From Papaver somniferum (lineage: Eukaryota; Streptophyta; Magnoliopsida; Ranunculales; Papaveraceae), in contig NC_039359.1 in NCBI RefSeq assembly GCF_003573695.1, forward strand, positions 153,442,210 to 153,506,209: 64,000 nt of DNA, read 5' to 3'. The notes below the pieces were generated by a model. That model saw only the letters and a program-made list of their open reading frames with translations. It did no database searches and was not told the origin of the DNA. Numbering within the stretch: the stretch's first letter is position 1; each line of letters begins with the position of its first letter. Position numbers and translations under genes: made by a program. This document shows, piece after piece, positions 1 through 64,000 of this stretch.

Positions 1-1087
1 ACCTTTAATGTACCGTAAAACTGTTTTAGCTGCAACTAGATGAACATAAGTAGGAGCATGCATATACTAACAGATTTGATTCACTTCAAAACAAATCTCA
101 GGCCTTTTCTATGTGAGATATTATAAAGAACCAACTATAAACTTGTATTTTGTTGGTTCCCCATCATTTGGCAAGAGCTTAAAAGAAACATGACATGGAG
201 TATTACATGACTTAATTCGCACCAAGTTTGTTTTAGACAAGAGATCTAAAGCATATTTAGTCTGAGATAAGAAATAAACCAATTTTGTTTTTTTAACTTC
301 CAACCCCAAGAAGTAATGTAAGTCACCTAAGTCTTTGATAGGAAATTGAGATGATAAATGAGCAATGATTTTGTTACAATGAGAAGGACAAGAACCAGTG
401 ATGATAATATCATCTACATAAACCAATATAATTGTAATATGATCACCCAACTTCTGAACAATTAGAGGGGAATCAGCTATAGAAGGTACAAAATCCAGAG
501 CAATTAGAGAGTCTGATAGCTTTTCATACCAAGCTCTAGGAGCTTGTTTAAGGCCATATAGAGATTTCTTGAGTTTAAAAACAAAGTCAGGATGATCTTT
601 GTCAACATATCCAGGTGGTTGAGTCATAAAAACTTCTTCTTTCAGGTCACCATGTAAGAAGGCATTACTGATGTCTCCAATCAAAATTAACATCCAAGGA
701 TAACACAACTCTTATGGTAACAGGTTTCACAACTGGAATGAATGTGTCATTATAATCAATGCCTTCTAAGTGACTAAATCCCTTAGCAACTAATCTAGAT
801 TTGTATCTTTCTATAATGCCATCAGGATTATATTTAATCTTGTAAACCCACTTACATCCAACAAGGTTCTGAGAAGGATCAGGGGATACCAAGTCCCATG
901 TGCCAGCATTTGTTAAAGCTAAACATTTATTTCCTGTAGATTTAACCCAGACTTTTAGTTTAGAGGCTTTAGAATAAGAACTTAGAGCTTTGATGGATAG
1001 AGAACTAAGATAAGTTGTTGGAAGAACATGTTTATTGTTAAACATGACTTTAGGTTTAAAAATACCACTCTTGCCTATGGTTTGCAA
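1..1087 (-). pseudogene. Copia reverse transcriptase (fragment running off the window)
   Basis: The conceptual product contains the copia RT hallmarks: GCKWVYKIKYNPDG and YKSRLVAKGF near the start, LKEEVFMTQPPGY, KSLYGLKQAPRAWY, and the catalytic YVDDIIITG block. The YVDD aspartates supply the metal-binding pair. Two overlapping open segments (665-1087 and 121-708) are in different frames, so there is a frameshift near 690. Downstream of 121 the homology continues to the window edge (a HAPTYVHLVAAKTVLRYIKG-like block typical of the connection before RNase H) with in-frame TAG codons. It is non-functional. Confidence 0.88.
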
Positions 1088-1215
1088 AGAGTGGAAGGAA
1101 GATACAAAAGTGGAAGATGTAGTAGGAGTGTAAGTAGTAGGTAATATAATTGACGTTGATAAAGAATGAGGTTCAGTATTAGAGGAAGGGGAGTCAATAG
1201 TAGTAGAGGGGAAGT

Positions 1216-1870
1216 TTAGTAAGTTAGGTAAAGAAGATAAATCAACTGATTGAGCTTTGAAAAAGGAATGGACTCTTCATGAAAGACACCATGTCTAGGG
1301 ACATATACCTTTCTAGATTTAATATCAAGGCATCTATATCCTTTATGACAAGAGTTGTACCCTAAGAAGACACATTGAGAGCTCCTAGGTTGAAGTTTAT
1401 TATCAGTATATGGCTTCAACCAAGGAAAGCACAGGCAACCAAAGTTTTTGAGAAAGCAATAATCAGGTTTCTTCTTAAAAGTTATTTTAAAAGGACTAGA
1501 GTTAGGACAAGATTTTGTAGTAAGTTTATTAATCATAATATTAGTTGTGGAAAAAGCATCAAACCAAAATTCAGGAAGTAGAGAGGATTGTATTAACAAA
1601 GTTCTAGTGATTTTCATAAGATGTATGTGTTTTGATTCAGCTACATCATTTTGCTCAGGTGTATGAGGACAAGTTATTTCATGAACAATGCCACACTTAG
1701 AAAGAATTTCTTTAAGAATTTTGTTCACAAATTCACCCCCACCATCTGTTCTAATAGTCTTAATTGTGGAATTGAACTGATTCTCAACATATGACTTGAA
1801 AGAATTGAAAACAGAGGTAAAATCAGGCTTAAGAAAAAGGTGATATACTCAATAAAATTTAGAATAATCA
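1216..1870 (-). pseudogene. Copia integrase core and C-terminal region
   Basis: The segment encodes the second half of a copia integrase: a TDGGGEF-like catalytic block just upstream of 1740, then HTPEQNDVAESKH (the conserved PQQNGVAERK motif carrying the catalytic Glu), and FGCLCFPWLKP with VFLGYNSCHKGYRCLD, the usual C-terminal copia signature. It lies between protease (upstream on the minus strand) and RT, as expected for copia. The upstream part is broken by stops around 1730-1870. Confidence 0.85.
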
Positions 1871-1909
1871 TCAATAATGTTCACATAATGTCTAAAATCA
1901 TCAACTGAA

Positions 1910-3180
1910 TTAACAGGGCCCCCAATCATCCATATGAAGTAAGAGTAAAGGTGCAGTAGAAATAGAAGTAGAAAGAGTAAAAGGTTGTTTATGACTTCTA
2001 CCTACTTGGAAGTCAATGCAAGAGAGAGGATTATTCAAATGATGAGTAGTTTTTAAAGATTCTTGTAAAAGATTGGAAAGAAGGATGAGCCAATCTCTTA
2101 TTACAAATGGCTGGTGAAGCTTTGACACATGAGAGAACTTTATATGATGAATGAAATCATACTGGATGATAAGAAAGACTGCACTGATCTTTATTTGGTG
2201 GATAAGAGAGACTTCATTGAAAAGGATAAAGACCATTCCTACTGGGCCCTTGAAAAAGAGTCTTCCATATAAAATTTTGGGCAGCAAGAGGAACACGGAA
2301 AATTTTATGTAAAACAAAGTCATGTGAAGGAACTGAAGCTAAAAAAGAGCCAGAATTTAAGACTTGCATACCTTCACCATTAGTTGCAGTAATAGAAGTA
2401 TCATTAGGAAATCCAGAAGTAGAGTCAATATTATTGGCATTGGATGTGAGGTGATGAGTTGCTCCAGAGTCCACATGTACCAGGGATTATGTCCTAGAAG
2501 ATTTGCAGAAGCAAGCATTGCTTGAAAATTTCTTGGAGGACCTCTTCCTTGATAAGATAAATTCATTATATTTCAGCACTCATTAGCTTCATGACCATAC
2601 TCTTACATATCTGGCAAGTTGGTTTGTCTCCATAATATATGTCAGGTGGTGGTGGAACATAAGCAGTGAAAGAGCCAATAAAAGTAGTTACTGGTGTGGG
2701 AAACAAGCCAGTAGAGCCTCTTCTATAATTTTTATTATTATTATGACAAAAACCTCTACCAGAGTAAGAGTTATTGTTGAAACCATTATTAAAACCTATA
2801 CCAAATTCTCTACCATACCTTTTGTTATAACCTCTGCCAGTACCTCTACCATTAGTGAAGAATGCATGATTTATTGATTCAACATGAGAATTAGTAGATG
2901 TACTATTTAAAACAATTCTCCATTAAGCATGAGATAATGCAATCCAGTGCTATTGACCGGTGGATGAAAAATCCGGATCGAAGTAGCAAAGGAATTATAA
3001 TCAGAATCAAGACCAAATATAAGGTGACAACTACAATCTCATTATCAGAAATACGACATCCAAAAGCATCTAATTTCTCATATATTTGTTTAATTTCACT
3101 ACCATAATGATAATAATTCATAACCTTTGGACCACTCAAATGGTATCTGCCTCGCTAAGATTGGTACCCGGCTTTAGCAA
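1910..3180 (-). pseudogene. Copia gag, zinc knuckle, protease and GAG-pre-integrase remnant
   Basis: Descending from 3180, a gag (UBN2-like) stretch with EIKQIYEKLDAFGCRISDNE is followed by an Asn/Gly-rich segment. A CQIC...GHEANEC zinc knuckle around 2580-2640 is readable only with a frameshift. Then comes the aspartic protease motif MDSGATHHLTSN at about 2440-2474, whose DSGA is the active site, and a GAG-pre-integrase segment at 1910-2323. Frames change at least three times, so no intact polyprotein is possible. Confidence 0.8.
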
Positions 3181-3231
3181 TCGTGGTGGTGAGGACATAA
3201 ATTTATTTTAACAATTCCAGGCTTAATAGGT

Positions 3232-3420
3232 TGTTAGGATATCACTCCAGAAATTGCTTTTTGACTTCTGGAAGCTGAAAAGTCAGAAATAAGTTTGGAT
3301 ATTCAATTTTAGAATGACTTTTAGAGGAAAAAAGTTAATTTTTTGTGAAGCAAGGACATTATGTTTTTGACTTCTAAAAAATAGAAAAACTTCTGCTTCT
3401 GGTATCCAAACATGCTACAA
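3232..3420. mobile_element. Short MITE-like repeat, copy 1
   Basis: A roughly 190 bp AT-rich block begins with GGATATCACTCCAGAAAT and ends with CTTCTGGTATCCAAAC, i.e. imperfect inverted ends of the type TTTGGATACCAGAAG. A second copy with the same ends and interior (GACTTCT, TTTTAGAA, TTTTTGTGAAGCAA) lies at 36472-36633. It is probably a non-autonomous hAT-like MITE; I could not fix a target-site duplication. Confidence 0.5.
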
Positions 3421-3458
3421 GTATAAGGGCTTCACAATATAATTAAATATGTGGACGC

Positions 3459-3466
3459 CTTTCAAT
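3459..3466. repeat. Target-site duplication of the MULE, left
   Basis: CTTTCAAT directly precedes the left inverted repeat and recurs perfectly at 11844-11851 directly after the right one. Confidence 0.85.
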
Positions 3467-3509
3467 CCTAGTTTAATTGGGGGCCATAACTTCCAATTGG
3501 GGGCCATGG
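3467..3509 (+). repeat. Left terminal inverted repeat of the MULE
   Basis: About 43 bp, starting CCTAGTTTAATTGGGGG and containing CCATAACTTCCAATTGG. It matches the complement of 11802-11843 with one single-base indel and about five mismatches. The sequence just inside both ends is also loosely similar. Confidence 0.85.
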
Positions 3510-3631
3510 AATTTTGTTTTCCCCCCAAAATTTTCAGGGGTGTAAATATCGCAATATGAGTATACTATTTTACCCTTCACTAATTGAAAATCAGTTTCAC
3601 TAATTAACTATTCTAATTAAGGCCCCTAATC

Positions 3632-3638
3632 TATATAC
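3632..3638 (+). promoter_or_regulatory. Possible TATA box of the PMD gene
   Basis: TATATAC lies about 185 bp upstream of the predicted PMD start, followed by a CT-rich stretch typical of plant 5' leaders. Weak, position-based call. Confidence 0.35.
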
Positions 3639-3817
3639 CCTAACTAAATCAAAGAGAAAATCAGTTTCTCTTTTATCTTCATCTTCCTCTCCTCCCTTTC
3701 TCTTCTCCACCTCCACCATTAACGACTCCACCTCCACCGAGGAAAATTCTTCGAACCGATTCATCGCTTAATAGTCGATGATAAAAATTTAATCGACGAT
3801 TAACTTCTTCTACAAAT

Positions 3818-3957
3818 ATGGCTAAAACAAAGCAAACCGCTCGCAAAGCACTTCAAATTCCTAATCTTGTAGATACGGTGAATGCAAAGGTGTACGTGCG
3901 AAGAGCTCCTGAAGCAAGCAAATCGAAACCCAAAAAGGGAATGGCTCCAATTAGAGG
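3818..3957 (+). other. Predicted exon 1: histone H3 N-tail mimic
   Basis: The ATG-initiated exon begins MAKTKQTARK. Alanine at position 2 predicts Met removal, leaving AKTKQTARK, against ARTKQTARK in H3, so the K4, T6, R8 and K9 equivalents are all kept. Similarity ends at residue 9: no STGGK follows, so it is not a captured H3 gene. The rest is basic, with KSKPKKG. It ends at a GTACGTG donor at 3958. Phase 2 is completed by the AG at 4600-4601, giving an uninterrupted join into the PMD exon 2 frame. Confidence 0.7.
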
Positions 3958-4044
3958 GTACGTGAACTTAAACCCACATCCTATTAGATGTTTTGGTTGT
4001 TTTTTGATTGTGTAATCGAGATTGGTAACTGAAAAATAGAAGTT

Positions 4045-4545
4045 ACAGAGTGAGAGTCGTTAGCATCGAAGAAATAATACCCTAACGACTCTTACATTGC
4101 ATGCTTTTTCTATGAAAAATCGTTAACCTGTTAGTGTAAGTATGATGACCCTTGTTCTGCTACTTCGACCTTTTGTGCCCTAGAATAGAGTCGTCGCCAT
4201 ATTAGGTTGAAGATGACGACTGTAGTTTGATGACCCCAAATTAGTGCGTAACGACTCTGGGTTGAAGTTGAAATGCCTTCTGTTGGAGAAAATGATAGAG
4301 TCGTCAGTAGTATATAATCCCTAGACTAGAGTCTTCAGTAATTTATAATCCCTAGAGTCGTCATCTCTTTTATAGGGTCGGCAGTTACTTGTTTGACGAC
4401 CCAAGTTTAATCTTTAACGACCCTTTAAGGACCAAAATCATCCTCACTGTCCAATTTTTGGAAAGAGTCGTTACCTTATAAATTACAGTCGTTACCTTGT
4501 AATGAAGAGTCGTTAGTTTGTTAGAGCATATCATTGACGACTCTT
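4045..4545. repeat. Motif array A (RAGTCGTYA), in PMD intron 1
   Basis: About 17 copies of AGAGTCGTTA, AGAGTCGTCA, TAACGACTCT, TGACGACCC and close variants lie within 500 bp, in both orientations, 15-60 bp apart. They are dispersed rather than head-to-tail. The array lies within the predicted first intron of the PMD gene (3958-4601). Confidence 0.8.
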
Positions 4546-7309
4546 TAACTGATAGAGATAAAGTTGATGTCTTATAAAAAAAATTCGTGTTTGGAATGTA
4601 GTGACAAGAAAACGAAAGACAAGGTTGAAATCACGATAACTCCTCCTTCGAAACCTCCCCGCAACAATAAATACTTACTTGCCGGTCTATTGCGCGGAAG
4701 AAGGCCAAGTGAGGTATCATTTTCTATCACCGAACCAAGAGACAAAGGTAATGAGTTGTCTGATTCGTCAGAATCAGACACTCCTGTTGTTTCAGCTAAC
4801 ACTAGTGCTGAAGAAGAAGATGAACAAGAAGAAGAGCAAGTAGAGGAGGAACATGGTATACAACATGAGATACAAGAAGAAGAGATTCAAGAAGAAGAAG
4901 AGGAACAAGAAGAAGAGCAAGAAGAGGAGGAAGAGGGTGAAGGTAATGGTAGTGGTGATGATGAGGATGATGGTAATGAGGAGGAACAACATAAAGGTAA
5001 TAATGGCGGTGATGATAATGATGATGAGGAGGAAGAGAATGAAGGTAATGATGATGAAAAGGATGAAGGTGGTGATGATGGTAAAACCACTGTTGAGTAT
5101 GAGGAAGAGAATGCAAAGGCGAAAAAGCCGGTAAAGAGGGTTAAGAAGGATGTAACAGATATTGCACCCAGTGCGAGACACGTTCCCGCTACTCATTTGA
5201 TGTTGCCTCCTCTTATAGGTGGTAAACTTAGAGGAGAACCTAGATATGGGGGCAAAGTTCTATTTGGATATCCTGGATCGTGGGCTCATTGCATTAGTGA
5301 GACAATCGTAAGAATCCCAAATTTGCTTGCTATTTGATTAGTTGGTGTTAACTTGTTTATGTTTTGTTTTTTAAATACATGTTTGTTTATGTTTTGTAGG
5401 ATCATAAGGATGTCGCACGTCTTTTCCGGCACCAATCTTCTTTCAAGAAAATGGAGTTGTGGCCGCTAGAAGGTGAATGTGCAAGAGTTAGAGATTTGGT
5501 TGAAAACTCAGGTTTGTACAATGACGTTGTGAACTCTGTGATTGCGTATGACAATGTCGCAGTATCTAGTTTTTGTGAAAGGTATCACGCTGAAGTCGAC
5601 ACATTCCAACTTCCTTTTGGTGAGATGGCGATAACTCCTGATGACGCAGAACATATATTAGGGCTGTAAGTCGAAGGAAAATCAACCGGTGAGAAGTTCA
5701 AGAGAAAGCCTAGTTGGGAAGACATCTATATATGGACCAAGAACTTGTTTGGCTGGGATTCCGAGAAGACTAATGGGCTTTTCGAGAAGGGACATAAGTA
5801 CCCGAAGAAAGAGTTCAAACTTTTAGATCTTAGGAACATGTTTTCTGGGACATAAAAGAAGGAAAAAGAAGGAGGTCTCTCTGATATGGAATGTCGCTAT
5901 GCGGAGGCTGGGTATTTGTTGTATGTCCTTGCGTCGGTTATATTTACTGACACCAAAGGTAACCGGGTGAGCGCCAACCTTCTTCAGCTTTTGGATCCCT
6001 TGGAAGATGTGATCAAGTACTCTTGGGGAACTGCCATAATTGCACACCTGAATGGTCAGCTTTCTCAGGGATCTCGCAAACTAACTTCTCAAATTAATGG
6101 GAATTTGGCTCTAATCCAGGTATTTGGATTGATGAACGTTTTCTTATTTTTGTACATTTTAAAAATTGAATTATTTATGTTTATTTCATTGGTTGCTATA
6201 GGTGTGGATTTATGATCATTTCCCATCACTGATCAAAGATAATGAATATGTAGAACTCAAGCCAAAATGGAGCAAAGGTAGTCCAACGGGAACCAAATAC
6301 TTGTTCACTAGTTCTCAAGATAGGGAACAAACTGATGCGTTGATACAAATGCGTCAAAAACTTGACAAAATCACGGCTAAAGAGGTAGTCTTCAATCCGT
6401 ACAAGAATAATAGAGTTGGTGCAATGGAAGATGTCGTGTATTACCATGGCCCTTTGTTTCACCCTAACGGTTTTTCAATGTAAAATCCGATAAGAATCAT
6501 GCGTTAACTTGGTTTTATTCAAGATTCACCCGATGAAGATTATGTACCTCCGTTCAAGCACAAGTTGGAAAAGTGTGAGGCTGGCGAAGCGGGTATAAAG
6601 GTGGCTTATGAACCTGAAGTTGATGTCAAGCATTGGAATGATAGACACTATAGTCTTGTAGACATCTCATGGTGGGTGCATGTGGATGAAGGTCATGAGG
6701 CAACACCGGATTACGTCGAATGATATGAAGGCTTCTCCCATGGTAGGGTGATATGGGTAGATCCGACTCCGGGTAGGAGGACCAACAGAGCATCCACCTC
6801 TTCTTCTTCTCAAGTCGACCGTAGAGATGCTATTTCCATTTTGACACTAGTGGTGAGTATTTAATTTTGTAATTGTGTTATTCATCTACATATAAGAGAG
6901 TTAATGTGAAATTGTTTTTAAATGCATATAGAGGGAGCGAATGAAGCTTCTTTTCAAGGCTTTTTGTTGCTCGGCTGACAAAGGGGAAGTGATGGATCCT
7001 GCGAAGCAACGTCGGTACGCTGATTACTGCACGCACATTGAAAATCCCAATGCAAGGAAGATGTTCAAGGAGCTGGCTAAGGAAGGTAAGAGGAGCCGGA
7101 AATCCCGTAGACAAAGAGCACAAGAAGTTGCTGAGCATGGCCAAAGTAGCCAACATCATGATGAACATCCCTCAGAGGTACAAGAAATTACTAGAGGAGA
7201 TGTTGGTTCCCCAGAGGGTGCTCCTCCTAAGAAAAGTCGAAGATTAGCAGGTCAGGGAGGCAGTAAGGTGGTGGTCGAGGTCGAGATGGTCGACTTCAAC
7301 TTATGTTAA

Positions 7310-7870
7310 TTTTACTCTATGAATTGAACTTAAGTGTGTGTTGAAAAAACTTATGTGTTTGGTTTGGAGTCTTCGTTTCGAGTACTTTTATGTTTGGTAA
7401 CTCCTGTGTTTGTTGAAAATACTATGTTTTCAAGTATGCTCGTTAGAACCATGTAGTACTCCAATGGACACAACATTTCCCTTCCTCATACCAAGGGTCG
7501 CCATCTTCGTTTCATACTACTTTGACGACCCTAATTTTATTTACCACTTCAACACACAGAGTTGTTAATATCCTCAAATAGAGATCTAACGACCATTTTT
7601 CCCAAAACATCTAGGAGATGGGAAGAATATTTCTGGATAGAGTCGTCAATGTTTATAATGAAATCAATGACGACCCTTGGTTAACAAAATATATCCAGGA
7701 GGTCTGAATTTATTTGGCTAGAGTCGTTAGCTTTTTCATGTCAATGACAACTGTTTGTTGGATTTAGGAGTCATTACTCTGCTATGGATACCTGTGACGA
7801 CTCTCATTTTGAAACTAAAAAGGATTTTGATTTCATTAGGAAAATAACATTACATCTATCTCGTATTACA
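7310..7870. repeat. Motif array B, between the convergent gene ends
   Basis: After the PMD stop, the roughly 180 bp to 7490 show nothing notable. From about 7490 to 7805 there are about nine copies or near-copies of the GTCGT motif (AGGGTCG, TTGACGACCCT, AGAGTCGTCA, ATGACGACCC, AGAGTCGTTA, GTGACGACTCT). This is the shared 3' region of the PMD and transposase genes. Confidence 0.75.
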
Positions 7871-9874
7871 TAAGAGTTAATATGGGTATTCTTGAAGTTG
7901 ATGCATCAAATGTTCGTCAATGTTGTATATTCTTTATGGTGAATGGAACTTAGTTTCCCCATTACGTATTGTCCATAACCCATCGAAACGTTCCAGCTGA
8001 AATTAAACGAGGAATGTTATAAATTTGAAGCATGACAGAAGTATAAATATTAACGGAATACTCACTTTTTCCTTAAGCCACGTCTCAGTTGTACAATTAC
8101 AGTTCATCACTTTTCCACTTGAAGCTTTCGCTCGAAATCTGTGAAGTTCAGCCATCATATGCTTTATTGCCCACCATGACACTTAGTGTGAAACCCCGCG
8201 TAGCAATTGTTTGTCTTCCAGGTATTGCTTAAAAAACGGTCCTTACTATACACTCCATCTGAGTCACTATCTTGCTAAGATCATCCTGGGCGTTCTCATG
8301 AATAGCTTCATGTACAGTAACTACCCCACCAGTGTTTTCTCGAAGAATTTTCTTCAAACGTCCATGGGACTACTCTGTGATACTAGTGGACTCATTTTTT
8401 TAGTGTTTGTACTTATTGGTCCATGCATAAACAAACTTCTCCTTCCAAGGATTCAACCAGGTATCTTGGCAATAGTCGACCACCTTCTTATAATCCGTAC
8501 TCCAAACATCGATGAACTTTTGGCAAATTTGCATAGTACTTTACTTCGGTCTTCGAATGGGTCAAAAGGTCCCAATCTTTTCATAAATCCTCCTATACAT
8601 CCCCCTCTTCATCAAATTTTTCCTTGGCTTTCTTTTTCTCTTCCGTTATCTCTTTTTTTGAAAGTTTACTAAGACGCTCATATTCTTCCTTGGAATGTTG
8701 ATTACCCTTTGCAGGTTTGATCTTTTGGATTTGATTCTTGCAATTATTAAAAAGATTCTTTTGGATGTGCCCCGTACAAATAAAATGTTGAGCAAGGGGA
8801 AAAAATTGACGAACGACACTCATGACTGCAAAATCCCTATCCTTAAATATAACCTGCGGTGTCTCTTTGCCACGGTAAATCAACCCAACTTGTTCCAAAG
8901 CCCAAACATAGTCTTCTATTTCTTCCTTTTCCATAAAGCACCATGCCACGGTGAATGATTGCTTATCCGAAGTATGACTATCCACGTTCAACAACGGCAT
9001 GTTATACTTGTTGGTTTTATAGGTGCAGTCTATGAACAAGACCTGGTAAAAGCACTGTGCCAAATGCATCATCCTGGGATGGACAAGAAAAATATGAGTC
9101 ACTTTGTCGCCCGGATCGACCCTTGTTTGCATGGCATAATTATGTTTTTCTGCCAACCACTCTGATTGTTGCATAATTAATCTACCATCCCATTCAGTTC
9201 TCTTGATCGTTGCTTTGGCAGCGTAGATTGTGGAAAGAATAGACAAGTTTGACTTATCTTCCGCCTTTATTGCATTTAGAATCTTAAGGGGCCTACATCA
9301 CTTCATCTTCCGAACCTTTTCCATTTGATGTGGTTTCAATCGGGCATATGCTGGGTGCCCTAAAAGAGTACTAGGTGGAGGATGGTTGTGACGACCATCC
9401 GGAATACTATACATCCACCATAGTAGAGTTTTGAGATGCCTTTTGAAAACAATCCTGAAGGGGCATTTTATTTTCTTCGACGAAGTTTTGTAGACCCTCG
9501 TCGTCTTCTTCACATACTTGTAGTTCTTCCCTTTGTGACTTTCTTCCTTATCCCCCGCTCTCTCGCATACCATCTCCATTTGCTTACAATCAACGTGTTT
9601 GCTTTGAACAATTACGCACATATTCTCTTTTCCCTTGGAAATAATCCATTCCTTGACCTCAGTCTTTGTTTTCCACGTCTACATTAAACAAATAACATGT
9701 TCATTATAAAATACTAATTAAACAATTTTCATATGGATATACATTGACTCAAACAATAAAAACGTACCAAATCGGTCATATATGCTTGGGAGGTATCCGG
9801 GCCGATAGTGTCGAGGGGTTCAGGTTGAGAGCTCACTCGTACAACCAACTAAAGAAAAAGAACAAAAAAATCAG

Positions 9875-10140
9875 TATAGGGTCGTCACTCTTTAAGATGT
9901 TAATATGACGACCCAGACAGTCGTCAGCAAAATTTACAAGTGAACGACTCTTTAAGTCGTCACCCAGATTTCCTGTAGACAAACGACCCTTTTGTCGACG
10001 TATGACGACTCTTCTTTATAAAGTGACGACTCTACATTGATAGATATAACCAACTCTGCCCAGTTTTCACCTTGAATCGTCACCTTGTATACATATAAAA
10101 TAACGACTCTAAGAGTCGTTCTATGATACATATGAAGATT
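9875..10140. repeat. Motif array C, in transposase intron 1
   Basis: About twelve copies in 265 bp (GGGTCGTCA, ATGACGACCC, CAGTCGTCA, GAACGACTCT, AAGTCGTCACC, ATGACGACTCT, GTGACGACTCT), including the near-perfect inverted pair AACGACTCTAAGAGTCGTT at about 10103-10121. The array ends just before the promoter of the trihelix-like gene. Confidence 0.8.
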
Positions 10141-10245
10141 CGTTTGGTTTTAATCTTTACGGATTAACGATTCATGTTAGTGGGTGCATTTGTTTTTGAA
10201 TTTAACTCAACCAAATGTGGTTGAGGCAGTTTGGTCGCTCCATTC

Positions 10246-10253
10246 TATATAAA
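10246..10253 (+). promoter_or_regulatory. TATA box of the trihelix-like gene
   Basis: TATATAAA lies about 100 bp before the ATG at 10356. It is followed by AAAACCCTAATT and a CT-rich leader, as in plant core promoters. Confidence 0.55.
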
Positions 10254-10355
10254 GAGGTCCATATCTCACCTATTCCATATCAAAACCCTAATTATCAACC
10301 TCCTCTTCTCCTTCTCATTTAATTACCATTTAAGAGCAAAAAAAAGAGAAACAAC

Positions 10356-10819
10356 ATGATTTCATTCACTAATGAAGAGAATTTTGCCATTACAAGAGCT
10401 TGGAAAACAGTCACTAACCGCTTTGAAAGTCTAGACAAAGACATTGATGAAACATTAGATGCTTGGTGGTACCGTGTATTCATCGTTTTTGTGGCGTTGG
10501 ACGAAAATTGCAACTCAAGGTCTTTGAAACAAGTCAAGGAACGCTTCCAGAAGATACAATTCGAGTGTGATGTTTTGAAAAGAGAACTTAAGGCTGTTAG
10601 GGAAGCCTTTCCGGATATGTTGAGTGTTGTAAGAGTAAGTATTTGAACAAGAGGTAAAACTTATAAAAAGCTTTGATCGATACTAATTAAGTATATTTGC
10701 ATTTTCAGTTGGGGAAGGCGTATCGCTATTATGAGGAGCTTCGTGGGGAAAAGTTTGAGCTCCACGATTGCTACTTTATCTTGGAAGGCACTAGATATAA
10801 CTACGCCATATATGATTAA
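10356..10819 (+). CDS. Small trihelix/SANT-like DNA-binding protein of the MULE
   Basis: Two exons, 10356-10634 and 10709-10819, joined in phase 0 by a GTAAGT donor and a TTTTCAG acceptor, give an uninterrupted 129-residue protein. It begins ISFTNEENFAITRAW with a second Trp pair in LDAWWYRVF, then RSLKQVKERFQKIQ. Exon 2 adds LGKAYRYYEELRGEKFELHDCY. This is the layout of the plant NAM-associated/trihelix-like Myb domain found in proteins encoded by DNA transposons. It lies antisense inside predicted intron 1 of the transposase, flanked by motif arrays C and D. Unlike its neighbours it has no stop. It could recognise the array motif, which is an inference. The family call rests on pattern only. 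Confidence 0.72.
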
Positions 10820-10944
10820 GTGTATAAGTGCACCTTTATTTTCTATTGTATTTCATTTCCTTCAATGCAACGCTATGCGAGATGTATGCCTTTTACGATT
10901 CAATGAAATGATTCTATGAAATCAAAAATTATGAGAATCTAGTG

Positions 10945-11295
10945 CAAGGGTCGTTACTTTATATAACTAATCAAACTAACCACTCTAAAAGAAATTAGTA
11001 ATTGATAGCTAGGATCGTCATTTCATATGACTACATGTATGACGACCCTAAGTGTTACTTTTTACAGAGAGTTTTGGTTTTAGAGTCGTCTATGTGTAAA
11101 CAAAAAAACAAAACGACTCTAAGTGACCTAGTGTTAAAGGGTCGTCAATGTTTAGCACACTACCCTAACGATTTTTCATAACCTGGAAAAGTTGCAGGTT
11201 TGAGTCGTTATTGGTAGTGTCAATATACTGACGACCTCAGAGAGTCGTTTGGGTATACACCCCCCGACTATGACGACCCTTTCTCTGAGTTGTTA
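10945..11295. repeat. Motif array D, in transposase intron 1
   Basis: About thirteen copies or near-copies in 350 bp (GGGTCGTTA, GGATCGTCA, ATGACGACCCT, AGAGTCGTC, AAACGACTCT, GGGTCGTCAA, GAGTCGTTA, TGACGACCTC, GAGTCGTTT), alternating in orientation. It lies between the trihelix-like gene and transposase exon 1. Confidence 0.8.
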
Positions 11296-11801
11296 CATAG
11301 TGTGGATGATTCGACCACTTGGAGCACCATTCAGACAATTTGAAGAGTATAGGAAGTTTACCTGATTGTTTTGGCCTTGGGGTTTCTCATTTTGAGTGTT
11401 GGTTCCTTCATCTTGAGCAATGGGATCTTCATTCCAACCATTATTCATGCCTTCCTCTATCAACATCTCCTCATCAAACATCCAACCCATATCATTAGTT
11501 GAGACAATCTTACCATCAACACAATCATTGTTGTTATTTGAAGCTTCACCAATCTCATTCCCTCCACTTGAATCACCCATTTGTAAAAACCCTAGGTTTT
11601 CCTCTCAAAACTCCTCCTCTTCTTCTCAACACATAAAACACATTTTCCATAATATTCTCCTAAAATCAGATTTTAATCTAAATACACTTACCACACTAAT
11701 CAAACTAATTACTAATCATATAAGGACAGTTTTGCCATTTAGAAAATATTTTTTTAAGGGGTGACCCAAATTAGGATTGGGTGACATTTTTGTCCCGTAA
11801 T

Positions 11802-11843
11802 GCATGGCTTCCAATTAGAAGTTATGGCCTCAATTAAACTAGG
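11802..11843 (-). repeat. Right terminal inverted repeat of the MULE
   Basis: The complement reads CCTAGTTTAATTGAGGCC and continues CATAACTTCTAATTGG, matching the left repeat. It is followed at 11844-11851 by the target-site copy CTTTCAAT. Confidence 0.85.
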
Positions 11844-12042
11844 CTTTCAATAATTTAATGCCCAAATTTAGCCGTAGGGGGGCTTTAGGTTAAGAATATG
11901 CAAGTGTAGGCCGTGCGGGCCTCAACTAATCCGTGCGGGCCACACAGGCACACACTATTTACACCCACACCGACACGCAAATCACCAAAGTATCAATCCG
12001 CGTACATAATCCGCACTTTTCTTCTCTCGAAAATAGGAAAAA

Positions 12043-12184
12043 ATGGCGGACAAAGCAAGTAGAAGCCTGATAATTTATGGCGATGGACTAGTTAAACAAA
12101 TCTCATCATCACACATTCATCTCTATGATCTCGTTTCTCGAGGTTGCTCTGGGTTCTTATCTCTCACTCAATCCCCTAATGCAG
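12043..12184 (+). CDS. First exon of an unidentified host gene
   Basis: The ATG follows a purine-rich leader and opens a 47-codon reading frame starting MADKASRSLIIYGDGL, ending at a CAG/GTTCGT donor at 12184. The start resembles a conserved plant protein whose function I cannot name. No convincing next exon was found. Downstream are a duplicated intron-like region and then CBL exons of another gene, so this gene is either truncated or continues in exons I did not recognise. Confidence 0.45.
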
Positions 12185-13545
12185 GTTCGTTTTTTAACCC
12201 AATTCAAATTAAAATTTTCTTCCTTTTTCTCCATCAATTACTAAACTTAGTATTGGGTTTTGTATTTTTTGTCTAATTGATTAATGGGTTAATATCAAAA
12301 TCTTAAATTCATCTTCCATTTTCTTAGTTTTGATTCATATGATTAATTCTCGGAAAGGACTTACTTTTTTTTTTTTTTTGAACATTTTATTTTGCAACCA
12401 ACTTGCTAATTGAAGTTTAGTAAGTTAGGGGTTAACCCTTTGAAGCTGGACAATAAGTGGTTCCATTTCTTGTCGATGTTGAACTAAGGAGATGGTCAGT
12501 AGATTCATTTATAATGCTGCACTGCACCTGCAAAAATAGAAATTGTCTTGTATGTAGACACCTCTTGTTACACAGACGACGAAAAGATAGACCAGGTAAC
12601 TAGGTTAGTATGTGTATCTTGGTAGGAGTTGTTTTGTCTGAATAACCTTTGATAGTTCAATCTCTTCAATTTGAGTTTGCCAATTTTATAACATTCTTTG
12701 TGGAGAATGTAGCAACTCTGAAAATGAGCAAATATTGCTGTTAGAGCTACTTGAAAAAGCTGGTGGTGATCCAACATGCATCTAAGACATGTGCTTCTTC
12801 ATTTTTGTTTGAAGTTGGGGTCATCTTTAGATCCTACTTCCCAACTGTGTTTGTCACTGAAGCTACATAATTCTTGTAGAGTTTGGATATTGTAAAGGTA
12901 AAGCTAACACGGAATGAGTTTCTTAACTCAATTCAAATTTAAATTCTCTTTTTCTTTTTTTCCGTTACTTAGTAAACTTAGTAGTGGGTTTTGTATTTTT
13001 AGTCTAATTGATTGATGGGTTACTTTCAAAATCTTAAATTTAGCTTCTTTTTTTTTCTTCGTTTTGATGCATATATCAGCATAAGGGTTTAACTGTTGGA
13101 AAAGACTTAAAATTTGTCGCACACTTTATTCTGCAACCAATTTGCCAATTGAAATTTAGAAGAGCGATGGCTTGACTTCAAGCTGGGGGCAAAAAGTGGT
13201 TCCATTTTTATTTATTTTTTGTTAATGTTGAACAATGATGGTCATTAGCTTAGATTCATCTATAATGTTGCACAAGTAGAAATTGTCTTGTATGTAGCAG
13301 GTCCGTAAAGATAGACCGTAATTGTTTTGTCTTTGATAGTTCAATCTCTTCAATTTGAGTTTGCGAATTATAACAACTCTGAAAATGAGCAAATCCTGCT
13401 GTTAGAGCTAGTTGGCAAAGTTGGTGGTAATCCAATGTACATTTTCAATGACGAGAGCTGTGCTTCTGAGTTTTTGTTTGAAGTTTGGGTCAACTTTTAG
13501 ATTTTACTGCGAATCGTGCACCTTTTAGGACTAATGTCAGTCAGT
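12185..13545. repeat. Imperfect tandem duplication of about 700 bp
   Basis: Two units (about 12190-12900 and 12915-13545) share a series of blocks in the same order: AACTTAGTANTGGGTTTTGT, TTCTGCAACCAA or its variant, AAGTGGTTCCATTT, GAAATTGTCTTGTATGTAG, TTCAATCTCTTCAATTTGAG and CTCTGAAAATGAGCAAAT. Spacing differs by small indels. It is non-coding and intron-like; a short open stretch after GAAAATGAGCAA in both units could be a remnant exon. Confidence 0.75.
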
Positions 13546-13903
13546 GTTTGTTTTAGGTAGTAGGTTGGGAGGTTCATGTCTCTGTTGTTGAATGAGGCAT
13601 GTTTTTTCTTTTTTTTTTGGCAGGAAATGAGTGGTTTTTCGTCTTATATGAGAATCACGAATTCGTGCTTTTAGATGTATCTTGTTTTTGCGGAGTTGAG
13701 ATGTCCATCTATTTCACTTTTGCATTTCGGATATTGATTAGAAAAATGTAATAACATCTATTTCACTTTTGCAGGAGGAGCTTCAACAGGCACTTCTCCA
13801 GGCACCTGATGGAGAGAATCTTTCAATAAGTGCATTTATGTTTATGTAATTTGATTTTGCTGTAACCCCCATCTTGTACAGATTAAGTTGTCTGTTTTTG
13901 TTT

Positions 13904-14368
13904 TGTAGGAGTAAAATATCGCATACGTTAGTAATCAAGCGAAGTAAAGAATACAATCTAAGCGAAGAGAATCGCACACAGCAAATTTGAGATGACGCAC
14001 CAGATGATGTCAGCAAAGTCACGAGTAAAGTGTGAAGAACTGTGCGAAGAGGTACGCTATGCGAAGATGAGCGATTGTATATGAGCGAATGTGTCGCATA
14101 GTGATCCCGAAAATAGTGGGTTTCTTAGCTGTCATCCACTATGTAAAATCCTATATAAAGGAGAGAGGTCATTACTTGTAAGGGAGATTATAGAGTGAGT
14201 CTTGATCAAGAAATAGAGAGAGAGAAAATTAATCTAGGACAAATAGATCATTGTAATAGTTTGATCAATCCTTATAATTCTATTTACATTTCATATAATA
14301 AGAAGATGATTATCTAAATTCTCAATTAGTGATAGTGGGATGTAATTGTCAGATTTATGACAACTACA
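13904..14368 (+). repeat. 5' LTR of the Tat element (465 bp)
   Basis: Starts TGTAGGAGTAAAATATCGC and ends ATGACAACTACA. CCTATATAAAGG at about 14152-14163 is the likely TATA box. It is rich in GCGAA words, like the related LTR at 59468. Confidence 0.93.
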
Positions 14369-14372
14369 TTTT

Positions 14373-14390
14373 TGGCGATAGAAACAGCTC
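14373..14390 (+). other. Primer-binding site of the Tat element
   Basis: TGGCGATAGAAACAG lies four bases after the 5' LTR. The second Tat element has TGGCGCTAGAAACAGG in the same place, so both use the same primer type. I did not assign the tRNA. Confidence 0.6.
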
Positions 14391-14393
14391 TCG

Positions 14394-17300
14394 ATGATGA
14401 TTCCTATTAATAGATCTAAAATTTTAGGGAAATTAAGAAAGAATCATAAGGGATCCATGAAGACAACACGAATCATACCAATTCAAGGAAAAGGCAGAGA
14501 TATACAGTGTAATAACATAACTAGAGTATCAATTTCTGAGGCATATTTTCAAGCAACAATAACAGGGAGAATTCATAAAAGAAATTACGAAGGCAAGAAG
14601 ATAGAGACGGTAGACAAAGAATTTCCATTACAAGATTGGGAAAAGGTGAAGATTTACTTTGCGGCGGATGAAATTCCAGAAGAAAACTTACAGCGAACAG
14701 ATCCATTGGTAATTACGGTCACAGCTGAGCGAGAAAAAATTATTGCAAAACAGAGGGGATTTGAAGGATGGGCGATTGATAGAACATTGATAGATACAGG
14801 AAGTGCAGTTGATCTATTATTTTATCGCACATTCAAAGCAATGGGATATGAAGATGCAGAAATGACACCTACATCCTATAATTTTCATGGATTCAATAAG
14901 CAATTACAAAGCCGAAAGGAGAAATCGTGATACGAATATTACTGGGAGAGGTTCAAACAAAGATAACATTGTGTGTGATTGACATTAAGTCACCATACAA
15001 CATGTTGTTGGGACGACCATGGGTACATGGACTAAAGGTCGTAGCGTCAACATTACATCAATGTATTAGATTCCCAATTCCAAGCGGTATAGGTGAAATC
15101 AGAGGAGATGTTAAGGTTGTGAATACTTGTAATCAAATAGATGTGCGAAATTATGAAGGGAGAGCAAAGAAGCGAAAGGATCGATGGAGAAGAGCAAAAG
15201 AACAAAGGAAAGAAGAGGAATTTCGAATATACATGATAAGAGAGAAAGAGGGAAAAGGAATACCAGGCGAAGAATCAGCGGAGGAAGGTGGACAAATTAA
15301 AGAAACTAAGAAACCAACACCTATGGGGGAACCAAAAGAGAATTTTACTGCAGCGGAACAAACAAAATAAATAAACATAGGAACTGAAGAAGAACAAAAA
15401 ATATTAAGAATTGGAACTAAAATGGATAAAGAAGAAGAGGAAAAAACAATAAGCATTCTGTGAGAATATAATGATATTTTCGCATGGAGTATGGAAGAAA
15501 TTCCAGGAATAGATCCGTCTGTCGCATGATATAAATTAAACATTAAGAAGAATGTAAAGTCGTTCAAGCAAAGGATAAGGAAGATTGCAACTGATTATCA
15601 TCCTAAAATAGAAGCAGAATTGCAGAAGATGTTAGATGCAGGAATTATAAGGGAGGCAAAATATCCAGAGTGGATAGCAAATATGGTGGAGGTACCTAAA
15701 AAGAACAACGAAATTAGGATTTGCATAGATTTTACAGATCTAAACAAAGTGTGCCCTAAAGACAGCTTCCCTTTACCCGACATACCTCAAATGGTGGAAT
15801 CAGCATCAGGGAATGATAGAGTCACAATGTTAGATGGGTATAAAGGCTATAATCAAATTCCTTTGGCAGAAGAAGATCAAGAACACACTGCTTTCTTCGC
15901 ACCAGGAGGTTTATATTGTTACACGAAAATGCCATTTGGATTAAAGAATGCATGTGTGACTTATCAAAGAATGGTGCAGAATGTATTTGTAAAATGGATA
16001 CATAAAACATTAGAAGTCTATGTAGATGATATGCTAATTAAAAGCAAAGAGGCGAAAGATTATGTTGATAATTTGCGAGCAATATTTGAACAAATGTGAA
16101 AATTTAATATTAAAGTAAACGTAGAAAAATGTGCAATTGGCGTATCATCAGGAAAAATTTTGGGCTATATTATATCCAAGGAGGGAATACAAGTTGATCC
16201 GGAGAAGGTACAAGCGGTTAGAGATATGCCACCACCTGTAACAGTCAAAGATGTTCAAAAGTTAAACGGATTGATAGCATCATTGGGAAGATTTATTGCA
16301 AGATTTTCGGACAAATGTAAACACTTTTTCAATATATTAAAGAAGGGGACCAAATTTGAATGGACAATGGAGTGCGACAAAGCATTGCAGAGCATAAAAG
16401 ATTATTTAGTAAACTTATCCATTATGCAAAAGGCGAAGCAGGGAGAAGAAATGTTATTATACCTAGCATCAACATCTCATACATTAAGTGCAGTACTGTT
16501 ACGTTCAGATGAAGGTGTAGAAAAACCAATATATTACATAAGCAAAACGTATAACTCCGCAGAGAAAAATTATTCAAAAATTGAAAAGTTGATTCTCGCA
16601 CTGGTATATGCATCATTCAAGCTTCGCATTTATTTTCAAGCTCACAAAATTAAAGTATTAACAAGAGTACCAATTGAAAACGCGATGAAGAATTCGAAGA
16701 GGTCAGGAAGAATAGAGAGGTGGAATGCACAATTAGGAAACTATGAGATTGGTTATGAAATTTTATCTTCACCAAAATATCAAGTTATCGCAGTGTTTCT
16801 TACAGAAATTCCAATAGAAGAAGATGAATATGTAGAAGAAATGATGGAGGTCGATAAAGAACATGGAAATCTTAATGATTTATTAACTGAGTGAAATCCA
16901 AACAGATGGGAGATATTGGTGGATGGATCTTTCAATGGAGAAGGAAATGGAATTGATATTGTATTCATTTCACCAACAGGAGCGAGAATGACTTACTCAT
17001 TTAGATTGGACTTCCAATCCACAAATAATGAAACTGAATATGAAGTAGTTGTCCACGCATTAAGATTAGCAATTGAAATGAAGATTGAGGATGCGCGAAT
17101 GACTAGTGGTTCCCAGTTGGTAATTCGTCAGATAGAAGGCATATATACTACCAATGAACCATCTATGCAAAAATATAGGAAATTGGTTATGGATTTAGCA
17201 ATGTACATTCCAAAAATAAGCTGGAGACATATAGGGAGAAAAGATAATAGACTTGCAGATGCATTGGCGTTCATACCATCAATGTTAGTAGATCCGGTTG

Positions 17301-18664
17301 CAAGGGATATAAAAATACAAACACTATTATTACCATCTGTATAAAAGGGTGAAGAAGTGCAAACAAATGTGATGATCATAGACGATACACAAGAAGAAAT
17401 TGTGAGAGAAGAGAAGGATTGGAGAACTGAGATACACTCTTATCTAGAGAAGGGAGAATTGTCGAGGAAAAGATTAGAAGCACACAAATTAAAGAGTCGT
17501 GCGACAAATTATGAATTAAGGGATGGTGTTCTTTATAGAAGATCATTTCTTGGACCTTCACTCAGATGTCTTACGCGAAAGGAGGGAATCGAAATTCTAA
17601 AGGCATTACACTATGGCGATGCTGGCAACCATAGTGGAGGAAGATCACTCGGATACAGGGCAAAAATACAGGGCTATTACTGGCCCTACATGCATGAAGA
17701 TGCAAAGCAAGTTTCGAGGAGATGCGAAGAATGTCAACGTCATGGCAAGAAGATACATGCACCTGGGGCTATGCTTAATACATCAACAAATGTATGGCCC
17801 TTTGGAAAATAGGGAATAGATATTGTTGGACCATTTATACCAGGAACGGGGAAAAAAAGATTCCTAATTGTCGCAACAGACTATTTCACTAAATGGGCAG
17901 AAGTAAAAGCAGTTCAACATATTCGTGATAAAGACATCTTCACATTCATTTTTGAAAATATTATATGCAGATTTGGCATTCCTGCACAATTGGTGTCTGA
18001 TAATGGGAAGCAGTTTGAAGGTGAGAATATAACAATGCTGCTCAATGCATTCAAAATTCAAAGTGGCAAATCTGATCCTTTGTATCCTCAAAGTAATGGA
18101 CAAGTAGAAGCTACAAATAAAACAATCGCAGACAACCTGAAGAAAAAGTTAGAAGGGAACAACAAAGGATGGTGCGAACAAGTACATAATGCAGTATGGG
18201 CTTACAGAACTACAAGATGAGAAGCAACAGGAATGTCGTCCTTCTGTTTGACATATGGAGTAGAGGCAGTGCTACCAACAGAAGTTATCATCCCTACCAC
18301 AAAGAGAGAAGCTTGGGAAAAGAATTTAAGTGCAGACTTGATCTTAACAAAATTGGATGATTTGGAGGAAGTAAGAGAAGTCGCTTTGCAGCACATGGAA
18401 AATTATCAAAAAAGACTAGCTCGAGAATACAACAACAGGGTTAAAATAAGAGAATTCCAACCGGTAGAATTAGTGCTACGCGAAATTCCAGTATATCAAA
18501 AAAGAAAAGATGGAAAATTGGAGAAAAGCTGGGATGAACCTTATATAATAAAAAGAATAGTTGGGGAGGGAGCCTATGAATTAATGGATCCTGAAGGACG
18601 AAATACAGGTCGTAAATTAGATCGACCTTGGAATAGGAAGTTCTTGAAAAAATATTATCCATAG
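14394..18664 (+). pseudogene. Gypsy pol: protease, RT, RNase H, second RNase H, integrase
   Basis: Protease: DTGSAVDLLFY with the active Asp near 14797, then YNMLLGRPW after a one-base deletion near 14909. From 14927 everything is in one frame. RT 15620-16099 holds DFTDLNKVCPKDSFPLP, MPFGLKNA and the catalytic YVDD. The first RNase H and connection run to about 16890. The second RNase H (ILVDGSFNGEGNG, NNETEYE, RLADALA) is at 16916-17300. Integrase has the zinc finger (H..H, CEECQRHG), GIDIVGPF, DNGKQFEG and a PQSNGQVEATNK block, with a C-terminal domain ending at 18664. Stops at 15368, 15461, 15527, 16097, 16892, 17342, 17810 and 18218 interrupt it. Most fit CGA, CAA or TGG turned into stops by one transition. 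Confidence 0.92.
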
Positions 18665-18889
18665 CCACTTGCGAATTAACTCGCATGGATAAACAGTTAA
18701 AAGTATGTAAGTTCATATTTTTGAACAAGTCCGTAATGCGAATATTTCTCTTGAAAATTACGAAATTCTATAAAAGCAAAGTAAGACCTTGATACAAGGT
18801 TACAGAAAATGATATTTATTATCAGATTGGCTAGGAATCCGAATGTGGCGTGCACCCTAGTTCTCTCATATGCAAGAGGCAATATAGTA

Positions 18890-19420
18890 AGACCTATCGC
18901 ACGTCATAATTGGAAAGACCTAGAAGGCATGACTCAAGGGAAGGCTACACCGACCCCGGAACTTGAGTTGTGGAGATTTGGGGTGAGAATTAAACGATAA
19001 TGCCATCCGGGAGAGATACCTTAAATATTCAGTCTAAGACAGTAATCTTAGATTCAGAGCCTAAGGTGAGAAAGGCTCTCCCAAGGAGTGCAGAAACTCG
19101 ATCAAGGCGCCGAGGTACACGGTTGAGTCAAGAGTGCCCGGGGCATCTGGATCGTACCTTGCCACTGTTGACAAGTCTTGACTATGATGCACTCGGTCCG
19201 AAGATACCCCACTTAGGGTGCGGTCTTGCTGCCATAAACCTTATCGGTAGTGTATGCGAGACTGCAAAATCAACTGGTTGTTGAATAACTGGATGGGAAG
19301 AGCCATAATCTTAACCCGATAGAGGTAAGCTTCCTTGAAGGGGCAACCAGAGGGAAGATAAGGACGGCACCCTCCATTAGGGAGATGAATTGTGTCAAAA
19401 GACGTAAATATCACAGGGTT
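18890..19420. other. Conserved non-coding block between pol and the antisense gene
   Basis: No ORF of interest. The block is comparatively GC-rich and is clearly homologous to the complement of 55290-55790 in the other Tat element. Shared pieces include CTCCCAAGGAGTGCAGAA, GATCAAGGCGCCGAGGTAC, ACGGTTGAGTCAAGAGTGC, TTGACAAGTCTTG, CCCCACTTAGGGTGC, CTCCTTGAAGGGGCAACCAG and CACCCTCCATTAGGGAG. Conservation is higher than expected for dead spacer. Confidence 0.65.
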
Positions 19421-19811
19421 TTTACTCATGGGAGTATTAAGACTTGTGATATTTATGCGACAAACCTGAAGAGGAAATAATACAAGCGAAAAAGATAAGA
19501 CGAGATCAATGGGTCGATGTACTAAAATGCAAAGACCGCCTGCGATATCGTCGCACAAGAATGAGGAAATATAAGAACCTTTACATAGGAAGGCAAAATA
19601 TGACCTCCCAAGTAAGTTAAAAAAACTAATGATAGATTCGCACAATTGTTTCTTACAAAAAAGATAATAAGAGGCAAGTATGGGAATTAAAACAACGATA
19701 TATCATCTTCCTTGCAACAAACAAGTCTAAAAATACGAAGATTCAAAATACGTCAAAATAAAGAAAGGAAATCAAGAATGCTCAACAACAGCATCTTATT
19801 CAAAATACTTT

Positions 19812-22400
19812 TCAAATCTTAGCACTGGGTCCAGGATTTTCAGTCTCAGTAATGACCTCATCAGCAGACTTCTCTTCTTCTTGCTGATTTACAATCTCAG
19901 TAATGACCTCATCAGCAGACTTCCTCTTCTTCTTGCTGATTTTCAATCTCAGCATTGGCCTCATTAGCAGACTTCTCTTCTTCTTGCTGATTTTCTTCTT
20001 CATCTTCATCCTTTTCATCATCACTTAAAAAGTCATAATCACTATCTGGTTCGGGATATTCTTCAACTGCACTCATGTTACATATGGGGAGTTTTACTGC
20101 TAGGAGAGAATCGTTTAAAAGAATTCCGTCAATAACAGATTGGGCATTAGAATGAACTTTGCGAATAGAATATCTTTCAAGATTTATAGCATTCATCTCT
20201 AAAAAATTCTTCTGGTATGCGAACCTTCTTCGCGCTCTGCTTCGAGAAGCAGAAAGATAAAGCTTAAGATTCCCACGAGATATTTTCATATTCGTATATT
20301 CTTTGCGAGCATTGGATAATTCAGACTTCAATTGAGTAACAACAGAGTGGTGCGATCTTTCAGAATCTACAAAGAATAATAAATAGCCATAAAAAAATAA
20401 AAAAATTTAAATCAACACTGTGCGGAGAAATACTAAGAAATCATAATAAGGAAGTCAACTTTAGCTGACTACCTTGGAAGAATTTAGAAAGAGCAAGGGT
20501 ATTGTCCTTCATACTTTCCGTAGACTTATCAAATTCATCACCAACTGAACCACTGAGGCGAGATCGAATCTTCTTTTCTTCAAAAGAAAGAGATTTGTTC
20601 TTTTTCTTAAGAACATCATGGGAATTCTTCAATTGACTGTATTTTTCTTGAAACTGGTTCTTCTTCTCAGAAAGACTTATATTATTTTGAATAAGTTTCT
20701 CATTTTGGGAGCTTAAATCTTTAAGCGAAGTCTCGTATTGTTCCTTCAGTACGCGAAGAGTTCGCGCTTGATTTTCATTTATTTCATGAAGAATTAAATA
20801 CTGATGTGAAAATATTGCTTCTTTCTTCGAGAAAGATAGCTTCTCCTTAGAAAGAGTATGGTTTTCTTCTGATAAAGTTTGATGTTATAAATCAGCATCG
20901 CGTGACAATTTAGAAAAATAGGATATTTGATCATTAAAAAACTCAATTTTTTGAGTGAGATGGTTATTTTCATGGGAAAGATTGTTAATCTGATCAAGCG
21001 AATATGAATACTGATTATTTAATTGGCTTAGTTGAGACTGCAACTTCCCGTTATTCTCTTGAGTATCTTCAGCAAGGAATTGAAATTCATACCTCTCATT
21101 CGTTCGCTTCCGGTTTAAATCTTAATAAATGCACGAAGAAATTTACGAAAATGAATGTATGCGAAGGAATATAAAATACGATGAATAACTCAAATATAAT
21201 AATAAATACCTCTAAGTTTTTGATTTTCGCTGCGAAGAGTTTCAACATCAAAACTCGTAACTTGGAGTTCTCCTCTCAGCTTTTGTATTTCCTTCTCCAA
21301 AGAAACATTTTTCTGCGAAATTTCCAACTGAGAACAACTAGATTCAAAACGCTTTTCAGCTAGCATTATGCGACGATGAGAGTCCTAAAAGGAAAAAGAT
21401 GAAGTTAGTATAACTTGGAAGTAGCATAAAAGAAGATAAAGCTAAGGTACGAAAGATAGTTACCAGAACATCTAGAGCAACATGGAAGCTTGGGTCAATT
21501 TGGGAAAGGACCTCCTCCCTTGAAGCTTTATCAGCGGGAAATTAACATAGAAGCTTGCTTAAGGCAGAACAGGAGCGAAACTTGCAAGGATCATCAGTTA
21601 AAGATGGGGAAGAGTTGATGACGTCGGATAGAGTTTGAGTAGCAAGTTTTACACTATCCAAAGCTTTCTTGTTCAAAGTAAAAGAATTTAATAAGGATAG
21701 AGAAGGAGTATTAAAATCTGTTGAGATGGGGGATTTCTTTTGAAGAAGGTTTGGTTGAGAGATAGAATTAATGGGTGAAGGAAAAACTTGATTTGCATGC
21801 GATGGAGTCGCAGAGGCAATAGAAGGAGTACTTTTTATTCCTAGATTAAGAGAAAATTCTTTATTCACAGGAGACTCCTTTTCAAGAAAAAGTTCATCAT
21901 AAGTAACATAGGCATTCTCATATGTAAGACGGATTGTTGGTGAAGGGGTGGCAGGAACATTCTTCTCAGAAGCTTGTGATGGTGTAGGAGTGACAAGAAC
22001 ATTTTTCTCAGGAGTTTGAATTATTGTAGGAATGATAGGAGGATTAGTATGCGAAGGTTGAACTGTGGTTATAGGAACAACATCTACAACACTAAAATCT
22101 AGAATAGAAATATTTGAAGGGTTTGGTATGGGCTTGCGAAGCTTCTTAGCTTTTTGCTTCTTACCATCAACCATCTTAGAAACGGAAGCCTTCGAAAATA
22201 AAATAGATAAGAAATAGAGGCAACAATATTATTTCAAATAAATTGGATATTTCTTACTTCTTTATTGTGCGAAGTCTTCCTCTTATGAGATTCTTTATTA
22301 TCAATGTTTGGTTTCTTCTTCTGCGATTCTTTATTTTCATTCGAAGAAGATTTGGGTTTTTGCGTGATTTGAAGAGCGCTAATAGAAGAACTTTTCCTGT
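19812..22400 (-). pseudogene. Antisense multi-exon gene of the Tat element
   Basis: On minus, open segments follow each other: about 22397-22260 (Lys/Ser-rich), 22174-21542 (Pro/Ser/Thr-rich, starting MVDGKKQKAKKLRKP), several coiled-coil-like pieces from 21480 to 20440, and 20331-19912 ending in an acidic Glu/Gln-rich tail. GT-AG-like junctions separate them. The architecture matches the antisense gene of the second Tat element (51907-54600). Antisense ORFs near the 3' LTR are known in Tat elements (e.g. Grande, RIRE2 groups), with unknown function. The N-terminal domain seen in the other copy was not found here, and exon limits are approximate. Confidence 0.6.
19815..20005 (-). repeat. In-frame minisatellite, about 51 bp unit, 3-4 copies
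   Basis: Units of the form CTCAGTAATGACCTCATCAG followed by CAGACTTCTCTTCTTCTTGC repeat three to four times. On minus they encode repeats of ENQQEEEKSADEVITEI in the acidic tail of the antisense gene. One unit has an extra base that shifts frame. Confidence 0.7.
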
Positions 22401-22867
22401 GAAAGTATGGGAATTAGGTTAATAAAAAACTTAGATGAGAATGGTTAAAATCAATAATTATAATCATCATGAGGAAAGGAACACAGACTTCGATTCATAG
22501 ATCATGGTGGAAGAACAATAATAGAAGAAATTGGTGACAGCAACAGCAGAAATGGATAATAACAGATGAAGATGATTAGCAACAAGAGAGAGAAGATAAG
22601 TGTAGAAGTTTAGTTGCATAGAACAAAAAGAAGGAAAAGAAGGGTTATTTACTGTTGAAAAACCCTTAAATAGGTGAAAAGAAGCAACCGGTTGAAGACA
22701 GTTCAAGCCGGTAAAGAGGAAGAAAATCGACACGTGTGGAGAGAAACTTGAAACCCGGGAAATTGTCGGCAGAGTAAAATGAAAAAAGACAAGCATGTGC
22801 GATTTGCAAGAGGGGAATTTCTCATATCGCTCATTCTGAAGAATAAGCGAAATGAGAAGAGGAAAAA

Positions 22868-23330
22868 CGTAAGAGTAAAATATCGCATACGTTAGTAATC
22901 AAGCGAAGTAAAGAATACAATCCAAGCGAAGAGAATGACACACATCAAAGTTGAGATGACGCACCAGATGATGTCAGCAAAGTCACGAGTAAAGTGTGAA
23001 GAACTGTGCGAAGAGGTACGCTATGCGAAGATGAGTGATTGTGTATGAGCGAATGTGTCGCATAGTGATCCCGAAAATAGTGGGTTTCTTAGCTGTCATC
23101 CACTATGTAAAATCCTATATAAAGGAGAGGTCATTACTTGTAAGGGAGATTCTAGAGTGAGTCTTGGTCAAGAAATAGAGAGAGAGAAAGTTAATATAGG
23201 GCAAATAGATCATTGTAATAGTTTGATCAATCCTTGTAATTCTATTTACATTTCATATAATAAGAAGATGATTATCTAAATTCTCATTTAGTGATAGTGG
23301 GATGTAATTGTCAGATTTATGACAACTACA
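22868..23330 (+). repeat. 3' LTR of the Tat element (463 bp)
   Basis: Near-identical to 13904-14368, but its first bases have decayed (CGTAAGAG for TGTAGGAG, all transitions). It is preceded by a purine tract (GAGAAGAGGAAAAA) as polypurine primer and followed by TGTTT. Confidence 0.93.
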
Positions 23331-23779
23331 TGTTTAGCGAACTTTTAAGATGTGTCCAACTGTCCATCTGTTCCTGAATTTTACTAAGTTATACTTTCTT
23401 ACACTGGGAAACCGCATTTGTTGCTTCTAGGTTCAGCAAATGGCTATTGGAATATTAAACGAGTCAGACTTGAGGTTATCCGAAGACCTTCTGGAGTCTA
23501 TTATTGATCAGGAAAGACATGGTTAAAACTTAGAAATCTTCTCCATTTAATTTATTGTTTCATTAGCATCACTTTGATGCTTCGTACTTGCACACTTTTA
23601 TTTATGTTCTGCAGACGTTTGCAGATGCTGATGCCGACAAGGATGGTACAATCAAAAAAGAAGAATGAAAATATTTTGCATTTCTGAGGAACATGACTCT
23701 TCCTTACCTGAAGTAAGTCACGTCTTCCTTTTCTATGTTTCTTTGCAAACTTGACTACGACTTCCTTACCCCAAGCTTT

Positions 23780-24679
23780 TGTTAGGGTTCAGAGCCATCT
23801 ACGTGCTAATCTTGCAGAAACATATTAGCTAACAAGCAACACTTGATCTCTCGGATTGCTCCATGAACATTACTACGATCTAGGATAAGAAAAAGAGAAA
23901 GAGAACCACATAGATGCAAGACATAAACAAAGCAACAAGAAGTAAAGTACTCACAAATTTAACGTGGTTCAACAACATACACAATATGTGTATTTGTCTA
24001 CATCCACCAAACGACTACGACCTTTTTGTTCATTATAGAATCACCACTGAGAATTACACAACTGACTGACTGACTATATCAATCCATCGACTCACTACAA
24101 CGTGACCGAACACAATAACTCTCACAAGCACCCTATAAGATCCAAAGTAGTGTCTTCACCCATACGAGATAATGTTTACCGCATTATCTACCACCACAAG
24201 ATGATCTTCTCTGCACACCCTGATATAGATTATCATGGACGCCTTTAGCTCAACACCAATAATCTAATCCAGCACCACCAAGATGATCTTCTCCTCAACA
24301 AGATGTCTTACCAACATCTCCATATGAATACTCCATAACGACATATCTTCCAACATCGATAAGTATCCCATAAGCACCATAATGGTGTACTCCTTCCACC
24401 ATTAGGTCTCTCACATAACCACCTCAATAGGTGGGATGAATCCCTCACATCTCTACGAGATTTACATTGAGGGTTCCATGACTAAAACACTTAGCCTAGA
24501 CCTCCTTATATAGGAGTCACAAACTTGGTTCCCAAGGAAACCATGGTCAGTTAGGAAACCCATCTTATATATGGAAGTTGTCCTAAACTAGCTACGTTTC
24601 CCTAACGGAGCCTTTCCGGAACCTCCTAGAATTTAGCCGTCTTCTTTGACCTAAACTAGGAAATCCACGTTTCCTTACA
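23780..24679 (-). repeat. 3' LTR of the LARD-like element
   Basis: On minus it starts TGTAAGGAAACGTGG and ends CTGAACCCTAACA. A purine-rich tract lies next to it at 24680-24697 (AAGGTGGAGAAT on minus). Confidence 0.9.
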
Positions 24680-27600
24680 ATTCTCCACCTTGTATCATGC
24701 ATTCATGCATGTGACGATCAACTTGTTATCCCTCCGTCTTCTGAACATCGATTGCACCATCACTGGTTGCCTACATATCCTCAATAGGAATCAAACCGAA
24801 AATGTAGTTCATCCAAATTGTTCCGTAGAACCTCCACCAGAAGAGAGCAAACCAAACTTGAACGTCACCAACTCAGACTTAACAATCTTACCTACTGGTG
24901 ATTGTACAAATCTCCACCACGGTGAAAAATCTGACCCAACAACTATCATTATATGATCATCCGTTATGCAACATCTTGAGAAAATACACCTTACTCCTTT
25001 ATGTTCACAACTCCACATTAATTGACATCATTCTAGGTGTATTGAATGCCAACTCAATTAGACCATATACCATTATTATCCATATGCTTCCATCGAACTT
25101 AGTTAAATTTATTATGCGCCCTTGAGCCTTCGCCACCTCCGAACTTGCTCCATACTACGAACACAGCTCCGTCTTGGATTTCCTTGCTCCACCTGAGTCA
25201 ATGTTCCGCTCTTCTAAGCCACTAACTCCAAGTTACACACCACATCCGTTAGGGTTGACATCCATAACTACTCGGTAAGCAAATGAAACTACCACAGTAG
25301 CCTCTATGCGTCTGCCTAACCATAGTCTCCATCTTCGTCTCTAAACTCTAGCCGAGTCAATTGCTTACTAAAACAACTGATCACATACTTGCTCTTTTCC
25401 ATGAGCATGTCCTCCAAAGCGAGTTAACGATAAACCTTGCGTTAGTTTGTCATAAACCAACCTTCATGTTAGCTCCCAAGAAACTAACCATCTTGTATGT
25501 ACCAAAGCATATTGAGCATGACTCTAACTGCACACCAAATACAACCAATCGATGGATCATTACCACTGCGTGCCAATCTCGTGCTCATCTCTTATGAATC
25601 TTGATTTACGATCCTATCTCCAACTGGATCATGTTTCTACGACCATATTTCCCCAATTGAGTTTTACTCCTTCAAAAAGCTCATCATATCTTCAACTAAT
25701 GCATACATACCAAATACGTGTATAGCTTCACAGATACTTCAACAGCTGACACACCAATCACCTTCACCACTTCAACAACCTCAACGGGCTTTGAGAACAA
25801 TGTCCTTTTTACGGGCTTTAACATAATTTCCAAGATAGTCTTTTATCAATTTTTTAGCAAACATGTAGTTTCGACTTCGCGACAGTCAAACCACAACATA
25901 GTAAGACTTGGATAGCATTGTGACTAACGTCGAAGAATTCATTCTTACCGTTGAAACAATACATAAAGTCACACATTCTTCCTTGTGCATATCCCTTTAC
26001 CAATCTTGCTCCAAAACGTACACCAACGTTTGAAATCTGATAATCCTTCCTTCACACAAAGACCCAATCACACACAACCATAATCTGAAACCTTTGGTAA
26101 CTTCCTCAAGATCCAAACAATTCAAGACGTTGTTGTGTTTATCTTCTAAAACAATGTAAAGAAAATAACTTGACGGAAACTATATCGTTGTTGAACCAAA
26201 TTTCTCAATAGAAATTTCTACCTTTATCTCTACAGGCTCTGTCACTATTGAAATCAATTTCAATAACTGTAGCAGATGAGCAAACCACCAAATATTATCA
26301 TTGCTAATGTAGCTCTCTCCAACAGAAAGTCTCAAACTGATCTTCAAGAAATCAAATAGCCAATGGATAATAAAGGTTGTCGGAAAAACACGCCGAAAAT
26401 TGTAGCCCTTCTCAAATTCATGCACTGTGTTTTCTCCAAGTAGTATGTGCTAGCTTCCTTAGCCACACCACCACACACATTGTAGTATTGTATCTTCATT
26501 CTTTAAGCTCTTGAAGCGTCCAAGCGATACCTTTTTAATTCCTCACAACGGGTCTTTACCAAAATAGGAATGTATCCGCAACACAAATAGACCAAACTGT
26601 TTCTTCCAAATGGTCTTGCACTTCAACCAACTCTGATCGAATTCAAATGGTGTACAACCAAACACAAATCTCCGACTGAACGTCATCGACAAGAATCAAA
26701 AGATTACAAACTATCTAGATTCTCCATCGGAAAAAGTACGAGAGAAACTTCAGAAAACATTGTTCTACGCGACACAATGCCATACTCAACACAGACAAAC
26801 AAACCCTACAAACTGTGTCGAAAAACATCTTCTTATATAAAAATAAGAAACCATAGGTCCACCACAGCCAATATCACATCTCATCCAACGATCAATGTCT
26901 TGTAACTATTTGTAGCCACATGCTTCAAATACTAAGACTGAAAATCAAACTCTTCACTTCTAGAACATATCAAACCCTGGAAAACAATCAATACTTCCAA
27001 AACAAAACCTACTACGAGATTTCCCAAATCCTCATCGTAACAAACAATTAAGGCAGAACGAGTAAGAATTCATCTTCACATTCTTCAACTTCAGGTTAAA
27101 GAAAATCAACAACATGATCCAACTGATGACGGTTGATAACCAAATTATGGTTTCCCTTGGTAAGGAACAATAATGAGATTTTGACATGCTAATATTCTTT
27201 ACTTCCAAAAACATACACACCAATATTTTAATCCCAACTACGATATTTTTACCTTCTTGTGTCTTGCCAAGCAAACACCGATTAATTGAAAACCAAATCT
27301 ACGTAGGTCTTTCAAACAGTTCACAAGAATATGGTACGAAGTATAGAGAATAAATAAACTTACTTGAAGCCATGCATAGGATTTCTGCTCCAATAAGAAT
27401 CAATGCCAAGTCTCCAATTTAAAGCACCACAAATATCAAGATCATACATCTTGACCATATCGAATGCAGATCACATGATATAATCTCTTTCCTTCAGAAG
27501 TACGCTTTACTTTGCTTTGTTCCCAAAACTGATGAAATCAAATCCTACACATACTTGATAACATCAAACTCTGCATCTTCGGAAGCTATAACATCAAATC

Positions 27601-27710
27601 CTCACATACTTGATGAAACCAAATCCTTTGTCTTCAAAATTTTCTGCTGGTCCAAAAACAAACAAAAAAACAAAAAAACTTCTCTCATCAAACCTTCTAT
27701 CCAGCCTAAA

Positions 27711-27722
27711 GCTCTGATACCA
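27711..27722 (-). other. Primer-binding site (initiator tRNA-Met)
   Basis: TGGTATCAGAGC on minus, two bases from the LTR, is the standard plant iMet primer site. It fixes the orientation of the element. Confidence 0.85.
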
Positions 27723-27724
27723 AT

Positions 27725-28621
27725 TGTTGGGGTTCAGATCCATCTACGTGCTAATCTTGCGGAGACATATTAGCTAACAAGAAACACTTGATCTCTCGGA
27801 TTGCTCCATGAACCTTACTACGATCTAGGATAAGAAGAAGAAAGAGAACCACATAGATGCAAGCCATAAACAAAGCAACAAGAAGTAAAGTACTCACAGA
27901 TTTAACGTGGTTCAACAACATACACAATGTGTGTATTTGTCTACATCCACCAAACGGCTACGACCTCTTTATTCATTATAGAATCACCACTGAGAATTAC
28001 ACAACTGACTGACTGACTATATCAATCCATCGACTCACTACAACGTGACCGAACACAATAACTCTCACAATCACCCTATAAGATCCAAAGTAGTGTCTTC
28101 ACCCATACGAGATAATTTTACCGCATTATCTACCACCACAAGATGATCTTCTCTGCACACCCTAATATAGATTACAATGGACGCCTTTAGATCAACGCCA
28201 ATAATCTAATCCAGCACCACCAAGATGATCTTCTCGTCAACAAGATGTCTTACCAACATCTCCATATGAATACTCCATAAAGACATATCTTCCAACATCG
28301 ATAAGTATCCCATAAGCACCATAATGGTGTACTCCTTCCACCATTAGGTCTCTCGCATAACCACCTCAATAGGTGGGATGAATCCCTCACATCTCTACGA
28401 GATTTACATTGAGGATTCCATGACTAAAACACTTAGCCTAGACCTCCTTATATAGGAGTCACAAATTTGGTTCCCAAGGAAACCATGGTCAATTAGGAAA
28501 CCCATCTTATATATGGAAATTGTCCTAAACTAGCTACGTTTCCCTAACGGAACCTTTCCGGAACCTCCTAGAATTTAGCCGTCTTCTTTGACCTAAACTA
28601 GGAAACCCACGTTTCCTTACA
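27725..28621 (-). repeat. 5' LTR of the LARD-like element
   Basis: 897 bp, the same sequence as 23780-24679 with a low percentage of differences, mostly single-base. It includes CTCACATCTCTACGAG and CTCCTTATATAGGAGTC. On minus the TATATAAGG in that segment is the likely TATA box. Confidence 0.9.
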
Positions 28622-28924
28622 GCTTTCTCCTTGATTTCCGTTAACTCCTACTGCATTTTATCTTCCCAAATTAGGGTCCTGGGAAGAAGTTTTGGTTATC
28701 GTATCCAATATCAACTTACTTCGTTGGAATATGTCTTCCCATTGTTGTCTATTGATCCGTCGGAATGCAAATTTGCTCTGCCCGGATATGATTTGCTTGT
28801 ACGAGTTTGGTGTTGAGTATACATTTTTGTTCATGGTTTCATTTTTCTTTTCCTCTCCTCTTCGTACAGGGATATCACTACTGTTTTCCCAAGCTTTATA
28901 TTCAACACGACGGTTGCAGACTGA

Positions 28925-29299
28925 AATTTGAACGCTTCAGCTATCATTCACTCCTCTACGAGGTTCCTGAGAATCGGATATATTCAGCTGCAGAATTTGA
29001 ACGTAGGCCACAGCACTGTATTCTTTGCACTGTAAAATGGGCATCAGTACCACCAAATGACGTCAAAACAAGAACAATAATGTCGTATCTCCCAACTAAA
29101 AGTTGATAAGAGTCCCTCAGCTGAAAATTATTTCGTTTTCGTCCGATGGAGGCGATTCTTCTTGTATATCAATTTAATGGATCATTATATGAAATGGACA
29201 TACTAAATTTCTTGTCAAACTAGGACTCGGATTACCCTTTCCTTATTCCACCGGTGCATCGGATTCTATTCTAGACCATGGCATTCCGAATTCCAAAGG
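28925..29299 (+). other. 3' flank of the CBL pseudogene
   Basis: Likely 3' UTR and downstream sequence of the CBL gene. No further gene is seen. A frame open across the last CBL exon (28807-29106) is an out-of-frame shadow. Confidence 0.5.
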
Positions 29300-30235
29300 G
29301 GAAATTAGGCGCAGACCCAAAAAAAATAATATTCTCATTGTCAGATCCATAATTAATTTTAGGTACAGTGACACCCATAATTATTTCCGTGACATCCATA
29401 ATGATATGAAATCATTAAAAATGTCTGCATGACGGATTATGTATCCGCACGACGGGTTATGCATCAAGGGTGTAATTGGCAACACAACTTGGATATAAGA
29501 TATCTAAAAATCCGCGCCTTGGAATTTTACAAATTTTATATCGTTGGAAATATTTTTAAGAGAGCTATGCAACGAGCACAAACAACAATATCAAATTTTT
29601 ATTTTTCACGAAAAAATCATAGGTGATCATCATTTTAGGGAAAATTTTCGAAAACTGGCTACATATTCGTTATGCAGCCATCAAAAAAGATGCATAACAC
29701 AATATGCTGACACAACAAAAGATGCATAACACGTTATGCAACATATTTTTGTTCATGCATATATTATCTTGGTTTATGCAGCCACTTACACGCTATATAT
29801 GTCTGAATCCAACAGAAAAAGAAGACGCATAACAAATTATGCAATCATTTTCTCGATTGGATAACAAGTTATGCATCTATAACAAGTTACGTAGCCATTG
29901 TTCTGGTTGATTTTAGTGTGTACAGATAAAATTGATGCATAATGCATTATGCAACCATATTTTCAGATGTATAACAGGTTATGCATCCATTTTCATGACT
30001 GCATAACATGTTATGCATATGATATTGTAGGTGCATGATAAGTTATGCAGTCTTTATTTTTATTGATTTCAATAGTAACAAAAATGTTGATGCATAATGT
30101 GCTATGCAACCGTTTCTGGACTGCATAACAGGTTATGCAGACATTTTTGTAGATGCATAATAGGTTATGCGTTCATATTTTATTTTTATTTTTGGCTGAT
30201 TTCACTTCCAAGAAAATTAATGCATAACACATTAG
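29300..30235 (+). repeat. GCATAAC palindrome repeat element, copy 1
   Basis: A roughly 350 bp lead segment (AATTAATTTTAGGTAC, TCTGCATGA, TTTATATCGTTGGAAAT, GATCATCATTTTAGG) is followed by about 12 palindromic units of the type TGCATAACNNGTTATGCA about 30 bp apart. Two other copies (31440-32325, and the complement of 40985-41735) keep the same order, so this is a dispersed repeat family and not a local satellite. Confidence 0.82.
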
Positions 30236-31279
30236 TAATTTGACTTCTAACGTTAGTAATGTAACATCTTTTTCAGTTAATGAATGGTCCTACCTTTCAA
30301 AAAATAAAATTGACTTGTGAAACCGGTGCACTCAATTGGTTAAGAAAAAAGAAGAATTTACCTCCAGCTGTTTTTCATGGGACTGTACTGGAATTCTGAA
30401 ATGACGAGTCGCTAACTAATTGATTAAATAAAGAGAGTTTAAGGATACAGGTGTTGCCGTTCTGGCATAAAGTGGAGATGCATTCATTATGTTCAAACGA
30501 GTGGATTGATTCCATTTTCCTGGGTCAGCTTATGGCAGTAAGGAGGGACGACTTTTGGAAGGCAAAACTAATAGTGCATTTCTACAAACACCTGTTGTAC
30601 GTGACTTGACGTGACCATGGATGAATTTGGTGTTAACTACTGTCTCATCTCCTTCCATGCAATTTAAAAAAAGAAACATATCTCTCATACACCAATCAAC
30701 ATTCAAAATTCATTATTGCTTCAAGAACGCAATTCAACTCACACAGAATCCCCTTGTAAAATTACTCCATCTCAGCAATTCATTCAACATTTCTTCTCTG
30801 CATTTTAATTCAACTCAATCGAAGCAACCACCATCTTCCCATCCATGGCACAACAATTCTATTGTAATCTCGACCTCAAATCAATGGCAACCACATCTCC
30901 TTCTTCTCTTCAAATCCATCTCACTGTCTCCCAAATATTCTCAATTCCTCATTTCCCATGAATATCAACAACAACAAATCTCATAAAAATTAGGGATTTC
31001 TAAATTAGAGTTTTTGAGAAATTAATTATTAGAGTTAGATGCATGTAAAAGGAATTTTTTGAAGACCTGAAATTCTGTTAGCAATCATTTCTCTTCATCT
31101 TTAATTCCGTCTCCAATCATTGTTTTCCTTTCTTAGCTTCTCTATTGTGAACAATGGTGATGACGAATGTTGGGATCTCCATGAATTTGTGGTGTGAGAG
31201 AAGATCAAAAACCGATCCGCTTTGCGATACAGAGATTTTTGGAAATTTCTCTCTATCTCGTCTTCCTGATAAACTTAAG
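30236..31279. other. Spacer without a recognised gene
   Basis: Contains a Ser/Thr/Asn-rich open frame at 30621-30986 with no recognisable domain, and sequence resembling a plant 5' leader on minus. Nothing is supported as a gene. Confidence 0.4.
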
Positions 31280-31440
31280 TTTAGAAAAATATGGGTTTCA
31301 GAGAATTTTTTCCCCAAAAATGGGTGCGCGCGTGAAGTTACACGCCCGTGGGTTTCACGGTGAAGAAAAACTGAAAAATAGGTCTCCCTGTAATTTTCAC
31401 AATTCCAAACCGAATTACTCAGACAAATGGCCCTTTAATT
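31280..31440 (-). repeat. Dispersed 5' module with GCGTGAA palindrome, copy 1
   Basis: On minus it reads GTGAAACCCACGGGCGTG then TAACTTCACGCGCGCACCCA, followed by a pyrimidine-rich leader. Close copies are at 34310-34450 (minus) and, more diverged, at 38085-38200 (plus). Confidence 0.6.
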
Positions 31441-32325
31441 ATATTGGGAAAATTCGGCGCAAGCCCAAAAAAAAATATTTTCATTATCAGGCCCACAATT
31501 AATTTTAGGTACCGTGACACCCATAATTATATGAAATTATTAAAAATGTCTGCATGATGGATTATGGATCCGCATGACTGGTTATGCATTAGGGGTATAA
31601 TTGGGAACGCAAGTTGGATATAACATATCTAAAACTCCGCATCTTGGAATTTTACAAATTTTATATCGTTGGAAATCATTTTAAGAGAGCTACGCAACGA
31701 GTACAAACAACAATATCAAATTTTTCTTTTTCACGAAAAATCGGAAGTGATCATCATTTTAGGCAAAATTTTCAAAAATTTGGTACATAACCATTATGCA
31801 GCCACCAAAAAAGATGCATAAAACGTTATGCAACCATATTTTGGTTCATGCATTTACTAATTTAGTTATGCAACCACTAAAACGATATATACGCCTAAAA
31901 AAATAACATCACAAAAAACAAAAGACGCATAACGAATTATGCAAAAAAAATTCTCAGCTACATAACAAGCTATGCATCCATTGTTTTGGTTAATTTCAGT
32001 GCTTACAAAAAAAGTTGATGCATAATGCGTTATGCAACCATATTTTTGGATGCATATCAAGTTATGCATCAATTTTTTTTATTTCAGTCCTTACAAAAAA
32101 AGTGGTTGCATAATGCTTTATGCATCCATTTTCACGATGCATAACATGTTATGCAGATATTATTTTAGGTGCATGACAAATTATGCAGTCTTTGTTTTTG
32201 TTGTTTTCAATAGTAACAAAAAAGTTGTTTCATAACATGTTATGCAACCGTTTTCTGAATTGCATAACAAGTTATGCAACAACTTTTGTAGATGCATAAC
32301 AGGTTATGCATTCTTCTGTATCTTC
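31440..32325 (+). repeat. GCATAAC palindrome repeat element, copy 2
   Basis: Same lead segment and same array as copy 1, with about 11 full palindromes (e.g. TGCATAATGCGTTATGCA, TGCATAACAGGTTATGCA). The outer ends diverge from copy 1. Confidence 0.82.
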
Positions 32326-32334
32326 TTGACCAAT

Positions 32335-32475
32335 TCCAACACTACCATAGCCTTCCCTTATCACACAGTATCTTAACACCAGCCTTGCACCTCCAATACC
32401 CATTACAACCTAGCCTTCCATGTATCACACAGTATCTTTTCACCAGCCTTGCACTCATAACACCCAGTACACCAG
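32335..32475. repeat. Short tandem duplication
   Basis: Two units of about 65 bp containing ATCACACAGTATCTT and CACCAGCCTTGCAC. Confidence 0.6.
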
Positions 32476-32883
32476 ATAAGAATTGCGATAAATTGCAAGC
32501 CTGAAAAAAGTAGACAAACATGTATAGATCCTTAGTGGATTTTGGATGACTAGGAATAGCCATATACGTATGGTAATAAATAAATACTTAGTGGCTGTAG
32601 TGCATTAGTGAAAACTGAAATGCTATGACACAGGTTCAGCAAGTATCGTATTGCAAACGGAATCAACGAATCACCACGGAATAAATAAAAGAACCTATGA
32701 GTAACTTATATATGTGTTTATCCCAAAATTATTGGCATCTAAAATCAGAGATCACAGAAGATTGACAAAACATGGAATACAACAGAGCAAATTAATTAGG
32801 TTAAAAGTTAGGGAATACCCATAAACAGTCACCCACTCTTCTTTCTCCAATTTTTTCTTTTGCATTTTCTTCTTTTTAGAACA

Positions 32884-34172
32884 CAACGAAGACAACCAGG
32901 CTCCTACAATCTATTGGAAGTCTTATTTGCTCCAGCTGCTCCGCACTTTCTCTTGACTTCGCATCATCAGAAAAAAGTGTAACCTCCTTCATTGCACACA
33001 TTTCACCACTTTTTCTGCAATAGAAACAACATAAAATAAGAGGGGAGTTTCCATAAGTTCCAACAACAACACGTGATCACTTGAGGCTGACTATTTAAAA
33101 AGAGAACAAAATTACAAATTGCTTGCACAGGGAACCCTATACATTGACTGAGAATAACAATATAGTACATGGGGCAGGATAAAATAATGCATGTTAATAT
33201 AAATTTCTTTACTAGACTAGCTTGCAAGGCTAAATTCAGGGATAATCACACAGAAATATCAGTACTAATAACAACAGAACATTGTAATAAGAAAATTAAT
33301 GGAAAACTAACAAGAAACTATGTGTACCTATTGAATCCAACATAAACATGTCCAAATGTGCCTCTGCCTAGTAGCTTTCCCTTCTTCCAGCGCGATCCAG
33401 GGAGTACCGGAGTCTCTGCCCTTCCAGGATTTCGCGGAACTGAAGAAGATCCTGCAGCTGAGCTTGATGGAGATTTTCTGACTCCAACAACAACTCTGGC
33501 CCTTGTTTTGAACCACCAACATCACCAGTAGCAGCACCACTGCAATAAAAGTGCCACCGGAACTCTAGACTTGTCTCCATTTGCTCCACCAGTCACTTCC
33601 CTGCAACTGAGTTCAATTGATACCCACATAGCACACATCACCTGATTCTCCATCATTGAAAAGCATCAACACCACATGTCATTCATTCACCACCAAAGCT
33701 CATTTCCTATAACTTGCATCTTCTATGCAATCACAGCAACTAGTAGCAGCAAATTCTTGTTCTTCTCGGAATCAGCAAACCCATCCTTCGTAGCATCTAG
33801 TTCTTCAAACTCAACTTCATATCCACCAGAACTCGAGCTCGGAAATCCCTGTTTTGATATCTCGAAACCAATCAATCAAACCGCAACATCAACCTATTAT
33901 TCCTTGTTCTTCCACTATAATCTGAGCTTCTAAAAGTCTTCAATTCATCACATCGAGCATCATAACAGACTCAAATCCATTTCAAATTCACACCACAAAA
34001 TTAAACCCCTCACACCCATTTATACTTCAATAAACAACAAACACATCGACAATTGATCGATTAGAATCGATTCTACACAAAATATCAATCATTTACGAAA
34101 CCCTAAATTAGCTTACCTTTTTCTTCTTCTTCAAGATCTCAATAGACTTCAGCACCATCACCATCACCTTCA
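32884..34172 (-). pseudogene. MAPKKK (YODA/MAPKKK3-type) kinase fragment
   Basis: On minus, the exon ending at 33328 encodes RVVVGVRKSPSSSAAGSSS and then SRWKKGKLLGRGTFGHVYVG, the start of the kinase domain with the glycine-rich ATP loop GRGTFGHV. After an intron (donor 33327, acceptor 33015) the next exon encodes SGEMCAMKEVTLFSDDAKS, with the invariant ATP-binding Lys in MKEV. The junction phase (2) is consistent. The rest of the kinase domain is absent. A possible small first exon (about 34172-34118, MKVMVMVLKSIEILKKKKK then GTAAGC) sits behind the dispersed 5' module. A one-base shift lies near 33475. This is likely a captured gene fragment rather than a working kinase. Confidence 0.75.
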
Positions 34173-34309
34173 TCCTCGATTCATCAAGCTACTAAACTTC
34201 CTAGAGATTATTCACAGAAAATCAAGCTCAATTCCCTTGAATTAAGGTCCACAGAGAGACAAGAAGAAGAACGGTAGAAAATGAGAGAAATAAGAGAAAA
34301 ATAGAATAT

Positions 34310-34450
34310 TAGAAAATATGGGTTTGTGAAGAATTTAGTCGACGATAATGGGTGCGCGCGTGAAGTTTCACGCCCGTGGGTTTCACAGTGGCCAAAATCT
34401 AGAAAATGGGTGTGGTAGTAGTTTTCACAATTATATTTTGTTTCCTCTAG
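34310..34450 (-). repeat. Dispersed 5' module with GCGTGAA palindrome, copy 2
   Basis: On minus it contains GTGAAACCCACGGGCGTGAA and then ACTTCACGCGCGCACCCATT; the core GCGTGAAACTTCACGC is a 16 bp perfect palindrome. It heads the MAPKKK fragment. Confidence 0.6.
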
Positions 34451-34582
34451 TCAGTGTGGGTTCAGAAGCTGGTCCGTTGAAATAGTCAGTAGGTGGGTTT
34501 AGAAGTTGGGCCGTTAAAACACTAAGGACGATGAAACTACGGCGAATTTGATGGACATTCGTTTATCCGTGTAGTTAGGGCT

Positions 34583-34770
34583 GTGCAAAAAAAAAACGGA
34601 TCCGCGGATTTCATCTGTATCCGTCCATAGAATTGCGGGTAAAATCCAATCCTCAAGAGCTATGGGCCGGACACGAGTGGAATTCTCAAATCCGCACGTT
34701 TACACGGTTTGGTTACGGTTGGACATTGCAATCCGCGAATTTACCCGCATCCGCACCCCTCTCTCTCACA
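34583..34770 (+). repeat. ATCCGCGGAT repeat block, left
   Basis: Starts AGGGCTGTGCAAAAAA and contains GGATCCGCGGAT, GCGGGTAAAATCC and ACGGTTTGGTTACGG, ending with CCCGCATCCGCACCC. A same-orientation relative lies at 35310-35500. The start resembles plant hAT-like non-autonomous elements. Confidence 0.6.
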
Positions 34771-34923
34771 CACTATCATGAAATTATTATTGTGTTTCTC
34801 TGAAGAGGTAAAGTCGTATGTCAAACTGACAACTCTAAAGCTTCTGCTCTAGGCGCCATCTTACTCTCCATAATATGTATATGTTCACAAGGTGTAATTA
34901 ATGTTAATACTCTCTGTTTAAAG

Positions 34924-35309
34924 GTCCGCACCTGAATCAGAAACACTTAGAGTGCAGTGGGAGCTTCAAAAAAGCCTTCACGAGCAACTTGAGGCGTATT
35001 AATCCCTCATCAGATGCCTTCCTCCATTATCCGTAGTGTTTTCATTTTTATTTTATTTTTAACCTAAAGATGTATGTGTAATGATGAAACTTGTCATCTG
35101 TCTTGCGTCCATTTGAGCAGTTTCAAAGGGAGTTGCAGCAACGAGCTAAAGGGAATGCACGGCATCTGCAAAAGTTGTTGGAGGAACAGAAGAGAGTGGG
35201 AGAAGCACTCATGCTTGCAAGCCAGTCATCCTTTTCTGCAATAAATCTGGAAATCACTGATGGTCCCTCATCCGGTCAGGAAAACGTGGAGGAGATAAAC
35301 CTAATTTTT
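34924..35309 (+). pseudogene. MYB-CC (PHR/PHL-type) coiled-coil fragment
   Basis: The first piece (about 34930-34998) encodes ETLRVQWELQKSLHEQLEAY, the conserved MYB-CC coiled-coil. The second (from about 35120 after TTTGAGCAG) encodes FQRELQQRAKGNARHLQKLL and EEQKRVGEAL, the rest of that coiled-coil, running to about 35300. In full genes of this phosphate-response family the MYB DNA-binding domain precedes it; here that domain is missing. The fragment lies exactly between the two ATCCGCGGAT blocks, as expected for transposon capture. Confidence 0.72.
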
Positions 35310-35500
35310 ATGAGCATATCACCCGTGATTAATCCGCATCCGGTCCGTATCACTCGTTGATCCGCGGATGTTAAATCTGCGGGTAATTGGGTGGCTGGAC
35401 CGATCATGATTCAATTTTCCAAATCCGAAACTTTGACGGTTTGGTTGCGGATAACCCTAATCCGCAACCGTCCGTCTGTTGCACCCGCACGAACTATTTG
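35310..35500 (+). repeat. ATCCGCGGAT repeat block, right
   Basis: Contains GATCCGCGGAT, TGCGGGTAATT, CCAAATCCGAAACTTTGACG and GGTTTGGTTGCGGAT. Collinear with the left block but clearly diverged. Confidence 0.6.
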
Positions 35501-36189
35501 ACAAAGTTGTAGAAAATGCGTTTTCAGACCCAATGTGCAAATATATGGTGAATTAATGCAGGAAGGTCTAGTTCGTGAATATTCACAAACTAGTTTTTAT
35601 TTTTTGATGGAATTCACAAACTAGTTTGGTAAAAATTTGGAACCCAGTTTTAGGGCATACAAAAAAAAAATTAAGGCATACAAAAGGATTGAACTAACTA
35701 GGGTTAGGTGATAAGGGGTATCTAAAGGTCGGTCAATTACTTGTTTACCCTCGATTAATTTATTAATATAATTATTTCCTTTTTTTAAACTTTTAAAATT
35801 ATTTTTTAAGAAAATATTTACATATTTAAAAAAAAATTCTAATGTTTAAAAAATTATTATTTTCTATTTTTTTTAAATAAAAAATCCAGACTTGCATATA
35901 AAAAAAATAAAAAAAATTATTTTTTTCTAATTTTAAAAAGTTATTATTTTTTATTTTTTTAATGGATTTTTTTATAAAATTTTTTATAAAAATAATTTTC
36001 TTTATTTCAAAAAGAATTTAAAACTTTTTTAAGGAAAACCTTTTTAAAAAAGCAAAATGAATAAGGGTAGTTTTGCCATTAAGTAAAATATATGGATAAG
36101 GGGCTTTGAGGATTACTATCTAATGATCTGTTTTTGTCCTTATTTGATATGCTTTGAAATTTTTCAGTATGCACTAAAACAAGGTTCAA
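35500..36189. other. AT-rich spacer
   Basis: A/T homopolymer-rich (very strong at 35760-36060), with no gene and no motif beyond poly-A/T runs. Confidence 0.7.
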
Positions 36190-36380
36190 AATTTGTCAAA
36201 TTGCTAATTAGGATTTAAATAAGTAGAGTCGCGACATAATATTTGTGAATGGTTTGGTAAAAATTTGTCGAATTGGTAATTAGGATCCAAATAAGTAGAG
36301 TCGCGACATGATATTTGCAAAAAATTTGTCGAATTTCTAATTAGGATCCAAATAAGTAGAGTCGCGATATATGAATGTAG
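36190..36380. repeat. Tandem repeat, about 65-75 bp unit, three copies
   Basis: Each unit has TTAGGATNNAAATAAGTAGAG followed by TCGCGAYAT and AATTTGTCGAATT. The core GTCGCGAC is palindromic. Confidence 0.75.
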
Positions 36381-36471
36381 CGGCAAAATCTTTGATATTT
36401 ATAGCAAAAACCAATTGTCGTAAAGTAAATAAGACCGATACCAAGTTAAACTACTAGATGTAAAAGTTGTA

Positions 36472-36633
36472 GGGTGTTTGGGTACGCATCCAGAAATAAT
36501 TTTTTGACTTTTAGAAGTCAAAAAGCAAATGGTTGGTTTGGGTGTAAAATTTTAGAAAGAATTTTAGAAGCAAAAAATTCAACTTTTTGTAAAGCAAAAT
36601 ATCTTTGATTCTGACTTCTGGTATCCAAACGCG
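36472..36633. mobile_element. Short MITE-like repeat, copy 2
   Basis: Starts GTGTTTGGGTACGCATCCAG and ends GACTTCTGGTATCCAAACGC. The interior is similar to 3232-3420. Confidence 0.5.
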
Positions 36634-36966
36634 TTATTAGCGATCCTAGGTGTTTTTCTTTATTATCTGGGTGTTCTTCTTTAGATGTAAGGTTTACTTA
36701 TTTGATTTAGTATTGTTCTTGTTTTTAATTAGGTTTCTCACCTTTATTTTTTTGTGCGAATTCTAGCCTTTTCTTTTTTGGGACTATAACCTTCTTATTC
36801 GTTAGATTTTTTGTATCGATTAAATTTTGTTCGTGGTTTGTTGGTTTGGGTTGAAGTATTGAGGAGATTGTACGAGTTTTACCTGACGATTCTATGCAAA
36901 ATGACAAGTTATTGAGCAAATTACTCTTTTTTCACAAGCGCATCTATTCTTCACGAAGAAAAACAC

Positions 36967-37233
36967 CTAAAATAGTTGCTTTCTATCGTAAAAACACCTG
37001 CAACAACTGTGAAAAAGTCCACAACCATCATTTTTCTCGGCACATGCTGTGCAGGTTTGCTTTCTATCGTAAAAACGAGTTGTGCAAGTTGATCCATAAC
37101 AGCAACTGTTCAGCCCCGATTCCGAATTACCGCAAAATTCACCCAAACGATCACATGCTGACCCAGCATAAAAAGAAGATGAAAAGATGATAACCAACAG
37201 AAAGAAGGAACTTGCAAACTTCTTGCCCTCCAT
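36967..37233 (-). CDS. Secreted cysteine-rich (knottin-like) peptide
   Basis: An 88-residue ORF. A basic start followed by a hydrophobic stretch (FFLLVIIFSSSFYAGSA) gives a signal peptide with cleavage predicted after GSA. The mature part has 11 cysteines. The first six follow C-x6-C-x9-CC-x4-C-x10-C, close to the plant knottin-type antimicrobial spacing. A shorter second unit repeats it (C-x6-C-x5-CC-x1-C) and both units end in the same CFYDRKQ/RFYDRKQ wording, which corresponds to an imperfect DNA duplication at 36975-37085. Probably an extracellular defence peptide; the odd cysteine number suggests the second unit is degraded or continues in a further exon. Only one exon was seen. Confidence 0.6.
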   Translation of the reverse strand: MEGKKFASSFFLLVIIFSSSFYAGSACDRLGEFCGNSESGLNSCCYGSTCTTRFYDRKQTCTACAEKNDGCGLFHSCCRCFYDRKQLF

Positions 37234-37310
37234 TTAATTTTGGTGTTTTGGATTTCTTCTCTGATAATCTTGTTGGTGGTAATGTGGTGTGTATAGTTCG
37301 CTACCATATA

Positions 37311-37325
37311 CCTGTATATATAGAT
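37311..37325 (-). promoter_or_regulatory. TATA box of the cysteine-rich peptide gene
   Basis: CTATATATAC on minus lies about 85 bp before the ATG at 37233. Confidence 0.5.
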
Positions 37326-37402
37326 AGGATTTGAGAAATTGACATTGTCACCTGGTCCTTAATTAATTCCATGTGCCATAAACGTGAATTGTGATGCATC
37401 AT

Positions 37403-37530
37403 AGAAAAAATAGAATCGTGCTCACTACTCCCCGTAGCACTAAAAGATTTCTTCCGGAGGATTCTTAGAAAAAAATAAAATCGTGCTCACCACTACCTTG
37501 GCACTAAAAGACTTCTCCGGAAGTTTTTGT
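37403..37530. repeat. Tandem duplication, about 65 bp unit
   Basis: Two units with ATCGTGCTCACNACT and GCACTAAAAGAYTTCTYCGG. The surrounding spacer (37330-38080) has no gene. Confidence 0.65.
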
Positions 37531-38084
37531 GCCGATCGTATTATTTGATGTTCACCACCAAATGCTTGAACCATTTACTTCAACCATTTTGCTCGACATA
37601 TTTTGTAGTTATATCTACAACTCCATTCATATATTTTTTAACAAAAATACAAGGCCAAAAACAGACGCATTCTTTTGCCAAATACGATTCCTAATATTAA
37701 ACATTCAGAGGAAACATTGGAATACTTAATTTTGTTTTTTTACTAATTATTATCCTAAAAATTAATAAGGGCGTACATGTGAAAACCGACCTGGAATCAA
37801 AACCTGCCTATCTAATTTCACAAGCCAAAATAAAAACACCACTTTTATCCTTTGGAGTTTGGACGAAAGAAGTAGTTACTGCTGCCTTTTAGTTTCTTCT
37901 TGTGGATATCCTTGGAAGTTGCGATACAAGATCGTTTGATCATTTCCCTCTCCATAAGTAGCATGAGCCAAATCCCAAACAACCAATCCAGACCTTTCTC
38001 CATCCGCTACCAATCTTGATGTTAAAGTCATTCTCCTATCTACTATGCAGATGTGAGAATTACAGGGAGACTCATTCTTCCTGA

Positions 38085-38200
38085 TGTTTTTACTGTGAAA
38101 CCCACGCTTCCAAAACTACAGGCGCGCACCTAAATTCTGGAAGAAAATTATTCTCAAACCCAAAACATATAAAATTCTATTTCTGTCTTTTTTTTTTTTG
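38085..38200 (+). repeat. Dispersed 5' module, diverged copy 3
   Basis: Plus strand: TACTGTGAAACCCACGCTTC then AGGCGCGCACCTAAATTC, followed by a CT-rich leader (38180-38240). It is the same order as the complements of 31280-31440 and 34310-34450. No coding follows that I recognise up to 38740. Confidence 0.5.
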
Positions 38201-39099
38201 CTTCTTCTTCGTCTTTTTCTTCTTCTTCTTCTTCTCCACTATACCTAGATCTCAGAAAAAAGGAGAGATTCGATTGATTTCGAGAACAAATTCATGCCTA
38301 AATTCGATTGATCTCAACAGCAGCACCAAATCGTCTTCTTCTTCGAATTAACGACGAACCCTCTTACTACCGATTATCTTCATTACAATTTCAATTCACT
38401 ACTGTTATTAATTGTAGCAGCAAAAATCCATAAATGGGTTTGTAAAACACGGTTTGGTCATCATAGATTTATGATCAAAACTTGTTTTCAATGAAGATTT
38501 TGAAATGAATTTCAGATTTTTATGAAACTCTCAGCCGTGAATTGAGTTGGAGTAAGCAATACTGGATGAGTTGTGAAGAAGGTTTAATTGCAGATGATGG
38601 TGTAAATACATGAAAGAAGATGATGGTGTAAATACATGATTTTGACCAAGAGACCCCGAATAACTGAAAGATAATGGTTTGCGTGGGAGTTAATGATGTA
38701 GTTTTAAAAGTGGTAGTAAAGTTCGTTCAACTCGGACTCGATAAGATTGGGTTCTATACTTAAAATAAAAATAGAAAATATATATACAAAAGGTTTGTCA
38801 CAATGTCGAGAGAGACTGAGACTCAGGATTCCACCAAATTCCATTCATGTGATTCAAATAATAATTCCAATCAATTATATATCAAATATTAAAAATATGG
38901 ACTCTTGTTCTTTGCCAAAAATAGATTTTTGAAAAGCAATGACTGTAAAGCACAAGTATGATGTATCAAAAATACATAGACCAAGCATACACCAAACGAA
39001 ATCACACCCATTCAATAAAAATCATAAATCGATTAAAAATCAATGCAAATAGTCATAAAAGAATTATTAGAATTACCACATGCGTGAAATATGGCTTCC

Positions 39100-40830
39100 T
39101 CCGTCATCCCAGTGTTAGGGTTTAACTTCTCATATCAAAAACAGGCTCAAAAGAATAAATCATGGCTCAAAAGTTGTTTTTATTGAAGAGATGATATGAT
39201 TCAGTGAATATGCAACGACGTAGTGGCGTTACAGAGTTCACTGTTACAGGAAGTGTGTCTAACTGAAGATAAATGTGGCTCTTCAGCTGTTACAGAGAGA
39301 ATATTGTAGCATTGTGGCGAATTTGAGACGTTGTTCTTCGTTGCAACGCTTGTTCTTCAGCAGCAGCAGCAGTAGAGACAAGCTTCCTGTAATCTCCGAT
39401 TCTCGCCTCCTGAGCTCTCCTTTCGACCCCAAACTCTCGACACCTCTTCTAGGGACCCTAGGAAACCTATTTATACACCACAGGGCGATTTAATCTCTCC
39501 CAAATCGCTTCGAAATCTCCTCTTTCCTTCCTTGGCAGTCACGGCAATAATTCCTTCCCTAATTCGTTTCACGCGTTTCTGAGCTTTCCCACTTATCTCA
39601 AACTCTTCCTTAGATAGATACCAATCTTTGGGAAGTTTTGTAGTACTTTAATCTACCTAAAATTCCAAAAATAGCTCCAAACAGGGACCCGTGTGTAACT
39701 TAACCTTGATTTCCTTTTTCCGGCTATTCTAGCCAAATTCAGCCCATGAAATCACCCATATTAGCATTGTATATCCATATCACGTCCATCCCATGAAAAT
39801 AGGCCATTGAATCTCATTAAAACACGTCCAATAATCCAACCCTAAATCTGCCAGGCGTGAAAGCTAGTTTTCCCGCCAATTTTCTTCTTTTGAATTTGGG
39901 AAGGAAAGTGACCTCCCTTTTATCCAGTCACGGTCTCCCTTTATCACATGCCCGAAATAGGTTATCCCTTATCCAAAGTGAGAGTACGTATAGTAATTTT
40001 CTCCCAGGTGTCTTTAACAACTTTTCGATCCAATTTCGCCGCAAAAGCTTATTTCTCCAAAAACACCTACAAAGAGATAAAATACCGAAATAAGTACAAA
40101 AATGGGTACTAACAATATACACAATAGAGATGAAAATAGACACATAAATGCGTCTATCAAATACCCCCAAACTTATTATTTGCTAGTCCCGAGAAAATCA
40201 AAACTACAAAATAAAATCCTAACTCACTGTCGCAGGCATCGTCGATTGCATTTAGCGTATGCAATAAGCCTTTAAACCCCTAGGTGGCCCTAATGGCGGA
40301 GTGTTGTCTCCGGAGGGCTTACAAGAGATATACCCACAAAACCTTTACTCCAGACCTTAGCTATCTACGCAGAACCTTGGAAGGCACTAAAGAATCTCCT
40401 TGGTTAGCATACTTATTGACTACAGGAGGAAGTACCCTGATGCGAAATTCCAATTGTTGTACACGAGTTTACACTCAAGCATACTAAAATTCATATAAAG
40501 TGACAGATCTCTACTCAGATAGTTGCACTATGGACATCATATTCGGAGTCAAAACTAATCACATGGATAGATCAAGAAGATGGATATAGAAAAACATAGA
40601 TGGTTTTGATGTTTACTAAGTGAACGGCGTTTCCCATATCTGTCTGAAGGCCTCCTCCAAGGTGTACCTATCCTAATGGATTGAGATACTAGTCTGACTA
40701 ATATCAACACACTGGCATATACAAGGGAACCAGTGGTCGATAACCTAACTCTAGGTCGACACAACTGGCATATACAAGGGTACCAGTGGTCGACTTTATT
40801 GAATTTATTCCTTTTGGTCAAATGGTCTGG
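39100..40830 (-). mobile_element. Truncated gypsy element: 3' LTR and 3' internal end
   Basis: On minus, a polypurine tract AAGTTTGGGGGTATT (40174-40160) is followed by TGATAGACGCATTTATG, the start of an LTR at 40159. Inside the LTR, GTGTATAAATAGG (around 39470) is a TATA box. The LTR's far end is uncertain (somewhere between 38750 and 39110). Internal sequence up to about 40830 includes GCAATAAGCCTTT on plus and GATTGCATTTAGCG, shared in inverted form with 49080-49130 just before the LTR of the element at 42526-50865, so the two are related families. No coding is retained. Confidence 0.65.
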
Positions 40831-40984
40831 TCTCAATATTTTCTTTTCTTCTTTTCTTTTTTTTTTTCATTTTTGTTTTTTTTTTTCAATTTTTTGATAA
40901 CTACCATATTTTTTTTATCTCTTTTTTTTCTCGTTTTCTTTTTCAACCTTTTTTTCTTTTTGCATGGTATCTCAATCACTCTAA
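40831..40984. other. T-rich low-complexity stretch
   Basis: Long T runs with TTTTTC/TTTTG words; no gene. Confidence 0.7.
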
Positions 40985-41735
40985 TTCACCCTAACATTGG
41001 CGAAAATGGATGCATAACCTGTTATGCATCTACAAAATTTGTTGCATAACTTGTTATGCAGTCCAGAAAACCTGCATAACCTGTTATGCGTCAGAAAATA
41101 TGGCTATATAATGCATTATGCATCGAGAAAATAGATGCATAACCTGATATGCATCCGTAAATATGGATGCATACTGCATTATGCATCAATTTTTTATATG
41201 TACGGCTAAAATCAACCAAAAAAATGGTAATATAACTTGTTATAGATGCATAATTTTGTTATCCAAATGCATAATTTGTTATGCAGTGGAGAAAATGGTT
41301 GCATAATTCGTTATGCGTCTGCAGAATGTGTTATGCATCGTTTTTGGTGACTGCATAATGGTTAAGTATCAAGTTTTCAAAAAAATTCCCTAAAATGAGG
41401 ATCACCTCCGATTTTTTCGTTAAAAACAAAAATTTGATATTCTAGTTTGTACTCGTTGCGTAGCTCTTTTAAAAATATTTCCAACGATATAGAATTTGTA
41501 AAATTCTAAGGCATATGTTATGCCAAATTGCGCTGCCAATTATACCCTGAAAAATTAGACTGCATAACGAGTTATGCCTGAAAAGATAATATGCATAACC
41601 AATTATCTATTGATTCATATAATAATTTTATATAATTATGAGTGTCACGGTATACAAAATTAATTGTGGGCTTGAGAATGAAAATATTATTTTTATTGGA
41701 TCTCTCCTTAATTTCTCCTATGCAGATTGTGTCAC
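40985..41735 (-). repeat. GCATAAC palindrome repeat element, copy 3 (inverted)
   Basis: About 10 palindromic units (TGCATAACCTGTTATGCA and variants) come first on plus, then the complement of the lead segment (CCTAAAATGAGGATCA, ATTTCCAACGATATAGAA, GAGTGTCACGGTAT, AATTAATTGTGGGC). It is therefore in the opposite orientation to copies 1 and 2. Confidence 0.82.
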
Positions 41736-41869
41736 GTCTTGTCCCAAACCTAGACCAGCCTATGTTGTCCTAGATGCGTACTTGCTTAAAACGTGATGAG
41801 AGGTAAAAGAGTAATGTTCGCATGATGACGGTATAAGCATTGGATAAATCTGTACTATTATAGTTAAAG

Positions 41870-42005
41870 CATTTTAATTAATCTAGTATAGTACTAGGTT
41901 GACGAAATGATCGTTATAATATGAACTTATTGAAGAGGTCCGCAATGATATTAGAAATAAATGCGTACTAGAAATAATAAGATTTGATGTAACGATGTTT
42001 ATCTT
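41870..42005. repeat. Paralogue of the insertion site of the 42.5-50.9 kb element
   Basis: Contains AGTACTAGGTTGACGAAATG and TATAATATGAACTTATTGAAG. The same sequence is split by the LTR element at 42525/50866, so this is an uninterrupted relative of its target. Confidence 0.7.
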
Positions 42006-42013
42006 CTTTCTTA

Positions 42014-42313
42014 GAGCATCTCCAACAGAAGGTGCAAAAAATCTTTTATGGTTTTTTAATCTAAAAACGTGGGACCTCGTATCTAAAAACCCATCTCCAG
42101 CACTAGAGAATTTTAATAAAAAATTAGTGAAAAATATGACATGGAGGTGGAGCCGGAAGTGTAGATAACACTTCCTTGAACACCTTCATAATTAGTAATT
42201 GGTCTCTCCAAATTTATAGGACCCTACTGTTGGAGATGAATTTATGCCAAATGGGGTCTCAAATCTTATGTGTCACTAAAAAAAATAAGATTCACCCTCT
42301 GTTGGAGATGCTC
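42014..42313. mobile_element. Tourist-like MITE (PIF/Harbinger type)
   Basis: 300 bp with perfect inverted ends GAGCATCTCCAACAG, flanked by TTA on both sides (42011-42013 and 42314-42316), the usual TWA target duplication of this superfamily. No coding. Confidence 0.85.
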
Positions 42314-42525
42314 TTAAAGGCCTTGACAAAATAAGCTTCCACGTTGAACGGTGATGAAACCCTCGCTTCCTATTGGCCGAAATAGACATTTGCTAATGCA
42401 GAAACTATGATAACGACACTTGGCGAAAATTTATTGGTCGAAATATTAAAATTTAAGTTACACTTTATTTATTTCAAGTATTTTTTAATTAACATTTTAA
42501 TTAACATAGTACAGTACTGGGTTGA

Positions 42526-44205
42526 TGATGAGTGCTAAAAAGTGCATATTTCTATATATTTTTCTTGGCATTTAACTCATCTTTTGTGCATTAATTCTAC
42601 ATTTTATCCCATATTCTGTGTTTTCGTTGTTTTCAAGAATAAATATCTTTCTTAATTAGTTTTGCATTTTTAGGTACTAAATAAAGCCTGGTTATCTCAC
42701 GGAGTGAAAAGAGCAAAGGAACGGCAAAGACTCCCGCTAGGAGGAAGCGAAGAATGATGTTTGCAAGAGCCGGATCAACTAGAAGTGGGCTTGAAGAGGA
42801 AGAATTGTTCTTAAAGAAGATATGGGCTTGGCATACCCAAGACCCAAAACCCTTACCCAAATCCATTTCCATTATCCATACCCATTTCCATGAGAGCCGT
42901 CAGATTGGATCCATCTCATCATCCAACGGTCGCCTCATCATTGTGCATCAAACTCCGAAGCTCCTGTCAAACACTATAGTACCTAACTCCATCTGAAGCC
43001 GTCAGTTTTGTTGTATCTCATCATCCAACGGTCGCTCCTATCGCGCCGTTGGATCATTCCATCACCTTCTCATCCTACGCTTTCGCTTCGCTGAGCATCA
43101 ACCTTTGATACACCCGCCTCACACCCTAGCATCAGAAACCTACACCCTCAACCAAACGAACCCTGATCCCATTTCCATCGTTCTTTTCTCTTCTCTCCTC
43201 CCTCACCTCTGCAAAACTCTCTTCTCGTCTGCAACACCACCTCCTCCACTGTCTCCTCTGCCGCAACCATTTCTATCACTGCCACCACCTCCATCAGCTC
43301 AGTCCTTCCCCCAAAACCCATCCCTCTACTAGCCTAGACATTTTACAAAACTCGCACCTCTTTCTCTGAACCCTAGGGTGTGGGATTTGTAAAACATCTC
43401 GAGCTAGTATTTCAGAGACGACAAGAGCAGCAGCATTAGCAGAGGAGGAGAAGTACGAGCATGGGTCGAAGCAGAAATCACAGTGGGTGAGTTGAATTGA
43501 AAATTCCCAAAATCAAAATTAGGGTTTCAAAATTTAGGGTTTCTGAATTTTGGGGGAAAACATTGTACTATAAATTGAGAACATTGGGTGTATGTAAAAC
43601 TTATGCCTGGACTAGCCAGTGCTTCACCCAAGAGGACTGGAATAGCCAGTGCCTCAAGGGTTAGTTTTATTTTAAATGATGTTGTAAACTTAAATTGTTT
43701 TTATCATATCCATGCTCTGATCTTGTTGTGCTTGAATTGTTTAGGATTGAATATCCTTATAGGTTGTTAAAACACTAAGCAAGCTTCTCTGCGGGTAGTT
43801 GCAGTGTGAGAGCCCCAACTACCACAAGGTTTAGAATTCATCTTAGTGCCTTTAGCCTCCTTTCTAGACCAACCCTTAGATGAACAGCCGTCTTTGAACC
43901 GCAACTGTCATCTAGTTATTCAGAAAGCCTAGAAGCTGACTGATAACTAACAAGGGACAAGAGCATAGTTGGAAGACCTGCCTTTGTTTCTTTATCACTT
44001 CCCTTGGCTAACAGCCTTGGTTTGTTTGTCTTTGTTTCACTGTTCTTATTCACTGCCACTGATTTTTCTTGTTAACTGTCACTTGCTTCATTACTTCAAT
44101 TCACACCCAAGTCTCTGTGGTTCGATCCTGCCTTGCACACATCTACTACAACAGACCCTGTGCACTTGAAGGTATCATTTCTGTGACTCTTTTAGAGAGC
44201 CACCA
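42526..44205 (+). repeat. 5' LTR of the gypsy-type LARD
   Basis: 1,680 bp starting TGATGAGTGCTAAAAAGTGC. Nearly identical to 49192-50865 with scattered single-base differences and a few short indels. Open frames inside it (e.g. 42754-42996, 43105-43332) recur with the LTR and show no coding signature. Confidence 0.92.
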
Positions 44206-44211
44206 AGTTTT

Positions 44212-44229
44212 TGGCGCCGCTGCCGGGGA
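44212..44229 (+). other. Primer-binding site of the LARD
   Basis: TGGCGCCGCTGCCGGGGA lies six bases after the LTR. It is a widespread plant gypsy primer site, complementary to a tRNA-Asp-like 3' end. Confidence 0.75.
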
Positions 44230-44259
44230 CTGGTGCTGTGTAGTTGAAAAGAAAAAATA

Positions 44260-45100
44260 AAAAAATAAAAAAAAATAGTGTACCTGTCTTAGTGTAACTT
44301 AGCATGTTGTAGCTGTAACTTAGTGTTTTGCTGTTGTAACTTAGTATAACTATATTAGTGTAATAGTTTTAGTATAACTTAGCTATATTAGTATAACTGC
44401 ATCTGTAACTTAGTGTAGCTCTTAGTGTAACTTAGCTTTAGCTGTAACTGTAGTTCTGCATCTCCTGCATCCATATCTGCATCATTTAGCATCTGCATCT
44501 TAGCTGTAAGCATTGCATCCATTGCATCCATATCTGCATACCTGCATCATCTCTAGTTTTCATATTGTCATCATAACTTGCATCTGTCACTTGCATATCA
44601 TTGCATGCCTGCATCTTCTCCATATCTGCATCTTGCATTTGCATCTGTGTTTGCATCCTTTCTCTTCAGCTTTGCTCATTTGCTTGTAGCTTTGCCATGC
44701 CCTGTAAGCATGATGCTCTGCATCCTTGCTTCATCTGCAGCATTGCCCTGTGGCCTAGCACCTATAGCATTGCCTTGTCTGAAACTTGCTGCCTGAGCAT
44801 ACTTGTTATTTTCTTGCTGTGCTGCTTGCCCTTTTTCCTCATTGCTTCTTGGCCTCACCCATTTGCTTCAAAGAGACTGATCTTCTCTTTTGAGCCAACA
44901 GGTGCTGCTACAGCCAGCCTCTGGCGCTGCTGCTGTTTTCTGTGTTGCTGTTGCTGCTGTCTTGCTGCCTCCTACTGCTGCTGCTTCTTCTTCTTGTTGC
45001 TGTTGCTGATGAGCCTCTGGTGCTCTTGCTGAAGTTGTTGTTGCTGTGAACCAAGCCCAACTGGGCTTTGCAACTAAAACAGAACAGTTGGGCTGTGCTA
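44260..45100. repeat. Low-complexity leader of the LARD
   Basis: Degenerate arrays of GTAACTTAG (44290-44450), then GCATCTGCATC/CCATATCTGCAT (44450-44650), then GCTGCTGTT/TTGCTG (44920-45030). Frames here give Cys/Ser- or Gln-rich nonsense and are not taken as genes. Confidence 0.7.
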
Positions 45101-45537
45101 CAAGAGTAAACCTGAACTGTGGGCTTGACCCAAACAAAAGTTGACAACCATTTTCAAACCCAGTTGCACTTCTTTTTGGGTTGTGTAAATTCTAAAAGTG
45201 ATTATGGGCTTGTGAATTGGACTGTGGACTTAGTTACATTTTGGGCCTCAAACTAAAAAATTTTTAAATTGTGGGCTCCAACCATTCGTGAGCTTAGACT
45301 CAACTGAACTTTAAACCCCTACATTGTGAGCTTAGACCCAGACCAAAAATTTGAAAAACGTTTTAAAGTTTTAAAACCCAGCTGTGCCTCGCATTCCAGT
45401 TAACTGCTAGCCCAAAAACCCAACTGTTTCTGAACTCTGGGCTTGTTTCTGAACTGTGGGCCTGAACCAAACTTCGAGTGGGCCAAACATTCAAATTCCA
45501 AAAAACCAACGGTGAGATTTACTCACCAACAGTGGGC

Positions 45538-47387
45538 TGATGAGTGCTAAAAAGTGCATATTTCTATATATTTTTCTTGGCATTTAACTCATCTTTTGTG
45601 CATTAATTCTACATTTTATCCCATATTCTGTATTTTCATTGTTTTCAAGAATAAATATTTTTCTTACTTAATTTTGCATTTTTAGGTAATAAATAAAGTA
45701 TGGATGAATTGCGGAGCGGAATAGAGCAGAAAAGTAGTGAAAAGCCGGGAGGAGTTACGCAAGGAAGCCGCGAAGAACGTTGTGCATAAGACCAAGAGGC
45801 TAGGAATGGGCTTGAAGAAGAAGAATTGTCCTTAAAGAAGATATGGGATTGGCATACCCAAGGCCCAAAGCCCTTTCTCAAACCCATTTCCACTATCCAA
45901 GCCCGTCTCGGATTTCAGCCGTCAGATCGAAGAATTTCAGCATCCTACGGTCGCTCCATCATCGCACATCAAACTCCGAATCTCCCGCTTTACATCGCAA
46001 CGCCCATCTCCATCTTGGGCCGTCCTTTTCGTTGCATTCCTCCATCCGACGGTCGCTACCCACAGCCTCCCATCTCACCGTTGGATCCACCTACCATCGT
46101 CACATCCCACAGACCAGATCGCGAAACGTCATCCCTCGCTGAAACCGCTCAACACTACAGTACCAAACACCCTACACCTCTACCAAACGCCCCCTACCCC
46201 AAACTCAGTCGACCTCTTTCTTCTCCACCTTACCCTGCTGCAAAACCACCTCTCCCTGCAACTGTCGCCACCACCTTCTCCCTGCCACAGCCACCCTAGT
46301 TCCGCCACCATCATCACCCTATCGACCAACAACCAAAACCCATCTCCCCCCTAGCCCTCTAGTTCCCTATTTTCTCACTTTTTCACGCTTCTTTGCCTGA
46401 ATCCCTAGGCGTGAAAAACTGATGAATTAGGTAACCTAGAGTTGCAATTGGCGCATGAGAAGAGGTCAGGGAGCAATTACAAAGCATGGGTCGACGATTT
46501 CAAGGATCAATTTCAAAAAATTAGGTAACCCTAATTCAACTGATTTTTGGGGAAGAACCCTAATTTTGTAGTTTTGGGAAATTGGGTCTGTGGGTATAAA
46601 TATGTATTGTTGGGTTGTGTTAAAGACATGTCTGGGCTAGCCAGAGCTTCACCCAAGGGGCCTGGAATAGCCAGTGCTTCCAAGTTCTTTTCAGTTCATG
46701 TTTTGAAGTCAGTTAATTTCAATTTTAAATGTTAATTATGTTTATCATGTTTTAATTTCATGTGCTAGGGTTTAGATGAAACTCTTGATTTTATGTTAAG
46801 ATAGTTAGTAATTTGTCATTGTTCTTGGAGTGCTACAAATGAGTTAGGACTGCTAGTAGCCATTTGAGCAAGCAAGCCTGTGATCAGCTGTGCTGTAGAA
46901 AGACAGCTGATGCTAGGGGTAAGTAAGTGATAATGGTTAAAAATTCAGTACATTAGAAGGATTGAGCCCAAATGCCTTAGAGTTGATAGATTAAGTGGTT
47001 GTGCAAGTAAACCTGTGATCAGCTGTGCTGTAGAAAGACAGCTGATGCTAGGGGTATGCTAGTAAAATTAGTTGATAAATCATCCATTACAATCTTCCCT
47101 GAGATGAAACAAGAACATGATTGATTAGGATCTGCCTTAGTTTAGGATCAAGAAGTAGATTCAAAAACCCTAGTACCTTCATTCTTTACTTCACTGCCTT
47201 TGGCTCATTGCCATTGTAACTGTCACTATCTCACTGCCATTTAGTTACTTGCTTAGATAACTTTAGCTTAGAAAACAACAATAGCCCCCTCCAAGTCCCT
47301 GTGGACAAACCCTTTCTTCCCATCACTAGCTACAACTGACCCTGTGCACTTGCAGGTCAGTTTGTAGGTTGTTTTCAAAACCCACCA
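45538..47387 (+). repeat. Solo LTR of a related family, nested in the LARD
   Basis: Starts TGATGAGTGCTAAAAAGTGC and ends AACCCACCA, flanked by the perfect duplication TGGGC (45533-45537 and 47388-47392), with no internal region. The first 150 bp are nearly the same as the host element's LTR and the rest is much diverged. This marks insertion followed by LTR-LTR recombination. Confidence 0.9.
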
Positions 47388-47392
47388 TGGGC

Positions 47393-49191
47393 CTAAGAAT
47401 CAAAGTTTTTAAAACAAATTTGGGCTCCAAAAACAACCCATCTGGGGTTCAGACCAAGCTTTGCCCCAAGCGGTTGGGCTCTTTTATTCAAAACCTTTTG
47501 TTGGGCTCAATTCAAACTGATTCGTTGGGCTTCACTTCACACTCAGCTAGGCTTCATTTTGCACAGCAGTTGTGGGCTGTTTTCAAATTTCTAGTGGGCT
47601 GTGCATTCTTCCACCAATGTGGGCTTGCTCCCGATTTTAAAACCAAAATTTTTCTTTTTCCCATCAAAATCAAATGTCTCCCGACAAAACCAAATTTTTC
47701 CAAAAAGTCCAATCCCATTAAAAACCAAATTTTCTTGTATAGAATCTAGTAGATAGTTTCTTAATTAAATCTTTTGTTTCTTTTGTACATATTTTGCTAA
47801 TCCAATGTGACTCTTAACTGAAATATGTTGGATTTTTGCCTTGAATAACGGAGTTCTAATTTTTCTTTCGCCGTCAAATCGGGTATTCTCTTTCCTTTCT
47901 CTCTACTCAGCATAATCCTCTTCGTATGTTATAATTCTTTTCATATTTTGGAACATTGAGGACAATGTTTAGTTTAGGTTTGGGGGTATGGTATAGATAC
48001 CACGATCACATGCTATAACTGAAAACTGAACTCTTTCTCTTTGTTAAAAAAAATAATAAAAAAAAAATGAAAAAAATCAAAATAAAAAATTAAAAAATTG
48101 AAAAAAAAACATAAAAATGGAGCTCATTTACCTTGAAATGTTGACTCTTGTGCAAATATGTATTTTTATTAGGATTCTTAGTCTAGATATTTAGGCACCC
48201 CTGATTCTAGCACAATTCACATAGTGATAAGAAACTTGCACGCGCACGATCTACCAATACATGTATAGCCTCATCCTTGAGGTGTTCTATCGGAAGTTTT
48301 AGTTGCCAATCACTTTAGAATACTGAACGAAACTTGACTAGCTTGTTCTTTGGTTGGTTGGGATAGAAGGTGGAGGTTACATTAAGAAAGACAACCATCG
48401 AATTTAACTGGGTGCATCAAAAAGGGCTACCTCTTGCAAAGTGTCATGTAATTTTCTTTTTCTTTTTGCTTATGTATCAAAAGAGTTACCATGTTGTAAA
48501 AAAAAAAAAAAAAAAAAAAAACGATATATATTCAGAAAAAAAAAAATAATATCAGAAAAAGAAAAAAAAATCAAGTATTTATCAATTTCATCCTCTCTTG
48601 TTCCAAAAATAAAAGAGAGTAGTCAATGTAAATAAGAGTCATGTAAAGAGTCATCTTTTGTTTTATTGTAATAAGAAAGGAAGGGTGTATGCCATTGATG
48701 TACAACGCGAGTAATTTTGAAATACCTCCAACTCATTCACAATTCTCGTAAAGTCCGGACAGCTAGCTAGATTTCGACCTTGGTTCTTAGCCTGAGAAAC
48801 TATGTCTTGGTGATTAGTAGTCATAACATTCGATCTTTCTTTACACATGTGTAGATACACTTTACACTCTTATCACATGTCTTTATATGTTATCAGTTCT
48901 AGGATTGTGCCTTAGATAGCTAGATTGACATCTCCATTTTGCTGTGAGCTTAAACTGTCTTGCACATGTCACATTTGATGGAATCTGAGCTCATATTTTG
49001 TCCTAGAACTTTATAGGTACGTTCTAAGCAAACCTTCACGAGACTTCACTCGTCCACTAGGGACACTTAGTGGTTCAAAAGGCTTATTGCATTCGCTAAA
49101 TGCAATCGAGAGACCATCGACAGTGGTATAGGTAGGATTCCCTTAGTTTAGTTTTACTTGAGGACAAGTAAAACTCAGGTTTGGGGGTATT
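47393..49191 (+). other. 3' internal region of the LARD
   Basis: Non-coding: GGGCT-rich words, A-rich runs (48040-48110 and 48500-48570), a second purine tract (TTTAGGTTTGGGGGTATGG, about 47970) and the terminal polypurine tract. A frame at 47369-47749 is not supported as a gene. Confidence 0.7.
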
Positions 49192-50865
49192 TGATGAGTG
49201 CTAAAAAGTGCATATTTCTATATATTTTTCTTGGCATTTAACTCATCTTTTGTGCATTAATTCTACATTTTATCCCATATTCTGTGTTTTCGTTGTTTTC
49301 AAGAATAAATATTTTTCTTAATTAATTTTGCATTTTTAGGTACTAAATAAAGCCTGGTTATCTCACGGAGTGAAAAGAGCAAAGGAACGGCAAAGACTCC
49401 CGCTAGGAGGAAGCGAAGAATGATGTTTGCAAGAGCCGGATCAACTAGAAGTGGGCTTGAAGAGGAAGAATTGTTCTTAAAGAAGATATGGGCTTGGCAT
49501 ACCCAAGACCCAAAACCCTTACCCAAATCCATTTCCATTATCCATACCCATTTCCATGAGAGCCGTCAGATTGGATCCATCTCATCATCCAACGGTCGCC
49601 TCATCATTGTGCATCAAAATCCGAAGCTCCTGTCAAACACTATAGTACCTAACTCCATCTGAAGCCGTCAGTTTTGTTGTATCTCATCATCCAACGGTCG
49701 CTCCTATCGCGCCGTTGGATCATTCCATCACCTTTTCATCCTACGCTTTCGCTTCGCTGAGCATCAACCTTTGATACACCCGCCTCACACCCTAGCATCA
49801 GAAACCTACACCCTCAACCAAACGAACCCTAATCCCATTTCCATCGTTCTTTTCTCTCCTTCCTCACCTCTGCAAAACTCTCTTCTCGTCTGCAACACCA
49901 CCTCCTCCACTGTCTCCTCTGCCGCAACCATTTCTATCACTGCCACCACCTCCATCAGCTCAGTCCTTCCCCCAAAACCCATCCCTCTACTAGCCTAGAC
50001 ATTTTACAAAACTCGCACCTCTTTCTCTGAACCCTAGGGTGTGGGATTTGTAAAACATCTCGAGCTAGTATTTCAGAGACGACAAGAGCAGCAGCATTAG
50101 CAGAGGAGGAGAAGTACGAGCATGGGTCAAAGCAGAAATCACAGTGGGTGAGTTGAATTGAAAATTCCCAAAATCAAAATTAGGGTTTCAAAATTTAGGG
50201 TTTCTGAATTTTGGGGGAAAACATTGTACTATAAATTGAGAACATTGGGTGTATGTAAAATTTATGCATGGACTAGCCAGTGCTTCACCCAAGAGGACTG
50301 GCATATCCAGTGCCTCAAGGGTTAGTTTTTATTTTAAATGATGTTGTAAACTTCAATTTTTTTTATCTTATCCATGCTCTAATCTTGTTTTGCTTGAATT
50401 GTCTAGGATTGAATATCCTTATAGGTTGTTAAAACACTAAGCAAGCTTCTCTGCGGGTAGTTGCAGTGTGAGATCCCCAACTACCACAAGGTTTAGAATT
50501 CATCTTAGTGCCTTTAGCCTCCTTTCTAGACCAAACCTTAGATGAACAGCCGGCTTTGAACCGCAACTGTCATCTAGTTATTCAGAAAGCCTAGAAGCTG
50601 ACTGATAACTAACAAGGGACAAGAACATAGTTGGAAGACCTGCCTTTGTTTCTTTATCACTGCCCATGGCTAACAGCCTTGGTTTGTTTGTCTTTGTTTC
50701 ACTGTTCTTATTCACTGCCACTGATTTTTCTTGTTAACTGTCACTTGCTTCATTACTTCAATTCACACCCAAGTCTCTGTGGTTCGATCCTGCCTTGCAC
50801 ACTCACTACAACAGACCCTGTGCACTTGCAGGTATCATTTCTGTGATTCTTTTAGAGAGCCACCA
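49192..50865 (+). repeat. 3' LTR of the gypsy-type LARD
   Basis: See the 5' LTR; 1,674 bp, followed by GTTGA and then the other half of the target sequence (CGAAACGATCATTATAATAT). Confidence 0.92.
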
Positions 50866-51082
50866 GTTGACGAAACGATCATTATAATATGAACTTATCG
50901 AAGAGATCCGCGAAAATATCAGAAATAAATGTGTATCATATGCTTTCAATAATAAAAGAATTAGATGTGATGTAATCCGCTGTTTATATCTACTATAAAA
51001 TCAGCACAAACTAATATTATATGCCGGAGTGCATTAGTAATGCCAATTAATTAACTATAAAACCAGTACTCCATTAACTTTC

Positions 51083-51539
51083 TGTAGTTGCAGGAAATTC
51101 TATACTACACCCCTCATATGATTTCATTGTTGATCAGCTCATTTTAGGTTTACACTTTTAATTTTATTGATTAACTTTTGAATGTTCTTATAAGAAAGAT
51201 AAAGAAGTCAAGAATGATCTCTACTCTGAACTTTCTCTCTCCTATTTACTTGTTTCTTACTCAAAAAGATCCCTTCTTCTCCTATACAACTCGAATGACT
51301 ATTTATAAGGAAATACATAATGGATGACAGCTAATTTGTCCTTTATTTTCGGATATGGTTTGCGACATTCTCGCAACCTTACAAATGTTAACTTCGCGAG
51401 CTCTCTAATTTTCGCAAGACTATCACATCTTTCTCATGCTCCTTACTGACGTCGTTTCTGAAATTATTCTGCGACGCTATTGTGCTGTACAGTTGATAAT
51501 TTCGCTGAAACATAATTGTTGCGAGATTCTGATCCTACA
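51083..51539 (-). repeat. 3' LTR of the second Tat element
   Basis: On minus it begins TGTAGGATCAGAATCTCGC and ends CCTGCAACTACA. TTATAAATAG is a likely TATA box. Confidence 0.92.
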
Positions 51540-51906
51540 TCTTGTCTCTTCTCATATCTTCTCTGAAAAGTAGAGAATGATGTGAGAAATGTCGCAAATG
51601 CTTATCTTTTCATATTCCACATTTATTACACGTACTCTCTCTTCCATTTATTTCTTGGCACGTCTTCTGTAACCGCTACCTTTCAACCGCTCACGTCTCT
51701 TCGTCTTAATGGTGTTTATTTATATGTGGAGTAAATTTTCTTTATATACTCTTCTCCCCCTCTTTCCACTTTTATTTTTACTTTCTCTTCTATTTTTATT
51801 CTCTCATCTCTGCAACTCTGTCATTCTTCTGCAAATTCTGCTGATGTAATTTTTTCTTCCTTCAATTCTTTTAGTTTTTATACATTCCCATATTATATAT
51901 TCAAAC

Positions 51907-54600
51907 ATGGCTCCAAGTGGTCATATATATGAGAAGAATCTACAAGATGTCCAAAAAGATCTTACTAATAAAGGTCTTACACTCTCCCCCATTCCTGGTG
52001 TGAATGCCAAATCAATTCTTTCTGTCAAGCTTTTCTCCAATCAAAATTGTGATGATCAATCAATCATAATTTCGCTAGGTCAAATTCTCGCAGGTATCCC
52101 TATTCCTCTTTATAACCCAGACATTCCTTTATTTTATGAAATTCTCGCTCATCCGGGATTTTCGCGAGCCATTTTCCAACTAAGTGGGGACTGCATCCGT
52201 CTGATACTAGAGTTCTCTAATCGTGGTGCTGGTAGAGGATCTCTTTACTCCAAAGAACTTAGGGATCCAAAATTCGCAAACCTAAAGATAGTTGCTGAGA
52301 AATATACAATGGAGAATTTCTTTGAAAACTACGAACTTATCTCCATGAAGAAAGAGAATACTCGCTTGGGTATTCGATTAAGAAGAAAAGATAACATTGA
52401 TGAAGCCAAAATTCTTATGCAAGATATTGAATGGCATTCTGGTAAAAACACAACTCCTCGCCAATCCAAAGATGACAAATGGTGTGTGTTTCCTTTAATG
52501 CTAAAGGGTCCTTACATTGCTGGATCAAATGTTCTTCCTGCGAATCTCGTTGCATATCAACCTTGGGTTTTCTCCTGGCCCGAGAAGGAGAAAGAGGTAT
52601 ACTTCTCCTCTTTAACTCATTTTATATTTCTTTATTGATTTTTACTATTATGTTCGCTAACTCTTGCGATATTCCGCAGATCCAAAAACTAAAAGATAGT
52701 TATAACAGGACTGGGAAATCTAATACTCTGTTAGCTCTTCGCTCATACACAGATGAGGTAAGAAATTTTCTTTTATGACTTTAAATAGTACTTTTACTTC
52801 CATGCTTCCATTTCTTATTTCTATCTGTGTGTGAAGGTTATTGCTGAAGTAGAAGAATCTGTTGATGCTGCGAAGATTGGTGATAAATGTAAAGATACTC
52901 TTCGCAGGTAAAAATCAACTAGTCCTCCTCCAAAGAAAAGAAAAGTTCGTTCTCCTTCTCCTTCAAATGTTCTTCCTAACGAAAGTTCTTAAAATGATAA
53001 GGATGATGAAGATAACGATGATCTTGCTGCAACTGAAGATTCTCCACCTGAATCTTCTATAGCTAAGCTTTCTGGCCTCTTTTCTGATTCTCTACAAGGG
53101 ATGGGAGATAGCCAATTTGCAAATACCTGCAAAGCTCTCGCTACCCTTTGTGATGTCCCTTTACTTGATGATGATAACTCTCTTCGCGGAGTTTCTAAAT
53201 CAGTGACTCCCGACTTCTTACATTCTCTCAATAGTCTGGTATACTTTTATCTTTTTACTTTTTCATTATTATAACTCAAAAGTTCTTTCTATATTAATAT
53301 TTTTTATTTATTTCGCAGGCTGGAAAAGCTTCTTTTGTTGTTGCCTCAGATCTAGAGAGAAGACGCGAAAATCTTGAAAAGAAGAATCTTCAATTTCGCA
53401 GAAAGAATGAAGACTTGGAAGCTGAAATTAAAAGTCTTCGCGAGAAAAATATACAATTAGAAATTGATTCTTCCTCATATAAGAATAAAATTTATAGTCT
53501 TCAACAAGCCAATAATCATTTGGTATGTTGCTTTTCTCTTTTCTCTTTATTCATTCATCCTGTTGTTTTATCTTATTTAAATGATCCTTTTTGCAGACAT
53601 TTATGGTCTTTCTGATGAAGCTACCCTTCTTCTCGCTCATTTCCTAATGCCTTGGATAATGATACCCTTCTTGAACGTCTTAACAATTCCTTAAATAGCT
53701 TCTCAAATGATAGAATTTCATCTCTTTCTCTAAATGAACTTAGATCGAAATTTCGCCTCTTAGAAATTGATCATAGATCCAGTTTAGGCTTAGCCAACAG
53801 ATTTAAGCGTCTCCTTATTGATTCCAAAGAGAAAACCAATGATTAAGAACCAAAATTAGCGGTCTCATAGATGATAAGGATCGTATCTCTGATCAAGGTG
53901 CCAAGGCTTTAGCGAAATTCCAAGAGGCTCTCTTGAAGTTCAACTTGAGCGAGATGAAGCTAACCGCAAGAATATTGAACTCTGCGAAAGGGAAAATCAA
54001 ATTCGTTCTCGTCTTCTCATAAGTAGTGAGGATGAATTTGTCTGGGCTGCGAAAATTTTAGATGATGCTAGAAAAGATTTAGGCGTAAATGTTAGTCTCC
54101 AAGTTGAACATACAGCCTTGATTAGAGACATGATTTCTGACAGAGAAGGTTGCTAATTGCTCTTCTTTACTAATCTTTTGCTTCTTATGAATTTTCATCA
54201 AGTTAATAATTGGTTGTTTTTGTTCGCAGATTCTGAAAATAAATATCGTGAAAAGATTGAAGAACTTGAAGCTGAAAAGGAGGAACTCGCAAAGAATCTT
54301 TCTTCTCGCAACGACAAGTATTCTAGATTGAAGAATCAAATCAAATCATGTTGAGAATTTTAAGAATGACGCTATGCATTTTCGCAATCAAACCATCCAA
54401 TGGTTTGTGATGATCATAATATCCCACATTCTGATTATCCTTGTCTTTTAGAAGAAATCCCACAGAATACTCCCAGTTTGATTATCTCTGATAGCGAAGC
54501 TGACGATGAAGATCTGATAGTGATGGAAGTTCTGATGGTGATAAAGATTCTGACGCAGATGAAGAAGGAAACAAGTCTGGTGAAGATAATGAGGATTAAC
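51907..54600 (+). pseudogene. Antisense multi-exon gene of the second Tat element
   Basis: Exon 1 (51907-52596) starts MAPSGHIYEKNLQ and encodes a globular domain with GIPIPLYNPDIPLFYEIL and FSRAIFQLSGDCIRL. Its wording recalls the 'putative gypsy type transposon' family (PF04195-like), which is an inference. Further exons (about 52680-52756, 52838-53238, 53319-53523, 53598-54150, 54230-54350) have GT-AG junctions. They encode PPPKKRKVRSPSPS, a classical monopartite nuclear localisation signal, then long coiled coils (DLERRRENLEKKNLQFRRK, EELEAEKEELAKNL) and an acidic Ser/Asp tail. Stops (near 52907 and 52990) and frameshifts (around 53640 and 53845) show decay. It is transcribed opposite to gag, so a nuclear protein of unknown role is suggested. 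Confidence 0.65.
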
Positions 54601-54659
54601 CAAGAAATAGTCTTTACTTCTTTCTTTGATTCTTTGTAATACTTGTACACTTATTTCTT

Positions 54660-55289
54660 CTTTCTGTATATTTGTGTTTCTTTCATTTTGACCTGCGAAT
54701 GAAAACAATTCTTCTTTGCAATACATTAATCAATATAATATTAATTCTTGAATTTTTGAGTAAATCTCTCATATGGAGATAAATAACATTTTCTAATTTC
54801 ATACATTCCCATACTTGCCTCTGTTATTTGAATCCAAATGAGAGATTTCATAAACTTTTCTTATTGTATAATTTCGCAACCTTTTGCGAAGTGATTTTGT
54901 TTTTTTCAAAATCTCATTCCTGTGTGGTCTTATTTTCCTTCCTAATTAAAGGTCTTATTATGCCACCTCTTGTCATTGCGACAAAATCGCAGGACGTCCT
55001 TGCATTTTCATGCAAAAACCCATTGATCTTGCCTTAACTTTTTCTTTGTATTATGGCCTCTTCAGGAATGTTGCGACAATATGACAGGCCTAAATATTCT
55101 TGCGAAAATAAAGCCCCATGACATTGCCGTCTTGCGACGAAATCGCAGGACGTCTTCGCACTTTCATGCGAAAACCCATTGATCTCGTCTTATCTTTTTT
55201 TTGTATTATTGCCTCTTCAGGATTGTTGCACAAATATGACAAGCCTTAATATCCTTGCGAATAAAAAGCCTCATGACATTTGCGTCTTA
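54660..55289. other. Spacer between antisense gene and conserved block
   Basis: Non-coding. It contains two tandem units with TTGCGACAAAATCGCAGGACG or a close variant and GCGAAAACCCATTGATCT (about 54975-55055 and 55125-55190), a local duplication of about 150 bp. Confidence 0.6.
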
Positions 55290-55790
55290 AGACACTTATC
55301 AGCTCCCTAATGGAGGGTGCCGCCCTTATCTCCCCTGGTTGCCCCTTCAAGGAGGCGTACTTCTACCATACAAGGTTAGCTCCTCCCATCCAGTCTTAAC
55401 AACAACCAGTTGTTTTCGCAGCCTCTTATCCCTTTTACCTATAGGCTTATGGTTACGAGACTGCACCCTAAGTGGGGTTTTCTTCAGGCCGAGTGCAGTA
55501 TAAGCCAAGACTTGTCAAGAATGGCAAGGACGCTTCAAACGCCCCGCACTCTTGACTCAACCGTGTACCTCGGCGCCTTGATCAGATTCTGCACTCCTTG
55601 GGAGAGTCCTTATTACCTTAGTCGCCCAACCTAAGTCATATGCTTAAGTTGAGAATCCAAGGTGCCTCCCGGATGGGCTTCATTGACCCCAAATCTCCAT
55701 GACTCAGGTTCCGGTGGCGGTGTAGCCTTTCCCTGATCATGCAATAGGTACCCCCTTATATGACGTACTTTAGGTCTTACATTTGCCTCT
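55290..55790. other. Conserved non-coding block, second Tat element
   Basis: Its complement aligns with 18890-19420 over most of its length (GGCGCCGAGGTACACGG, CTCCCAAGGAGTGCAGAA, CTTAGGGTGCAGTC, GGGGCAACCAGG, CCCTCCATTAGGGAG). It occupies the same position relative to the antisense gene. Confidence 0.65.
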
Positions 55791-56005
55791 TGCGAAATTG
55801 TATTCGCGAACTAGGGTGTACGCCATAAAGGTTCGCCTCTTTCTTTTGTCATTTTTCTGATTATTTTCTGTAAAATTCATTATCTCTGCGAGAGTCTCGC
55901 AATTCATATATTGTATCTGAATTTCGCAATCTCAATTTTGTTGTTCAATCAAATGTATTTTTGAGAATTTTACTTATTGCGAGATTATCGCAACAACTTA
56001 ATCAT

Positions 56006-56640
56006 TCATACATTTCTTGTTTTATTACTTTTGCCCTCCTCTGCTTCTTTATATTTTTCTGCTACTGCTTCCTTGGTAATGGTATGTTCATCCTTTTTAT
56101 CTGAGCTAGCATTAATTTGCAACATCTCTTCTCCTTTCTTTTCGATTGTATCCACCATCAACTTCTCACTTCTTTGTACATCCTTGATTTTGTGTCGCCA
56201 GTTTTCCTTCTTGTTTGCTCTTCCTTCGCAAGATTCTATCTCAGTTTCGTAACATTTCTTTCCTTCAACCCAATCTCCCTTTATGATTCCTACACCATTG
56301 GGGTGAGGGAATTTGATGCATTGATGGAAAGTTGAAGCTACACCTAGAATCCCATGTAGCCAAGGTCGACCAATTAATGCATTGTAGGGTGATTCTACAT
56401 CAACGACACAGAATGAGATTTCAGAAGATATTCCCTTCAATGGAATTTGCATAGTAACCTCCCCTTTAGGCTTGTTAGCAGTACCATTAAAACCATATAT
56501 CTTATATGTTGATGGTATAAGATCATCATCTCTTCCACCCATGGTTTTATAAGTATGATAAAATAAGATGTTCACAGAGCTTCCAGTATCGACTAGGATT
56601 CTATTGATTGCCCATGAATCTTCAGCTTCATCATCCTCAT
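56006..56640 (-). pseudogene. Gypsy protease of the second Tat element
   Basis: On minus, a DTGSSVNILFYHTYK-like active-site block at about 56610-56570 is followed by PKGEVTMQIPLKG, YNALIGRPWLHG and a Lys/Glu-rich tail to 56006. It is collinear with the protease at 14790-15100. A stop/frameshift near 56660 separates it from the upstream gag part. Nothing of RT follows. Confidence 0.8.
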
Positions 56641-56775
56641 CTTCTTTGGTTTTGGATTAATTTCTAATTTTATTACCAATGGATTGTCATGCACCTCTTC
56701 TCCTTCGGGAATTTCTTTGCGGTAAAAGAAATGATCTGTTTCTGCCATTCCTCTAGTCGCGAATTTTCGCAATAT

Positions 56776-59331
56776 TCATAATTTTCTTCCATTATTATCT
56801 CTTGCGAACACTCTACTTAAAACATTATCATGAAAATCTTCAATTGTCTTATATGAATGTACGATAGAGTGACAGAATAGATTTTTTGCTTTTGCACCAA
56901 CTTCTATGAAGAATGTTTCTTTCTTTTTCATCGTATTCACTTTGTGATGTTCTGGCGGTGGTGGTAATGGTTGAGATTGCGGATGCCCTACCAGAAAGTC
57001 GTTTAGTTTTCCTTGATCTATCATTCTCAAAATAATTCTCTTTACATTTCTGCAATCGTTTGTGGTATGTCCATGAAAATGATGATAAGAACAAAATTCA
57101 TGACTTCTGTGATTTGGGGCGGTTCCGTTCCCATGTTCCATGGTGTTGGTATATTCTCCATCAAATTATAGCTTCCCATATCTTCTCCACACTTGCTTTA
57201 GAGGTGGCATCTTGATTTCTTCCCATATTACTTGTGACCTCCTTGCCTCTATTAAAGTTTGGTCTTTGACCTCCATAAGTTTCTTGCGGTTGATCGAGTC
57301 TTTGAATCTTGTTATTTCCTCCACGACTGTAGAAATTTCTTTCTCTTTCATACTCTTCTTGATCTCGGCTCCCCATAGCTACCAATTTCTGCTGATTGTT
57401 ACTGTCCTTTTCTTGTTGTACTTGCGAAGTATTCGCCACTGTGTTTATTAGCTTGGGTAATAAGCTTGCATTCGCTGTTTGTGAGCTGGTGTTCGCAACT
57501 GGATATGATTCCATTTCATTTTGTTTTTCCTCTAAAGCAATGTATTCTTCTTGAAGTTCTCGCAATTCAGTCATTGTAATCGTATTCTTGACTCTGAAAA
57601 TTTGGACATACAACAGGTTTGTTGCAAACATAGCATTGATAAATGATAATATGAGATATCTCTCATCTACACGGCCAGCCATTTCGCTACACATAGTTCT
57701 CCATCTTTTAGTCAAGTGTTTCAAACTTTCGCCAATTTTTTTTAATCCAAACACATCTTCTATACCAGGTCGTGAGGAATTATTACTTATATATGCTCCC
57801 AAGAATGTGGTCTGCAAATGATTGAAGGAGGTTATTGTATTCTTTGGTAAACCTTCAAACCATTTTAACGCTTCTCCTGTTAAGCTGGATGCGAAATATT
57901 TGCACAATACCGCATCATGATTTTCCCATTGTAACATGCACCTCACATAAGCTTTAATGTGTTGAATTGCACAAGTTGTTCCATCGAAAATGCTGGTTAA
58001 TGCGGGCAAATTGCATTTCGGTGGTATTCCTCCTAATTGTACTTCCCTTGTAAATGGAGTTTTCGCAGCTTCTTCTATTGCTTCATCCAATTGTCTTCTA
58101 CCTACTTCTCCTCTGTTATTTAGCATTCCTCTCATTTCTTCTAATTCTTTCAAGATTTGTTTATTTACACCTGAATCTTGACCCATTGGTCTCTTTAATT
58201 TTGCTTCTCTTCTTCTGCGTTCACGTCTATCTTCTCTTGCGAAATTTCGTATCTCTTCTTCATTATCCTCATTTCGTCTTCTTCTGCGATTCTCTTCCTC
58301 ATCCCTATCTTGAATTCGTAAATGATGATGTCATTCATTTTCCCCTCCATAATTTTTTTCATTTCTTATCAACTCAATTCGCTGTCTTTCAGCCATTCTC
58401 TTCACTCTATCATACTCCTCATTGAGATTATCATTATTCCGGTTTTGTATACGCCTTCTTTCTCGATTGTCATGATTGTTCTGGCGAATTGTCTCCTGAA
58501 GCTCTTGCTCTTCCATTTCCGCTCTCAACCTTTCACGTTCGCAGATTAAACGTGCTTGTTCAGCATTATGTCTTTCAATTTCTTCTTCGACTGTCTGTTG
58601 ATTTCTTTGATTTTCTCTCACATGTAAAATTCTTCTTCCCTCATCTTGATTTCCTTCGCCATCTTGGTTATTTTGTCTCTGAATTTGCCCGTTCTCTTGA
58701 TTTCCTCCAATTTTCCCATCATCAAAAGTTTCATTTTGTGGAATGTAACGATCATCAGTTCTTTCTCTATTTTCGCGATATTCTTCATTGGGATTTGATA
58801 TTTCTTCTTGAATATTGTTTCCAGTATTGATCGTGGGTGAATTTTGCCTCATTTCTCTTCTAGTCGATCTGGAATGTGATTTTGTAATACTTCTCGAACT
58901 TCTATTCTGCAATCTGATATTCTCCATCCTTAATTCTTGATTTTGCCTTGTCAAATTCGCACGTTCTTCTGCCTCGGCTCTTCTTTCTTCGTGTATTCTT
59001 CGTCTCAATGTTTCTAACGCTCCAATTTCCTCATTTCCATGAATTATTCCTTCATCTACTTCTTGATTTCTCTCTTCCTGTCTATAATTTCTATTTTGTT
59101 GCTCTTCTTCTATTTCCTCTGCTGAATTTGATCGCCAAGTGTGTACGCTCACTCTGTCATAATTTGTATTCCTCTCTTGAACTAACGTTTGTTGAATTGA
59201 CGATTGAATTAGATTTTCTCTGTTATTTCTCATTCTAGTAGATTCTCTTATTTCACTTCTTTCTCTTCCAGCAATTCTCTTGCTTCTTCTAATAGTAGTC
59301 GGTTGTTTAGATTATTTCTTCTTCTAGCCAT
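56776..59331 (-). pseudogene. Gypsy gag of the second Tat element
   Basis: Three pieces descend on minus. At 59331-58331 is an Arg/Glu/Gln-rich N-terminal extension, coiled-coil-like (a frameshift near 59260). At 58186-57161 is the retrotransposon gag domain (ALTSIFDGTTCAIQHIKAYV, FASSLTGEALKWFEGLP, SFNHLQTTFLGAY). At 57141-56776 is the zinc-knuckle region CSYHHFHGHTTNDC. Gag packages the RNA; this is the part deleted from the element at 13904. Frames change between pieces (about 58190-58330 and 57150). Confidence 0.88.
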
Positions 59332-59444
59332 TTCTTCAATGCTAACAGTATTGCAAGAAATTATGAAAAATTCTTAATCAATCACTTTAAATTTTCACAA
59401 ATCTCAATATCAATCTTTAGATTTCTCTATAATAATCTTCAACT

Positions 59445-59466
59445 CGTCCCTGTTTCTAGCGCCATT
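59445..59466 (-). other. Primer-binding site of the second Tat element
   Basis: On minus, TGGCGCTAGAAACAGGGAC lies a few bases inside the right-hand LTR. It is nearly the same as the PBS at 14373. Confidence 0.7.
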
Positions 59467-59467
59467 A

Positions 59468-59924
59468 TGTAGTTGGAGGAAATCCTATACTACACCCCTC
59501 ATATGATTTCATTGTTGATCAGCTCATTTTAGATTTACACTCTTAATTTTATTAATTAATTTTTGAATGTTCTTATAAGAAAGATAAAGAAGTCAAAAAT
59601 GATCTCTACTCTGAACTTTCTCTCTCTTATTTACTTGTTTCTTACTCAAAAAGATCCCTTCTTCTCCTATACAACTCGAATGACTATTTATAAGGAAATA
59701 CATAATGGATGACAGCTAATCTGTCCTTTATTTTCGGATATGGTTTGCGACATTCTCGCAACCTTACAAATGTTAACTTCACGAGCTCTCTAATTTTCGC
59801 AAGACTATCACATCTTTCTCATGTTCCTTACTGACGTCGTTTCTGAAATTATTCTGCAACGCTATTGTGCTGTACCATTAATAATTTCGCTGAGACATAA
59901 TTGTTGCGAGATTCTGATCCTACA
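59468..59924 (-). repeat. 5' LTR of the second Tat element
   Basis: 457 bp, paired with 51083-51539. Confidence 0.92.
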
Positions 59925-59929
59925 CTTTT

Positions 59930-61299
59930 AAATATTTAACTTAACCAGCTGTATAAATCTACAACAAATATGTTTACCCAAAAAAAAATCTACATGTTGT
60001 AGGACTTGTAGCCCAAGGATGTGCGACCCAATATAGTGTCTAGAGTTTACTTACTACATGTATATATATATATATATGATATTGTTCTATGTAATCTGTC
60101 TGATGTTAATCAATAGAAACTTTTTGCCTCTTCGTCTCCCTACATTTTCACTACAAAACGATATCAAGTACGAGCTCTTCCCTGCTGCTAATGAAAGTTT
60201 TTTTTTTTGGGATTCTCGTCAATCAGTATCTCAGAAACCCGACCAAAGTTTTTTTTTAAAAAATTTCCCCTTATCAATCTTCTCGTAAGAAGGAAGTATT
60301 TTGATTCATCATTGGAAGATATGTTCAGGGGCCTGTGCATTTTGATTAATCAGATTAATCAATTATGGAAGTTCAATGGTCGGTGCATTTTGTTTTTAAT
60401 GGAAGTTCAGGGGACATGTGTTTAGAGTGGGGCGATATGTGTATCGGTGTATGTTTGATTGATTAATCATGGAAGTAAGAGTGCGGATCTAGGTTTTTTC
60501 TTCGTAGTCTGGGAAAGAGAAATCAAAAAGAAGGAAATCCCGTCCCAGATTCCAACTGTCCCGTTGCTGCCCCAGGTTCCAAACCGGTCCGACCCGGCTC
60601 CAGCTCCGACCCGGATCCATCTGAACCCGTCCCAGCTCCGACCCGGATCCATCTGAACCCGTCCCAGCTCATCCGCTCCACCCAGTTGTCCAAGCCCGTT
60701 CCTGTTTTGGAGCGTGCATGACAAAGTCCGTTCCAGTTTTGTGTATGTGTGGATGGAACCAAGGCTGGATTTGATTTGAGGTATGTAACTATTGCGAGTT
60801 TTAAAACTCGCATACCGTATGGGCTTATTTTTTTTTGTAACATACCTGGTTCTGTTTTTCTTTTTTCTTTTTATCTTTGTCTTAAGATAAGTTCGTACTA
60901 TATAAACGGTCAATTTAAATTATTTTTGTTGACCTCAATCATTAAGAATTTTGATCTTAATGTTATTTGTTTCTCTTGGATATGATATTGGATATAGTTG
61001 AATGATGTTTATTTTTTTGTTCAATTGGTTGTACCAACTCAATTCCAATGTATTCATTTGGGGCTTAGAAGTACTTGAGCACCATTATTGGATACTTGAT
61101 ATTTTCCCAAAAATTTGAATGTTCCGTGGAATGTATCCCCTTGCTCGACTATTAATCTGTCAGTAGTTTCAAAATATACGTTCAAATAAAATCACATGTA
61201 TTCCAATTTTTGTGGAAGAACTCACAAAAGATGATATGAGTCATAATATTTTCATTTCTCTACTGCATCGATAATACTAACGAACCAGTATATGTTGAA
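59930..61299. other. Spacer with simple repeats
   Basis: A (TA)n run at about 60060-60077. A GC-rich block at 60540-60720 contains a roughly 32 bp tandem pair (CAGCTCCGACCCGGATCCAT, then CTGAACCCGTCC, about 60600-60668). The rest is AT-rich. No gene is supported. Confidence 0.6.
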
Positions 61300-64000
61300 G
61301 TATGACAACAAGAGAATTATCTTTAGTAATATATTCAACCTAAAGTAAGTGGTTGACGTGTGTAATGAGATTCACTTGGCCTATTGAGATAAAGAAATTT
61401 CTCAAATTAAGCTAAATGTAGCAAAATTGAAAATGGGAAGAACCCCAAAGTATTGAGGGTTAGACGTACCGACTCATATAAAGCATGTGAAAAGGGACAT
61501 ATATATCATGAGACAAAAATATAATATTTTTTCCTCCAGCAGTAATGACACCAAAGTATAGGTATCAATTGAACATGGATCAGCTAAAATGTAATTCTAG
61601 CTCCCATCATAAATAAAAGTATTGGAAATGCACCTGGTCATAGGTGTTGGTATATACACTATAATGTGTACGTGTATCATAGTAACAACCAATTTTCACA
61701 TCAACTTTAATGGCAACAAGAAATTTTCCTGACCAATTGACTATCTTATCGAGCGCAGCACTGCTCATTTTTTTTCTTCAAGATACAACAAAGATGTCGC
61801 AAAATCTCTAGATGTACCAAGAGATAATCACACCTTGTTAAATTCCCAAGTAACCCGTGCAAATGGATATCATGTGGAACATCAAAATGATGAGAATGTA
61901 ATTGATTGCATCTATTATAGTCTCTAATATATTTGGAAGGAAATATATTTTAGAGAAACTAATGAGTCAATCTAGTGCAACGTAATTCACTATAATATTT
62001 GGATTATTGAATCCATATTGACCCCGAAAATGAAATATTGGGTATTGACTCATACAGACTTTGGAATAACCATACAACCACTTTGGTTGTGACATGATGA
62101 TCGTTTTGAAAGGACTCATACGTACATCACTTTATTTGAGTGAACGAGACAACGGGAAAAAGATTGACAGAATGCAAAGTAACGTCATATCCCTCAATAA
62201 GTGTTTTCTAAAGTACTAGATGCACAACCCCCTTTTCCCATTATGTTTCTAGGTAAGAAAGTATATCACTCATTTTTACAAAGTCTTCAGTAAAATAGAA
62301 TCGAGACTATCCTAAGATGCAAATGGTAAAATTTACATAATACAAAGAAAACAAGGTGAAATTCAGAAAAATGTTCATGCAGAATGCGGACCATTAAAGT
62401 GACTTATGGCTCTGGTGAATGTTTTGACATTTTGGACTAGTTATAGTTCCCAAGAAATTTGCGTTTAAAAACTCCTAGAACATATTACACAATACAAAGT
62501 GCAAAAGCTCACAACCCTTATTAATGCTAGAGAATTTACAATCAAAAGGACTTGATGAATATTGCATGTTTAATAGGATCAATGATTCAATATAGAGCAT
62601 CTTATACCCAATTGTCTCGCAGAGGCTACATCAAAGGTTACAGATGGTTCCCAAGGAATAGGTTATGCATACCAACCTATCTTTTATTGCTTTGGGGATA
62701 CGCAGTATTACACGCATCTTACTTAATTCGTTTTTAGAACCCAATATTAGTCAACCTTTTCTGCGTACCAGTTGGTAACTGGATTTAAGCCTGACATTCG
62801 TGTTCTTACGCATTTTTGGTTGCACTATATATGTGCCATTACGACTCCACATCGTACTATGATGGGTCTTCAAAACTTTTAAGTAGTTATGTTGGAAATG
62901 AGTTCCCAACAATTATCCGCATTTTAAAACTTTTGGCAGGAGATCTCTTACCGCTAGATTTGTGGGTTGTCATTTTAATGAGACAATCTTCCCGTCGTTA
63001 GGGGGAGATAAGAAAAAGTATTTTCTAAGGGAACGACAGGAATTGTCTTGGTGTGTTCCCACTGTGTCTCATATTGATTCTTTTACTCCACAAATGTAAA
63101 TGTGAAGTGATAAAGAATATTCGATTTTCAGAATGTACACTGATGTTGCTAAAGTGATGAGATCACACATACCAGCTGCAAACCTACCTGCTAAGTTACA
63201 AATCCTCAATACAGGATATACACCATAGACTAAGGTGTTGCAACTACATTCGGTGGAAGTGTGGTTGAGGCCGTGGCTCCATAAAAGAAGTTGGAGAGAC
63301 CAGTTGGTTCGATCAATCCTCACCTAGAAAGGAAGTAGGTGAGTAATGCACAACTTATTTATATCATCAGAAATCATCTCATAAAATTATCTCTGAATAT
63401 GTCCATGAATCAAACTGGAGGACGCTCCAAAGTTTTAAATGGTTCTAGAGAACAATGAAATCCTGACGGATTATGAGAATGCACATGAGTCAATGGAAGG
63501 ATCATGCGTGCACAATGATGATATAATCCATAAATAGTTGCTCTAGAAGTAGAGCACAATGAGATCGAACCATGCTTTATTTGATTAATTTCAAATAAAT
63601 AGCATATTTGGCCTACACAATCCAGGTAGAACTTAGTTCTTTGGCAAATATACAAGTATTTGGTGTGATAGTGCTAACCAACCAAGTGTAAAGCCTATCA
63701 GACATATATAATTAATTTGTCATAAAGCATAATGAGAAGAAAGTAGTCTTAAAGTACAAAGACTCGCCTTGTGGCACGAGGTTTCTCACAAATCTCTAGA
63801 ATTGTTCTCTTGTAATGAACATTATAGAGTTCCGCTACTTAGTTAGCTTGGTAATTTCAAAAGGACTTGAAATGCAGCATATGTATGTGGTTGTTACGTA
63901 TCTTTTAAAGAATCAAGAGATAGAAGATATTTACAAAAGTACTTGATATACTTTTGTTTCCCAAATCAAATGACTCTAAACCACAGAGTGCGTTTACAGT
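61300..64000 (+). mobile_element. Degraded Ty1/copia retrotransposon, running off the window
   Basis: Plus strand. An integrase-like stretch at about 62580-62740 reads IKGYRWFPRNRL and LLWGYAVLHASYLIRF, matching the AES(x)IKRLQ...AWGHAILHAA region of plant copia integrases. 62860-63060 contains a VGNEFPTIIRILKLLAGDLLP block and the LGGD-like end. 63720-63930 resembles the start of RT (VLKYKDSPCGTRFLTN, then a VVTYLLKNQEIEDIYKS-like block). Stops and frameshifts are frequent. 61300-62550 is probably the gag to integrase part but is too decayed to call. Confidence 0.7.

Follow-up and report, generated by a model that had tools for sequence, protein, structure and literature searches.

VANDAL MULEs of Arabidopsis encode VANC anti-silencing proteins and carry motif-bearing non-coding targets, and the available parts of the published accounts give the motif YAGTATTAY for VANC21 and the motifs AGTTGTCC and AGTTGTAC for VANC6 (PMC5735166, PMC10398659). 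Ikeda et al. suggested that plant mobile domains (PMDs) captured by MULEs serve anti-silencing, and the accessible part of that paper describes PMD-C fused to the transposase in MULEs of grasses and Amborella (PMC5418596). The element described here, from Papaver somniferum, contained a MULE transposase, a PMD protein with a histone H3-like N-terminus and arrays of one short motif, and the combination of arrays and H3-like protein suggests a self-directed resistance to plant silencing.

In the window (the whole analysed stretch of 64,000 nucleotides), the MULE copy occupied 8.4 kb (positions 3467–11843, no strand assigned), leaving 55.6 kb of other sequence. The copy was delimited by inverted terminal stretches, by its ends with the flanking 8-bp target duplication CTTTCAAT (3459–3466 and 11844–11851), and by longer copies elsewhere. 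The left terminal inverted repeat (3467–3508, plus strand) had a 36-nt arm and a 19-nt arm that were 81% and 89% complementary to the right end, respectively, and the right terminal inverted repeat (11803–11843, minus strand) was recognized by its complementarity to the left end. The window copy had an internal deletion: in flanking alignments, five of 20 fetched copies (L009, L013, L018, L022, and L023) carried about 2.4 kb of extra sequence at element position ~4610 (~8075 in the window). The extra segment of L009, which was read, contained two further arrays, a 161-codon open reading frame, and the transposase 3' part. Labelling a portion of this segment as OTU was rejected; the GDGNC motif was seen by eye only and Pfam gave no confirmation.

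The MULE transposase gene lay on the minus strand (8093–11580, limits approximate) and was identified by a PF10551 match (E=6.2e-22), a weak FAR1-like match, and exon matches in relatives. Its exon 1 was within 11293–11580, exon 2 was near 9770–9850, and the main exon ran from about 9680 downwards, with the 3' part deleted in the window copy. A nested gene of 129 codons was located in intron 1 on the plus strand (10356–10819; exons 10356–10634 and 10709–10819), and was defined with the help of relatives and of dN/dS. The dN/dS comparison used 10 loci, four of which (L033, L034, L036, and L038) had no ATG at the aligned start, and left out L039, which was frameshifted, and L032, in which exon 1 was not found. 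The product had been called trihelix-like, a label that was withdrawn: no meaningful Pfam match was obtained, none of eight candidates was a homologue, and the best solved-structure profile gave E=0.057. For a 96-residue exon of the element, a single-sequence structure model had a mean pLDDT of 74 and a pTM of 0.47, with two implausibly long helices, and was set aside.

The GTCGT core, counted on both strands, occurred 43 times in the element and 35 times in the remaining 55.6 kb, whereas 500 dinucleotide shuffles of the element gave a mean of 8.5 and a maximum of 18. The longer motif RGTCGTYA was found 33 times in the element and not once in the rest of the window (shuffled element: mean 0.69, maximum 5), and the motif array of the preliminary description was therefore real. 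The reported 45–55 copies of RAGTCGTYA require degenerate sites to be counted, as the exact motif was present in 17 copies. A weight matrix gave 58 sites of at least 9 bits inside the element and 15 outside, and 52 and 8, respectively, at 10 bits; since the matrix was trained on the element's own sites, the inside counts were circular and the outside counts were not.

The sites of at least 9 bits formed four arrays, without assigned strand, at the places where clusters had been reported. These arrays were located in PMD intron 1 (site centres 4058–4539, 17 sites), between the convergent gene ends (7499–7915, 11 sites), and in transposase intron 1 as a distal array (9883–10169, 13 sites) and a proximal array (10952–11275, 12 sites). 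Five sites fell outside the arrays, one at 3724 and four in coding-labelled blocks. The noted depletion in exons was borne out. Of the 70 CpGs of the arrays, 47 were within sites. A repeated short motif in both orientations and in paired geometry, together with the small extra proteins encoded by the element, would suit sites that serve transposition or its control and are bound by the transposase or an accessory protein. However, the sites were internal and the termini nearly empty (the one at 3724, and none between 11275 and 11843), which makes this role rather unlikely. Plant enhancers occur in first introns and intergenic DNA, where the arrays were located, and the sites might thus be intronic enhancers of the element's genes, bound by a host transcription or chromatin factor. 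The count of zero exact RGTCGTYA in the 55.6 kb of flanking DNA argues against a host factor, and we regard this explanation as unlikely.

The spacing of the sites, described earlier as irregular, was regular when facing sites were considered. In the window element, 17 of the 20 adjacent facing pairs were 26–30 bp apart centre to centre; a permutation test gave a mean of 5.1, and 17 was reached in none of 20,000 permutations. Genome-wide, exact facing pairs with the 26–30-bp geometry numbered 5,540, compared with 308 when the spacer was 10 bp longer. A 10.5-bp signal of helical periodicity was not clear over all site pairs. The spacers between facing sites were unrelated sequences, and most pairs were therefore not tandem copies. 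Tandem-repeat expansion like that of VANDAL targets was also supported, with an 81-bp unit present 2–5 times per copy, partial units counted, in the eight copies where it was found. Sites that face each other are necessarily able to pair (mean energy z of −2.5 for 40 pairs) and could serve as hairpins, whether in RNA or in single-stranded DNA. However, 2 of 55 deviations were compensated among 61 nonredundant pairs (Fisher p of 0.30 and 0.43). The arms varied independently, selection for a hairpin was disfavoured, and a hairpin role is very improbable; as the arms do not covary, the unit looks from its sequence like a paired protein site.

The motif and its geometry were kept in 11 of 12 related loci, with much of the array sequence diverged, and the arrays thus persisted in related MULEs. 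The twelfth locus, L030, had no array, and neither the nested gene nor exon 1 of the transposase was present there. Besides the window family, the same motif was present in seven diverged loci. Joint divergence of motif and proteins was not supported: one motif was common to loci that were 67–90% alike to P0008 in a transposase piece. When sites were compared with surrounding sequence in diverged arrays (L032 left out), the sites were more alike in 11 of 12 comparisons, the exception being the proximal array of L036, with conservation of 0.83 in the sites and 0.86 in the rest. Other k-mers enriched in L038–L040 turned out to be either ordinary repeats or clusters lying beyond the arrays.

The PMD gene (3818–7309, plus strand) lay between the MULE terminal repeats and was read in one frame across GT-AG introns, with exons at 3818–3957, 4602–5307, 5400–6119, 6202–6852, and 6932–7309; it was supported by poppy gene models and by a PF10536 match, which was also found in 15 of 15 PMD homologues. 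The protein was composed of an acidic region, the plant mobile domain, and a basic end, in that order. The frame of the window copy had five internal stops, and this copy is therefore dead. DUF1985 scored 18.1 bits on one exon piece, below the cut-off of 35.1, with weak matches in 10 of the 15 homologues (best E 0.001), and DUF287 gave no reported match in the Pfam comparison of the element proteins. Matches to solved structures were confined to the acidic stretch, and a structure prediction from 15 sequences was unusable, with a mean pLDDT of 34.

The first codons of the PMD gene (3818–3847, plus strand) encoded MAKTKQTARK, an H3-like N-terminus that was identified from the sequence, a genome pattern search, and 14 fetched relatives. 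Relatives began with MARTKQTARK, equal to histone H3 residues 1–9 and divergent beyond; compared with a poppy H3 gene (L056), residues 1–9 after Met were identical in 10 of the 14 fetched TE loci, all picked by a pattern matching the tail. In these 14 PMD loci the tail was followed by arrays, and the H3-like exon was included in four poppy gene models. A sample independent of the tail, in which 10 diverged PMD loci were selected for identity in exon 3, showed exon 1 in four loci, each tail-derived but changed (MARTKQIARK, MAKKKTARK, MARTKKNARK, and MACTKQTARK); in the other six, the fetched 800 bp did not include exon 1. These 800-bp stretches had 0–7 sites each, and the roughly 475 bp of L062 intron contained only two. 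Within the window family, the tail was kept in 7 of 12 displayed copies and not in the other 5; among the dead copies of this family it showed no special conservation.

Tandem units, the decay of H3-like residues in dead copies, and the choice of the intact-tail loci by their tail would agree with a by-product that has no selected function and arose when units were duplicated in tandem and a short piece of H3 was captured. However, the pair spacers were unrelated, the facing spacing held genome-wide, and the H3 likeness ended after residue 9–10 with different codons for the tail among families, so that a by-product appears improbable.

The arrays are best explained as cis targets of an element-made, probably anti-silencing protein, VANC-like and perhaps with an H3-tail decoy, to which we assign a probability of about 0.5. 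The dense non-coding array, the related MULEs, and the candidate binders in the element supported the target-array proposal of the preliminary description, whereas irregular spacing, a trihelix label, and joint divergence of motif and proteins were not supported. The two checks by which that description could have been refuted, a site density no higher than in shuffled controls and related MULEs with the same proteins but no arrays, were both applied, and neither refuted it. A sequence-specific protein encoded by the element would recognize the arrays, in units of two WARRGTCGTYA sites facing each other at about 27–28 bp centre to centre, and either a dimer or a pair of proteins in fixed geometry would bind each unit. 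The units, multiplied in part by tandem duplication, are spread over non-coding intervals, and binding would mark the introns and intergenic DNA of the element itself, where it would most likely counter silencing, as VANC does on VANDAL targets. Since two of three array CpGs were inside sites, bound protein would lie over the main targets of CG methylation. The PMD protein is the likeliest effector, with a predicted N-terminus, after loss of the initiator Met, of the H3-like A-R/K-T-K-Q-T-A-R-K; the nested 129-codon protein is an alternative candidate for the DNA-binding partner. Tethered to the arrays, the PMD protein would display many H3-like tails, which would occupy or divert H3K4/K9 enzymes or readers. 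An element coated with decoy H3 tails at the CpG-centred paired sites of its own copies, which number thousands across the genome, as sequence-directed anti-silencing by histone mimicry, is a tentative possibility.

The mechanism by which VANC-type proteins undo silencing is, to our knowledge, not understood. If the reading is true, a second VANC-type system, in poppy, would hint at the target of the effector. With its PMD protein, paired operator, and H3-like tail, the poppy system would offer a directly testable chain from site to binder to H3 enzyme, and it would provide a sequence-specific tool for chromatin editing.

In the CACTA element En/Spm, TnpA binds subterminal motif repeats. The poppy element shared many short sites in both orientations and a DNA-binding protein encoded by the element, putative in poppy, whereas its sites were internal and it belongs to another superfamily. 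Histone mimics, with H3-like sequences in G9a and viral proteins, likewise have a short H3-like sequence within a non-histone protein; in the poppy element, however, residues 1–9 were at the protein's own N-terminus, the place where enzymes and readers of H3 act, and the gene was that of a plant transposon. The titles and abstract openings of the literature searched contained no account of such a mimic from a transposon of plants. As far as the accessible part of the PMD paper describes, a PMD was carried by a MULE in both cases, whereas the poppy PMD was encoded apart from the transposase, by a convergent gene that had arrays and an exon resembling H3. The VANDAL/VANC system, in the available parts of its accounts, was alike in its short motif accumulated in non-coding parts, in tandem repeats that vary among copies, and in extra element-encoded proteins, and the poppy element had the MULE transposase (PF10551). 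The poppy motif differed from the VANC motifs given there, as had been proposed, yet VANC6 AGTTGTC is one transition from AGTCGTC, and AGTTGTCC was related in sequence to the poppy AGTCGTCA. However, the poppy element had a PMD protein and no accepted DUF1985 protein, its motif was CpG-centred with strict facing-pair geometry and common to diverged families, and its protein had an H3-like N-terminus. Because the DUF1985 match was below threshold and the motif was common to several families, the poppy element was not assigned to VANDAL/VANC.

The element (window positions 3467–11843) was bounded by short inverted repeats and an 8-bp duplication (CTTTCAAT). It contained a MULE transposase gene on the − strand (PF10551), a two-exon, 129-codon gene nested on the + strand inside transposase intron 1, and a plant mobile domain (PMD) gene on the + strand (3818–7309; PF10536). 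The left flank (1–3466) was strongly depleted in CpG, with an observed/expected ratio of 0.12 versus 0.66 in the right flank. The element may have inserted upstream of a host gene, since an ORF starting with MADKASRSL at 12043 lay about 200 bp beyond its right end; a Pfam search of this ORF gave no match.

The motif RGTCGTYA occurred 33 times in the element and was absent from the remaining 55.6 kb of the window, whereas dinucleotide shuffles (n = 500) averaged 0.69 copies and never exceeded 5. At 9 bits, a weight matrix built from the element's own sites found 58 sites in the element and 15 in the rest of the window, and 53 of the 58 were located in four non-coding blocks (17, 11, 13, and 12). 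The motif array noted in the preliminary description was therefore borne out by enrichment over shuffles and flanks, but not its 45–55 copies, as the exact RAGTCGTYA numbered 17. Within the window arrays, 47 of 70 CpGs fell inside sites. Several weak sites deviated from the consensus through CG to CA or TG changes, as would be expected for decay following methylation.

Related loci were taken from the poppy genome with a transposase piece as query (12 loci from 150 scored hits of 7,387 candidates; 67–91% alike to the query). By kinship, four belonged to the window family (about 94–96% DNA identity over most of the length), seven were diverged (75–85%), and one was L030. At the 9-bit threshold, eleven carried 18–30 sites apiece, and their top heptamers, a matrix-independent measure, all contained GTCGT. 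The array was absent at L030 (3 sites at 9 bits), where neither the nested gene nor transposase exon 1 was present. In the distal array, one of two in transposase intron 1, the six diverged loci compared (L032 being left out) each retained 8–19 sites, yet non-site identity was 0.53–0.67 (shuffled control, 0.44). When sites were compared with their surroundings in these six loci, the sites were more alike in 6/6 distal and 5/6 proximal blocks. These alignments indicate that the array sequence turns over while the motif persists. The array of the preliminary description was thus kept in related MULEs, at 11 of 12 loci, despite its diverged sequence.

The sites were arranged in pairs. In the window element, orientation alternated between neighbouring sites within 60 bp in 36 of 48 cases (p = 3.6e-4). 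Measured centre to centre, adjacent facing pairs (n = 20) had distances of 19, 24, 24, and 26 bp and sixteen of 27–29 bp; 17 lay at 26–30 bp versus 5.1 expected with orientations permuted within clusters. Their spacers were unrelated (median best identity, 0.44; random, 0.39). The 12 related loci, which are not independent of one another, gave 91 adjacent facing pairs within 60 bp, 84 at 26–30, 5 at 24, and 2 at 48 bp, and PMD introns (n = 14) had 33 of 36 facing pairs at 25–29 bp. Restricting the pairs at 24–30 bp to those whose spacers were less than 70% alike left 61, of which 57 were at 26–30 bp. Genome-wide, exact facing cores numbered 5,540 with a spacer of 17–21 versus 308 with one of 27–31, and the reversed-pattern controls 343 and 81, respectively. 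In the 61 pairs, Fisher tests at the two variable positions showed no covariation between the arms (p = 0.30 and 0.43), and deviations were compensated in 2 of 55; applied to the full set of 132 distinct pairs, these tests gave 0.053 and 0.055 in opposite directions. Because the arms did not covary, the facing pair is best read as two putative protein sites at a fixed distance.

In five of 20 fetched copies, alignments flanked about 2.4 kb missing from the window copy at ~8075. This segment, read in copy L009 (2900–5318), contained two further arrays and a 161-codon ORF of no assigned family. The segment also held the 3′ part of the transposase with a GDGNC stretch (OTU-like by eye). An 81-bp unit with one facing pair occurred two to five times, partial units included, in the eight copies where it was found. 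A degenerate tandem array with units near 41 bp was seen at about 2350–2760 of L039, beyond transposase exon 1, where the window alignment breaks.

For the nested gene, 40 of 436 candidate places were scored; one was the window's own, and the remaining 39 matched at 96–98%. In ten loci including the window, with L032 and the frameshifted L039 omitted, it showed no frameshifts, stops in three, and no ATG at the aligned start in four. Its dN/dS between the window and six diverged loci (0.47–0.66) suggests a real protein. A second, diverged copy (35–47% identity) was present in the same intron at L029 (~909–1079) and L031 (~852–1148).

The PMD gene was read in a single frame across five exons with GT-AG introns, with five internal stops in the window copy. 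Its protein opened with MAKTKQTARKALQIPN; the start (3818–3847) is a near-copy of histone H3 residues 1–9. The pattern MA-x-TKQTARK gave 193 exact matches genome-wide, true H3 genes among them, versus 0 for the reversed pattern. Sixteen of the listed matches were fetched for codon variety and proximity to transposase hits, and 14 were PMD exon 1 (L041–L052, L054, and L055), starting with MARTKQTARK (10), MAKTKQTARK (2), MAHTKQTARK (1), or MASTKQTARK (1) and then unlike H3. These 14 loci had 8–18 sites per 1.0–1.3-kb stretch; the other two, one real H3 gene and one unexplained H3-like start (L053, MAKTKQTARK followed by TTSTGSNHG), had none. The Arg8 codon was AGA in 11 of the 14 PMD loci and CGC in the window family. 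Conservation was not measurable from these loci because they were chosen by the tail itself. When loci were instead chosen by PMD exon 3, exon 1 was recovered at 4 of the 10; every one of these starts was tail-derived but altered, and the short stretches contained 0–7 sites. The tail was retained in 7 of 12 displayed window-family copies. The gene had 15 poppy PMD homologues; of 11 annotated proteins inspected among 15, four began with MAKTK[QH][TI]ARK and one with MARTKRTKR. The tail goes back to an ancestor of several families, and constraint on it is plausible. It is perhaps the most surprising feature of the element and was absent from the original observation. Among the matches listed in literature searches pairing histone mimicry with transposons or with the H3 peptide, none concerned a plant element.

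Ikeda et al. speculated that captured PMDs serve MULEs in anti-silencing (PMC5418596). For such a role the arrays are a candidate target, and the H3-like tail suggests how the element might act; the PMD protein is the favoured candidate effector and the 129-residue nested protein a possible DNA-binding partner. The comparison drew on PMC5735166, PMC10398659, PMC12312487, and PMC5418596. VANC proteins, encoded by VANDAL elements, act on short motifs in non-coding DNA and oppose the methylation that RdDM targets to those motif regions (PMC5735166, PMC10398659). The poppy element differed in having no accepted DUF1985 (the VANC domain), the match in the PMD protein being weak, and no motif–protein co-divergence, and is therefore not placed, on this evidence, within the VANDAL/VANC system. 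The proposal of a VANC-like target array stood in anatomy and not in membership: the layout of the poppy element, with its putative element-encoded binder, matched that of VANC targets, which likewise include tandem repeats (PMC5735166, PMC10398659), comparable to the 81-bp unit.
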